Assembly: GCA_030248135.1 (NCBI GenBank)
Contig: JASANC010004626.1
Span: 100,595 to 164,594 of the forward strand
Direction: 5' to 3'
DNA length: 64,000 nucleotides
Source of the DNA: Theristus sp. LFF4_11
Lineage: Eukaryota > Nematoda > Chromadorea > Monhysterida > Xyalidae
The notes beneath the pieces are model-generated. The model had not been told where the DNA came from. It made no database searches and saw only the letters and a program-made list of their open reading frames with translations. Positions 1 to 64,000 of this stretch are shown piece after piece. Each line of letters starts with the position of its first letter. Position 1 is the stretch's first letter. The translations under genes were made by a program, and so were the position numbers.

Positions 1-560
1 CACGCATATAGTTACACAGATTGTTTGCTAAATACATGTATAAAAAAGAGAAAACATTAAGGGGAAGGAAAGGGACATTACAAAATGATCGACCGTAAAA
101 GATAAAAACTGCCGTCAAATTCGGTGAAGCATTTACGGTATGTGACACAAAAACGGAACGGAGGTCGGCAAAGTGGGGTCACTGAATTAGGGCTCGGCGC
201 ACGAGACACACGTCGTGAAACGCACGTATTGCCAACACATAACGTCGCCTAGATCACGATTCCCTCGGCCGATTTCGACGATCGATGGCTCAATCAACTC
301 ACGGGGCACCCGGAAGACGATGATGCCTCGTTTGACCGAAAATTCTAGGGGGGGGGGTCGGACCAAAAAGTGCTGAATAAAAGTTGTTGAATAAAAGTGC
401 TAGAAACCACAGCATCCAGTCAAGGCCTCTCTCTAGTCATATATTTTGCTTTGATTTTCGTTCGGGACATCTGAAAGCTAAACGAACGAGACACGCTGCC
501 CGGGTGAGACTTGATATTGAACTGCAGTGTTGAAAACATTGACGTACAAAGTGGTAAATG
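1..560. other. No gene recognised
   Basis: I see no coding exon, RNA gene or clear repeat border. The stretch has an A-rich 5' part, a short G run near 350 and scattered stops in all frames. It ends at the TA that starts the foldback element at 561. Confidence 0.5.
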
Positions 561-1652
561 TACAGGGTGGGCCAAAAAAAGGTTCCAATTCTAAAATGCT
601 CTCACTGGCGTGTGCTAAGGTGTTTACAGCTGAAAATTGGAACACTATTAGAAAACATTTGGAGGTTTTTCTGACCAAATTTTTTTTCACGGTATGTTGC
701 CCCTATCACTCACCACAGCAGAATATCTGAAAAACATGAAAAATCGACAAATGTGGTAAAACGCAGAAAGTTAATTTAGCTGTAACAAAGACCAAATGAT
801 GAACGTTGGTGAAAACCCGAGTGCTCACAACACAAAAAAGATGAAAAAAACAATACGCACATACAGTAGCTTAGAAATGCCGAATGCTGAATTGCATCTG
901 AACAGTGTTTGATCAACCTGATGTTTCACTTGGAGTCTGAGCGTGCGTGAGCGGTTCAGCCCAGAGCAGATGCGAATTTATCTTTCCAGATGCAAACTTT
1001 TTTTTCATTTTTAATTCACACAATTTGTCACTCTGATATTTTTCACCATAGCAGACTGGTTGTTTTCTGCAGTGAAAGATGCAATTCCATTTTCAGTCGT
1101 TGCTGCCATCATGGTTAAGTGGACGGCAGAGAAGCGAGTCTGGTCTGCCAATTGGTGGGAACATGCGAATAAGTTATCCACAGTGGTTCGGCAATTTTGT
1201 ACAAAATTCATTTTTCTCCCGCGTGGCGATACATCAGTTCGCAAGTCGGTATGAGCAATGATAAGCAGTGAGATTATGGGTGAACGTTGTTTTTTCGTCA
1301 AAAATCGCTATTTTTAAAAAAATACACTGTAAAAATAAACTGAAACGTCTAAACCAAAAAATTTTGATCACAAAAAAGCTCCCAAAGTGTTCCAACAGTG
1401 TTCCAAGTTTAAGCCATGAGGTCCCTTTGTTGCAGCTAAATCAACCCTTTGCATTTTACAACATTTGTCGATTTTTCATATTTTCCAGATATTTTGCTGT
1501 AGTGAGTGACAGGGGCAACATATCGTGACAAAAATTAGGTCAGAAAAACCTCCAAATGTTTTCTAATAGTTTTCCAATTTTCAGCTGTAAACAGCTTAGC
1601 ACACGCCAGTGAGAGCATTTTAGTTTGGAACTTTTTTTTGGCCCACCCTGTA
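561..1652. mobile_element. Mariner/Tc1-type foldback MITE
   Basis: The stretch begins TA-CAGGGTGGGCCAAAAAA and ends with the reverse complement GGCCCACCCTG-TA. The inverted arms are about 230 bp each (561-790 and 1425-1652) and can be matched almost base by base, including the segment around CTCACTGGCGTGTGCTAAG. CAGGGTG termini flanked by TA are typical of mariner-like non-autonomous elements. The 640-bp core has no transposase. Short overlapping ORFs in the arms are by-products of the palindrome. Confidence 0.8.
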
Positions 1653-2291
1653 TAACAAAGTGGTACATATACAAGAAAACATACAATGTATATTGAGATA
1701 CAAACATGCAGATACGATGAGAGAAATATAGAGATATACAAGAGAAAATGTCTCCATCGAAAGTCAAAATCAAAGGGGGGGGGTGGTCAGACGGTCAGGA
1801 TTTGGTAGGGGGGGGGTTTGGGGGGTCGAAATCTGGGAGGGGGGATCTGGCCCCGCAAATTCGAGAGGGGGGTATTTTGACCAAAATTTGGGGTGGGGGT
1901 TTGCTCGGGTGGGGGGGTGTCGACTTGGTAGGAGTGGGGTACCCCCCACCCCCCATCTCGACCCCTGTTAAAAAAATTTAAAAAAAACAACAAAATGACG
2001 ATTTTTGTTTTTTAACAACCCTATCCCCCCTTCAGGAAAATTTGCTGCCCGTGCGTGCAGTGTGCACCCCCCTCACCGAGAAGGCACCTGACACGCCCCC
2101 TCTGAGATTTGGCAAACACCCCCCCCCCCCCCTCACTCTATCGAGGACCGAGGTCCCGCTTTCGCTACTGATTACCCGTGCGATCCCGTGCACCCCCCCG
2201 TCACGAAATTTTTCTGCCAGTGACCCCCCTCAGGAAAATTTGCTGCCCGTGCACCCCCCCTCTCACCGAGAAGGCACCTGTGGACCTGACA
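1653..2291. repeat. G-tract/C-tract repeat remnants
   Basis: Runs of 5-10 G (1770-1940) and then of C (2040-2275) are set in phrases that recur at 33,060-34,960, for example CCCGTGCGATCCCGTGCACC, CTCACCGAGAAGGCACCTG and GAGGTCCCGCTTTCGCTACTG. A fragment TTTTTAACAACCCTA at about 2,010-2,026 matches the end of the element at 11,195. This is remnant transposon DNA with no gene. ORFs here are low-complexity artefacts. Confidence 0.7.
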
Positions 2292-3320
2292 TAGGGTTAG
2301 GGGAAAAAAAATCCGGATTTTTATTTTAAATTGAAAAAAAAATTAAAAAAATTTTTTTTTTACAAGTTAGGTTTGTTCGAAGCGTCTCGTCGAGCTGAGT
2401 TCATCTAGACTATTTTCAGAACGATCCGGAAAACTATAAGAGTGAAAATCGTGTTTTATTGAAATTATGTCCATTTCATAGAGGGAAAGTTGCATTTTCA
2501 ACAGTAAAACAGGACAATTTTCGACGTGTACTTGAATATTGAACCGTTCTTAGTTGTTCCTCTTTAGAAAATTACCAAAATTTGACTGTGTTCAAAAATT
2601 CCTGTTTGCTGTAGCTAAGTCGGCAACCCCTGTCGACCCGGTCGCCCCCCCCCCCCAAGACACTAACTTTCAGGTTCAACCTGCTATGCTATCTGCCACA
2701 TGGCGAGAGCCCACTCTTCAAATCATCGTATCGAAAACACGTACCATGATTTCGCGATCACGTTGCGGGCAACTGACAGACGCAAGTTTAACACGTTAGT
2801 TTAGCTCAGCATGCAAGTTTTAACATGTGGCCATGTTATCGGGTATCTGAAAAACGGTCGTGTGATGTGGTATTAACCAACATCTCCGCTCCAATTGTTT
2901 AACAATATATCGCACAACTCCATTGTAGACCTATAACATACGCCAATCAACAAAATATCATGTTCATCTCATGGCCTACCGACTGAAAAAACATGTTCTA
3001 AGTTGCAAGAAAACGATTTCTGAAACGATATTTCAATTCAGTTAAGTCATTTCAACGCTAAAAATTGACTCTAGAAGTCATCCAAATCGAAAAACATGGA
3101 GTACGTCGGTCAAAATGACCAAATAATGACATGTACCTAAGCACACAAAGAAGTTGGGAAGAAAATTTGGTTTGAACTTTCAAAAAATTATGCCATAAAT
3201 CGAATTTTCAGAGCAAAGTAGAAGAAAAATTTTTCAATTTTTTTTAAGTTTGAAAAAAAATCCAAATTTAAAAAAAAACGAAAAAAATAAAAAAAATTTT
3301 TTTCAAAGCTTCTAACCCTA
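2292..3320. mobile_element. hAT-like non-autonomous element, family F1, copy 1
   Basis: This 1,029-bp element starts TAGGGTTAGGGG and ends CTAACCCTA. It is flanked on both sides by the perfect 8-bp duplication ACCTGACA (2284-2291 and 3321-3328). An almost identical copy lies at 35,815-36,807. The arms carry long A or T runs and the middle is unique sequence without a transposase frame. An 8-bp target duplication and a TA-G start fit the hAT superfamily; that assignment is an inference. Confidence 0.88.
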
Positions 3321-3328
3321 ACCTGACA

Positions 3329-3449
3329 CCCCCCCTAAAATTAGGCAAACACCCCCCAAAAATTTTTTCGAGCTATCTGTCAATCTGGAAAATTTGCTCC
3401 AGCTATCTATATCGGCTTCCGCCCCGGCTCTGGAACAACTCGTCTCGTC
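3329..3449. repeat. Fragment of CATAGTTGTTC-family element
   Basis: The stretch has AAATTAGGCAAACACC followed by AATTTGCTCCAGCTATC and CGGCTCTGGAACAACT. The same order of phrases ends the elements at 34,958 and 37,728. Only one end is present here and the final ATG of the terminus is missing. Confidence 0.6.
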
Positions 3450-3691
3450 GCATCCGTGGCGCAGCGGTAGAATTTCGGCCTACAGTTCTGTAGGTACCGG
3501 GTTCGAACCTCGCTGTGGACAAAACATACTCGTGGAAAATTAGAGTGACCAACGAACACCTAATGGTCTATTCCCTCCTGAGCCGAGGGTAAAATTGGGC
3601 TCGGGGCAGTATTGCCCGTCTCCGCCGGAGTTTGGTACCTTCGGGTTTCCGGAACCGGCGCGCGTATAATTAAATAAAATATAAATAAAAC
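3450..3691 (+). mobile_element. tRNA-derived SINE
   Basis: The 5' part carries pol III promoter boxes: A-box-like TGGCGCAGCGGTAG and B-box GGGTTCGAACC, spaced as in a tRNA. The acceptor stem does not pair well, so this is not a functional tRNA. The body contains GGGGCAGTATTGCCCGT and CCGGAGTTTGGTACCTT and ends in an AT-rich tail. The same body phrase recurs at 20,040-20,105 without the tRNA part, which shows a dispersed family. Confidence 0.75.
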
Positions 3692-4513
3692 TACAGTTGA
3701 ACTCAATAAAATGTGGAATCTGCTGATTGGTCGGCCGAGGGGAGGTTGCTCACACTCCGCACCCTTCTTTTTTCGTAGATCTGGATTCTATTGAAACGTG
3801 TTTCTTTTGAATGAGTGTGAATTTCCAGCACCCTTTTCATTCCAAAAAATAAACTCGAAGGGTTGGAGAACTGCGAAATTTAGATTTTTTTTATTCAACA
3901 GCTCAAATTGCATTTGTTTATTGACGACGACGACGACGACGTCGTCGCTTAATTTTTGCGTGTGAACTGAAAGACAAAAGCCTGAAAGGAGTGCGCTGTG
4001 CATGGTTTGCTGCGTGCACCAAGTAAATGAACACAGCAGCTTACCAAAAACAACTTGAAAACGGTGAAAATGAAAGATAAAAGCAAAGTCGTGGTCATGT
4101 CGTCGTCGTCCGCGAAGTCGGAACGCATTTTTTTTAATTGCGGACGCATGTCGATCGGTCAGCTGGGAATGAAACCCCCTTCAGCTGGCTACACAGCGCA
4201 CTCATTTTAGTGTTTTGTCTTTCAGTTCACACGCAAAAATTAAGGGGCGACGTCGTCGTCATCGTCAAACAAAAATTGCATTTTGAGCTGTTGAATAAAA
4301 AATCTGAATTTCGCAGTTCTCCAACCCTTTCAGTTTATTTTTAGCATGAAAAGTGTGCTGGAATTTTACACTCTTTCAAAAGAAACACGTTTCAATGCAA
4401 TCCAGATCCATTTGTAGAATCCGGATCCACGAAAAAAGAAGGGTGCAGAGTGTGAGCAGCCTCCCCTCGACCGACCAATCAGCTGATTCCATATGTTATT
4501 GAGTTCGACTGTA
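3692..4513. mobile_element. 822-bp foldback MITE, TACAGT ends
   Basis: Two arms of about 330 bp are inverted copies: TACAGTTGAACTCAATAA at the left and TTATTGAGTTCGACTGTA at the right. GCTGATTGGTCGG follows on the left, and CGACCAATCAGCTGAT precedes on the right. The inner parts include mirrored (GAC)n/(GTC)n runs near 3,925 and 4,245. The outermost 50 bp match the small intronic MITEs (for example 45,090-45,113), so all probably share a transposase. The flanking TA suggests a TA target. Confidence 0.8.
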
Positions 4514-4874
4514 TGCTGGCTGACCACACAGAGTTTTTTTGGACGAGAACGAGAAACGGACAGAAGAAACCTTCCAAATGGTCAAAGGGGGCGGCGTGGC
4601 CATTCAGCCAATCACCGCCGGTGTCCGCGAAGTATGGTTTGGGGGATTTGCAGTTTGGTTTATTCGCCGGTGTCCGCGATACCGCGAGGCGCGAAGTATG
4701 GTTTGGGAGTTGCAGTTTGGTTTATTAAATTTTTCTCAGCTGCGTTCGCGGCATCTGATCTGTGAATGTCTTTCAAGGAAATACGATGCCAATTGCCACA
4801 ACACAGAATTTGAAATTCGCGCGTTGAGAAAGATTTAAAACTCGCAGCATAGTTTTGTTTCATGTCATTTTGTC
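4514..4874 (+). promoter_or_regulatory. Upstream region of SNAPC1-like gene with tandem duplication
   Basis: The space between the foldback element and the first SNAPC1-like ATG holds an imperfect direct repeat. It carries CGCCGGTGTCCGCGA and GAAGTATGGTTTGGG twice (about 4616-4664 and 4665-4726), the second with a 12-base insertion. The stretch probably contains the promoter and 5' leader. No TATA box or initiator stands out. Confidence 0.35.
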
Positions 4875-7402
4875 ATGTTTCATTCGATTCAATTTGCTTT
4901 TGACTTCTCGTCTCTCGGGCAGGACATTGCGTCGCTGTTTGAAATGGTCCGAAAAAGCGGCTCAGTCAGTTTCACTGATTTCCGTACGGTGTTTGTGGCG
5001 ACGAAATTCTCGATGATCTATGGCGGATTGAATTCAGTGGCTGAGTTTATGGAGGTTGGTTGGTGTTGTCTTGATTGTTGACTTATCTAAAAGCCAAAAC
5101 ATGAAAAGTCAAGAATGAAATTTAGTTCTCATAAATAATTTCATTGTTTCTCCAAATTTGCGTGCAGTTTGCTGAGAAAACGTTGGCATTCGCATTTCTG
5201 TACGTTGTGCCAAACGCGAACTTGCCGCTGGCGCACATGCAAACGGCGGCGACTCCACTGGAGCAAAGCGAACGCAGCAGCATTGTGCCGCTTGGCGAGC
5301 TGCAGCGCATTTTTGGCGTCTATTTGACGTACGCACTCTACGTCACGCAACCTGACGAGTATGGAATCAAAATGAAGGTTTGTGAATTCGAGCTGCTGCT
5401 CTGCGAAATGTGCATTTTTGTTGTTGTTGTTGTTGTGATTTTTAGGCGATGTTTTTAGCCAGGGCTAACCCAGAGCAGCGTACAGAACGCCATTGAGTAG
5501 GGCGCCCATCGAGTTTTCTCTGTCATTAAGTGCCTATACACCCCTCGGCGGGGCTCGATCCCCCGAGCGCACAGACTGTAGTCTAACGCACTACCACCAG
5601 GCCACGAGGGTGACAATTTTTTATGGCATATGTAGAGTTCGATGAATCATGACTCTGAATTCTCCGGTTTTGGTTCTTTCTCTGTGACTGTGTCTATGCG
5701 GGTTTTCATAACCCGGTTCCAAACATCGTTGGATGTCTTTTCAGGTCAATTTTATTTTTTGTCAGATTCCAGTTACGGCAAGCGAAATTCACGAGTTTTG
5801 TGACGTTTTTGAAACAATTTATTGTCGTTTGGCTCGCAATCACGACTTGAATCACGCGGTTGTGTGTGCGACCAAGCTGTGGCGTCTGCATGCTTTCTCC
5901 ATTCAGGCGTTCAAAGATGAGGTCTGCGTGAGTAGACTTTTTCTATGGCGTATTGGCTTATGGAGTTCATGATTTTCCGTTTTCCAATTCTCCAACAAGC
6001 GAATTTTCCGTTTATGCATTGTTGTTGTTGTGGAAACTGTTTTTCACTTTTCTTCAGCACAATCCACTGAATCACCACGAATACCAGCAACTCACGACCG
6101 ATGTGGACGTGGAAATGGCTAAAACTGGCGTGTGCAAAGCGTTGCTGCAAGACGATCTTACATTGGTTTGATTTTGGGGTTTTTCTGAAGCAACTTCAGA
6201 TTTTTTATGTTGTGGTTCTTTGTCGCCGTTGCAAAGTGTTGGTGTATGTGTAGTGAATATGGTATGGTTGAAAGAAAGGTATTATCTTTCTTATTGAACG
6301 TGACCCAATCTGCGTTTGCACACACAGATAGAGAAAATGTTTCATGGCTGCGCGGCAATTTGAAATCAGCAAAACTTAACGTATTCTGACGGCAGATTTG
6401 TGCATGAAATTGGGAAAAAACTAATCAGAATCTTTTCTCACTAAATAAATTTATTTTTTGTATTCGAACTGCGTTCGGGCGCGACACAACTTTTCAGCTG
6501 TGCGGTTTTTCCACACATCATTCAACATTACTCCGCCTCCTTCACACGAAAAGATAATAAGTGAAGTCGAATTTGAAATGTACCAAATTCCCAGACTGCC
6601 CTGCCATGCAATCAAACGTTTGGAAGGTGGCTCGTGGCTGGTTTCGATCAGAGATTGATAGGCTGTGTTTTCATTGCAGCAACTGGACAAAATACACGCG
6701 TATACGACAAACCAGTTCAACAATCTGCCGGCATTCTGGAAAGATCAGATGCACGTCCAAAAACATTCGATGACTGACGCCATTACCAAGTGAACAGTTT
6801 GTGTGGCCGCAGAATGTGCAATGAAGCAAAAAAATAATTTTGATTTTACGGAATGGCCGAGTAAACATGGCAGCTTTTTTCAGGGTGCAAGGAGCGCGCG
6901 AAATTTGAATGAAAGATGAAAGACGTTCAGAAACCAAGTTGTGTGCCAAATTTGACGCATTTTTTCAGACTAATGGATTCTTCGTGCTATTCTGTTCTAT
7001 CTTTCTCCTTTGCACACATTAGGAATTATGTTGGCATTTTTGAAGAAGACCACTCCTGGTGTGCGGGTGTGCGACTGATCCCACCTTGACGGACTGCCTT
7101 ATTTATTCGGTCATATTGTACGTTATCTTCAGCAGTTATTCACCTGAACCTGAGAACTAAAGGTTCAAAGTACTTGATTTGTCCTTTTCAGCTGTATGCG
7201 TATGGCGAAATTGACTTCGACTGCTGACACAAGCGCGCCGTCGACGGCGTCGCCCAGCAACGATGCGACCAGTTCTAGTTCAACGTTGGTCGCTGTCGTT
7301 AAGCTGAGTGTTCGATTGACAATTCAAAGAAGAACTCGAGACCAATAGCAGTGCTGTTTTTCTTTTTCCTTGCAATACTCGAGACCACATGTTCAGCCGG
7401 TC

Positions 7403-7439
<37 letters not shown>

Positions 7440-8617
7440 GGACGTCACAACCGATCATGCGCCTTGTTGGCATCGCGGTCGCAGATTCGTCATTTGGCAC
7501 GCAGCAACGCCGGCGGTGGTCAACACTGGTGGCGGCGGAATAAACGACACGCGCAGGGTGAGCGGGCCACTGAACGCCTGCCCAATCGCAGTCTGGTGCA
7601 GTGTTCGTTCTTGCTTGTTCTGAGGGGCTTCGTTGTTCCGTTACAGTTCTCCGAATTTTTTTCGAAAAGGCTTGGTTTTTTGGGGGCGTAAAATATGTCA
7701 TGGTTTGACCCAAGATGATCGTTTTTTGCTGGAAATTTGTGCAATTTTTTTTCGTTAATTTTAGGCAAAAGAAGCGTTTTTTCATCTTCGCATGTTTTTA
7801 GTCTAATTTAGCTGGTTCACCGTTTCACTATTTCGAATTTTTACCACAAGCTAAAAATTTTGGCCTAATCCATTCACATCGGGTCCCAGCTCCGCTCCGG
7901 AAACAACAATGGCCGTCTTGAAACTTGTAATATCGCACATCTGCCAGAAATAATAGATTACTGGATTGTAAGACCTTTTAGGTTGGAATAACCGATTTTA
8001 GGCTGGTTATTGTTCTCGTCAAATATTATTTTTTGTTTTTAGTTCCCAACGAAACATCAAATTTGTGGCCAGCAAACAACGACGACAATGATACCAGCGG
8101 TGCATCGCCCGGCACATTTGCAGCACACAACGAAAGTCATGCCATTTCGCCTGCACAGGTGAATCAACCATTGGGAGCTGCAGTGCACCGGCGTCCGGGC
8201 CCGGGCGACCTTCGCGTTCTGAAGGTGGTCGAAAAATATCGCTTACGTACAGCCTGGCTGACGCTAAATTGGTGCTTAACCTCTACGCAGTGGCGGAAAA
8301 GAACAAACAACAATAATAACCCATTGGTCGTCGAATCAAATCCAAATGTGTCTATTTTGATGTTTCATTCAAAAACACGTTGTTTTCTGCAGCTGCCGCC
8401 GGAAGAGCACAAAGGCCATGCATCGGTCTTGACGTCGCATAAGAAACGACGAAACAAAAATAAACAAAAACGGAAGAATAAAAACGCGCACAAGATGAAA
8501 CCAGAGACGTTCATAAAGCAGTCGCTGTGTCTGCACAAACGACTTGAGCAGCGAATGCAGAACTCGGCAGTTGGTGATGTGCAACGTGATGAAGCAGACA
8601 GTGATGAGATGGCGTGA
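4875..8617 (+). CDS. SNAPC1: snRNA-activating protein complex subunit 1 (SNAP43-like)
   Basis: SNAPc binds the proximal sequence element of snRNA promoters, and subunit 1 is a nuclear scaffold that contacts SNAPC4. The first exons match the family's conserved N-terminal domain: SVSFTDFRTVFVATKFSMIY corresponds to the SVRFEDF..MKF..I signature, followed by the helical segment containing HEFCDVFETIYCRLARN. Proposed exons are 4875-5054, 5168-5377, 5745-5921, 6058-6165, 6680-6789, 7192-7288, one near 7397-7558 (contains (CAA)n, probably polyglutamine), 8043-8158 and 8393-8617. Phases agree through exon 6 and from 8043 on; the join into and out of the repeat exon is unresolved. The last exon encodes a very basic Lys/Arg tail and ends in acidic SDEMA, as in the basic C-termini of the family. 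Intron 2 contains an inverted SINE. Family assignment is good; the C-terminal model is weaker. Confidence 0.75.
5420..5614 (-). mobile_element. tRNA-derived SINE with (CAA)n tail, minus orientation
   Basis: Read on the minus strand, it begins GTCACCCTCGTGGCCTGG with the A-box-like TGGCCTGGTGGTAG and the B-box-like GGGGATCGAGCCC. It then has a body of about 110 bp and a (CAA)n tail, seen as (GTT)n at 5420 on the plus strand. A near-identical copy in plus orientation is at 43,174-43,374. It lies in intron 2 of the SNAPC1-like gene. Confidence 0.85.
6830..6960. repeat. Dispersed repeat, inverted copy at about 54,705-54,830
   Basis: The segment around GGCCGAGTAAACATGGCAGC and GCGCGCGAAATTTGAATGA recurs in inverse orientation at 54,705-54,830 with about one change in ten. 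No ends or duplications were found, so the element class is unknown. It lies in an intron of the SNAPC1-like gene. Confidence 0.65.
7402..7441 (+). repeat. (CAA)n microsatellite, probable polyglutamine
   Basis: About a dozen CAA units lie within a probable exon of the SNAPC1-like gene. The glutamine frame ends in the phase needed by the next exon at 8043 (one base carried over), which favours glutamine over the asparagine or threonine frames. Confidence 0.6.
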
Positions 8618-9103
8618 AAGTGCAGTGGCGATTTGCAGTGATGTTTTTGTTGACGCATCAGAACTGTTGTTTATTTTTCCAGTTGCCTGTTTTTGCTTTT
8701 TTTCGTTCTGTTTTGTTCTTTGATCGCTCGTTTGCCTGGGTGCTTTCGTTAATTGTTATCTTTGTTGTCTTTTTTCTCCAGGAAATGTGTTCAAAGCTAA
8801 TCAAAATCAACTCTCAAGTAATGGCTGGCGGTTCAGCCCTGATTCGGTCGGGTGTGGCGGTGATTGGTTTGAAGGCTTCCAGCTGAGTGTCTTGTTCTCT
8901 TTTTGTTTGTGCTTTTTTTTGTTTGGTACTGCAGTGGTTTTGACTGTGATTCGTGATTGGTTCAGACAAGTTGGATTGTTTCTGCTTGGTTGTTTGATTT
9001 TAGTGCGTCGCGTTGGTGTTGGTGGTTCGTCATCATTCGGGTGATTTTTCACGCGCTACAAAATAAACGACGAGTGCCTTTGCAGCGAGTTGTCATCATC
9101 ACC

Positions 9104-10377
9104 ATGATATCGGCGCTGTTTCTCAGCTGCTTCTCCGTGGCGTGTCTGCTTTTGCTGATTCTATTGGCTGCCGTCGTGCCGGTTGCCCGAGCAAAGTGCA
9201 TGCCGTCGGTGAGCATACAAACGCAATAATAATGCGCTTTTATTCGGTTGCGTGGTTCCGATTTTTTTCAAAACCATTTTTGGGTAAACTACTCTTAAGA
9301 TTTTTGCGTATGTGAAACGGATGACCAGCAGTACGCACAAGAACACGCGCACCCAATCGCTGCCGTTCATTTCGCGAGCGCCGAAGTCGATACGCGAGGC
9401 ACGTGACGCGCTCGCGTTTCACGATCAATTGCGCGATTTCAAAATCGCCGCTCGCTGCAGATGGTGAGACAGTCGTGTCGTGGCTGCTTTATTCTTCAGT
9501 TTTTTTTAAACGTCAAGCGATTGGTGGCGTCAGCGTCATTGTTATTGCGGTGCGACGGTGTGTCTGGTGGAGCGGATGTAATGCAGGCTGCTTCAAGTAG
9601 AGCATCATGTTACAGTTCTGGAGTTGGAATTGCGGGAAAAAAGTTGCGCACCGCAATGCAGCAACCTGCGCCAAGGACCGCGTTCGCATGCGTTCGAACG
9701 CATGCGCGTTCCGCTTCCAAAAACAATTTCGAAAACCTTTTCGATGTTACAATTCCCGACCAGCCACCGCGCCAAGTACAGGGTGATAAAAAACGTCAAT
9801 TTCTAAAACTTTTTGAACTCGCGACTGCATTAATGTGTGAAGCTAAAATTTGCACCACTATACTCAGTTGGTTCCCATTTGTTGTGTTAAAATTTCAGCC
9901 AAAAATATTTGAAAGCAATGTCTGAAGCCTTGCAGTGCTTTTGCGATGCAGCGGTCGGTCAGTGTTGATCTGCTCAACGGTGGACACACTGAACAGTTTA
10001 AACGACTAAAACAAGACAAATAACGGAGCTGAATGGGAAACAAATGACTATAAGTGGTGCAAATTTCAGCTTCAGACATTAATGCAGTCGGAGATCGAAG
10101 CTTTTTTTATCACCCTGTGCAATTAAATTGAAAGCGTTTATCAATTGAATTGAATTTCAGGTGTTTGCTGGTTTACTGTTATTGGTTGCACCCGTCTTAT
10201 TGGTTGTCGTTGTCCACTGCGCAACGAGCGCAAGTTCGACGGCTGATTGATGCGTTTGTGAAACTGGATGTGAACACATGGCGACAGCCGCCGCCGCTGA
10301 GCAGAGTGGTTGCGTCTGCGTGTACGAGTGTAGACGTGGACACCAGTGATGAGAGCACTGAAAGCAGCAAGCAGTGA
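9104..10377 (+). CDS. Possible small membrane-protein gene, exons uncertain
   Basis: No family was recognised. The clearest piece is 9104-9208: ATG followed by a hydrophobic stretch (ACLLLLILLAAVVPVA), then Cys, then a GT donor. Later coding-like blocks with host-type third-position GC are about 9290-9465, 9611-9775 and 10,160-10,377; the last is open for 72 codons and ends in an acidic Ser-rich tail. The exon phases do not form one convincing chain. A second hydrophobic segment could exist at 10,160 if a different frame is used. The third block ends against the MITE at 9777, whose first T completes the apparent GT donor. Treat it as a transcribed-looking locus rather than a settled gene. Confidence 0.3.
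9777..10119. mobile_element. Mariner-like MITE, CAGGGTGATAAAAAA ends
   Basis: The left end is TACAGGGTGATAAAAAACG and the right end TTTTTTTATCACCCTG. The inner arms are also inverted: ACTGCATTAATGTGTGAAGC pairs with GCTTCAGACATTAATGCAGT. It is 343 bp long with no coding capacity. The duplicated TA is clear at the left, while the right flank reads TG, so one side has mutated. Confidence 0.75.
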
Positions 10378-10392
10378 CACACGACACTAGGC

Positions 10393-10545
10393 TGCAGTCG
10401 TCTTCCATATCGTAGGCAATTAGCTGATTGGTTGGTGACCACGTCATGCAAGCATCATGTGCAGGAATTCCTGCAGTCGCGGAGGCTTATCACATGGTCC
10501 CAACCTGTCGTCGACTAGTTGCAAATGATATAGGAATAGACTGTA
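10393..10545. mobile_element. MITE of the CACGTGATGC/TACAGTC family
   Basis: The left half has GCAGTC then AATTAGCTGATTGGTTGGTG and ACCACGTCATGCAAGC. The right half ends ATAGGAATAGACTGTA. Related copies are listed at 26,605, 39,990, 42,082, 44,945 and 48,790, mostly in introns. The shared parts are the CCAATCAGC box, a CACGTG core and GGAGGCGGAGTC. Confidence 0.65.
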
Positions 10546-11194
10546 ATTTTCAGTGGATTCAGCAAATGAAAAAAAACCCTTATGGTGGGGACATTTCGAT
10601 TTAGCCTGCTAATTTGTCCTCGTCATCACAGTTTGTGTCCTTAAATGCAGCCGTGTGTTTGACGACATTTTGTAAAGAGTTTCTAGAGTGCAGTATAGTG
10701 GTCAGATAAAAAAAAAGATTCAGTGAAATAGATTGATCTTTTATCGATATATAATATTTCCAAAAAGCTTTTATTTAGACTTTTTTTACTTTTACAAACG
10801 TTGCGCAAAGATGCGATGTCAATCCATATTCAATAGTATCATGTCGCGTGCTTTGCAATGGCATGGCCTACCAGTTGTATCAAAAATAAACGCAACGTGT
10901 AGAGCGTACCAAAAATTTTCTATGCCACCGTAACCACAAGATTCAAATTGCCGCCTTTGCTCAGGGAAACCTATGCTTTTTAAAAAAACGGATGCGGGAT
11001 TTTTAACTCAGAGAAATCGAGAAACAGAAAAGCAAAAATGGATTGACTGCAAAAGCAATGCAAATATGCAATGCAATGCAGTGAGCCAATGATTCCATCA
11101 TAAACATCATAAACCCATCCAAAGCGAAGCCTTTTTGACAAAGCCTTTTTTGACAAATGAAAATGATCAATTTACTTTTTTCACGGTTTTTTCC
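10546..11194. other. No gene recognised
   Basis: AT-rich sequence with short ORFs only. The last 45 bp (ATGATCAATTTACTTTTTTC and the poly-T that follows) recur at 13,530-13,575, just beyond the nested transposons. The nest therefore sits in locally repeated DNA. Confidence 0.5.
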
Positions 11195-11623
11195 TAGGGT
11201 TGTTAAACAAAAATGAAAATTTTTTTTTTTTTTTAAAAAGTGATTAAAAAAAACAAAAATGCCAATAAAAAAAAATTCGAAAAATTTTCCTCTAATATGC
11301 TCTGAAAACCTCAATTTTGGCAAAATTTTTCGAAAGTTCAACAAAAATTTTCTTTGATTATACCTCGTAAAACCTTTAGCAGTCGATTTTGGGCCGTTTT
11401 ACCGACTGATTTTAGGCAACGACAACATCTGCGATGAAGTTTTTGAGCGTCCCAAAGCTTGGCCTACCATTTCCGATGCAGATAAGGTGACGATTCGCCT
11501 CGCAGAGCGTCCGATTGTGCTCGCTGCTCCGTTTGCAAGCGCTACGTTGTCTGGTTGCTTGCTGCTTCGTGTCGTGTCGTCGCAACACCATCAGAAGAAT
11601 TGATCGAATTTCAAGGCGGTATG

Positions 11624-13125
11624 TAGGGATGGATCCGGCAAATTTGCCGGAATCCGGGCCGGATCCGGCAAAACCCCATTCCGGCCGGGCCGGATCCGGC
11701 AAAAATTGCCGGAATCCGGACCGGAATGGCCTTTTTATGTCTAAAAAACATCTACGCACATTTCGTCGCTTCTTCGTCACATTTTCAGCATAAAATAGCA
11801 TTGACACAGAAACAAAGTCAGCAAGACACAGCACGTGAACCAACCAAAAATTACAACAACAACAATTGACAAAATTCACATCGCATAGGGATAATCAAGT
11901 GCTGGCAACACTCCATTCAGAAACATGACCTTTTCGGCGTTCTGAGTTGACAGACAAGATCGGCTGTACACAAACACCTGCCTGGCTTCAGAGAACATTC
12001 GTTCGCTTGCCACGCTTGTTGGTAGTGGTGCCAGGTATCTGCGCGCGATTGTCGATAGTTTGGGGTATTTAGACGAGTTCAGCCGCCAAAAGTCTAGCAT
12101 TAGATCGCTTTTGTCCGGTTCGTCGATAAAATCATCCGACTCGTTTCGCCGCGTAGTTCGTCTTCGAGGCTGGATTCGCCTGACGGGTTGCGCGGTCGCG
12201 CAGCGTGAAACTCGATGCCTCCGTAGAGGCCAGTCGATTTCTTTTTTGGTTCGGGCTCGCGTTCACTTTCGTCATCGTTGTTGTTGTTGTTCGCGATCTC
12301 GGATGTATCGTCGCAGTTTGTGGGCGTCTCCGGTCGTTTCAAGATTTTCTTTGCAATGTGAAGTAGTTCACAACGAATCGCGCCTTCATTTTCAAAGACG
12401 ACTGCAGTATTCTTGAATCGCGGATCAACGTACGTGGTCATGATGTTGGATTCGTTGTGGAAACGAGCACGGAAGCGTGTGTCGATGCTGGTCAGCAGCG
12501 TTTTTTCGTCGTACCAATGCCACTCGCATCGACCTGTTCGATGCGCTGCTTCAGTGCGCAAACGGCGGGCAACACCATTGAAATGGATTCGTCGTTGGGG
12601 GGGTTATCGGGTTTTAGGGGATCACGGCACCCCCGCACACCCACGGTAACACACGTCGCCAAAATCGCTGGTGTTCTGGGGCTCACAAAAAAACAACTGT
12701 TTGACAGCTAACTGAATATGACCAACGAAGATGGCTGATTTCAAAAAAAACCTGCTATTGTTCATCAACAACGTCGGCCAAAAGCTGGCAGCCACGTTTT
12801 TTAAAGTGGACGATGCTGCACACAAGTTTACCACTCAAGACAAAAGCAGTGAACCATTTACCATTGAACAGAACACTAAACTAAAGAAACGCTCACTGAT
12901 CACATGTCAAATGCACAACAACAAAACCAACAAAGCACCGAAACAAATTTGTCAAACCATTGAACAGCTCTGAAACGGAGGAATCAACTGGTTAATTCGC
13001 GGGTCTCGGCCATTCCGGCCGGATCCGGCCGGATCCGGCAAAATTGCGCCGGAATCCGGACCGGATCCGGATCCAATTTTAGGCGCCGGAATCCGGAATC
13101 CGGACCGGAACCGGCTCCATCCCTA
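11624..13125 (-). mobile_element. hAT element, 1,502 bp, with decayed transposase
   Basis: The termini are TAGGGATGGATCCGG and, inverted, CCGGCTCCATCCCTA. The perfect 8-bp target duplication GCGGTATG lies at 11,616-11,623 and 13,126-13,133. Both ends carry about 100 bp of tandem subterminal GGATCCGGCAA / CCGGAATCCGG motifs, which in hAT elements are transposase binding sites. A transposase remnant runs on the minus strand (11,876-12,686). The element sits inside the one at 11,195-13,418. Confidence 0.93.
11876..12686 (-). pseudogene. hAT transposase C-terminal half, frameshifted
   Basis: hAT transposases cut and join elements with 8-bp duplications. Three minus-strand frames line up in family order. 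An upstream part near 12,600-12,490 contains SMVLPAVCALKQRIEQVD. A middle part (12,561 to about 12,160) contains the conserved TTYVDPRFKN. The C-terminal dimerisation segment (12,150-11,876) contains YPKLSTIARRYLAPLPTSVA then SERMFSEA. At least two frameshifts, near 12,500 and 12,160, separate them. The N-terminal BED finger and first catalytic region are absent. The copy is therefore inactive, though perfect TIRs and duplication suggest a fairly recent insertion mobilised in trans. Confidence 0.85.
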
Positions 13126-13426
13126 GCGGTATGTTTGTCTTCACTTTAGCATTAGTTTAGCTGGGGACAATTAGTGACGTTTTGGAGGTCAAAACACAAG
13201 AAGAGGCATGGTGACGGTTTGGAAAAGGGGTAATTGAGGTCACCAAAACAAAATCTGCAAAGTTCCGTCATGTGGGAGTCATTCGGGAGGCGCTTGCATA
13301 TCATATGTGGTTCTTCGGACTCCCTGATTGATTTTGCACAACTTTGATTTTTGAAATTTTTTTTTAAAATTTAAAAAAAAAACAAAAATGACGATTTTTG
13401 TTTTTTTTAACAACCCTATTTTTTCC

Positions 13427-13670
13427 TTTTTTGTGTTATAGAGAGATCATCCAAAAAAGCGCATTGAAAAAAGAATGAAATTGAAAAACAGAAAAACAAA
13501 ATGTCATTGCCTTGTGTTTTCTTTTTGACAAGGTGAAAATGATCAATTTACTTTTTTCACGGTTTTTTCTTTTTTTGTGTTATAGAGGAGATCATCCAAA
13601 AAAGCGCATTGAAAAAAGAATGACATTGAAAAACAAAAAAACAAAATGTCATTGCCTTGTGTTTTCGATT
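13427..13670. repeat. Tandem duplication, about 135-bp unit
   Basis: GTGTTATAGAG followed by GATCATCCAAAAAAGCGC occurs at about 13,433 and again at about 13,577, each followed by the same AAAACAAAATGTCATTGCC segment. The spacer contains the ATGATCAATTTAC phrase also found at 11,163. Only a few differences separate the two units. Confidence 0.8.
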
Positions 13671-14056
13671 GTTGCTGTAAACCCTTGCGTTGTGTTGTCT
13701 TGTCTTGTCGGTCATGTCCGTGTCGAGTCGAACAATGTGGAATATTTTGTTTCAAGTGTTTATTTATTTCAGATCCACGCCTTGAACAAAACAAAACGTC
13801 CCTCCGCTTTTTCTGATTGATTTGTACTTTTTCTTATCCAACGAAGAAACAAGCCAAGCGCAAGCCAAACCAGCGTAGTGAGAACAGCAGACCAGCAGCA
13901 ACATATCAAAAATTTGATCTGACAAGCACACCACGACCACAACACAACCACACCACAACACCACTTCTTGATCACGCCAATTCCAACTTTCTCGATAAAT
14001 CGCACACGGCGACGGCACGACGTCGACGACGACTTTGCAAATCTGAGAATTGCAAC

Positions 14057-17000
14057 ATGCAAGAGGAAAAGCCGCGCCGTCGTATTGCTCGCGGACGGGT
14101 GAGATTTCAGCAAAAGCAGCAGTTTCAAACAAAATTCACGTGAAATCTGACGGATGAGTCTGAGTGAGATTGAGATATATCATTCAGACGACCTGTAAAT
14201 AGCAACTCTCTGTTTTGCCGTTTTGTTCACCATACCACTCCTTGTTGCAGCGCGTCGTTCCGATGGCGAGCTCCGATGAAAACAGCGAGTCAACATCAAC
14301 ACTGGATTGTGGAAATGGCGAATTATCGTTGACATTTTCATCACCGGTTGTGTCATCGCAAAAGCAAAGTCGGTCATTATTTATGTTTTTATGTTCTGTT
14401 TAACTGCTGAAAATTGGCTGGGTAACTGTAACACAGCTGAATATTGAGCTGTTCATGCGGTTGATGTCTGCAATTTCAACTCTTGAGGACATCGTGTTCT
14501 TGCGAGAGGAACACGACGAAATGTATTTTTTTGTCACCACAAATCAGCGCACGTGTCATTGACTGAATCGACGTTTCCAACGTCACAGCTCTCCAATCAA
14601 CACCCGACGCCCGTCGCAGCAGCAGCACACGCTGCATCAAGTCGGCCGACTCCGGTGAGAGTTCCATGGGGTCGCCGTCGTTGAACGAGTTGATCACGCG
14701 CGAACTGCGACGTCGCCACGAGATCGCCGATCCGGATCGAGACGCACGGCAGCAGGCGTCGCTGCGGGACGCCGAACTGCGAAGGCATTATCGGCACATC
14801 AGAGAGTCGGCGTGGAATGCCGTTGGTGTTTTTTTCATGTGTCGTTGATTTCGTTTTTGCGTTGTATTAAGTAAGAATGGGGAGTGTGTATTTCAGACAA
14901 GGCATGTTCGCAATCTTGTTTCTCAATCATTTGTGCGGCTAGCATGTTGAGCAGTTTGCCATCGTCTGGTTTGAGTTGTATTGTAACTGCAAGCAAAGCA
15001 GATTGTCTGAACACCATGGGTAGTGTGCGTTTCGTCTTTCTGCGCCGGTTGCAATCTGATTTGTTCTGCTGTGTGTTTTGCAGCATCGTCCAGCCGACAA
15101 GACAACGATCAGCGAGTTCCAGTTGAGTCTGTCCGACGATGAGGCGGCGTCCTCCGGTCGTTCATCGCCAGACTCTGAGAAATCGGCAACCGAAAGGCGA
15201 GACAAAGAAACTGAATTCGATGAAGAAGCACCGTCAACGCCTGTGGCGACGGCCAGCCGGCAAAGAATGGACGATGAAGAGAATGATGAAAACACGGAGC
15301 ACAGCGCTTGCGATCGCACTCCGACTCGGCCACCGTTGAACACAACGATCACGCTGAGTGCACGCACACCGCAGCAAGGCAGCGCAGAAACGGAGCCGCT
15401 CACTGCAGTGCCACCGTCAACGTCGCCGGTTCGATGGAGCTTTTTCTGAACTTTTCTTCTTACCAGCTTTTCTTGTCGTGTTTCAAACGTTCCAAAAACA
15501 GTAACACTCGCAAAGATTTCAGGCTACGATTACGAAACCACACCATGAGTCCCCATCATCGACCACCACCTCACCACAACTCGACGCACCAATCTCGTCA
15601 TCAACAGACGAAACTGAAACTGAGACGAAAGAAATGCCGCGAAACGCCGACGGCACATTCACGATCGGTGGCAGCAATCAGTCGGTGCTGTCAGAGCAAA
15701 CCGATTCACAGCCGATACCGAAATCGAACGAGACCGAAGTACCGAACATCGCTGATTCGAATGAACTGAAACAAGTGGAGCGAGTCGAGATACAAACGAC
15801 TGACGGTCAGCCGGCGGAGACATCGTATAACACGACAAGCACCGAAGTTGACACGGAAACTGATGATAACGACAAGACAAGCGAAGTGATTCACGATGAA
15901 AACACGAGCACTCGTGCTGGGCAGCCGGCTGCTACGGACAGTGCACAGGGCGACAAGGACGCGCCGATTTCGTCCGTACACCAGCAACCGTCGGTAGAGC
16001 GCTCGCCCGAAATCGTGCCGGAAACACCGAAAGCGCCCGAAGCGCCGCTATCGCTGGCAAAGACACCGGATGTGCAGGTAAAAAATGAAAGGTTTCCAAG
16101 AAATGAACTTTCCAAAAACCAGGTTTTCTGTCAAATTTATGTATCTATGAATGTGACTACGATGATTGATTTGCGATAATTTGGTCAAAAAATCGTTCCT
16201 TCCAACGGTTTATTGTTCGTGCTGGGGAAAATTCACCGGACCGGAATTGAATGGGACCGCACAGAGCGGGCCGCAACTCTTCGGAACGGATTTTCGCGGC
16301 CGCAATAGTATATCAACCAGATCAGATAAATTAACCGAATGCTATCGAAAAATATCTTCAGGTTTCTGACACCGATGGTACACCGGTGGCAACGGACGCG
16401 GTGGTAACTGATGCCACTGCAGACAGCAAAGAAGCCGAGCAACGCCCGCAGCACGCATCGACGCCGATCGTGTCGAAGCGTGTCTCACAACTGAGACTGT
16501 CTGAGACGCGTCGTCCACAACAAGCACTCAATCGAACGCCAGACCCACTGACGCCGGTGTCGATGCTGCGCAATTCACATCAGTCGACGCCAGCGTGTGC
16601 GTTCACTGATTGCGTTGTTGAAAGTTGTGCTCTGAAGACTTTGCGTTGCACACAGTCACAAACACGCACAGGTGCGACAACACGCGCGCTGTTTGTTGTA
16701 TCATTGGATGTGTTTGGTTGTGATTGTGACTGTGACTGTGACTGTGCATCATTGCGGTGTTTATAACCAAGGTTTTGCACGGTTTTCAGATGAAGATTAT
16801 CAGGCTGGTGTTCTCAGATTGATGTTGTGTTTCAGTGAATGGCGCACACACGTTCATTGCTGGCCCGCCACCCCAGAGCGGCACTGCGAGACGAGTCCGC
16901 GCCGCGACACGGCACGCACGGCCAAGCAGTCAGTCTGACACTTGTGTGTTCACTCTCATGAGCAAACGTCCAGTCGATTGTGTTACCTTTTGCATTGCAA

Positions 17001-20000
17001 TCTGATGCTCTTTGCTCTTTCCCCGCTGTGACGCTTGTTGCTTTTGATCACTGAACAGACTTTGAACGAACGAATCATTGATGGATTTCATTTTTTTTCG
17101 TTACCTCTCAGTGCACGTGACGAATTTTCGCTCGATGCTGGAAGATGAGGAAGATAACGAGAACACCGATGGCGACCTCTTGGTGGAGGCTGTCGATGAG
17201 ACGGTCGACGTGCGTGCGGCGGATCGCACCGAGTTTGTTCAGGCGAACGTGGTCGAATCTCGCATGTGCCAGCCGGCGGAGCGTCGTCGTCGCGAGGAGC
17301 CGGAGCACTCGGAGTGTTTGCATTTGGTCGCATACGACGACTCGACCATGCTCGTTGGCAACGTGGTAATGCACTGAACACTTGAATTCCATCAAACCTT
17401 ACCTGCCTGAAGTGGCCGAAATACGACAAAATCATCTGAACAAATCGTAATTGCGTGACCAGTTTTTCGCCTGCGGATTGGGTTGCAAATAGTCAAACAA
17501 AGGCCAACTAAATTCAGCTGGTCATGTGTAAACGCAATTGTTCGGAAACAATTCAATTTCAGTGTTGTATGTTGTGCACAGAGCGCCATAAGCGAGCAGC
17601 ATTCAGCGGCGGTCGATCGATCACCTGCAGTATTTGACAACCGAGTCAGTGACACACCGCCCAACAGTGCGCCAGTGACTCAACAAAACGCACAACAACA
17701 CGAGTCACCATTTGCGGAAACACCAGTGCGCAGTGGCCGCGAACAGCAACAACAACAGTCACCATTTGAACCGTCGCCAGTTATTTCGCAATCAAGGAAC
17801 CAGTCGCGTCTGGCAGTGCCGTGCCGATTGGTGGACTATTCAGCGTCAAATGAGTCTACCTTGATGACGCAGACACCGCATGCGAGAACAGTAGATTCGG
17901 CCGATCAGAGTCATCGGGTGAGGCAGGTTCGTTGACCGTTAAGAAAGTGAACGCTTTTTGAATTGTTGCGGCCAATCAGCAAGCGCGATTCAATTAAATC
18001 ACGCCGATCAAGCAAGGAGCAAGCATATGAATGCACATTTTTTCGTGCGCCATTTCAGAATTCAACCAACATCTCCAACCGATTCAATGAGAGCGCAGCG
18101 TCAACAGCAAGCACCAGCGCTGCTCAGCAGGCTGCTGTGAGTGGCGGTGCACTGGTTGATTACACGATCAACAACGATTCCACGTTATTGGCCACTTCCG
18201 TGCAACAACTGAACCAATCAGAACAACGTCCAAGAAAACAACTGAGCGTGGTCACTGAGCGCACGGAGTCGGTCAACCGGAGCAGCGCCAGTTGTGAACT
18301 CGTCAAGTGTGTGCGGTTGCTGTTCGCAACAGTGTGCAGCGATTTGTGGTGCTTGTTTTGGCATGCTGGCGCGGTTTCATTGGATTAAAATAGCGTGTGA
18401 TGCAGCCAGCAGATCAGATAACAAATTCCAAAAGACACGTTCACATAACTTGTGTGCGCGCCTTTGGCCACAATCCAGGCGAATATTTTAAAAATCTGAC
18501 AATAAAGTTTCAGTGCCGATTCGAGCGGTGACCATGAGAACGATGATTTTTATGACGATGAAGATGATGTGGAGCAGCTTGGTGGTGACGACGACGACGT
18601 CGAAGACATGGACGAGGACGATGAGGACGTGATGTCGCAGGCAGCCAGCGAGCCGCCCGCGTTTATGGATGACGATCATCATGACCGCGAGCGATCGGCG
18701 CCCAGCAGTCTGTGCGTCTCCGGTTGATCGGATTATGAATGATTTTTAGAATAATTCACCTCCAAGCCGTGACGTTGCGTTGCGCCCGTGAATAATTCCG
18801 GCTGGTTGTATTTTCAGTTCACCAGTTAAATTGTAAATCAAAGGAAATCAGCTGATTTGCTGTTTTTGAAGTTGGCTCACTGATAAACTGGCCCAGCCAG
18901 CTCGATGCAGCCAATCAGGATGGCCCATTGGAATGCCGTACGACACCAATTGCACTTCGTTCACAATTTTGACTGTTGTCTGAAAAAAAACCGTTCACAG
19001 GTCGGACACGACGGCCGACGTGAGCGCGTGGTCGCAGCAGCAGCATCGGTCGCTTTGCACGGACTCCTCCGAGGACTCGCTGCTGCTCATTCGACGCCGT
19101 CTGCCGCGCGTCAACTTCCACGATCCGTCCACCTATCTGCGTCGATCGTCAGAGCTCGCTGCTGCTGCCAACGCGCGCCGCCGCTGCTCTTCTGGTTTGC
19201 GTTGTTCCTTTTTTTCAGAGTAAAATTCATTCGAGTGGAAAGCCAGTGGGCTTTTGTGTATCAATTTCAATTTTACGAGCAATGCCAGTTCGGTATGACG
19301 CTTCTGCATTCAAATCCAGTGTTCGCCAACTGCCAATTGATTGCAAGTGTGAAATTGCACGCATTTTCTTCTTCATTCCCAGCCACCACCACCTCGCAAG
19401 ACTCTCAGGACGATCGCTCGCCGGCGCACGTGTTAGCCGTAAAACGACGAAAGAGCAGTCTCATCAAGTACAAGGTGGCCGCGCCGAAACTGGGTTTGTC
19501 ATCTGTGATCAAGTGGTCAAATCGTGTGTCATCTGATGACGGTCTTCAAGTGTCGGACGCTGATTGGAATGTTTATAGAAATATCGTTCGTTTTCCATCA
19601 TGATCTCTGTGTATTTTGTGCCCTGTGCTTGTATCCACGCTCTGGTATCAATTGAACGCCCAAATCTATCGACTACTTTCACATTTCACAAGTTGTTCGC
19701 ACACGATCACCCACCCGTGATTTTGTTTTTTTTTCGTTTGCAGTGCGCCCGGACGAGACGACGGACGAAAACGTGCCAGCCGGCGTGCGTCGGTCGAGCC
19801 GCATTCGTACGCGCAAGCTGCAGCATCATTTGTTGCAGAGGCCGCTCTATGAAACGCAAGTGATCCACGGAATCGATGGCGAACCGATCACTGGTATAAT
19901 AATAGCGGCATCACCAAACCATCACCATTATTCACCAAAACGGGACATTTGCGATTTGGTTGACAAATGATGAATAGAATTGATACTGATGTGCGGTCAA

Positions 20001-20684
20001 ACAGAGTGACTGTGAGAAAAAGCTGTGCAGGATCACAATTTATGGGGCAGTATTGCCCGTTTCCGCCGGAGTTTGGTACCTTAGGGTTTCCGGAACCGGC
20101 GCGCGAACAAAAAAAATATAAAAAAGGGCATCAATTACAGGTTTACAAGTGACACGAATTCTATTTTCTGCTACTTTTAGTGCAACGCATGGTTGACGTG
20201 TCGGAGCCGCTCGTCACCGACCACGACGCCAACCGATACGGCACGTTCAACTTCTCGGCGCAGCTCGCCATGCGCAAACGGAAAGGTTGGGCGGGCCTGC
20301 GCGCGTTTGCGCGAAACTGAGGCACTGACTGTAATGGCTGCAGACGAGCAGTTCACTAGGATGACCTTGTATTGACTGGGAGGTGGGACTTAGACTGACT
20401 TGGACACAATGGATGCGTAAATTACAGTCAACCAGCGCCAGTCCGTGGTGCTGAATGGTGCATTTCTTATGTTTCACTGCAGTTTAGTTGAACCGTGGAT
20501 CTGTTCGATTTTTGTTTGAATTTCTGGTTGTATTTGGTTTGGTTTGTTCATAATTTTTTTAGCGAAAGCGAGTTCAAAACGTGGCATCGTGAAGCAGACT
20601 CGCAGACAGAAACAGCAACAGCTGCGTGCACGCCATCGCCAGCAGCTCGACCTTGATCGAAGTGTTAACGATAGCGATTTATAG
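14057..20684 (+). CDS. Large Ser/Thr-rich acidic nuclear protein with CENP-C-motif-like segment
   Basis: Many exons share host-type codon use and GT-AG borders: 14057-14098, 14251 on, about 14577-14832, 15085-15450, about 15530-16077, 16362-16610, 16837-16930, about 17110-17365, 17582-17922, about 18057-18312, 18512-18710, 19002-19195, 19382-19540, 19743-19890, 20182-20285 and 20563-20684. Not every phase was proved. The product is low complexity, rich in Ser, Thr, Glu and Pro, with a long Asp/Glu run near 18,540-18,640 and repeated LVDYSASNEST / LVDYTINNDST motifs. Near 19,780 the segment GVRRSSRIRTRK, then LQHHLLQRPLYET, has the spacing of the nucleosome-binding CENP-C motif, but lacks the usual Pro and Tyr-Trp. 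The C-terminus is basic. It could be a divergent centromere protein or another chromatin scaffold; the RRSSRIR core alone is not specific. Confidence 0.5.
20036..20125 (+). mobile_element. SINE tail fragment
   Basis: GGGGCAGTATTGCCCGT, CCGGAGTTTGGTACCTTAG and TTTCCGGAACCGGCGCGCG match the 3' part of the SINE at 3450-3691 and run into an A-rich tail. The tRNA-like head is missing, which fits 5' truncation at insertion. It lies in an intron of the preceding gene. Confidence 0.75.
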
Positions 20685-21767
20685 ATTATGCCGTTTTATC
20701 ATTTGTTCTTCTGCCCAAAAGTTCATTGCAATGTAGCGCACCGTTGCATGCATTTTTGCTTATTTACGTTTTAGTCCGATATTGTTCGGTAATAAGTAAA
20801 ATGATCACAATCTTCTGAAATTGCATTAGTTTTGGTTCAGAATGCTTGCTGACTGGTTTTTCAACCTTTTTATATCAAGAATGATTATGTGAGTGTTCCT
20901 TCATGTCTGTAGAGTTGATAAAGAGAGCAGCTTTGTTGTTACTTTGTTCGTCCTGTTGTACTGGTTCATAAACGTGGATCTGTAATTTTGTTGCAAGACT
21001 AATTCATATTTGACCCACAGATTCACGACTCCAGATTTTTGGGGATACAGTCATGGTTTTCGACTGGAAATAGTCCAGCTCTACTAATTTTTGAGATCCT
21101 CTCATTCTGCAATTTTTAAACGGAACCTTTTTCGTATTCATTTCACGTTGTTAAAGCTCACCGACTGAAGTTTGTTTTTGTTGTTTGAACTGGCGTTTTT
21201 GTGTTTTTAAAAAAGTTTTTTTTGCATGGTTCGTTTTGTGATGTACAAAGACCTTTTTTAAATTTTCGAATTGACTTTTGGTGTTGCAAACGTTTTTCGA
21301 TTTCCGTTCATTTGTTCTGGTGGTTTAATAATTGTTAAAATGTGGTTCTTTCTTTTTTTGTGTCTACTGGGATCTCTGAACAACATTGGCTATTCAAAAA
21401 TTAGGTCAAAAATGTTTGTTTCCATTTTTTGGATTCTATACTTTTGTTCGATGTAAGTCAAAATGTTTGAACTGAATTCAATTTATTGTGAAACCTTGTT
21501 GTTGGGTGGTGTTGTGTGGTGGTATGTGTGGCTTGTATTTATGTCCGATAGAAAAGTAAAATGGCTGGCTGGCTCGTAATTTTGTCGGATTTCAATTGTT
21601 TGTGGTCATTTTTTCCTCATTTGGATCGCTCAAGTAGCTGGATCCTATCTTGCGGAGTATAGTTGAAGTTATGGGAATAAAAAAAATTAAACCACAAAAT
21701 CAACTCAATATTCGATTTACGATTCTCGTGATACTGATTCTGAATTATTCAAAGCAACAAATCAACA
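20685..21767. other. Intergenic region before the RAD54-like gene
   Basis: T-rich sequence without a convincing exon or repeat border. It should contain the 3' end of the upstream gene and the promoter of the RAD54-like gene. AATAAA-like words are present, but none stands out. Confidence 0.45.
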
Positions 21768-29398
<7,631 letters not shown>

Positions 29399-32019
29399 AG
29401 CAATATTCATGACATATTCGCTGACATTCATTGAGCAATATACTGCGCTAGTAGCTGAGGCAGCTTTGTTCAAGCGTGAAATGCTGCTTCAGGAAATGTC
29501 GCTTAAGAGTCGTTTTCTGAAAGAACCAACCATTGCCCTGACAAATCGAATTTTTTCCACAGTTTGCATGATTGAACTTTGGATTTATAGTCTGACGTAT
29601 CCTGCATGCAGTTTTTCACGGGGAGTTCGAATCTGCCCATATGTTCACCCAATTCGGCAAGTTTCAGCCCTTGAAAATGCTTTTTAGCTATTTGTCATAC
29701 CCTCGACCACCATGAAATCAAACTGCCGCAAAAAGTCATGATCCCAGTATAATATACGCACATCACTGGGTAGCTGAAGACATCAGCTACTTGTGGCAAG
29801 AATTTGGGACAAAAGCCAAACGGTTTTTCGGTACGCAACGTTTTAAGTTAAAAATGCAAAATTACGAATTTGACCTGGCTACCTCCCGAAAATTTGAGAT
29901 CAACAATTTTTTTTATAAAAATAAAGTAAAATAATTTTTATAAATTAAAAAATTTCGACCAAAAACGACCAATTTGCTGCATGTACTTTGCTAAAAAGCA
30001 GTTTTTGACTCAAAAAATGACTGAAATTTTCGAAATGTACCAAAAACGCCTCCAGCATGAAAATTTTGCTCCAAATAAAGAAAACAAGAACAAGAACGCC
30101 CCACCTGTTCCGCAAACTGGTAAGTTATTGATTGTTAAGTAAACAAATACATCACAGAAAAATTGTTATGTTAATTTTAGGCCGTCAGATTGTGCGAAAC
30201 ATCATACGTCTGATGACCCTATTCGGTCTTCCGCCCGGTCACTATCATATTGAAGATACCGACCATGTCATTCGTAACATTGACACCAGCTACCCGATCT
30301 TTCACAGCAACGCGACGGTTGTTTACAGACTGCAGAAACATTACTCGCCATTGATGTGGATGAAAAACGGGTTTGAAGGGTAAAAAATGCATGCACGGGT
30401 TCATTCATACAAATGTTTGCCGACGCGATTGATGAACTTTAGCAGAGAAAAGGCGCTGCGTGCGTGCCAAAACATTAGGGCGTCGGTTCTTTCCCGGATC
30501 TGTATCTCGGTGCGCCTCGACTCTTCAATCGCCACCCAGTTTAATGTCGATTCATGAGTTTTGTGGAAACGACTAAGCCCGCACGGATCTTGTTAAAGCC
30601 TGACCGACAAGGGAAAGCCGTGCATTCTATCGGCAGTTGGCACCACATCGCTAACGTGCCACTGAATATATATATATATATCTTATATATCTTATAAATA
30701 TATAGAATAAGAATAAGAACGTTTTATAATAAGAACGGCCGGCGAATTGCGGCAAATGAGGAAAGAGAAGCTGGTGGCCGAGCTGTTAAAATACCATAAA
30801 TACGTCCTACAACAGGTAAGGGAACCATAAAAACCCATTTTTCTGAATGCAAAAAAATCCAACGTTTCAGCACGCAGACGAAGTGGCCGTCATGGTCAGC
30901 ATCAACGTTTCATCACGCGGTAATGCAACGTGTTAGCATCGGTAGATGACCGCGCGCCGCAACTTTGCGGGCTGCTTCTGCCGGCCATAGACCACGGCAA
31001 CATTGTGAAAACCCCACGGGTTTACGGTTGCATGGTTCGGAGCCGGCAACCCTGGCGAAACCCTGGGTAAAATTCGCGATTTTGTCTCACTCTCTTTTAT
31101 ATCCAACTACCATTCAACAAACAACAAACCATTCAATTTCAGCGACTGATGATGTACACCCAGAAGCGCCATGCATGCGGCAGTTCAGACTAAACGTAGG
31201 CGTTTTAAATCACTGTTTAAAGTATTTTTAAACAAGTGTAAAAAGTAACGCTTTTTTCAGACCGCTACGTGTTGCGGCGAGAGGTTTGACAACGTTGCCA
31301 GGGGCATCGAGTTACGAGCCGCTCATCGGAAGCAAAAACACAACGATGACGGCTTGATCGTCTGCAACTACCTTGCAGAAAAACCGCTGCTCGTCACCAA
31401 GAACAGCCGAGCATCAGGACAAGGTCAACGTTTTTGACCAGTATTTGAAAGCCAACCGAATCCCGAAGGCGTGACAAGGCCTTCTCGACAGCGAACGAAA
31501 CACCATACGATCGCAATGAGGTGAAAGTCATCAGCTTCTCAGGATTCAAAACTTATCAAATTCTCGACCAGCTCAAACAAAGGCAAAGGACGAGGACAGC
31601 TGATCTTGCGGATTCGATATTTCTCTGTGCAGGTCTGAACAGTGTGTTGAACTCAAATACGAGTAAATGAACGATTTTTAGCAACATCTTGGCAATTCTT
31701 GCATTTGTGACGATGTATTGTTTATGTATTGACAATGTATGTAAAGCAATGTATTGTTATACTACAAGTAAACAGTCAGCAAGTCAGTTTTTTTAATTCT
31801 GTAATGGAATTGGTATAAAACCATAGTTGAGATTTGTGGATATAAAAAAAATAAAATAAAATAAAATAAAAAGGAGATAAAACCTGTGGAAAAAAGGGAA
31901 AATATGTGACAGCTGGTCTCAGGGGAGTTAGCGCAAAAACACCCACAACTCAGATTGTATGCGAAAAAATTCGTGGTAAAAACGCTTTACTTATACATTT
32001 GGCGGTCTTGACTGGGAGG
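29399..32019. other. Gene-poor region with decayed exon-like pieces
   Basis: It follows RAD54L and is AT-rich. Apart from the exon-like ORF at 30,178-30,381 and pieces near 31,140-31,430, nothing can be supported. An (AT)n stretch lies at about 30,667-30,705, and (AAAAT)n-type runs occur near 31,850. Confidence 0.4.
30178..30381 (+). CDS. Isolated exon-like ORF, family unknown
   Basis: After an acceptor-like TTAATTTTAG the frame is open for about 66 codons. The segment includes IVRNIIRLMTLFGLPPG and NATVVYRLQKHYSPLMW, and it ends in TAA. It has more codon structure than its surroundings, but no start, donor or neighbouring exon could be tied to it. It may be a relic of a transposon or virus gene, or one exon of an undetected gene. 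Confidence 0.2.
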
Positions 32020-32027
32020 GATGTGAT

Positions 32028-32797
32028 TAGGGTTGGCAAAATACCGTTTTTTTTTCAAATCGTGGTAAAAAACCCAGTAATTTTACCGGTAAAATTACGG
32101 TAATTTTACCGAAAAAAACGATGAAAGCCAAAAAGTTGTAAAAACCCACATATTTTTCGCAGCCGACTTTAAACTTGAACCAGGATTTGTGAAAACCACT
32201 TTCAGAATGCTTTGTTCAAAATATCGTGCACCAACAAAGAAAATAAATTAAAAATAATAAAATAAAATTATGTTTGGGCTTGAGAACCCAAAAGGTCAGC
32301 AATAAATCGGATAATATCTTTTGCTCAATCGTTTATATTCCACCAATTAAACAGGAAAAAAAACCACAGCGTTTTCACCAGACAGTCTTTGGTCACAATG
32401 GACGAACACAATTTGCTGCAATAACGCAATTAACCGAATTTAGAGTCAGTTCAGATCAAAAGAAAACAAATCAGCAATTGTGTTAGAATGACAATTTTGA
32501 GCGACATTTGGAATTTTTGAAGTTTTCAGCTCAGCCCGGCAGCTCCAGCCGATTCTTGCACCTCGCTTAACAGTTCTTTCAAAACTGTTATGTCAATTTC
32601 GTCATCATATTTTACTTGGTCACAGATTTTCTCATTTTCTCATCAAAAATGATATAAAAACTCAGGGTCCGTAATTGAAAAAAAACCGGAAAATACGAAA
32701 AAACCGGAAAAATACAGAAACGGTCTTTTTCCCGGTTTTTTCAAGGCACCAATTTTTGCCCTGGTAAAAAACCGGTATTTGTACCATGCCAACCCTA
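32028..32797. mobile_element. hAT-like MITE, 770 bp, TSD GATGTGAT
   Basis: It begins TAGGGTTGGCAAAATACCG and ends CGGTATTTGTACCATGCCAACCCTA. The perfect 8-bp duplication GATGTGAT occupies 32,020-32,027 and 32,798-32,805. Subterminal parts are rich in TTACCGG / CCGGTAA / AAACCGG motifs on both sides, as expected of transposase binding arrays. There is no coding capacity. Confidence 0.92.
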
Positions 32798-32805
32798 GAT
32801 GTGAT

Positions 32806-33060
32806 AGCTGCTAACTTTTTCCTTTTCCTCAGTTCTCCCACAGCCATTGACAACACCGCAGATACGCTGGGCTGGATATCAAATGATTCCAGTCAAGCAC
32901 AACAAAATCCCGAAATGCAACCTGGTCTGCATACAGTATCTCATAATCAAAAACAAAAACCCTTTCTTTTCTGCTTCTTCTTCTTTCTTCTAATAAGTGT
33001 GTGTCTGCTACCTAATTTTCACAGAGCGTGGTTTTACGGGAGCGGTTTTTAATAAAGCAG
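32806..33060 (+). other. Possible isolated exon, otherwise empty
   Basis: After TTTCCTCAG, a stretch of about 100 bp (32,833-32,930) is open with balanced codons (segment ADTLGWISNDSSQAQQNPEM) and ends at a possible GT. No partner exons were found. The rest is T-rich. Confidence 0.2.
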
Positions 33061-34957
33061 GCCAACCCCCTTGCCCCCCCAGCCCCCCCAAGAACAACTA
33101 TGTCGCGGAGGGGGGGGTCTGGTACCCGTGTCGGTCGAGGTAAAGGGGGAGGGGGGTACAGTACACGGGTATCTGCCCGTACACGGGCAGGATTTTCGGC
33201 TGAGGGGGCCGCGGGGGGCCATGTGACTTTGGGGGGGGGCGGTCAAAATTTTGAAATTAGATAGATAGATAGCTAAAACGCTAAAAAGCTATAAAAACAG
33301 CTAAATGCTTAAAACATGCTAAAAATCAAGTATAAACGCAATATTTTAACTAAAATTAGCAAAATTTTCAAGAATTTCGAGCAAAAATGGTCAATTTTGG
33401 TCAAAAATTGACTTTTTTATGTCTTCGAAGACAGAAATTTTCAGATAGATAGCTGGCTAAAAAATTTTTTTAGATAGATAATAGCTGAGCCGAAAAAAAC
33501 TTTCTGATAGAGATAGATTCGATAGATAGATTGGGGGGGGCCGGCCGCCGGCCCCCCCAGGTAGCCCCTAGAACAACTATGTCTGCCGGGTATTTTTGAA
33601 TTTTTTAAATTAAAAAAGTGACGATTTTTGTTTTTTAACAACCTAACGTTCCTACCGTAATGCATCATTATTAAAACAGGTGCATGTGCAGTGGCGGTGG
33701 CCCCTGCCCTTTAACACAGGAAAGAAAAAAATGCAAAAACTAAATTGATCATTTTCACCTTATAAAAAAGGCTTGGCTTAGGATTAGGATTAGGTTTAGG
33801 ATTAGGAACCCCGCTTTCGCTACTGGTAGCGAAAGTGCGGGGGGGTGGGGGGTCCGTCCACCCCCCCCCCCTCAGCCGAAAATCCTGCCCGTGCACGGGC
33901 AGATACCCGTCCAGTAGCGAAAGTGCGGGGGGGGGGGGTGGGGGCCGGGGGGGGGGGGGGGGGGGGGGTCCACCCCCCCCACAGCCGAAAAGACGGCCCG
34001 CGCACGGGCATAACCCCGTGTACCCCCCCCCCCCCCTCCCCCCTTTACCTCGACACGGGTACTAGACTCCCCCCAGTAGCGAAAGCGGGACCTCGGGTGA
34101 GGGGGGGGGTGTTTGCCTAATTTTAGAGGGGGGCGGGGGGTCAGGTGCCTTCTCGGTGAGGGGGGGGTGCACGGGCAGCAAATTTTCCTGAGGGGGGGTG
34201 CACTGGCAGAAAAATTTCGTGAGGGGGGGGGGTGCACGGGATCGCACGGGTAATACCAAATTTTTAGAACCAAACCTTAGAAAAACACAGAAATTTTTGT
34301 AAAATACAGAATATTTTGTGCAAACAAGCTGCTTGTTTGGTCAGAAACAACAAAATCTATGCAGGGACAGACACAAACGTCAAGAAAAATGCAAAAATGA
34401 CGGTATTTTTGGAAAAAATTGAGATGAGATTGACCACCGTGAGGGGGGGGTGCGATCCCGTGTTTTATCGCGGAGGGGGGTGGGGGGGAGTCTAGTACCC
34501 GTGTCGAGGTAAAGGGGGGGGGGTACACGGGTATCTGCCCGTGCAGGGGCTGGATTTTCGGCTGAGGGGGGTGGACCCCCCCCCCCCCCCCCCCCCCCGC
34601 ACTTTCGCTACTGCTCCCCCCCCACCGGCCACCCCCTCCGCGAGAAAACACGGGATCGCACCCCCCCCCTCACGGTGGTCAAGCTCATCTCAATTTTTTC
34701 CAAAAATACCGTAATTTTTGCATTTTTCTTGACGTTTGTGTCTGTCCCTGCATAGATTTTGTTGTTTCTGACCAAACAAGCAGCTTGTTTGCACAAAATA
34801 TTCTGTATTTTACAAGAATTTCTGTGTTTTTCTAAGGCAAAAATTTGGTATTACCCGTGCGATCCCGTGCACCCCCCCTCACGAAATTTTTCTGCCAGTT
34901 GTTCAACCGACCCCCCCCCCTCTAAAATTAGGCAAACACCCCCCCCTCACCCGAGGT
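33061..34957. repeat. Cluster of G/C-tract foldback units
   Basis: Repeated modules appear in both orientations: CAGTAGCGAAAG plus a G run, CCGAAAATCCTGCCCGTGC, CCTTTACCTCGACACGGGTA, GATCCCGTGCACC and AATTAGGCAAACACC. A long palindrome runs from 34,074 to 34,957 and resumes at 37,593-37,616 (CTTTCGCTACTG). Its right arm was split by the element at 34,958. Within it, the 170-bp segments 34,260-34,440 and 34,665-34,850 are inverse copies. A truncated CATAGTTGTTC-type element ends at 33,584. Poly-G and poly-C run lengths may be inaccurate in the assembly. ORFs here are artefacts. Confidence 0.7.
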
Positions 34958-37592
34958 CATAGTTGTTCCAGAGCCGAGGGGTTGGGGGGGGCCGATATAG
35001 ATAGCTGGAGCAAACTTTCCAGATAGATAGATAGCTGGAAAATTTTGGGGGGGGGCGCGGGGGGGGCATGTGACTTTGGGGGGGGCCGGTCAAAATTTTG
35101 AAATTTGATAGATAGATAGCTAAAACGCTAAAAGGCTATAAAAACAGCAAAATAATGCTAAAAATACACTAAAAATCAAGTATAAACGCGTATTTTACCT
35201 AAAATTAGCAAAATTTTCAAGAATTACGAGCAAAAATGGTCAATTTTGGTCAAAAATTGGCTTATTTTATGTCTTCGCGAAGACAAAAATTTTCAGATAG
35301 ATAGCTGGCTAAAAATTTTTTTCACATAGATAATAGCTGAGCCGAAAAAACTTGTTTGATAGAGATAGATTCGAAAATTTTTTGGGGGGGCCGGCCCCCC
35401 CCCCCAGTACCGTGGGCGGGGGGGGGGTTGGGGGGTAAACCCCCCCCGAGCACCCGAGACCGGCGGGTGGGGGGGGGGGGGGCACCGTGCCACCCCCCCC
35501 CGAAAACCGGGCACCCCCCCCCCCCCATCGTACCCCCCCCCCCCCCCCCCTCGAAAATTTGCCCGCCACCCCCCCCCCCACCCCCCATGAAATTTTGTCT
35601 GGCGGACACCCCCCCCCCCCAAAATTTTATGCACACCCTAAAATTTTTTTCGAAAATCATGATTTTTTGTCTATAAAGTCCATAATATAAGCTGAATATA
35701 TGATAACTTGACCATCTTCATTGTAATTTCAACGATTTTGCAGCAAAATTTAGCGTTTTTCCTTCAAAATTTAAGCGAAAAATTATCATGGGGGGGGGTG
35801 GGGGTAGGGTTAGGGGAAAAAAAAAATCCGGACAAGTTAGGTTCGTTCGAAGCGTCTCGTCGAGCTGAGTTCATCTAGACTATTTTCAGAACGATCCGGG
35901 AAACTATAAGAGCGAAAATCGTGTTTTATTGAAATTATGTCCATTTCATAGAGGGAAAGTTGCATTTTCAACAGTAAAACAGGGCAATTTTTCACGTGTA
36001 CTTGAATATTGAACCGTTCTTAGTGGTTCCTCTTTAGAAAATTACCAAAATTTGACTGTGTTCAAAAATTCCTGTTTGCTGTAGCTAAGTCGGCAACCCC
36101 TGTCGACCCGGTCGCCCCCCCCCCCCAAGACACTTACTTTCAGGTTCAACCAGCTATGCTATCTGCCACATGGCGAGAGCCCACTCTTCAAATCATCGTA
36201 TCGAAAACACGTACCATGATTTCGCGATCACGTTGCGGGCAACTGACAGACGCAAGTTTAACACGTTAGTTTAGCTCAGCACGCAAGTTTTAACATGTGG
36301 CCATGTTATCGGGTATCTGAAAAACGGTCGTGTGATGTGGTATTAACCAACATCTCCGCTCAAATTGTTTAACAATATATCGCACAACTCCATTGTAGAC
36401 CTATAACATACGCCAATCAACAAGATATCATGTTCATCTCATGGCCTACCGACTGAAAAACATGTTCTAAGTTGCAAGAAAACGATTTCTGAAACGATAT
36501 TTCAATTCAGTTAAGTCATTTCAACGCTAAAAATTGACTCTAGAAGTCATCCAAATCGAAAAACATGGAGTACGTCGGTCAAAATGACCAAATAATGACA
36601 TTTACCTAAGCACACAAAGAAGTTGGGAAGAAAATTCGGTTTGAACTTTCAAAAAATTATGCCATAAATCGAATTTTCAGAGCAAAGTAGAAGAAAAAAT
36701 TTTCAAATTTTTTTTTAAGTTTGAAAAAAAAAATCCAATTTTTTTTTTTAAAAAAAACGAAAAAAAAAAATAAAAAAAAAATTTTTTTTTCAAAGCCCCT
36801 AACCCTAGGTGGGGGGGGTGGACCCCCCCACAGAAAATTTTGAAAAAATGCACCCCCCCATGGGACCCCCCTGGGGGGGTCCCACGTTACCATAGGTTGG
36901 ACCCCCCCCCTCACTTTTTGGTCGGCACCCCCCCCCCCCACGGTAACATACCCCCCCCCACGAAATTTTTTTTGGGCCCACGGTACTGCCCCCCCCCCCG
37001 CCGTACCGTGGGCCCAAAACAATTTTCGAAGGGGGGGGGTATGGTGACGTGGGGGGGGTGCCGACCAAAAAGTGAGGGGGGGGGGTCCAACCTATGGTAA
37101 CGTGGGACCCCCCCCATGGGGGTCCCATGGGGGGGGGAAATTTTTTCAAAATTTTCTGTGGGAAGGGTCCACCCCCCCACCCACCCCCCATGATAATTTT
37201 TCGCTTAAATTTTGAAGGAAAAACGCTAAATTTTGCTGCAAAATCGTTGAAATTACAATGAAGATGGTCAAGTTATCATATATTCAGCTTATATTATGGA
37301 CTTTGTAGACAAAAAATCATGATTTTCGAAAAAAAATTTTTGGGTGTACGGAAAATTTTGGGGGGGGGGGGGTCTCCGCCAGACAAAATTTCAAGGGGGG
37401 TGTGGGGGGGGGTGTCGGCCAAATTTTCGAGGGGGGGGGGTCCGATGGGGGGGGGGGGTGACCGGTTTTAGGGGGGGGTGGCACGGTGCCCCCCCCACCC
37501 GACGGTCTCTGGTGCTCTAGGGGGGTGTACCCCCCCCCCACCCCCCCTCGCCCACGGTACTGCCCCCCAGGCCCCCCCCCAGAACAACTATG
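34958..37592. mobile_element. CATAGTTGTTC-family foldback element, long copy
   Basis: The ends CATAGTTGTTCCAGAG... and ...CAGAACAACTATG form an inverted terminus, with the perfect 8-bp duplication CCCGAGGT at 34,950-34,957 and 37,593-37,600. Much of the interior is palindromic around about 36,990 (for example TTAAGCGAAAAATTATCATG at 35,772 and its inverse at 37,189). It contains long G and C runs and (GATA)n-like blocks, and it is interrupted by the F1 element at 35,815-36,807. Without that insert it is about 1.6 kb. The 8-bp duplication suggests a hAT-like transposase. Confidence 0.85.
35815..36807. mobile_element. hAT-like non-autonomous element, family F1, copy 2
   Basis: This 993-bp copy of the element at 2,292-3,320 has the same TAGGGTTAG start and CTAACCCTA end. 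The perfect 8-bp duplication GGTGGGGG is at 35,807-35,814 and 36,808-36,815. The two copies differ by few substitutions and by the lengths of A/T runs. The close identity implies recent activity. Confidence 0.9.
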
Positions 37593-37727
37593 CCCGAGGT
37601 CCCGCTTTCGCTACTGTTCGCTACTGCCTACAACGACTCATTGCAAGCAACCTCTGATCAGAAATCAAAAAAATCACTTTTAAGTGTGTATACAAATCCG
37701 TTCCTACCTATGCTCCTGTGACAGGAA

Positions 37728-38202
37728 CATAGTTGTTCTAGGGGGGGGCCTGGGGGGGGCCGGCCCCCCCCAAAAAATTTTCGAATCTATCTCTATCAAA
37801 CAGGTTTTTTCGGCTCAGCTATTATCTATCTGAAAAAAATTTCTCAGCCAGCTATCTATCTGAAAATTTTTGTCTTCGAAGACATAAAATGAGTCAATTT
37901 TTGACCAAAATTGACCATTTTTGCTCGTAATTCTTGAAAATTTCGCTAATTTTAGGTAAAATATCCGTTTATACTTGATTTTTAGTTTATTTTTAGCTTT
38001 ATTTTGCTGTTTTTATAGCTTTTTAGCGTTTTAGCTATCTATCTATCAAATTTCAAAATTTTGACCGGCCCCCCCAAAGTCACATGGCCCCCCCCCGCGG
38101 CCCCCCCCCCCAAAATTTTCCAGCTATCTATCTATCCAGAAAATTTGCTCCAGCTATCTATATCGGCCCCCCCCCCAACCCCTCGGCTCTGGAACAACTA
38201 TG
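37728..38202. mobile_element. CATAGTTGTTC-family MITE, 475 bp
   Basis: It has termini CATAGTTGTTCTAGGGG and CTCTGGAACAACTATG and the perfect 8-bp duplication GACAGGAA (37,720-37,727 and 38,203-38,210). It corresponds, in inverse orientation, to the outer left arm of the 34,958 element joined to the outermost right end, so it is an internal deletion derivative. It ends 72 bp before the CDC27 start codon. Confidence 0.93.
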
Positions 38203-38274
38203 GACAGGAAACGGAGTTGAGAGGGGAGACTGACGAGACGTCGACGTCGTAGTTCATCTCTATCAAAATCGAGG

Positions 38275-41200
38275 ATGATTGATCAAATTTGTATCGAGGT
38301 TGGTTCATCTTGAACATATTGTCACACACAAACCTCATAACTACTGCATAGAAATTTAGCTTTTTTTCGTCGGAGAGTCTGTGTCGATGTTTTTAGCTTT
38401 ATATATTCAGCTGATTTTTTGATCCATTTCAGGAAATCATTGCGAGTTGCTTGGAGCATCACGCGTATGATGACGCTGCATTTGCTGCCGAATGTTTGTG
38501 TTCGCAAAGTATGTTTATTGATTGGCCGGAACTGCGAACTGGTGGTAAACTTAACCAAACAACAAAAGCCAACAAATTGTGGCGTTTCTACTTTGGCATA
38601 AGACGCCGAGCAATGGTGGTCTCGTCAGTTCTACCCATTGCCCAAAAGCTGTCTGATAAACTTGCTAGAAAACTTCTTGATACTGAGAAAACACAATTGA
38701 GACAAAGCAGACATGAAATTCAACAAATGTGTGAAATAAAATGAAAGCAAAACAAAACACATTTTGCTGATTTTCTTGCCAATTTTTGTTGTTCTGCCGC
38801 TTGGTGGCGCCCTGATTGTTCGTTGGCGACATCGTTTTTGACCATGGTCACGTTTCCGAGAAATGTAGAAATTGACTAAAAATGTACACATGACTAATCG
38901 AGTGGTCAAGTACGATTTGTATGCAATATACATTCATAAAAGTAATTTTTTTAAATTTTCGATCAGATGGCTTTAAAACGAAAATAAAATCGCATAAAAA
39001 ACCGTTTTTTCATGGCCACCACAGAAAAAAACCGGTTTTTAGCAACGCTAGGTGCAAAGCTCAGTTTAGTAAAACATATGTCGCTGTAAAAAGTAAACGT
39101 GGATTATTTGTTTTTCTGAACAGCCCAAGACTCAAATATTTCTGTGACGGATGTGATGATCACAGATTTGTGTTACTTGTTCAGCCAACTCCGAAGACGC
39201 GGCTCATCTTTTGGCGTGCACCTATTATCGTGTTGGTCGCATCAACGCCGCCTACGCCGTGCTGTCGCGACGCACGCTCACCTCCGGCAAAGCACTCTTC
39301 CTCATGGCGCAATGCTGCTATCAACTGGAAAAGTCAGTGCGCACTGTCTGGCATTGCGTCAATCTGGAGTGAATCAGTTCTCGATGTTATCCGCTCGTTT
39401 TTTTTCTCAAGAATTCTACTGAAATAAATACCATCAAGCCGGGTTTTTTTGCACCTGAATATGTGTCTGAGATGTTTGGATGTTTTTAAATGAAAATCCT
39501 AACGGGGAATGCGTTTTCACAACTCTTTTTTACTGAAATTTTTCTGTCTGACAATGCAAGGCACTAACATTCGACCACAACATGGCAAACTGTATTTGCA
39601 TAAAATTTTATGCCAAAAGTCGGCTGCCGATATACACGGTGCTATTGTAGGCTTTTCACGGAATTATTTTATGCATTCTCAGTGCCATTATAAAGCAGTT
39701 TGTTTTCAGACGCCTAAATTTTTTGCAAGACACCTAAAAATTAGAGTTTAGGTGTCACAAGACATCTATACACCCTGGATCAAGCAAAATCGCAGACCAC
39801 CCACCATTGCTGCGTTCATCTGATGTGCGTGTGCTGTTTACAGATTCAGCGAAGCAGAAATGATTCTAACGGCGAATGCAGCGGACGTCGACGAAGAGCG
39901 TAACCAGCCGAGCAGCAACGTTGAGCGCACGTTCGGACGCTCCGCAGCATTCGCATTTAAACTGCTCGCGATGATTTACAGGTGACACGGCGATTGCTAA
40001 TGTTATATGCAGTTAGCTCATTGCTTTATCACCACGTGATGGATGCGTTCTCGTGCATGCCTGACTCCGCCTCCATCGTGGTCACCAACCAATCAGCTAA
40101 GTGCATATGATGGATAGATAGTCTGTATTGTGGAGACCCTGTTCGCGCCTCGCTGGACGTTCAGCTTCACTGCACTGTTGGTTGAAGCTTCTTGGTTTAA
40201 AAACTTCACACTCTGCAAGACGGTGGTTAAACAGAGCCAGATAAGGCGGTTGTCAAGGGAAAAACAGCAAGTATACAATCGAGCAACGAGAGTTTTGCGA
40301 AAGGTGACGGTTTTATCTATATTTCTAAACCTACCCTTTTTGCAGACGAACAGCGCGCGAGGAAGCGGCTGTGGACGCTGCAATGAGCGCACTGAAGTTG
40401 AATCCGTTCATTTGGTCTGCGGCGGAGATCATACGATGCAACGGTGTGGATTTTCGAGTTTATTCGTAGAACAGAGGAAAACGTCGTGTTTTGTTCTGAG
40501 AACGTTTTCATTTGCTCGTTTCAAAACGTTCAACCGTCAGTTGTGTTGTCACTTTTACAGGCTCTAAATTATTCTAGCCCTGTTCCTGTTGCTGTTTTTA
40601 TTAGTTTCCCATTCTTTTTCCAGTCCCCGATCAGTCTGATACGAAAACGCCTGCAGAGCTTCGACAACTGAAGGAGCTGAATCTCGAAACTGTTTGGCCG
40701 AAAAAGTCAACAATGCTCATCGGTGCTAGACTCAGGGCAAATGCTGATAACGACGCAAGGAAGGCAGACACTGCGTGAGCGCGCTGGCCGTTTTTTTCGT
40801 TTGAATTGGGCAATTTCAGCGGTCAATCTCTTTGTAATTTGCCTCTGTCGAAACAGTTCATTCATGCTTTTTTTATTGTTTTTGCTGTGCTTCAGACTTG
40901 TTGGACTGGCGATGACACCGGGTGACCAACGATTGCTGTCGGCTGCGACCACAACAACGGACCAACAGACTGACGCTAAAGGTGACCACGAAATTGAAAA
41001 GAAAACTTTGACTTACCGTATTACCTCTATTAACCCCCCCCCAAAATTAACCCCCCCCCAAAAATAAATCCCCACCCCCTCGACAAGTTTCCAAATAATC
41101 CCCCCCCCAAAAAATAATCCCCCATGGGGGATTATTGGAAACCTGTTTGAAACACATACCCAGCGAATTCAGTGGCTGGTTGCAGTGAAAATGATGAAAT

Positions 41201-44200
41201 TGTGCTACCAAAGGCCCCAAAGGGATGAGTTAATGGTAATTTCATTACAAAAGGCTGTTGTAAAAGGAAATTTCTATGTAGAGTAGAAGTTTCTGCGACT
41301 TCCTTCCTGCCATGGAAGGTATTTTTGCCATTTTGCCCACCCCTAAAAATGGTTTCCAAATAACCCCCCCCCCCCAAAAAATAAACCCCCCCCAAATAAA
41401 CCCCCACCCCCAGAAGTCGCTGAAGAAATAAACCCCCATGGGGGTTTATTAGAGGTAATACGGTAATTGGTTGAGGAGGCTGTGTTTCTGTGGCAGAGTT
41501 GCCGTTTGTTGTTGCGCAATGGCTGTGTGTGGCAGTTCGGTGTTTTCATTCCTGTTTCTTTCTCATCAGGTGATATGAAAATTGCGCCAGCGGCGATCAC
41601 GCCCGTCGCCACGCAGATGCAAAAGGCCGCGGTGCCGACGAACGTTCGCAACGTGGCACCACCGGCCGCGCCGCGAAAGGTGCACTGCACTGCACGTTGT
41701 CGTGTTTCTGAGCCTCTGTTTGGACAACAACAACAACAAAACTATCGAACCTTTTTGTATTTTCGTATCTTCTCCACGTTTACTGTTGTGGTGTTTTCTT
41801 GGTGAATGAAGACAACAACAGCAGCTAACGAGCGGCACGTTCCAGAGCACGCAAAGTCGTCTGTCGCGCGCCGCCTCGACCGCCGACACGGCCGCCGCCG
41901 CCGGTGCTGGACGGTCGACGCGACGTGGCTCGCAGAGTGTGTTCGCAAGCAGCACGCAGAATAGCAACAGCTCGAACGTGAACACGACTGGCAGTGGAGT
42001 GGCGACGCGCAAGGCGACCCGGTTGTCGTCGTCCATCAAGGTCAGTGGCGACGATCAGTTTGGATGTGGAACGGAAGGAACTACAGTCTGTTTGTATATG
42101 ATGTGCCATTAGCTGGTTGGTTGGTGAGGTGACCATGTGATGTATCTATTCTGTATTTCTGTGGAGGCGGAGTCTGGCATGATGCCCAGAAAGGGTCTGC
42201 TTGAAAGAAACTGGCGGATTGGACAAATTTGATTGCGTGCATACTGCATATGCACGTACTGGATGGCATTTTGAAACAAGATGATACAAAACAAATTTTC
42301 TTTGAATACCTGAAAGAGAAACTGCCACATTGATTCTGTTTTGTCCACGGTGCTGCATTTCCAACAAACCGAACACAACGCTGCAGGAGAACACAGCGCT
42401 CAAGAAGTCATCCTCAACGACTAGTGCGGCCAGCGTTGGCACGGGCGCCGGCGGCTCACAGCAGAGCGGGCACACGCGGGCTCACGGTATGCCTACAGTA
42501 AAGCTTGTGTCATTGCTGGGTCTCAGAATTCGTTTTTATGCTAAAATAATTTCAATTTCTGGTCCGCTTCAAATTCAATTTCAACCGGCACAACCTGATT
42601 CCACTTTTTGGAAAATTCCGTTCAGGCCACGGCGGGCGTCGTGCGGTGCGCGGTCTGATGCCGAGCGACAACGAGAACACGAAACAGGACACCAACAACA
42701 CCGCCATGAACAACAACAACAACAAACGAACATCGACGAACCAGCCAATGATCATTGAGCGTCTGGCGTCGACCAACACGGACACGATGATGGACAGTGA
42801 CGACAAGGACAACGTGGTCAAGGACGACGACGACGCGCTCAGCAAACAGCTGAACGTTGACGTGCTCGACGTGCTCACGACCGTCGGTCAGCAGGCGCCC
42901 GCGCCACCCGCCGCCGTACTCAGTTGTCCCGGACAGCATTATTCGGCGTTCATCTTTGAACGTCGCACACCGCTTGGTCGGTTGACAATTTGTGAAATTA
43001 TTCCTGGTTTTGGTTTGCGCACACGGCCGAACGGCAAAACAGATTGGATGAAAGTTGCAAGATCAGAGACGGTTGACTGGTATGCCGATTGAAGTGCCTG
43101 ACAAAATTCGTAATCACAGTTCATGCATAAAAACGTCACCCTCGTTTTTATGACCCACCCACGAACATCGTTTGTCACCCTCGTGGCCTGGTGGTAGTGC
43201 GTTAGACTACAGTCTGTGCGCTCGGGGGATCGAGCCCCGCCGAGGGGTGTATAGGCACTTAATGACAGAGAAAACTCGATGGGCGCCCTACTCCCCAATG
43301 GCGTTCTGTACGCTTCTCTGGGTTAGCCCTGGCTAAAAACATCGCTTAAAAATCACAACAACAACAACAACAACGTGTTTGTCCACACAGGCGAATTGCA
43401 CGCGACGCTGTCGGTGTTGTACAAGATGGCCGCTGCCATGCACGACTACAATTCCGCAGCGTTGTTTCGTGTCGTTGACACACTGTCGCTGCAGCAACAC
43501 ACGGTGCTACCGGTGCGGCTGCTGATTGCACGCGCGCACTTTGAGGCGTCCGATTATAAGAAGGTGTTGTGTTGGTTTCGGGCGCTCTGTTGTTTTGAGG
43601 ACGATTCACGTTTGTCAACGTTCGATTATTGGTGTTGTAAAACATCGAACTGTGGGGTGAAGCGCAAAGGGACATCGACCGCCTATGTATTTACCATTTT
43701 GCGGTCTTCAATATGCACTCCACTGAAGCGGCCAACTGTGACCAAACGATCGTTTGCCGTCGGTTTGCAGGCTGTGGAGCTGTATGCGGAGTGTCGCATC
43801 TCTCACCCGTACAACGTCGCCGGCATGGAGTACTACAGCACGGCACTGTGGCATCTGCAGCACGAGCATCAGCTGAGTCAGCTGGCCATGCAAATGATTG
43901 AGAATGAGCCGCTCGTGCCGCAGGTCGACTTTTGATTAGTTTGCAGTGGATTCGCTGTGGCAATTCAGCATGTCGTGGCAGTTCCGATTGAGTTTTTGAG
44001 AGTTGGCGTTTCCCTGATATGAACGTACTTTGTGTTGTTAGACTTCAAGTAGCAAGAGAGTGGCGATTTAGTGGACTGGAGAACAACCAAGATTACAGAG
44101 AAAAGATCACGTTATATAGTAGAATCACACACAATTACAGCTAATTACACATAATAATTACGATAATCACCCATCATTAACTTTAGATTGTTTTACGATA

Positions 44201-46106
44201 AGAACTACGGATAGAGCCTGACTTGCTTTCATTCATCTGCGCTTGCGTCATAACGTGACCGTTTGTGTCGCAGTGTGATCGGAGAAACTGCAAAACGTTT
44301 TTTTTTGTTACAGACGTGGTGCGTCGCAGGCAACTGTTTCAGTCTGCAGAAAGAGCACGAAATCGCGATCAAGTTCTTTGAGCGCGCCGTGCAGGCAAGT
44401 CGGACACGATTGAGTCCGGCTGATTTTCAAAGTTTTGCCGGTTTTTAGTTTGATGTTTTGACAGGCAATTCGATGTTGCTCACTTGATTGCTGTTGATTG
44501 CAGGTTGACCCGGAGTTTGCGTACGCCTACACGCTGCTTGGTCATGAATTTATGGCCGTCGAGGAATTAGACAAAGCGCAGCAGGCGTTTCACAATGCGC
44601 TGCGATTGAACAGACGACACTACAACGCTTGGTAAGTTGAAATACTGCACGATTCATTGGTGTTGTTGGTGGCAGTGCTCGTTTGAAAACGGTTTAGTCG
44701 TGCGATCGATCACGTTCGCCTTGATGACGCAGGTACGGTCTCGGTCTGTTGTTCTTCCGTGAGCAGCGTGCTCAGCGAGCGCTGTTGAACCTGCGCAAGG
44801 CGGTGGCGTGCAACGCACATCACAGTGTGCTCCAGTGTCATCTGGCCGTCGTCATGGCTGCGTGCGGACAGACGGACGATGCGATGCGACTGCTGGAGGA
44901 GGCGCTCGAACGCACACCAGACAATGTGCTGTGCAGGTGCGCTCTACAGGCGAACTCTATGACATGTCCAACTGGCTGATTGGTTGGTTGGTGGTCACGT
45001 GATGCGTGCGTGCATTGCTGTGCAAGACGACCGCCGCACTTCTCAGCAATTGATGCACAGAATGCGTGCATTAACCAATCAGCTAGTTGCATATGTTATT
45101 GAGCTGGACTGTATTTGTATACCATGTGCAGTCACCTGATTCGTTGGTGGCCACGTGCCACGATCAATGCGCGAGCTGCTGTCCAACGACTTTTTTTGCG
45201 AAAATAATAGTACGTGCACTTTTGTGGTGATTACTGCGTCGCTCGGTCACTATGCTAAGCCAAATGAATCAAGAGTTGCTTTTCGCGATTACGAAATCAA
45301 ACAGAACGTTTGTGATTGTTGTCAGATACCACCGCGCTCAACTGCTAGTCGCAGGCAACCAACTGAAGCTTGCGCTCGACGAATTGCACGAGCTGAAGCA
45401 GTTGGCGCCGAAAGAGCCGCTCATATATTTCCTCTGTGGCACTGTGAGTGTTTTTCTGGTTGTAGAATTCGTTTCTGATGGCTTGTGTGGATGTGTGGAA
45501 TGTGGATGATTTACGATCCCAATAATCAAAGCACTGAGTTAGAGTCTAACTCTGTTCCGTTGATTGGTTGGCAGCCGCCCAGAACATTTTCTTGGTCAGT
45601 CAATCAGCGTGCTGAGGTGAGAATTTGGAATTGGTGTTCACTGATTATTGTTTTCTACCCGTGCAGATTCACAAACGACTCGGCAATCCACATTTGGCGC
45701 TGATGAATCTGGCGTGGGCGACCGAGCTCGATCCACGCGGTGAACACAGCGGTGCGCTCGCGGTCAAGTCTGGGTGAGTGGCGACAAGGCTTGCTGGTGT
45801 TCAGTGACGCAAAGGTTTCGCGCAAATTTGGCGTCAGACGTGCTGCATTGGAGTGGAGCGATGTTGGTTTTTGTCGAAAGCGTGGCGGGCGCTGCTGCGC
45901 TGCAAGCCAGTTTTGTTGGTCTCAACATTCGATTGGCTGAGTTGGACGCGCTGATCGCTTCTCCAATCCAGCCAGTTTTTTCGCGCTGCAGTCCTCTGCT
46001 TCATTTCAGTTACGATAACGATTCGGCGGTGGCCTCGAACTTGGCGCCACTCGCGACCGACGAGAGCGCCGCTGCGCAGGACACGGATGTTTCGATCACC
46101 GACTGA
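38275..46106 (+). CDS. CDC27: CDC27/APC3 subunit of the anaphase-promoting complex, 19 exons, 823 aa
   Basis: CDC27 is a TPR scaffold of the APC/C ubiquitin ligase that receives the C-terminal IR tails of activators and APC10. Exons: 38275-38298, 38433-38508, 39185-39332, 39844-39981, 40346-40443, 40624-40774, 40896-40981, 41570-41679, 41822-42040, 42387-42486, 42626-42886, 43391-43563, 43771-43923, 44314-44394, 44504-44631, 44733-44936, 45326-45443, 45667-45773 and 46010-46106. They total 2,472 nt, giving 823 aa, against 824 in human. The N-terminal dimerisation/TPR block includes LEHHAYDDAAFAAECL and KFSEAEMIL. The disordered Ser/Thr/Asn-rich middle is encoded at 40,624-42,886. The C-terminal TPRs contain MEYYSTALWHLQ, AGNCFSLQKEHEIAIKFFER and FAYAYTLLGHEF. 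The donor after 44,394 is GC, not GT. The exon ending at 42,886 could end slightly later. Four intronic mobile elements are listed separately. Confidence 0.95.
39990..40127. mobile_element. MITE of the CACGTGATGC/TACAGTC family
   Basis: Inverse halves TTATCACCACGTGATGGATG and GTGGTCACCAACCAATCAGC surround GCCTGACTCCGCCTCC, and it ends ATAGTCTGTA. It lies in a CDC27 intron. Confidence 0.65.
41013..41466. mobile_element. MITE with TTACCGTATTACCTCTA ends
   Basis: The left end TTACCGTATTACCTCTATTA and right end TTATTAGAGGTAATACGGTA are inverse copies. Subterminal arrays AACCCCCCCCAAAA and CCCCATGGGG flank a core of about 230 bp. The host duplication is ambiguous (TTA or TA). It lies in a CDC27 intron and has no coding capacity. 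Confidence 0.8.
42082..42183. mobile_element. MITE half of the CACGTGATGC/TACAGTC family
   Basis: It starts TACAGTCTGTTTGTATATGA and continues AGCTGGTTGGTTGGTGAGGT, ACCATGTGATG and GGAGGCGGAGTCTGGCATG. The second half is degraded. It lies in a CDC27 intron. Confidence 0.6.
43174..43374 (+). mobile_element. tRNA-derived SINE with (CAA)n tail, plus orientation
   Basis: GTCACCCTCGTGGCCTGGTG carries the A box, and GGGGATCGAGCCCC the B box. The body ends TAAAAATCACAACAACAACA. It is nearly identical to the minus-strand copy at 5420-5614, so the family was recently mobile. It inserted just before the CDC27 exon at 43,391: the final (CAA)n and the following GTCCACACAG form the 3' end of that intron. 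Confidence 0.87.
44945..45113. mobile_element. MITE of the CACGTGATGC/TACAGTC family
   Basis: It runs from TACAGGCGAACTC to GTTATTGAGCTGGACTGTA, with inner inverse blocks ACTGGCTGATTGGTTGG and TTAACCAATCAGCTAGTTGC. A further partial copy (GCAGTCACCTGATTCGTTGG) follows at 45,126-45,165. The right end is the same as that of the 822-bp foldback at 3692. It lies in a CDC27 intron. Confidence 0.7.
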
Positions 46107-46778
46107 GAAGAACAGATTCATGCACTGTGTGGTGTGTATTTAGGGCTCTCTGATACCTGCATCGGATTTCAATTGATTTTAGCGATTTCGTTTTGCGGCA
46201 GCAACGTCCGATTAGTCAGTCCCGTTTGTATCTGTGTCTGTGTGTATCTGTGTAGTGTCACCGTTCTTTCATGTGCGTCTGATATGTTTTGTTTTGCTGT
46301 ATTTCAGGTTTTGTTTGCTCGGTACTGTTGTCTCATCAGCTGGTTTATTTATGAAATATTTATTACGCCCGATTTTGTGCCCTTTGAGAAATTAAAACTT
46401 GGACTCAATAGAAGATTCGTTGGATTTAGTCTCATTTTTAATTATCTTTTTTTCTCATCACGTTACAACGAAAGAAACATCAACGGAGTTCAATTTGAAA
46501 ACACCGTTCAGAAAATCACACGAACTGAATTTTTAAATGTGACGTAAAACCACACAGTTCAAAATGCTGAAATGGAAAAAAACAATCTCATTCAAAAAGG
46601 ACCTGATAAAAATTGTCATTAAATAAAAGTTGTCATAACCTGAAGAAGCGAATCAAGAAAAATCGTGAAAAAAACTGACTAGAACGCAAGGCCCATCAAG
46701 AACAATGGTCGACTTCTGAAAGGAAGCTATATCAGGTGTGCAAGGTGAATGCTGCAGCTGGGTGCAAATGTGCAATCA
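46107..46778. other. Region after CDC27
   Basis: It should include the CDC27 3' UTR; an AATAAA word occurs at about 46,621. No gene was recognised up to the MITE duplication at 46,779. Confidence 0.4.
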
Positions 46779-46786
46779 ATCCTACG

Positions 46787-47540
46787 TAGAGATGTAAGGG
46801 TCAAAAAATTTTTTTTTTTAATTTTTTTTTTAAAAAAAAGTAAAAAAAATGAGCATTTTTTTTATTTTTTTTATTAAAAATTTTTGAAATTTTTTTTTAA
46901 TGTGCCCTGAAAATGCCGTTTTTGGCATAATTTTTCGAAAGTTCAACAAAAATTTTCTTTGACTTTACCTTGTCACTCAGTCTTCAACGCTGCAGGTGGT
47001 ATTCTGGATTGATTTATCGACTGTTTTCAGCCTTGGTGAGTGATGATCGACTCGCGCATTGAAGTACTTGAGCGTCGCAAAGGCTAGTTCAACAAATTCC
47101 GATGTCGCTAAGGTGAGATAGAAGCAGAGAACTCACATTTACGCATCGTTTTTCAGGATCTCGAAAGGTGGAAATTGCACTGTCTGCCACTGCAAGCGTA
47201 ACTTCGTTGGTTGCTCGTTGCTGTTTCGCCTCGTGTCGTCAGCATGATCACACCGGTTTGTTGTGGAACTTGTTTCCATGTTATTTGAGGTGAATTGAGA
47301 GGCAAAACACGAGACGTGATGTCGTCGGTGGGAAAATGGGGTCGCCGAAACCAAGTCTGAAATTTTCACCCTCCTCCCATATGAGTGGGGGTCATCATGT
47401 GGTAAGTCGGTGGCTCCTCAGATGGTGATATTCGGACTCCCTGAAAAATTCTGAACAACTTTCATTTAAAAAAAAAAATAAAATTTTTTTTTTTTTTTAA
47501 AAGAAAAAAATAGAAATTTTTTTTTTTCTTGACATCTCTA
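46787..47540. mobile_element. TAGAGATGT hAT-like MITE, intact copy, 754 bp
   Basis: It begins TAGAGATGTAAGGGTC and ends GACATCTCTA, with the perfect 8-bp duplication ATCCTACG at 46,779-46,786 and 47,541-47,548. Poly-A/T arms of about 70 bp lie inside each end. The core matches 55,545-56,138 almost exactly and the outer element at 11,195 more distantly. It preserves the uninterrupted sequence of the site at which the LTR element inserted at 56,139. Confidence 0.92.
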
Positions 47541-47548
47541 ATCCTACG

Positions 47549-48003
47549 TAAGTAAATACAAGATGAGACATAAAAACAAGTTCACCTACTTTTAGCGCTT
47601 AGGTAAGCTACTATTAGAACACCGCGTTGCTTAAGTAGCCGGAGCGCAGTATCTGCATTCGCATGATGTGTTGCAGTTTTTTTTAATTTTGTCATTAACG
47701 TGTTTCGACTGTTTCGTCGCGTAGAGCGGTTTTTTTGTTTCAAAGTTCGTGAAAGAATAGTTTTTGACCGAAAGACATGAAACGTCATGCAGAAACCGTT
47801 AATGTTATGTTCATCACAGAGATGATGATTTCTTGCGTTCTAGATTTTAATACTGTTAAAGACACCGGTATACCCCTTCATGCTTCTCTTCCGTTAACAC
47901 GACTTTCACTTCTTCTACTTACCGAGCGGCTGATTGATTTTGATAATTTTGGTTGTTGGAGCGTTCACTTTACACCCGATACCGAGCCAGATTTTTGTGA
48001 ATC
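47549..48003 (+). promoter_or_regulatory. Upstream region of the thrombospondin-repeat gene
   Basis: 455 bp lie between the MITE duplication and the ATG. I see no repeat and no clear TATA box. Confidence 0.3.
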
Positions 48004-51000
48004 ATGTTTCGATGGTGTGTTATTCTTTTGGTGATTCTGGACACGATTGCCAGCCCGGCCAATGCAGGTACATATGTATATCCATTCTCTTGCACTTCAC
48101 GGTTTACGCTTCAAAAGTTGGAATCATTGAAAAATGAATGATATTGTGTTGATTGAAAGAACATGGTTTCAACAAATGAATCTTGCACCGACTGAAAAAC
48201 ACAATGGCAACAACATGGTCAATGTTTCAAAAGCTGCTGTGTTTCTTCGTTGCCATGGATTAAAAGAACCCGAATCGTTTGTATAGTTGTCTTTTGCATT
48301 TACAACTCATCTTCAATGTTTTTCAATCAGTGATGAAACAATGGACGACCTGGAGTCCGTGGACTCCGTGCACGCGTCCGTGCGGCGGCGGCCAGCGGTC
48401 GCGCATGCGCACGTGCGGCGGCACGCGGGGCGTTTGCCTCGGCGCCGGCCGCGACGTGCACACGTGCAACATCGATCGCTGTGTCGGTGTGTGCTCGCTG
48501 ACAGTGCAAACACGTTCTAGTTTTGTAATGCATTTTGTGACACAGTGTAACATTGTCATTCCGGTTTGTTCGCATGTTGATTGGCTGCATCGAGCTATAC
48601 TGAGACCAGTCAGTGAGTCACAGCAGCAGCTGACTGCCAATAATTTGCACGTTCGACTGCATTTTGCTGTCGTGGTTCGATAGTTGAATCTGTCAGCACC
48701 GGATAAATCGATTCAATCACCGCAAAGTATACAACGGTTCATCTTCTACTTTCTCAATTCAATAGTTTCTTGCACGCGATTTTCATATCATACGCAAGTA
48801 GCTTATGGTGCTTAGCTTATCCGCCTCCATATATAGTGCATGCGTCACGTGGTCACCAACCAATCAGCTGATTTTTTACGATACACGATAGAAATAAAAT
48901 GTAAATGTAAAACTAGTTCCCCACCACGTCCGTAAACGCACTGAGTAGCAGAACCTAAAAATTTCATAATGGACTGCATTGACACTGTTGTTTGGTTTTT
49001 TTTTACGCAGGCCACTGGGCGGTTTGGAGTGCGTGGACGGCGTGTTCGCGGACGTGCGGCTTCGGCCAACGAATCCGACGTCGTACGTGCCTCGGCGGGT
49101 ATCCGTGCGAGCCGCCAACGGCCACCGTCGACTCGGAGGTGTGCAATTTGCGATCGTCATGTCTGCCGACCTGGGGCGAATGGAGTGAGTGCTCACTGGC
49201 TGCTTGGTGGATTCGTGGATTCACTGAATTCGGTTGTCCAGTCAGCAAACTCATGGGAGACACACGTTGAAAATCGAGAGCTTTGAAAATCGGACGACCG
49301 ATTGCTTGAAAGCAATTACAAATTGCAAATTATTGGCCGTTACAAAGCCCGCCGCTTGGGAGCATGAGCTTGTTTTTGTGTGGACAACGACGCAGCCTCC
49401 TACACAGCGTCCACACTCGGTCGGCCAACTTGCGTCACTGCCTTTCCCACCTATTCTGGGCTATGAACAGCAACATGGTTGTGTTTTTTTGTGAAAATAT
49501 TCTGCAAATTTTCTGCATGGAATTCTTTCCTTCCTACCAGCTCCTTGGACTCCTTGTACGCGATCGTGCGACGGCGGCAGTCAGCGCCGCACTCGTCCTT
49601 GTCTCGGCCCGGGCGCGTGCACGCCCGTCACCGACCACGCGGACGAGCGAGCATGCAATCAGCAAGTTGGTTTGGTGCCTTTTGGTGTTTTTCGACCTAA
49701 TGAACGTTGTGGAATTTATAATTTGATTTGACAAACCTTGAAATCCGCAACCGCAGGCGTGTCAGTCGACTTGGAACAATTGGGCAGCCTGGTCGGTCTG
49801 TTCGGCCACTTGCGGTCCCGGCCGTCGACAGCGCGTGCGAAATTGCCCTGGTAACGTTGTTTGGGATTATTCGTTTTTGGAGGATTGGAGTTTCAATCTC
49901 TGCTGGTGGTAGGTCTCACTCTCACTGCTTGTGTTACCAAACACGCATTTTGCGCAAACAGCTGATGGTGTATGTGCACGTGAATGTGGTTTGTTTGTTG
50001 TTATTGCTATCATTATTGCTCAGATTTTTCAATATTGATTTGCACATCAGTTGTTTTGTTGAGTTCGCCCTTCTCAATTCAGGCACTGGCTGTGTCGGCT
50101 CAACGAGCGACTCAGAGCCATGCGAGACGCGCGAGTGTGCGAGCACCGCGCGCCCATTGGCCGCGTGGTCGCCGTGGTCGCCGTGGACGGACTGTAGTGT
50201 GACGTGTGGCGCTGGCGTCCGGACACGCGACAGACAGTGCTCAGGTGCTGCTGTTGCGTGTCGCTGGATTTTCAGCTTCTTATTTTGACGTCTAAATGTG
50301 ACTGAGACTTAATGGCTCAGGTCTAAAAAATACCAAAACGACATACGACTCGAGCATTAGCAAAAAATGCATGTATACATCCAACCGCACGTGTGTGTAA
50401 CGGCTCGTGTACTATTCCGGCCCGCGAAATTCCGGCCCGTAGAATTCCGGCCCGCTCATTCCGGCCCGAAGAATTCCGGCCCGAAGAATTCCGGCCCGGA
50501 GAATTCCGGCCCGGAGAATTTTCGCCAGCAAGAACAATATTAAACCACACGAAGTGATTTTTGGTAAATAAATTCTTAAGTGATTTTTTATTTTTGTTTA
50601 GAACTTGCTTGCAGTGCCTTGTTGTAGGTTCCTAATCCTAAGCCAAGCCTTTTTGATAAGGTAAAAAGGTCACAAATCCTGTTCATGATAAAAAAATTAA
50701 AAAATTTATTTGTAGTTTCTTTTTTCCAAAAGGTTTCACTTTCCAAAAAAGCAAACAGGACGAACATCATTGAAAATACACTGTAACATGTGAACATCGA
50801 TATTTTTATTTTATTATTTTATTATTAAAATCACTTCGTGCGGTTTAATATTGTTCGTGCTGGCGAAAATTCTCCGGGCCGGAATTCTCCGGGCCGGAAT
50901 TCTTCGGGCCGGAATTCTTCGGGCCGGAATGAGCGGGCCGGAATTCTTCAGGCCGGAATTAGCGGGCCGGAATTGTACCCCCCCGTGTGTAACCAACAAA

Positions 51001-51852
51001 TCAGCTAGTTGTATTAATTATCCAGATGGACTGAAAACATAATAAGACATTGGGATTTCGATTGCAACCACTTATCGACACACCAAGCTTCCACACCAGT
51101 AGTAGCTCATCAGCGGAATACTGTTTTGTGCAGGTGTTGGCGTCTGTTCCGGCGGCACTACGGCTGGCTCCGAACGCCAAGATTGTCAACGACCAGTGTG
51201 CAGAGGGGACGACGTTTCCAACAATGTGCTGGCAGCGGCTGGCACAGGACCAGCGGGTGTCGGCGACATTGAGGGCATCTACAACCAGGCGACCTCGTTC
51301 TTCACGAATCTCCTGTCCAATCCATTCGCGGCGTTCAATCAGATCATGGGCAGCATGGGCGGTTGGGCGGGATCTTTGTTTTTGAAGATTGTTTTTTCGG
51401 AACACAAGAATGTTGAACACACCAAAGCACTCTCTACACAGGAATGAACGGTCTCGGCAGCATGCCAATGAACCCATTGGTGTCAACGATGCTGTCCAGC
51501 TTCATGGGCTCAAAGAACGGCCGCGATTTCGAGCCACCGCCCCTCGGCATCGCGCAGTTGGCGATGAACATACAGGTTTCTTTGTTTCTCACGCCATTCT
51601 GCAGTTGTCTCATTCAATGTTGCAGTTTCTGATGTTGTTTCCTGTTATTATTCTACTTGTTCATCCGTGCTATTCCAGGGTGCCGAACGAATCCTGCCAC
51701 GAGAACTGCGCTCACGCTTGGAGGGGCTGCCGTTGCACCTGCAGCGAACGCTCATTCGCGAGGCGATACAGCGCGCCTACGCAAACCAGGGACTCGCGCC
51801 GGAGTTGCCCGTCTCCCCACTGCTCACCAACGCCTTCCAGCAAAACAACTGA
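48004..51852 (+). CDS. Secreted protein with five thrombospondin type 1 repeats, 434 aa
   Basis: TSP1 repeats are extracellular 50-60-residue domains that bind glycosaminoglycans and matrix proteins. Exons: 48004-48067, 48331-48480, 49011-49184, 49541-49665, 49757-49850, 50083-50244, 51134-51361, 51442-51575 and 51679-51852, together 1,305 nt. Exon 1 encodes a signal peptide (RWCVILLVILDTIA, then ASPANA as a cleavage region). The repeats begin WTTWSPWTPCTRPCGGG, WAVWSAWTACSRTCGFG, WTPWTPCTRSCDGG, WAAWSVCSATCGPG and WSPWSPWTDCSVTCGAG, all with the WxxWxxC-C pattern and basic RxR strands. The C-terminal 175 residues have no Cys-rich repeat: Gly/Ala/Met-rich (FNQIMGSMGG), then an amphipathic helical end (LRSRLEGLPLHLQRTLIREA). 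No membrane segment or protease domain is present, so it is not a full ADAMTS. The exact orthologue is not recognised. Confidence 0.88.
48790..48890. mobile_element. MITE remnant of the CACGTGATGC/TACAGTC family
   Basis: GTGCATGCGTCACGTGGTCA, ACCAACCAATCAGCTGAT and CCGCCTCC mark a degraded copy in an intron of the thrombospondin-repeat gene. The ends are not clear. Confidence 0.5.
50402..50985. mobile_element. Foldback element with tandem GAATTCCGGCCCG arms
   Basis: The arms contain about six copies of AATTCCGGCCCG at the left (50,415-50,520) and its inverse CGGGCCGGAATT at the right (50,870-50,970). The sequence TCGCCAGCAAGAACAATATT lies inside the left array and its inverse inside the right. 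The direct duplication GTGTGTAAC (8-9 bp) lies at 50,393-50,401 and 50,985-50,993. It lies in an intron of the thrombospondin-repeat gene, inside an older MITE remnant (ACCAACAAATCAGCTAGTTG at 50,992). Related but degenerate phrases occur at 16,215-16,300. Confidence 0.85.
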
Positions 51853-52783
51853 TTTGCTTTCTATATTTTCTTCATTTCAAAAGTGTTTTTCGAAAGTGTT
51901 TTTCTTTCGCGAAGTTTGATGATGCTGATTGTTTTTGGACCTGTTTTGAATGTTACTTTTGTGCACTTTTATTTTTTTTCAAAGTTAGCTCAAACACTGA
52001 CTATTCCTCCTTTTTGCATGACCGCTTGACATGGCTGTGATTTTCGATGGACTTTTTTATTTTCAAGTTTTGTTTTTATCACGCAAGGCTCAAAGCAGCA
52101 CAGTTTTTTTTTAATTAGTGCAATTTTCAAGATTGTGATTGTCAATATCATTTTTTACGTGCAACTTCTTTGAATGTCAAGGGCTTTGATTATTTTATTG
52201 TTTATTTTTAGTCAGGTGAATAAAGGTTCAATTTGCGACCAAATTAGCTTTTTTAGTTTGTCTGCTTCAGTTATTGTTATTTACTGTTTGATGCCGAGTT
52301 GTTGCAGTGAAAATTTTCGAAATTTTGCGATTTGTTCAACAAATGGTTATTGTCGTATGGTTATAGTCGTTGCCAACGATCCACAGCATACTTTTATTGC
52401 TTGCTTTCATTGATGCATTCACCAATTTCATCAATAATCTTGTATTTCTTCAGTTTTTTTGTGACGTTTTTTGTTTGCAATGGAAGTTTTGTGATTGTGT
52501 CGACGTGAACTGGCCGTGAGGCTTACAAATAATTTTGATGTCTAACTTGATAAAAATGCGACCAAATATAAAAAAATCCTTGTCTCCGTTTGGCGAGTGA
52601 TGCAATAATGTTTCATCAGTATAACGGCTCACGCTCACCACACGCACGCACGCACGGTGCATTGTGTATTTCTTGCGCAATTGTGTTTCATTTTCATCGT
52701 TGTTACACTCAGTTTCCATTCAGTTTACATTCCAATTTCAGCTATTGTTGCGATCTCAACTGACAAGTAAAACTCCAGTGACA
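51853..52783. other. Intergenic region between thrombospondin-repeat gene and MBF1
   Basis: T-rich sequence with a (CACG)n-like stretch near 52,640. No exon was recognised. It holds the 3' UTR of one gene and the promoter of the next. Confidence 0.4.
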
Positions 52784-53611
52784 ATGTCGAAAATGGGCGC
52801 CCCATCATCCGACAGTGACTGGGACTCGGTGACGGTGCTGCGCAAGAAGGGACCGGCGCAGAAGACGCTGCGCACGCAGGCGGTCAGTTCGTGTTGTTGT
52901 CTTGCGGCTGGCGAATATTCTGATGTCACCTAGGATTTTTTTTCATTCAAATTAGTGCAGTTCGCGAGCTCCGGGAAAACGGCATACGAGGCGTGACGTG
53001 CCGTGCCGTGCTGTGTATACGCACACGTCTGGTATGAACGGGCCTTCAGGGTGAGCGGGGCTGCATGTGAGCGATGCATTTTTGCTGACTGCAGGATCTG
53101 AACGCAGCGCAGCGTGCGGGCGCGCAAATCGAGGCGAATCGCAAGATGGACGCCGGCCACAACAAGCAGCACGTGATGACGAAATCGGCTGCGAAACTCG
53201 ATGCCGAGACGGAGGAGCTGCACCACGGCAACGTTGGACTGGACGTGGGCAGGCTGATACAGCAGGCGAGACAGGCGCACGAGTGGACGCAGAAGGAGCT
53301 CGCCACGGTCGCGCGCTTTCGTTTTTTTTCTTCATTCATTAATTATTCGCGCATCGGTTCCGGAAACCAGAAGGTGCCAAACTCCGGTGCACAAAAACAT
53401 TTCACCAGTCACGAAGAATGAATCACGCTGGACATTGCGTTTTTTTTTCAATTTTCAGAAAATCAATGAGAAACAACAGGTGGTGAACGAGTACGAATCA
53501 GGCAAGGCGATCCCGAACCAACAAGTGCTCAGCAAACTCGAACGCACACTCGGCGTGCGGCTCAGGGGCAAAGAGAAGGGACAGCCGTTGCCGCAGAAGG
53601 GCAAGAAGTGA
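52784..53611 (+). CDS. EDF1: Multiprotein bridging factor 1 (EDF1), 154 aa
   Basis: MBF1 is a small conserved co-activator that bridges TBP and bZIP/nuclear-receptor factors and also senses collided ribosomes. Exons 52784-52882, 53095-53307 and 53459-53611 sum to 465 nt; human EDF1 has 148 aa. The N-terminal MBF1 domain contains [14 protein letters not shown] and the lysine-rich segment around [20 protein letters not shown]. The C-terminal Cro-type helix-turn-helix spans [20 protein letters not shown] to [20 protein letters not shown] and ends [11 protein letters not shown] plus a basic tail. The ATG has a good context (GTGACAATGTC). All phases are zero. Confidence 0.95.
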
Positions 53612-54219
53612 TATTAAATTGTAAAAAGTGAGTTGCAGTGGCAGACTGATCCGTCACGATGAACTGTGGAAATCGCCGCTTCGAATCGACTGAGAGCTGC
53701 CAGGTTAACGGATCGGTCTGTATTTTCGATTCTGTTGTTTCAGACGTGACAAATCATAGATCGCCTGTATCAAAAGTAGCTAATTCCGCAACAGCCATGC
53801 CAGATTGTTTCATTCGTTGCGTTAACTAACACCCTGTTCATATATTTCTGTTATCAAATATCACAAATGTTTTTTTTGCGGTTGTTATTATGCCCGTTAC
53901 TGTTGTGATTATGAAACTAAGATATTTCGGACAAAAAAAGGAACGAATGCCAATCGAAAAACAATAAAAGATGGAAAGTGAAAAAGAATAATATCAAGTT
54001 ATGCAAGATATCATAAAATACACATGAATAGTTGTTATGTCAACAAAACGGGTAAATGCCCAACTATGTACATGTAACAACGAATGAAAAGTTTGGTTTG
54101 GTTGCAGTCTACAGTGGCACTCAAGAAAATCAGATCACTCAAAAAACACTCGAAAAACCTTGAGCACTGCAATGCACGAATCGTAGTGTTTGAACGTGCA
54201 GTTTAGGCGATGCCGACGT
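53612..54219. other. Region between convergent genes
   Basis: This is the 3' flank of MBF1 and of the minus-strand gene. No gene or repeat was recognised; a possible polyadenylation word AATAAA occurs at about 53,964. Confidence 0.4.
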
Positions 54220-55525
54220 TCACAAGTCGTCATCGGTGATGTGATCACAGAGGGTGGCGTTCACGGTCGTTGAGTTGGACGCAGTTTGGCGTACTTTCTT
54301 CAGCACATCCGAAATCGATTCATAGGCGCTCACTGATGCCGGCGGTGGATGGTCGGCTGATGACGTGCGTGCGCTTGATGTGAGCGCAGATGATGGTTGC
54401 TGAAAAGGGTTGATTGGAGACTACTTCCTGCAATCGGACGAGCTCGTTCCAGGTGGATGACGCACTTGACTCGCATCTGTCGATCAGTGTCAGAGATCGC
54501 AGGCGTTTTGTGTGCCTCTCGCATAATCCCAACACATCCAGCCAGCCGACCTCAAGACCGAATAAATAAGGCAGCTCATCAAGGCGGGATCAGTCGCAGA
54601 CTAGGAGTTGTATTTTTCAAAAATGCCAACATACTTCCTAATCATGGGTGCAAGGGAGAAAGAACGAACAGAATAGCACGAAGAATCCATCCGTTTAGCA
54701 AACCCGTAATAGTTGACACACAATTGGGTTTCTGAACGGTTGTTTTTCTTTCATTCAAATTTCGCGCGCTGCTTGCAGCCTGAAAAAAGCTGCCATGTTT
54801 TACTCGGCCATTCAATACAACCAATCAGCTGGCTGCACACAAATGATGAACCGCAACGTACCCTCGTGTCGGCATTGTTGACGTGCTCGACTTGCTCGTG
54901 GCGACTGCTGGACGGGTCACCGCCGTCATTCGTGTGTGCTGCTAATGGTGTGTGCATGATGCCCGTGCGGTCGCCCATGATCTCGGCGCCCATCGACTGC
55001 AGACACTGCGACAACACCGCCGCCTGCTCCGTCTGCAGCGTCACCCACTCGAAGTGGTCGCGAGCCATCAGATACTCGAACTCGAAGCGCATCGCTTGCT
55101 CCAGGGCGCCCGTGGCGTCGCTCTGCGCGTTCTCATGGACAGGTTGGAATCATGTTTGGGAGTGGTTGCAAAAAACATTCCGTTTCCGGTATCATCAGTC
55201 AACATGCATCATACTGCCACAGACCGCCGCTACAACCAGCAGTTTTTTATGGCTACAGGGCACCGGCGTCCGAGCGAGCCTCGCTCTTGACGGTGAATGA
55301 AAAACGTCGCACACGTGCAGCCTGGCATGGCTGCCCCAGATTGGTGCAATGACCACAAATTGGTGCAACACCTTTGCGCGGTGTCGGCAATGAACAACAA
55401 CAGCCAGCCAGCTTTTAATAGCACACAAACAAAAACAACGTGAACATTGGAAAAACCACCTCAGCAGACACGATTCGCCACACCCGGATGCGCGTCGCTC
55501 GAAAGGCGCTCTGCGCTAATTCACC
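54220..55525 (-). CDS. Unrecognised helical protein, 5' end missing
   Basis: Four minus-strand exons join in phase zero: 55525-55460, 55131-54862, 54550-54425 and 54399-54220 (stop at 54,220-54,222). They give 213 residues. The first two contain a probable long helix (LAQSAFRATRIRVWRI, then TGALEQAMRFEFEYLMARDH and FEWVTLQTEQAAVLSQCLQS). The third has CERHTKRLRSLTLIDRCESS. The last is Ser/Pro-rich and ends YESISDVLKKVRQTA plus an acidic terminus. I do not recognise the family. The acceptor before 55,131 (CCATGAG) is weak. No start codon was found: upstream lies the MITE at 55,545 and then the LTR element, so the 5' exons are either beyond 64,000 or cut off by the insertions. Confidence 0.5.
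54705..54830. repeat. Inverted copy of the dispersed repeat at 6,830
   Basis: On the minus strand it carries GGCCGAGTAAAACATGGCAG and GCGCGCGAAATTTGAATGAA, matching 6,845-6,915. It lies in an intron of the minus-strand gene. Confidence 0.65.
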
Positions 55526-55544
55526 CTGAAAGAACGATCTGACA

Positions 55545-56138
55545 TAGAGATGTAAGGATCAAAAAAAAAAAATTTTTTTAATTTTTTAAAAAAAAAGTAA
55601 AAAAATGAGCATTTTTATTATTTTTTTTATTAAAAATTTTTGAAATTTTTTCTTTAATGTGCCCTGAAAATGCCGTTTTTGGCATAATTTTTCGAAAGTT
55701 CAACAAAAATTTTCTTTGACTTTACCTTGTCACTTAGTCTTCAACGCTGCAGGTGGTATTCTGGATTGATTTATCGACTGTTTTCAGCCTTGGTGAGTGA
55801 TGATCGACTCGCGCATTGAAGTACTTGAGCGTCGCAAAGGCTAGTTCAACAAATTCCGATGTCGCTAAGGTGAGATAGAAGCAGAGAACTCACATTTACG
55901 CATCGTTTTTCAGGATCTCGAAAGGTGGAAATTGCACTGTCTGCCACTGCAAGCGTAACTTCGTTGGTTGCTCGTTGCTGTTTCGCCTCGTGTCGTCAGC
56001 ATGATCACACCGGTTTGTTGTGGAACTTGTTTCCATGTTATTTGAGGTGAATTGAGAGGCAAAACACGAGACGTGATGTCGTCGGTGGGAAAATGGGGTC
56101 GCCGAAACCAAGTCTGAAATTTTCACCCTCCTCCCATA
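55545..56138. mobile_element. TAGAGATGT hAT-like MITE, interrupted by LTR retrotransposon
   Basis: It starts TAGAGATGTAAGGATC and follows the copy at 46,787 nearly base for base until CTCCCATA, where the LTR begins. The remaining 150 bp of the MITE should lie beyond the retroelement, outside the window. It starts 19 bp upstream of the first visible exon of the minus-strand gene. Confidence 0.92.
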
Positions 56139-56673
56139 TGTTACGAAGCTAAAATTAGCTAAAGCTAAAGACATTAGATAAAAATGGAGAAGATTCCAGA
56201 AATCAGAAAAAACGCAAACATGATGTCAATAAGGAAGTAAACAGGTAGAAGAGTCATGTAAACAAACAATCACATGACTCCGGAAACAGTCACAACAATC
56301 AACAAACGGGTAAACAAATAATCAGGTGACTGAAACAGAAATAGATCATGACGACATTGGAACTAAAGGAATGCAATGCAAAAGATACGTCCTCACATGA
56401 ATCATATCACCTAAAAAGGTGATGACGCAAATGGAAGCTAGACACAACAACATTTCGTCAGATTTCGTTGAAGGTCACCGGAACCCTATATAAGGAGACC
56501 GGAACCAACCCCAAGACACACTTTGTTTTTCATTCTATTTCATCCTTTTCTATTGTTGCGGACAGTTGTTAAAACGGAAATAAAAGATAATTCTTAATCA
56601 TTCGGACTGTCGGAATTTATTCGTAGTAAACACGAAACTATTAGGGACCTAACCTAACAACAGCACCGTAACA
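56139..56673 (+). mobile_element. 5' long terminal repeat of Ty3/gypsy-type element, 535 bp
   Basis: It begins TGTTACG and ends CGTAACA, a perfect 7-bp inverted terminus with the usual TG...CA. It is placed exactly by comparison with the empty copy of the MITE at 47,376-47,390. It contains a TATA box (TATATAA, 56,487-56,493) and a polyadenylation signal (AATAAA, 56,579-56,584), giving a U3-R-U5 order. The 3' LTR is outside the window. Confidence 0.92.
56487..56493 (+). promoter_or_regulatory. LTR TATA box
   Basis: TATATAA lies 187 bp before the LTR end and about 90 bp before the AATAAA. This spacing suits a start of transcription near 56,520. Confidence 0.6.
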
Positions 56674-56675
56674 AA

Positions 56676-56693
56676 TGGTGTTTCCGCCCAGCC
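56676..56693 (+). promoter_or_regulatory. Primer binding site, tRNA-Val type
   Basis: TGGTGTTTCCGCCCAG begins two bases after the LTR. It is complementary to the 3' end of animal tRNA-Val (acceptor GTTTCCG paired with CGGAAAC, then ACCA) with one mismatch in the first 16 bases. The assignment is from general knowledge of tRNA-Val and should be checked against this genome's tRNAs. Confidence 0.75.
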
Positions 56694-57084
56694 TAAGTCT
56701 TTTTTAAAGACTTAGAAAATTTTCAGTGAAAAAAAAATTCCCGGCTGGCCACCGGTGAATTCAAGAAGCCCTAGGCACGGCGGAACAGATAGATAAAAGT
56801 ACAGAAAAGTGAAGAAAAATAATTTTGTGCGCAAAAAAAAAAAAAAAATTGCTCGGTTCAAAGAAAAATAAAAACAAGCGAGAAACCGCGATAAAACGCT
56901 TGTGAAATATTACACTACTTGGAACAGTTTACCCAATCAATACCAGTCAAGCAAAAAAAAATTGCAGCAGGATACCCAGCAGGCAGAAAGTAGCCATTTA
57001 TTTGGAAAATAAGACTGTACGCGGGCAATGCGTAACGTAAAAAAATCGATAGAATAAAAGAAAACTGCTTCAGCTTACAGAAGG

Positions 57085-57630
57085 ATGAGTCAGAATAAAA
57101 CTGTAAAGAATAAAATTCCTGCACAAAAAGCGCACAATCAAAAGAAAAAAATAGCTCAGAAAACGTTCCGCCAAGCAAAGATGATGCAACAGCAATTTAG
57201 AAAACATACAGAATCGAAGCCGTACGATGTTAAAATCATCTCACAGCGTGATCCGTACGCAAAGATTGAAAAAGAGATTAAGCGGCAAAAGGAACTGAAA
57301 CTTATACAACATTTGAGAGAAAACGATGAAGCATTTTGGATTGGGAATGTCAGCGGCTCAAGAAAGAAAGTGCTTATCACAGAAACAAGCAACTTTGAAA
57401 AATTTGGCATCCGCGCACAGCAAATCGCTCCGAAAACAACGACAATTTATGCGTGTAACGATCAAGGTAAGCCAGTGAGGCGAGTCAAACTTGAATTACC
57501 AGGAACAGTCAAATGTGTTATCAACGGGCACAGCATAAAAACTAGCCTTGACATAATAAACCCTCACACCAAAGAAGTTCAATATTGGCAGGAAACAGAG
57601 AACAACAATTTTACATTTTTGCCGCAATAA
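57085..57630 (+). CDS. Retroelement accessory ORF 1, 181 aa
   Basis: An ATG-started ORF in the leader, between the primer site and gag, so it is the first coding region of the genomic RNA. The N-terminal 100 residues are Lys/Gln-rich and very basic (NKIPAQKAHNQKKKIAQK) and could bind RNA. The C-terminal part has GKPVRRVKLELPGTVKC and ends ETENNNFTFLPQ, which is repeated in the next ORF. A GT donor (CAAG|GTAAGC, 57,466/57,467) lies inside at phase 1. No known family is recognised. Confidence 0.6.
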   Translation: MSQNKTVKNKIPAQKAHNQKKKIAQKTFRQAKMMQQQFRKHTESKPYDVKIISQRDPYAKIEKEIKRQKELKLIQHLRENDEAFWIGNVSGSRKKVLITETSNFEKFGIRAQQIAPKTTTIYACNDQGKPVRRVKLELPGTVKCVINGHSIKTSLDIINPHTKEVQYWQETENNNFTFLPQ

Positions 57631-57679
57631 GAAGTATCCCAAAGCTCAATAAATTTGCGCGTAGATAAAAACGCTCAAG

Positions 57680-57910
57680 TTGGTGGAAAAATATACAACA
57701 AAGTGTGCAGTACGCTTTGAAAATCCAGGCATCCAGGGAACGCCGGTTCGACGAGTAGCAGTGCAGCTACCGGGTAAAGTGAATTGTAATCTTGAGAATT
57801 GTAATACGCGCCAGCACATGGCTTTATTGCAGCCTACTGATATCAAGCTGCCGGAGAAACAGTGCTGGCAAGAAATAGAGAGTAACAATTTCAGATTTTT
57901 ACCACAGTAA
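57680..57910 (+). CDS. Retroelement accessory ORF 2, paralogue of ORF 1 C-terminus
   Basis: The frame is open for 76 codons, from an ATG inside TGGTGGAAAAATA-like sequence or by splicing. It shares GxPVRRVxxxLPGxVxC and CWQEIESNNFRFLPQ with the end of ORF 1, so it is a tandem duplicate. An acceptor (AAATCCAG|GC, 57,728/57,729) has the phase needed to join the ORF 1 donor at 57,467. It could therefore be an alternative last exon rather than a separate gene. Confidence 0.5.
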   Translation: MVEKYTTKCAVRFENPGIQGTPVRRVAVQLPGKVNCNLENCNTRQHMALLQPTDIKLPEKQCWQEIESNNFRFLPQ

Positions 57911-58049
57911 TGTCATGATCGCATAATCATACGATCAAATTCCATGAATATTGGTTCTTGAACTTTTAATGGCAAACAAAATTCGACATTTTAGACATTA
58001 GAAAGACAAAACAAAAAGCAGAAAATCGAGGAAATTATAAACATTTTAG

Positions 58050-58271
58050 AAAATCACAACAAATTTTGCCAGTTCGAGCGTCGAAGTCAGTCTCAGAATT
58101 ATCAACGCTATTCGGAAAACATTGTTTGGATTTACGACACTGGAAAACACGCTGGTGAACGCGGGCAGGAATCTACGGAATTTGGCGTTTATATTTGACC
58201 AACAGACCAAAGCATCGAAGACCGGCAATAAAATACGCTATTTGGCTGACAACTTCAGGCCATCCGAAATC
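58050..58271 (+). other. Exon-like segment upstream of gag (X)
   Basis: After ACATTTTAG the frame is open for 74 codons up to a strong donor (GAAATC|GTGAGTAA), and it is phase zero at both ends. It contains INAIRKTLFGFTTLENTLVN. The gag ATG lies 43 bp after the donor, inside the would-be intron, and the frame differs from that of gag. The segment could splice to the acceptor at 59,754. Confidence 0.4.
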
Positions 58272-58314
58272 GTGAGTAACCTTTATTTTAATTTTTATTC
58301 GTTGAGTGTTCAAA

Positions 58315-61300
58315 ATGTCGCGATCTCACGAAATCCTAAATTTACAACAAGCGCTGGAAGAAGAACAAGCCAAATTTAAGCAGGCCGATAAGCATTTAAA
58401 AGAAGCTAGATTGAAAGTACGCAACCTAGACAGTACAATAAAAGATCAAACACACCAGATAGAAGCGCTAACTCTAGAGAGAAATTTGTTAGCTGAGAAA
58501 GAAGGCCAAAATAACAATGAACAAAACTTTGCTAAAATTCAAGAACTCTTGGCGCACCGGGATAAATTGTTAAAAGAACTCGCTCTAGCGAAAGATCAAT
58601 TAGCAAACACCAGCGAATTTGAAAACACTGATAAAATAATGGCTAACAACAATGTTCCCAACTGGCTTTTAGCCAGTCCTAAAATTCAGCCATTCCGTGG
58701 TGACGATGTCGCTATACCAGCAAAAGAATGGTTTGATAAATATGATAAAATCACAACGGGGATGGGTTACAATGACGCAAAAAAATTAGAGATGCTGTAT
58801 TTAGTTTTAGATGGCCCTGCAGAACAGCGCTTTAGAAAGTACAGTGATGAAATCAAATCAGATTTTACAACAGTATGCGCTCAATTAATAAAGGATTTTT
58901 CAACTCAAGGAAATAAGCAAGCAGCTTTTAGGGCATTTAGTTCCAGAAAGCAAAAACCAAAAGAGCTAGCAATCAGCTATGCCGCAGAGCTACAAAAAAT
59001 GTATGACGCAGCTTTTGGTGTGGAAACGCGCGATCAAACAGGCGAAGTGATGCTTTGCAGCACCTTTTTAGCAGGTTTACAGCCGCATCTGGCAACTGCA
59101 TTAATTTCAATTCCAAAGCTGCCAGAAAATTTTGATGAGCTAGTAAAATTAGTCGGCGAATACGAACTAAGAATGGAGCAACCGGAGTACCATAAAAATA
59201 CAGCTGAAAACACCGCAATGGATAGCAGAATAGAAAGCATGCTAACTGGAATGCGGGAAATATTAGACACAATGAAAGTTTCGCAACAAAATCAATTAAG
59301 TTATGCAGTCCAAAGCCGAAACACACCTCAAAATTTCTCTAATAGAGGTCGATTCACTAGAAATTTTAGCAGAGAAAATTTTAGGGGAAACCAAACATTT
59401 AGAAGAACATTTAGTAATAAAGGTCGTGGAGGATTTCAAAACAATTATTTTCATGAAAAGAACATGCCCAACGCAACCAACCAAAATACAAGTAACAATA
59501 GCGCGTGCTATTTTTGCGGCATCCGAGGCCATTTTAAATCAGAGTGTCGAAAATATAAGCGATCGATAGAACAAAACAATCAACAACAAAAGCAAGGAAA
59601 TTCTCAAAACCATCAAGTAAGAGCAGTCGATCAAAAACAAGTTTCGAATTTAAATCACTTGCAAACAATCGAAGGAGATAGCAGGTTTAATGAATTTTGT
59701 GAACGAGTGGCAGAACATCTAGATCAGAAAGAAAAACATTTACTGCCCTTTCAGGAATTTGGCGCCGTGATGACGACACCGAAGCACAAGCACTGTCGCC
59801 GGAGCACGCGAAGCTCTACGACTCAAGATAGCTTCGATTATCTTCGACCGGCATCATCAGTGCCGGAGTCCGTGGTGACTGAGGCGACGCAGCAGTCACG
59901 ACAAGGGGACGCGATGTTGTCCAAAATGGACGACATTAAAAACAAGATCGACCAAGTCATTCTTTTGTTGCAGCAGCAACAACAACAAAAGAAAGAGGAT
60001 AGTGCCGAGCCAGCAAGTCCAGGTGACGCTCAACAGCCGGCCATTCCCGGTCTGGGCAACGAACCGGTGTATGGTGGCGCTGGCGCTTCCGATTGGATTT
60101 ATGGACGTGGCCGTGGTCGGGCTGGCCATCGTCGCCGTGGTCACAGATTCGCTCCGTATGGACGCGGATCATGGTCCCCACGTCCGTGGGGAGCGCTGAG
60201 CATTGTCATGGCGTTGATCGCAACTGTGGTGCTTGCGACAGACTCGGTGGTTAGTCAAAAATTGGAATTTCAAATATGTGATCATATCAAAAAGGGTTAC
60301 CCAGTCGAAATTCCACGAGAAGTAAAATGCGTAATACCAGAAAGAAAACAAGAAGTTAGATCGCAACAGGTTTTTCTTTGGATAGCTAGACCAAAACCAT
60401 TCAGTGCGCAGGCATTTAAATGTATTAACCAAACTACTAGAGTGTGTACACACGAATCTATTGTTTTCGGAAAATCGAAAATAAGTGAGCGAGTTGATCA
60501 TTATCAAGTAGACGAGAAACTTTGTAACTCGGCAGTGAGTCATGTATTGAACTGCAGCATGCATAACTCGGAAATTTGTATGACCAATTTATCAGCAGCA
60601 CCTTACATTTTCAAACTTGAGGAAAACACATGGTCAACCAAAAATGTTATGCATCTCAAATTTACTTATTGTTGCTCGACTTATTGTGACAGTGTAGTCT
60701 CGAATTTAATTATACAAAAAGGAAAAATTTTCACTTTCAATGGAGAACACTTTATGAGCAATTTAGCTGATATTTCCCGTTGTAATTTTAAGCGACAACC
60801 GGTATGCCATACAAAGGGTGGCACAATCGTTACACATAGTGCGTATTTTGAAGCAATTAATAAACCTCAATGTAAATATATTAGAAAAGGTCCATACTTA
60901 GCAAAAATAGCTGGCAGCCATGTGGTGATCAACGAATTACAGTTGGCTTTAATCTTGGAAAACTCATCGTCAATAGAACTTTGCGGTAATAGAGTAAATC
61001 GTACGAAAAGCGCATATTTTATTCAGAACGCGCCGTTGGACGCCATTGACAGCACCAGTGGCAATCAGCAGATCGCGCCTGACGTGACGAAACGCCCGAA
61101 TTCGATCGCAATCTTGGGTGAGTCAAATCACATTAATAGTTCATCTACAAGCAGCCAAAACACGGAAATTTTAAACCAAGGCGACCACAACATGAAATTC
61201 CAATTCATTTACGATAAGATTACTGAAATTATGTTTGAGACTTTTGCGGATACTTGGCAACATTTGTGTAGATTGGCAAATTGGAATCTGCGTCTTACTT

Positions 61301-63984
61301 ATCAGTGGTTGAAAGCGGAACCGTCTTATGGCATGCAAGTTCTTTTGAATGATTCCAGTATTGTTGCTGATTGGGATGGAGATGCAATAATTATTGGAAA
61401 ATGTTCCATAGTAGAAGGAGTGCCAATTTATGATCACTCACTACCTGATGGCCGATGCACTAAACTCTTACCTGTTATTGTAAAACATAAATTGTATTTC
61501 GTTAAGCCAGGGACAAATGAGTTAATCAAGACAAGCCCCTACGCTGATTGTAACGCTAACCATTGGTATCATAAAAGAGACTTGGTGCATTGGTCGACAG
61601 ATCAAGGTTTGCATGATGTTGAACCCTTGCCAATAGAATTTATAATAAAAGGAGAGGTTGAGCCATTTGTTTTTGACGCACCAGACGTGATCGACCACCA
61701 AATGGAACTTCGGAGCGCACTTTACATGCTAGGAGACTATATAACAGAAACTATACAGTTGCGCGCGCAGTTCGATGCATTGACACATTATACAAAACAA
61801 ATGGCTTTCGATCCAAACATTGTAGGAAGCGTAATTAGGTCAGCAAGCAAAGGTATCGCAAGTTCAGTAAAATTGGTAGGAGACACGGTTGATGATGTAA
61901 CTCATAGCATTGGCTCAGGTCTTTCGAACCTGCTTAGAGGACCAATTCAATTTCTTTTAAACATTGTAATCATAGTTATAGTAATAATAATTATGATAGG
62001 ACTGATATTTCTTTCTTTCAAATGTCCTTGTGTACGTGAAAAACTACGGTATTTTAAAAGACGAAATAAGGACAACAATGCTGATATGAGAGTTACTTTT
62101 TCTAAAGAAAATGAAATATGTAAAATTAAGCCATGTATTCAAAATTTAGGTGCCATGGGCACGATGGCAGACAGCGACGGTTACGAAAAAGTGCCGATCG
62201 ATGACGATCAAATGGGCAAAAACGGTGAGTGGCCTAAACAGGAGAAAAGAATTGACATGAGAGTAAGATTTTCAAAACAAGACGAATCATGCACAATTGA
62301 ACCTGCCGCTCAAAATTTAGGTCCGCACAAGATGCGTCAGCACGACCAAAACCGGGATATGGTCGCAGTCAAAGATGCCAACGGTGCAAATCATGGTAAG
62401 TGGCCACGAAGTTGGTTAAATTCTGTTAACAATGCAGATAATTTGGCATGTTTAAAGGCACCTCAATGTATAGTCCCAGTTCATATAAATAGCATGGCGT
62501 CAAAAGGTTTATTGGACTCAGGTTGCACAGTTAGTTTAATTAGCAAACATTTAGTAGCTCGAATAGGTTGTGAAATACAACCATATGATGTGTCTCTAAC
62601 GAGTATGACTGGTCATGATCTGAGAGTTGAAGGAACAGTGCGTTTAAACTTATGGATTGGAAATCTTGAGTTTAAAAATCATTTATTTGTTGTTGTGAAT
62701 GATGCTAAACATGATGTGGTGATAGGATATGAGATGTTTCACAAGCTATCACCACTGGAATTTAAAATTAATCAGGATGGAAAAGGTTTCATAAATGCTT
62801 TGGGTGAACAAATTAAAATAGGAGATCCTGATCTAACGTGTGATGGAAAGTGGCCTGTCATAGTAAAGGAAGACACATGGATACAGCCACGTGTTGAGCA
62901 ATTGTTAAAAACAGATGTGAAATATCCATGTAAATTAATAATAGGGTTGTTTGAGCCATCGTATGAGTTCGAAGAACGCACGGGATTGATTTGTGCAAAG
63001 GTTCTAGTGACAGTTGATGAAAGTAAGGGCATTCCTGTAAAGGTGTTGAACAGTTCGGTAATACCTAGAAAAATATATAAAGGTATGGTTATTGGATTTA
63101 TAACATCGACTGATAATGTCGTCGCAGCAGTTCACATGAATGAGAAAGTGCCACCAAGGTTAAAAGAAAATGAAACATTACAAAGCCGCTGGGAAGAATT
63201 GAAGATGCAATTAGATTTGTCAGGATCGAACGCAACAGATCAAGACAAAGAAAAGTTGTGTAACTTGTTATCTGCATATTCTGATTGTTTTGCCTTGCAT
63301 GACTTGGACTTGGGAAGATGTAACATGGTACGATTTGAAATTGACACAGGCGATGCCAAACCAGTTTTTAAGAAAGCGTACCGTGAACCACGAAGAAAAC
63401 AAGAACTAATCGAAGAATATGTTGCCAAGTTAGAAAAGCATGGGTTGTTGAAAAAGTGTGCGTCACAATGGGGCAGTCCAATATGCCTTATTGAAAAAAG
63501 AAAGCCTAATGGTGGATTGTCTCATCGTATGGTATGTGATTACAGACTATGCAATGAAGTTATCAAATGTGACAAATGGCCGTTACCTCATGTGGATGAT
63601 TTATTGAGAAATTGTGGTCAAGCAGCATGGTTCTCGACTTTAGATTTGGCAGCGGGTTATTGGCAAGTGCCACTACACCCTAACTCAATGGAAAAATTAG
63701 CAATCACAACACACAATGGCACGTACTGTTGGACAGTCATGCCACAGGGAGTGAAACCTGCAGGCCCAGTTTTTCAACGTTTAGTAACAGCCATAATGGG
63801 AAATTTAGTCGGTAAAAATTTGTGGGTTTACATCGACGACTTGTTAGTATTAGGATCGTCAATTGAACAACATTTAGAAGTGCTCGAGGAAGTTTTGTGT
63901 AAATTAAGACAAGCCAACCTGCGGTTGAAATTGCGAAAGTGTGAATTTTTGCGCAATAAAATTGAATTAGAAAATAGACAATGA
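58315..63984 (+). CDS. Gag - envelope-like - protease - reverse transcriptase polyprotein, one frame, 1,889 aa
   Basis: The start is the ATG at 58,315 (CAAAATGTCG). Domains in order: a coiled-coil N-terminus (1-100), a Retrotrans_gag-type capsid (about 110-290, with FRGDDVAIPAKEWFDKYD), a Cys-His knuckle CYFCGIRGHFKSEC (398-411), the GC-rich Arg/Gly segment (about 480-640), an envelope-like glycoprotein (about 625-1255), a duplicated 57-residue linker, aspartic protease LLDSGCTVSLIS (about 1400) and reverse transcriptase with TLDLAAGYWQVP and YIDD (1839-1842). The frame stops shortly after KCEFLRNK, before the end of the polymerase, so RNase H and integrase are missing or lie in another frame beyond the window. 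A single gag-env-pol frame is unlike the usual gag-pol-env order. The gypsy assignment rests on the RT motifs. Confidence 0.85.
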   Translation: MSRSHEILNLQQALEEEQAKFKQADKHLKEARLKVRNLDSTIKDQTHQIEALTLERNLLAEKEGQNNNEQNFAKIQELLAHRDKLLKELALAKDQLANTSEFENTDKIMANNNVPNWLLASPKIQPFRGDDVAIPAKEWFDKYDKITTGMGYNDAKKLEMLYLVLDGPAEQRFRKYSDEIKSDFTTVCAQLIKDFSTQGNKQAAFRAFSSRKQKPKELAISYAAELQKMYDAAFGVETRDQTGEVMLCSTFLAGLQPHLATALISIPKLPENFDELVKLVGEYELRMEQPEYHKNTAENTAMDSRIESMLTGMREILDTMKVSQQNQLSYAVQSRNTPQNFSNRGRFTRNFSRENFRGNQTFRRTFSNKGRGGFQNNYFHEKNMPNATNQNTSNNSACYFCGIRGHFKSECRKYKRSIEQNNQQQKQGNSQNHQVRAVDQKQVSNLNHLQTIEGDSRFNEFCERVAEHLDQKEKHLLPFQEFGAVMTTPKHKHCRRSTRSSTTQDSFDYLRPASSVPESVVTEATQQSRQGDAMLSKMDDIKNKIDQVILLLQQQQQQKKEDSAEPASPGDAQQPAIPGLGNEPVYGGAGASDWIYGRGRGRAGHRRRGHRFAPYGRGSWSPRPWGALSIVMALIATVVLATDSVVSQKLEFQICDHIKKGYPVEIPREVKCVIPERKQEVRSQQVFLWIARPKPFSAQAFKCINQTTRVCTHESIVFGKSKISERVDHYQVDEKLCNSAVSHVLNCSMHNSEICMTNLSAAPYIFKLEENTWSTKNVMHLKFTYCCSTYCDSVVSNLIIQKGKIFTFNGEHFMSNLADISRCNFKRQPVCHTKGGTIVTHSAYFEAINKPQCKYIRKGPYLAKIAGSHVVINELQLALILENSSSIELCGNRVNRTKSAYFIQNAPLDAIDSTSGNQQIAPDVTKRPNSIAILGESNHINSSSTSSQNTEILNQGDHNMKFQFIYDKITEIMFETFADTWQHLCRLANWNLRLTYQWLKAEPSYGMQVLLNDSSIVADWDGDAIIIGKCSIVEGVPIYDHSLPDGRCTKLLPVIVKHKLYFVKPGTNELIKTSPYADCNANHWYHKRDLVHWSTDQGLHDVEPLPIEFIIKGEVEPFVFDAPDVIDHQMELRSALYMLGDYITETIQLRAQFDALTHYTKQMAFDPNIVGSVIRSASKGIASSVKLVGDTVDDVTHSIGSGLSNLLRGPIQFLLNIVIIVIVIIIMIGLIFLSFKCPCVREKLRYFKRRNKDNNADMRVTFSKENEICKIKPCIQNLGAMGTMADSDGYEKVPIDDDQMGKNGEWPKQEKRIDMRVRFSKQDESCTIEPAAQNLGPHKMRQHDQNRDMVAVKDANGANHGKWPRSWLNSVNNADNLACLKAPQCIVPVHINSMASKGLLDSGCTVSLISKHLVARIGCEIQPYDVSLTSMTGHDLRVEGTVRLNLWIGNLEFKNHLFVVVNDAKHDVVIGYEMFHKLSPLEFKINQDGKGFINALGEQIKIGDPDLTCDGKWPVIVKEDTWIQPRVEQLLKTDVKYPCKLIIGLFEPSYEFEERTGLICAKVLVTVDESKGIPVKVLNSSVIPRKIYKGMVIGFITSTDNVVAAVHMNEKVPPRLKENETLQSRWEELKMQLDLSGSNATDQDKEKLCNLLSAYSDCFALHDLDLGRCNMVRFEIDTGDAKPVFKKAYREPRRKQELIEEYVAKLEKHGLLKKCASQWGSPICLIEKRKPNGGLSHRMVCDYRLCNEVIKCDKWPLPHVDDLLRNCGQAAWFSTLDLAAGYWQVPLHPNSMEKLAITTHNGTYCWTVMPQGVKPAGPVFQRLVTAIMGNLVGKNLWVYIDDLLVLGSSIEQHLEVLEEVLCKLRQANLRLKLRKCEFLRNKIELENRQ
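59506..59547 (+). other. Gag zinc knuckle
   Basis: A CX2CX4HX4C motif (CYFCGIRGHFKSEC) that binds the packaging signal of genomic RNA in retroelement nucleocapsids. It is intact. Confidence 0.9.
59755..60249 (+). other. GC-rich island E1 with acceptor and donor
   Basis: CTGCCCTTTCAG precedes it and GTTAGT follows GTG at its end. It is 165 codons in phase zero, with host-like GC-rich third positions unlike the AT-rich gag before it and envelope after it. It encodes MLSKMDDIKNKIDQVILLLQ, a poly-Gln run, an Arg/Gly cluster (GRGRGRAGHRRRGHRF) and a hydrophobic segment (SIVMALIATVVLA). The hydrophobic segment can act as signal peptide for the envelope-like part that follows, or as a membrane anchor if the island is spliced onward. 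Confidence 0.6.
60190..62080 (+). other. Envelope-like membrane glycoprotein module between gag and pol
   Basis: It starts with the hydrophobic signal-like segment at 60,190-60,245. About 560 residues of ectodomain follow, with many Cys and Asn-X-Ser/Thr sites, then a Gly/Ser-rich amphipathic stretch (SVIRSASKGIASSVKLVG), a transmembrane segment (IVIIVIVIIIMIGLIF, about 61,960-62,010) and a short basic Cys-containing tail. The layout near TWQHLCRLANWNLR and the IIIGKCSI strand resembles class III fusion glycoproteins of the kind retroelements have acquired from negative-strand RNA viruses such as chuviruses. That identity is an inference from layout only. The module lies in frame inside the polyprotein. 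Confidence 0.6.
61027..61117 (+). other. GC-rich island E2 with acceptor and donor
   Basis: It is bounded by TTTTATTCAG and by G|GTGAGTC. Phase is 0 at entry and 1 at exit, matching E1 and E3. It interrupts the envelope-like ectodomain with 30 codons of different composition (DAIDSTSGNQQIAPDVTKRP). Confidence 0.55.
62150..62224 (+). other. GC-rich island E3 with acceptor and donor
   Basis: It is bounded by AAAATTTAG and G|GTGAGTGG, 75 nt, phase 1 to 1. It encodes TMADSDGYEKVPIDDDQMGK. With the following 96 nt it forms a unit duplicated as 62,321 onward. Confidence 0.55.
62321..62395 (+). other. GC-rich island E4 with acceptor and donor
   Basis: It is bounded by AAAATTTAG and G|GTAAGTGG, also 75 nt and phase 1 to 1. 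It encodes KMRQHDQNRDMVAVKDANGA. Both its acceptor and its donor are in the same relative place as those of E3, consistent with exon duplication. Confidence 0.55.
62455..62830 (+). other. Retropepsin domain
   Basis: The active-site loop is LLDSGCTVSLIS (Asp codon 62,515-62,517), with Ser in place of the common Thr of DTG, which many retroelement proteases tolerate. A hydrophobic strand and DVVIGYEMF, corresponding to the second conserved Gly region, follow at about 62,715-62,740. It would cut the polyprotein as a dimer. Confidence 0.8.
63320..63984 (+). pseudogene. Reverse transcriptase, broken after the thumb border
   Basis: The fingers and palm are complete: SQWGSPICLIEKRKPNGG, RMVCDYRLCN, FSTLDLAAGYWQVP, WTVMPQGVKPAGPVFQRL and the catalytic YIDDLLVLGS (YIDD codons 63,829-63,840). 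After KCEFLRNK, where the family continues with a conserved hydrophobic-Gly-His segment, this copy reads a few unrelated residues and stops (TGA, 63,982-63,984). A deletion, frameshift or splice site must lie near 63,955. The remaining 16 bases do not show which. Confidence 0.7.
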
Positions 63985-64000
63985 GACAGCCAAAGAACAA

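What the first reader, a model, noticed from the sequence alone, without database searches (positions are those of the whole stretch)
58050..62395. Phase-matched chain of GC-rich islands with splice signals hidden in the gag-env-pol frame
Segments 58,050-58,271, 59,755-60,249, 61,027-61,117, 62,150-62,224 and 62,321-62,395 each have a pyrimidine/AG acceptor and a GT donor (three are GTGAGT or GTAAGT). Successive phases agree (0-0, 0-0, 0-1, 1-1, 1-1). The four segments from 59,755 on share host-like composition. The AT-rich pieces between them (777, 1,032 and 96 nt) are multiples of three without stops, so both unspliced and spliced RNAs would be coding. This looks like a multiply spliced accessory protein with an Arg-rich motif and a hydrophobic anchor, overlaid on structural genes as in complex retroviruses, and I know of no such case for a gypsy element.
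Basis: partly seen in the sequence, partly recalled or inferred. Interest (0 to 1): 0.93.

Follow-up and report, generated by a model that had tools for sequence, protein, structure and literature searches.

The report
Spliced exons threaded through retroelement Env
A retrovirus-like element in a eukaryotic genome carries GC-rich, exon-like patches with matching splice signals inside one long gag-env-pol reading frame, and two related copies lack introns exactly as if copied from spliced RNA; a comparable trick is known from the worm element Cer1.

Summary
In detail: islands, borders, phases and gap lengths are as stated. The islands differ from the gaps at fourfold-degenerate sites, and composition alone recovers two of the four. 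A second family in the same genome (env ~47% aa identity) has islands between the same domains, in the same order and phases, although island sequence has largely diverged. Two copies look like reverse-transcribed spliced RNAs: a family-B copy lacks exactly a 1,528-nt GT-AG gag intron and joins its leader to island 2, the counterpart of 58271/59755; a family-E copy lacks exactly 213 in-frame nt, GTGAGA...TTTTGCAG. Env is class III-like and lies between gag and pol. Excision of the 777- and 1,032-nt gaps is inferred, not seen. Island 1's left border is unsupported; a compatible last acceptor after pol exists in copy C2804. Best reading: an Env-leader exon with an Arg/Gly-rich stretch, shared by Env and a multiply spliced regulator of Rem/Rec/CERV type. 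'No such case in gypsy' is wrong: Cer1 CERV is one (PMC3315495, PMC10309623, passages). New here is the threading through an Env placed between gag and pol.

The parts
56139..56673 (+). 5' LTR, 535 bp, TGTTACG...CGTAACA, TATATAAGG inside; followed by AATGGTGTTTCCGCCC (presumed primer-binding site)
   Evidence: 1 mismatch in 535 to the 3' LTR of copy C2804; primer-binding site by position only, not tested
57085..57627 (+). 181-codon ORF upstream of gag; partial second copy at about 57,680-57,910
   Evidence: 0 Pfam families; about 53% identical in family B; 19 matches in the genome, this one included; second copy
58050..58271 (+). island 1: leader stretch ending in donor 58271|GTGAGT, about 43 nt before the in-frame gag ATG (58,315); right border supported, left border not
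   Evidence: counterpart donor in B (L030rc 1834|GTAAAC) used in copy C1385
58306..59754 (+). gag-like part with a CCHC knuckle; lies in the proposed first intron (58272-59754)
   Evidence: zf-CCHC E 5e-4, 20.4 bits, just under the curated cut-off 20.8; B counterpart of the intron exactly missing in C1385
59755..60249 (+). island 2 / exon 2: ATG at 59,770, 15 nt after the acceptor as in B; Gln-rich, then Arg/Gly-rich, then hydrophobic (signal-like, by eye) end; donor 60250 GTTAGT
60250..61026 (+). AT gap 1: N-terminal part of Env; proposed intron
   Evidence: homologues in 11 contigs besides the four that hold family A
61027..61117 (+). island 3 / exon 3 inside Env, in a stretch predicted with very low confidence, i.e. 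probably disordered
   Evidence: mean pLDDT 23-33 over residues 261-320 of the 60250-62148 model
61118..62149 (+). AT gap 2: fusion-protein core, membrane anchor (about 61,940-62,020, by eye) and start of the tail; proposed intron
   Evidence: PF24664 Monjiviricetes_fusion 2.4e-9, above its cut-off
62150..62224 (+). island 4 / exon 4, phase 1-1, donor GTGAGT
62225..62320 (+). AT gap 3 (96 nt); resembles the last 27 residues of AT gap 2, so gap plus island look like a tandem duplication; B has no counterpart
   Evidence: 52% identical over 27 aa
62321..62395 (+). island 5 / exon 5, phase 1-1, donor 62396 GTAAGT; a phase-compatible acceptor after pol lies beyond the contig end and is seen in copy C2804 (position 20499)
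62396..63984 (+). protease and reverse transcriptase; the stop at 63,982 is at the contig end, where matches to the other copies have ended (63,968)
   Evidence: in C2804 the frame stays open and holds RNase H and integrase

Best explanation
This is an LTR retroelement of gypsy type whose one long frame runs gag - class III-like Env - protease/RT, with retroviral-style regulated splicing written into the frame. Unspliced RNA encodes the polyprotein. Splicing from a donor just before gag (58271) to the acceptor at 59,755 gives an Env message (junction shown by a family-B copy; inferred for this copy; use of the conserved ATG 59,770 is inferred). Further splicing from island to island removes the Env ectodomain and anchor and yields a small protein made of the Env leader (Gln-rich, Arg/Gly-rich, hydrophobic end) plus short hydrophilic exons. 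I infer that it acts as a regulator of nuclear export or packaging of unspliced RNA, as MMTV Rem, HERV-K Rec and Cer1 CERV do, and that the islands are GC-rich because they must be recognised as exons while the gaps must look like introns. The exons sit where a protein tolerates them: Env leader, a probably disordered Env stretch, and the Env tail.
For: Same borders, order and phases in two families with diverged islands; donor 2 lies 9 residues before the same Cys in both (read by eye). Fourfold-site GC. Exact GT-AG loss in two copies: of five large deletions between sibling copies whose ends I resolved, two fit GT-AG exactly without filler and three do not (C1621, C1054, and the pol deletion shared by both C1385 copies). 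The family-E case is in frame, phase 1-1, without stops, in the Env leader. Env lies between gag and pol in families C, D and E as well, and a hydrophobic segment precedes the ectodomain in C, D, E and F (by eye). Acceptor after pol with compatible phase and an early stop in C2804. Precedent: CERV exons 1-3 and 5 share the polyprotein frame, and export of unspliced RNA needs CERV (PMC10309623, passages; PMC3315495, passages).
Against: No RNA data. Excision of the 777- and 1,032-nt gaps is seen in no copy. Some borders are weak (GTTAGT, GTAAGA, TTTAG after few pyrimidines). The more distant families show no clear chain of islands 3-5, so the full chain rests on A and B. Island 5 and gap 3 have no B counterpart. 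The B last exon is ambiguous (two candidate acceptors by eye). Both fossil junctions allow several placements (5 and 3) of which one is GT-AG, so a copying error at a short shared stretch is not strictly excluded. The function of the product is analogy only.
Confidence: 0.66

Rival explanations
1. Only the first intron matters: splicing to 59,755 makes an Env (or Env-Pol) message; islands 3-5 are fast-evolving linkers and their splice signals are unused or incidental.
For: Only this junction is fossilised in B, and that copy keeps both long Env gaps. Islands 3-5 are short, and the blind segmentation calls only island 3 of A among them.
Against: Fourfold-site GC is raised in islands 3-5 too (0.56-0.85 on 8-13 sites each against 0.12-0.33 in A), border order and phases persist in B, and the best-scoring donors are at islands 2 and 4 of B and 4 and 5 of A.
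Confidence: 0.2
2. The islands are host exons captured by the element.
For: Exon-like composition; two exons of a nearby MBF1-like host gene, delimited by eye, have GC 0.63 and 0.55.
Against: DNA of island 2 of A matches 3 places in the genome, the window included, and of island 2 of B 3 places, all of them element copies. A and B island 2 share position, first residues, Gln-rich and Arg/Gly-rich layout, which points to descent. No protein-level search of the islands was made.
Confidence: 0.03
3. The islands are structured RNA elements (export or packaging signals) and the splice-like borders are by-products.
For: Island 2 of A folds better than shuffles (z -3.9; 200-nt windows at 59,750 and 59,850 have z -3.8 and -3.2).
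Against: Island 2 of B does not (z -0.7). Windows over islands 3-5 of A show no clear excess (z 1.3 to -1.4), though windows around island 4 of B reach -2.4 and windows in pol of A without an island reach -2.7. It explains neither GT/AG nor phases.
Confidence: 0.06
4. Chance and disordered-linker amino acids (Gly, Arg, Ala, Asp) explain GC-rich patches and borders.
For: Islands are rich in such residues (by eye); single borders are not remarkable.
Against: The bias is at synonymous fourfold sites and recurs in a diverged family; exact GT-AG losses in two families.
Confidence: 0.03

Closest known systems
Cer1 CERV of C. elegans (gypsy/Ty3 element)
   Same: One long polyprotein frame; five-exon spliced mRNA with exons 1-3 and 5 in the polyprotein frame; the unspliced RNA must skip good splice sites (PMC10309623 and PMC3315495, passages read)
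   Different: CERV exons 1-3 share sequence with Gag, exon 4 is in another frame, and residues named for the C-terminal half lie at about 1949-2199 of the polyprotein; no Env of Cer1 is mentioned in the passages I saw. Here the exons thread through an Env and all keep the frame. Homology to CERV was not tested.
MMTV Rem / HERV-K Rec
   Same: Long Env leader/signal peptide with a nuclear-localisation sequence shared by Env and Rem, Rev-like; Rem from a doubly spliced RNA (PMC8725593 abstract; PMC2661877, PMC2649029 and PMC12724133 seen in the listing with the start of their abstracts)
   Different: Retroviridae with env after pol (recalled). Here env precedes pol in one frame and there are three or four internal exons after the leader exon chain begins.
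Anakin (BEL-Pao elements with a chuvirus-type glycoprotein, mosquitoes)
   Same: LTR element with a Jingchuvirales-type glycoprotein (PMC7642597, passages read)
   Different: BEL-Pao; the other envelope-like proteins that the paper cites lie downstream of the polyprotein. Here Env is inside one frame between gag and pol.

Membership tests
Ty3/gypsy (Metaviridae) LTR element | LTRs and protease-RT-RNase H-integrase order | tested here: met
   LTRs; aspartyl protease and RVT_1; RT_RNaseH, Integrase_H2C2, rve downstream in copy C2804. BEL-Pao shares this order (PMC7642597 passage), so it does not separate the two.
Ty3/gypsy (Metaviridae) LTR element | RT phylogeny within Metaviridae | not tested
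   No reference RT set was aligned
Class III viral fusion proteins (gB, rhabdovirus G, chuvirus GP) | Sequence match to a class III family | tested here: met
   PF24664 2.4e-9 in A, 5e-14 in E and 1e-14 in C, all above its cut-off; in A only AT gap 2 matches. That this Pfam family is class III is recalled.
Class III viral fusion proteins (gB, rhabdovirus G, chuvirus GP) | Fold | tested here: inconclusive
   Foldseek: the 50 rows listed of 309 are herpesvirus glycoproteins, nearly all named gB, best E 9.7e-14, but TM is about 0.2 and rmsd 31-59, and the model is weak (pLDDT 52, pTM 0.33)
Complex-retrovirus-like splicing | Leader donor joined to internal acceptor | tested here: met
   Family-B copy C1385 lacks the 1,528-nt GT-AG intron exactly; inferred for A
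Complex-retrovirus-like splicing | Multiply spliced accessory mRNA | tested here: inconclusive
   Conserved sites and composition, no transcript or retrocopy
CERV / Rem / Rec regulators | Product needed for export of unspliced RNA | not testable with these tools
   Needs expression assays
CERV / Rem / Rec regulators | Sequence homology to CERV, Rem or Rec | not tested
   No such sequence was fetched
Rem / Rec-type leader | Basic stretch plus signal-like hydrophobic end in the Env leader | tested here: met
   Read by eye from translations of A and B and E; no predictor was run

The most novel reading that the evidence does not exclude
A lineage of gag-env-pol retroelements in which the Env gene doubles as the introns of a regulatory gene: the exons of a Rem/CERV-like protein are set into the leader, a disordered stretch and the tail of a class III fusogen, all in one frame, so a single RNA is read as polyprotein (with Env threaded through the membrane between Gag and Pol), as Env, or as regulator, according to splicing.
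Probability: 0.5. Interest if true: 0.85.

Novelty: new variant of a known kind. Interest (0 to 1): 0.7.

Why it matters
It would add a case after Cer1 of retrovirus-like splicing control in a gypsy-type element, joined to an unusual gene order (env between gag and pol, one frame) and a class III-like fusogen. It gives a natural test of exon definition: the same RNA is coding whether or not it is spliced, so its synonymous sites record what the host splicing machinery needs.

Tried and rejected
Protein search for the Env piece: 3,455 candidates, none at E <= 0.01. Viral contigs with the pol piece: one stretch matched a pattern, no relative. Host exon capture: island 2 DNA matches only element copies. 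RNA-structure explanation: an excess for island 2 of A only. Copy-to-copy substitution patterns in family A: about 99% identical over most segments, no power; the second Env gap of C3666 is altered in a way I did not resolve. The pol deletion in both C1385 copies was first suspected to be splicing and rejected (short shared stretch, no GT-AG). Distant families C, D, E, F were scanned for splice signals and composition: a GC3-rich stretch lies in the Env leader of C and D, ending 10 nt before a GTTAGT donor in D; E and F gave no useful segmentation; family G (C733) was not scanned. The scan over 16 stretches did not list the B gag deletion (a flaw in how it ordered matches); that one rests. SL1 RNA search to place the host: no match, and 0 of 14 control genomes matched, so uninformative. 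The host species is not identified. Paper searches (open-licence full text only, judged mostly from listings) listed nothing that I recognised as this layout.

Full report
What was checked. The window is the end of contig C2922 (positions 100595-164594) of a 159-Mb assembly. The finding's segments, borders and phases are correct to the base. Two small corrections: four donors, not three, are GTRAGT; and island 1 has GC 0.43 and does not belong to the big frame.

What surrounds it. The frame 58306-63984 holds a gag-like part with a CCHC knuckle (just under Pfam's cut-off), then Env, then protease and RT. AT gap 2 of Env hits Monjiviricetes_fusion at 2.4e-9. A weak model of 60250-62148 (mean pLDDT 52) gives 309 Foldseek matches; the 50 listed are herpesvirus glycoproteins, nearly all named gB, best E 9.7e-14, but TM is about 0.2 and rmsd 31-59, so the fold as a whole is not established. 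I take Env as class III-like on both counts together. A 535-bp LTR lies at 56139-56673; it differs at 1 of 535 positions from the 3' LTR of copy C2804, which suggests a young family. In C2804 the frame stays open and holds RNase H and integrase. The window's stop at 63982 lies at the contig end, after the matches to the other copies have ended at 63968.

Relatives. The N-terminal Env piece finds 19 matches in the genome: family A (C2922, C2804 and C1621 at 100% over this piece; two broken pieces in C3666), family B at 42-58% (C808, three pieces in C1385, C1054), and others at 23-28% (C351 twice, C1696, C2984, C2907, C138, C1786, C2329, C733). In families C, D and E Env lies between gag and pol; in F (C2329) pol was not matched in the stretch held, and G (C733) is cut by its contig end. 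In C, D, E and F a hydrophobic, signal-like stretch precedes the ectodomain (by eye).

Test 1, composition. At fourfold sites the islands are GC-rich and the gaps are not, in A and in B. Amino-acid content cannot cause this. Segmentation without splice information finds island 2 in both families and, at two of three settings, island 3 in A, with borders 0 to 24 nt from the splice sites; the shorter islands are missed.

Test 2, conservation. In B the islands lie between the same domains, in the same order and phases (0-0, 0-1, 1-1), with AG before and GT after each. Acceptors 2 and 3 align at the same column; donor 2 lies 9 residues before the same Cys in both, although one automatic alignment gaps it; donor 3 and the island 4 borders lie in indel-rich stretches and shift by a few residues. 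Island 2 keeps its first residues, an ATG 15 nt after the acceptor, a Gln-rich part, an Arg/Gly-rich part and a hydrophobic end; islands 3 and 4 hardly align. A has one extra gap-plus-island, apparently a tandem duplication. The four B copies are about 99% identical to one another, so A against B is one comparison.

Test 3, codon choice. The score is a generic animal consensus that I recalled, not one trained on this host.

Test 4, spliced copies. Family-B copy C1385 (minus strand) joins ...GCAATTCAG to GAGTTCAACGG; copy C808 has 1,528 nt between, GTAAAC...TTCCAG; of five equivalent placements one is GT-AG. The junction is the counterpart of 58271/59755. That copy keeps the leader upstream, colinear to the LTR, and both long Env gaps, so it looks like a singly spliced RNA that was reverse transcribed; it speaks against island 1 as a separate exon. 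In family E, copies C1786 and C2907 have 213 nt, GTGAGA...TTTTGCAG, that C138 lacks exactly; it is in frame, phase 1-1 and free of stops; of three equivalent placements one is GT-AG. This intron is in the Env leader of another family and is not one of the finding's. Three other large deletions that I resolved are not GT-AG (C1621 and C1054, both with filler, and the pol deletion shared by both C1385 copies). Copying errors at short shared stretches cannot be fully excluded, but both would have to fall on splice sites by chance; assembly error was not tested.

Mechanism. Shown: the first junction in B, an optional in-frame intron in E, conserved signals in A and B. Inferred: the chain, and the product. 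If the chain is used, the product would start at ATG 59770, end a few codons into the exon after pol (acceptor at C2804 20499), be about 250 residues long by coordinate arithmetic, and carry an Arg/Gly-rich stretch and a hydrophobic segment. The donor at 62396 used alone would end Env with a short tail and free it from pol. The topology of the unspliced polyprotein (Gag and Pol on one side of the membrane, Env on the other) is speculation.

What it resembles. Cer1 makes an unspliced 8-kb and a spliced 2.4-kb RNA; CERV shares in-frame peptides with the polyprotein and is needed for export of unspliced RNA (PMC3315495, passages; PMC10309623, abstract, passages and one section). MMTV Rem/SP is the closest analogue for an Env leader shared with a regulator (PMC8725593, abstract). 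So the kind is known; the threading through Env, the gene order and the fusogen class together make a new variant.

Limits. No RNA, no sister species, host unnamed, RT phylogeny not built, structure model weak, and the full chain rests on two families.

Noticed in passing
window 57085-57627 and about 57680-57910: ORF of 181 codons upstream of gag, about 53% identical in family B, with a partial second copy right after it; no Pfam family; 19 matches in the genome, itself included.
   Followed up: partly
window 59750-60050: The first part of island 2 folds much better than shuffled RNA in family A (windows at 59,750 and 59,850, z -3.8 and -3.2) but not in B; a possible family-specific RNA element.
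   Followed up: partly
L034, L036, L041 (families C, D, F), Env leader: The Env leader of these families carries clusters of Cys/His knuckle-like motifs where A, B and E have Arg/Gly-rich stretches (read by eye).
   Followed up: no
L031 and L032 (contig C1385): Two near-identical copies in opposite orientation share a pol deletion that ends in the 3' UTR, so a defective form seems to have been copied.
   Followed up: partly
L039 and L040, Env stretch aligned after island 3: Family E has RKKRS there, like a furin site of a class III fusogen (motif recalled).
   Followed up: no
window 53095-53612: Host gene resembling MBF1/EDF1 with a short intron and a TTTTCAG acceptor; recognised by eye, not searched.
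   Followed up: no
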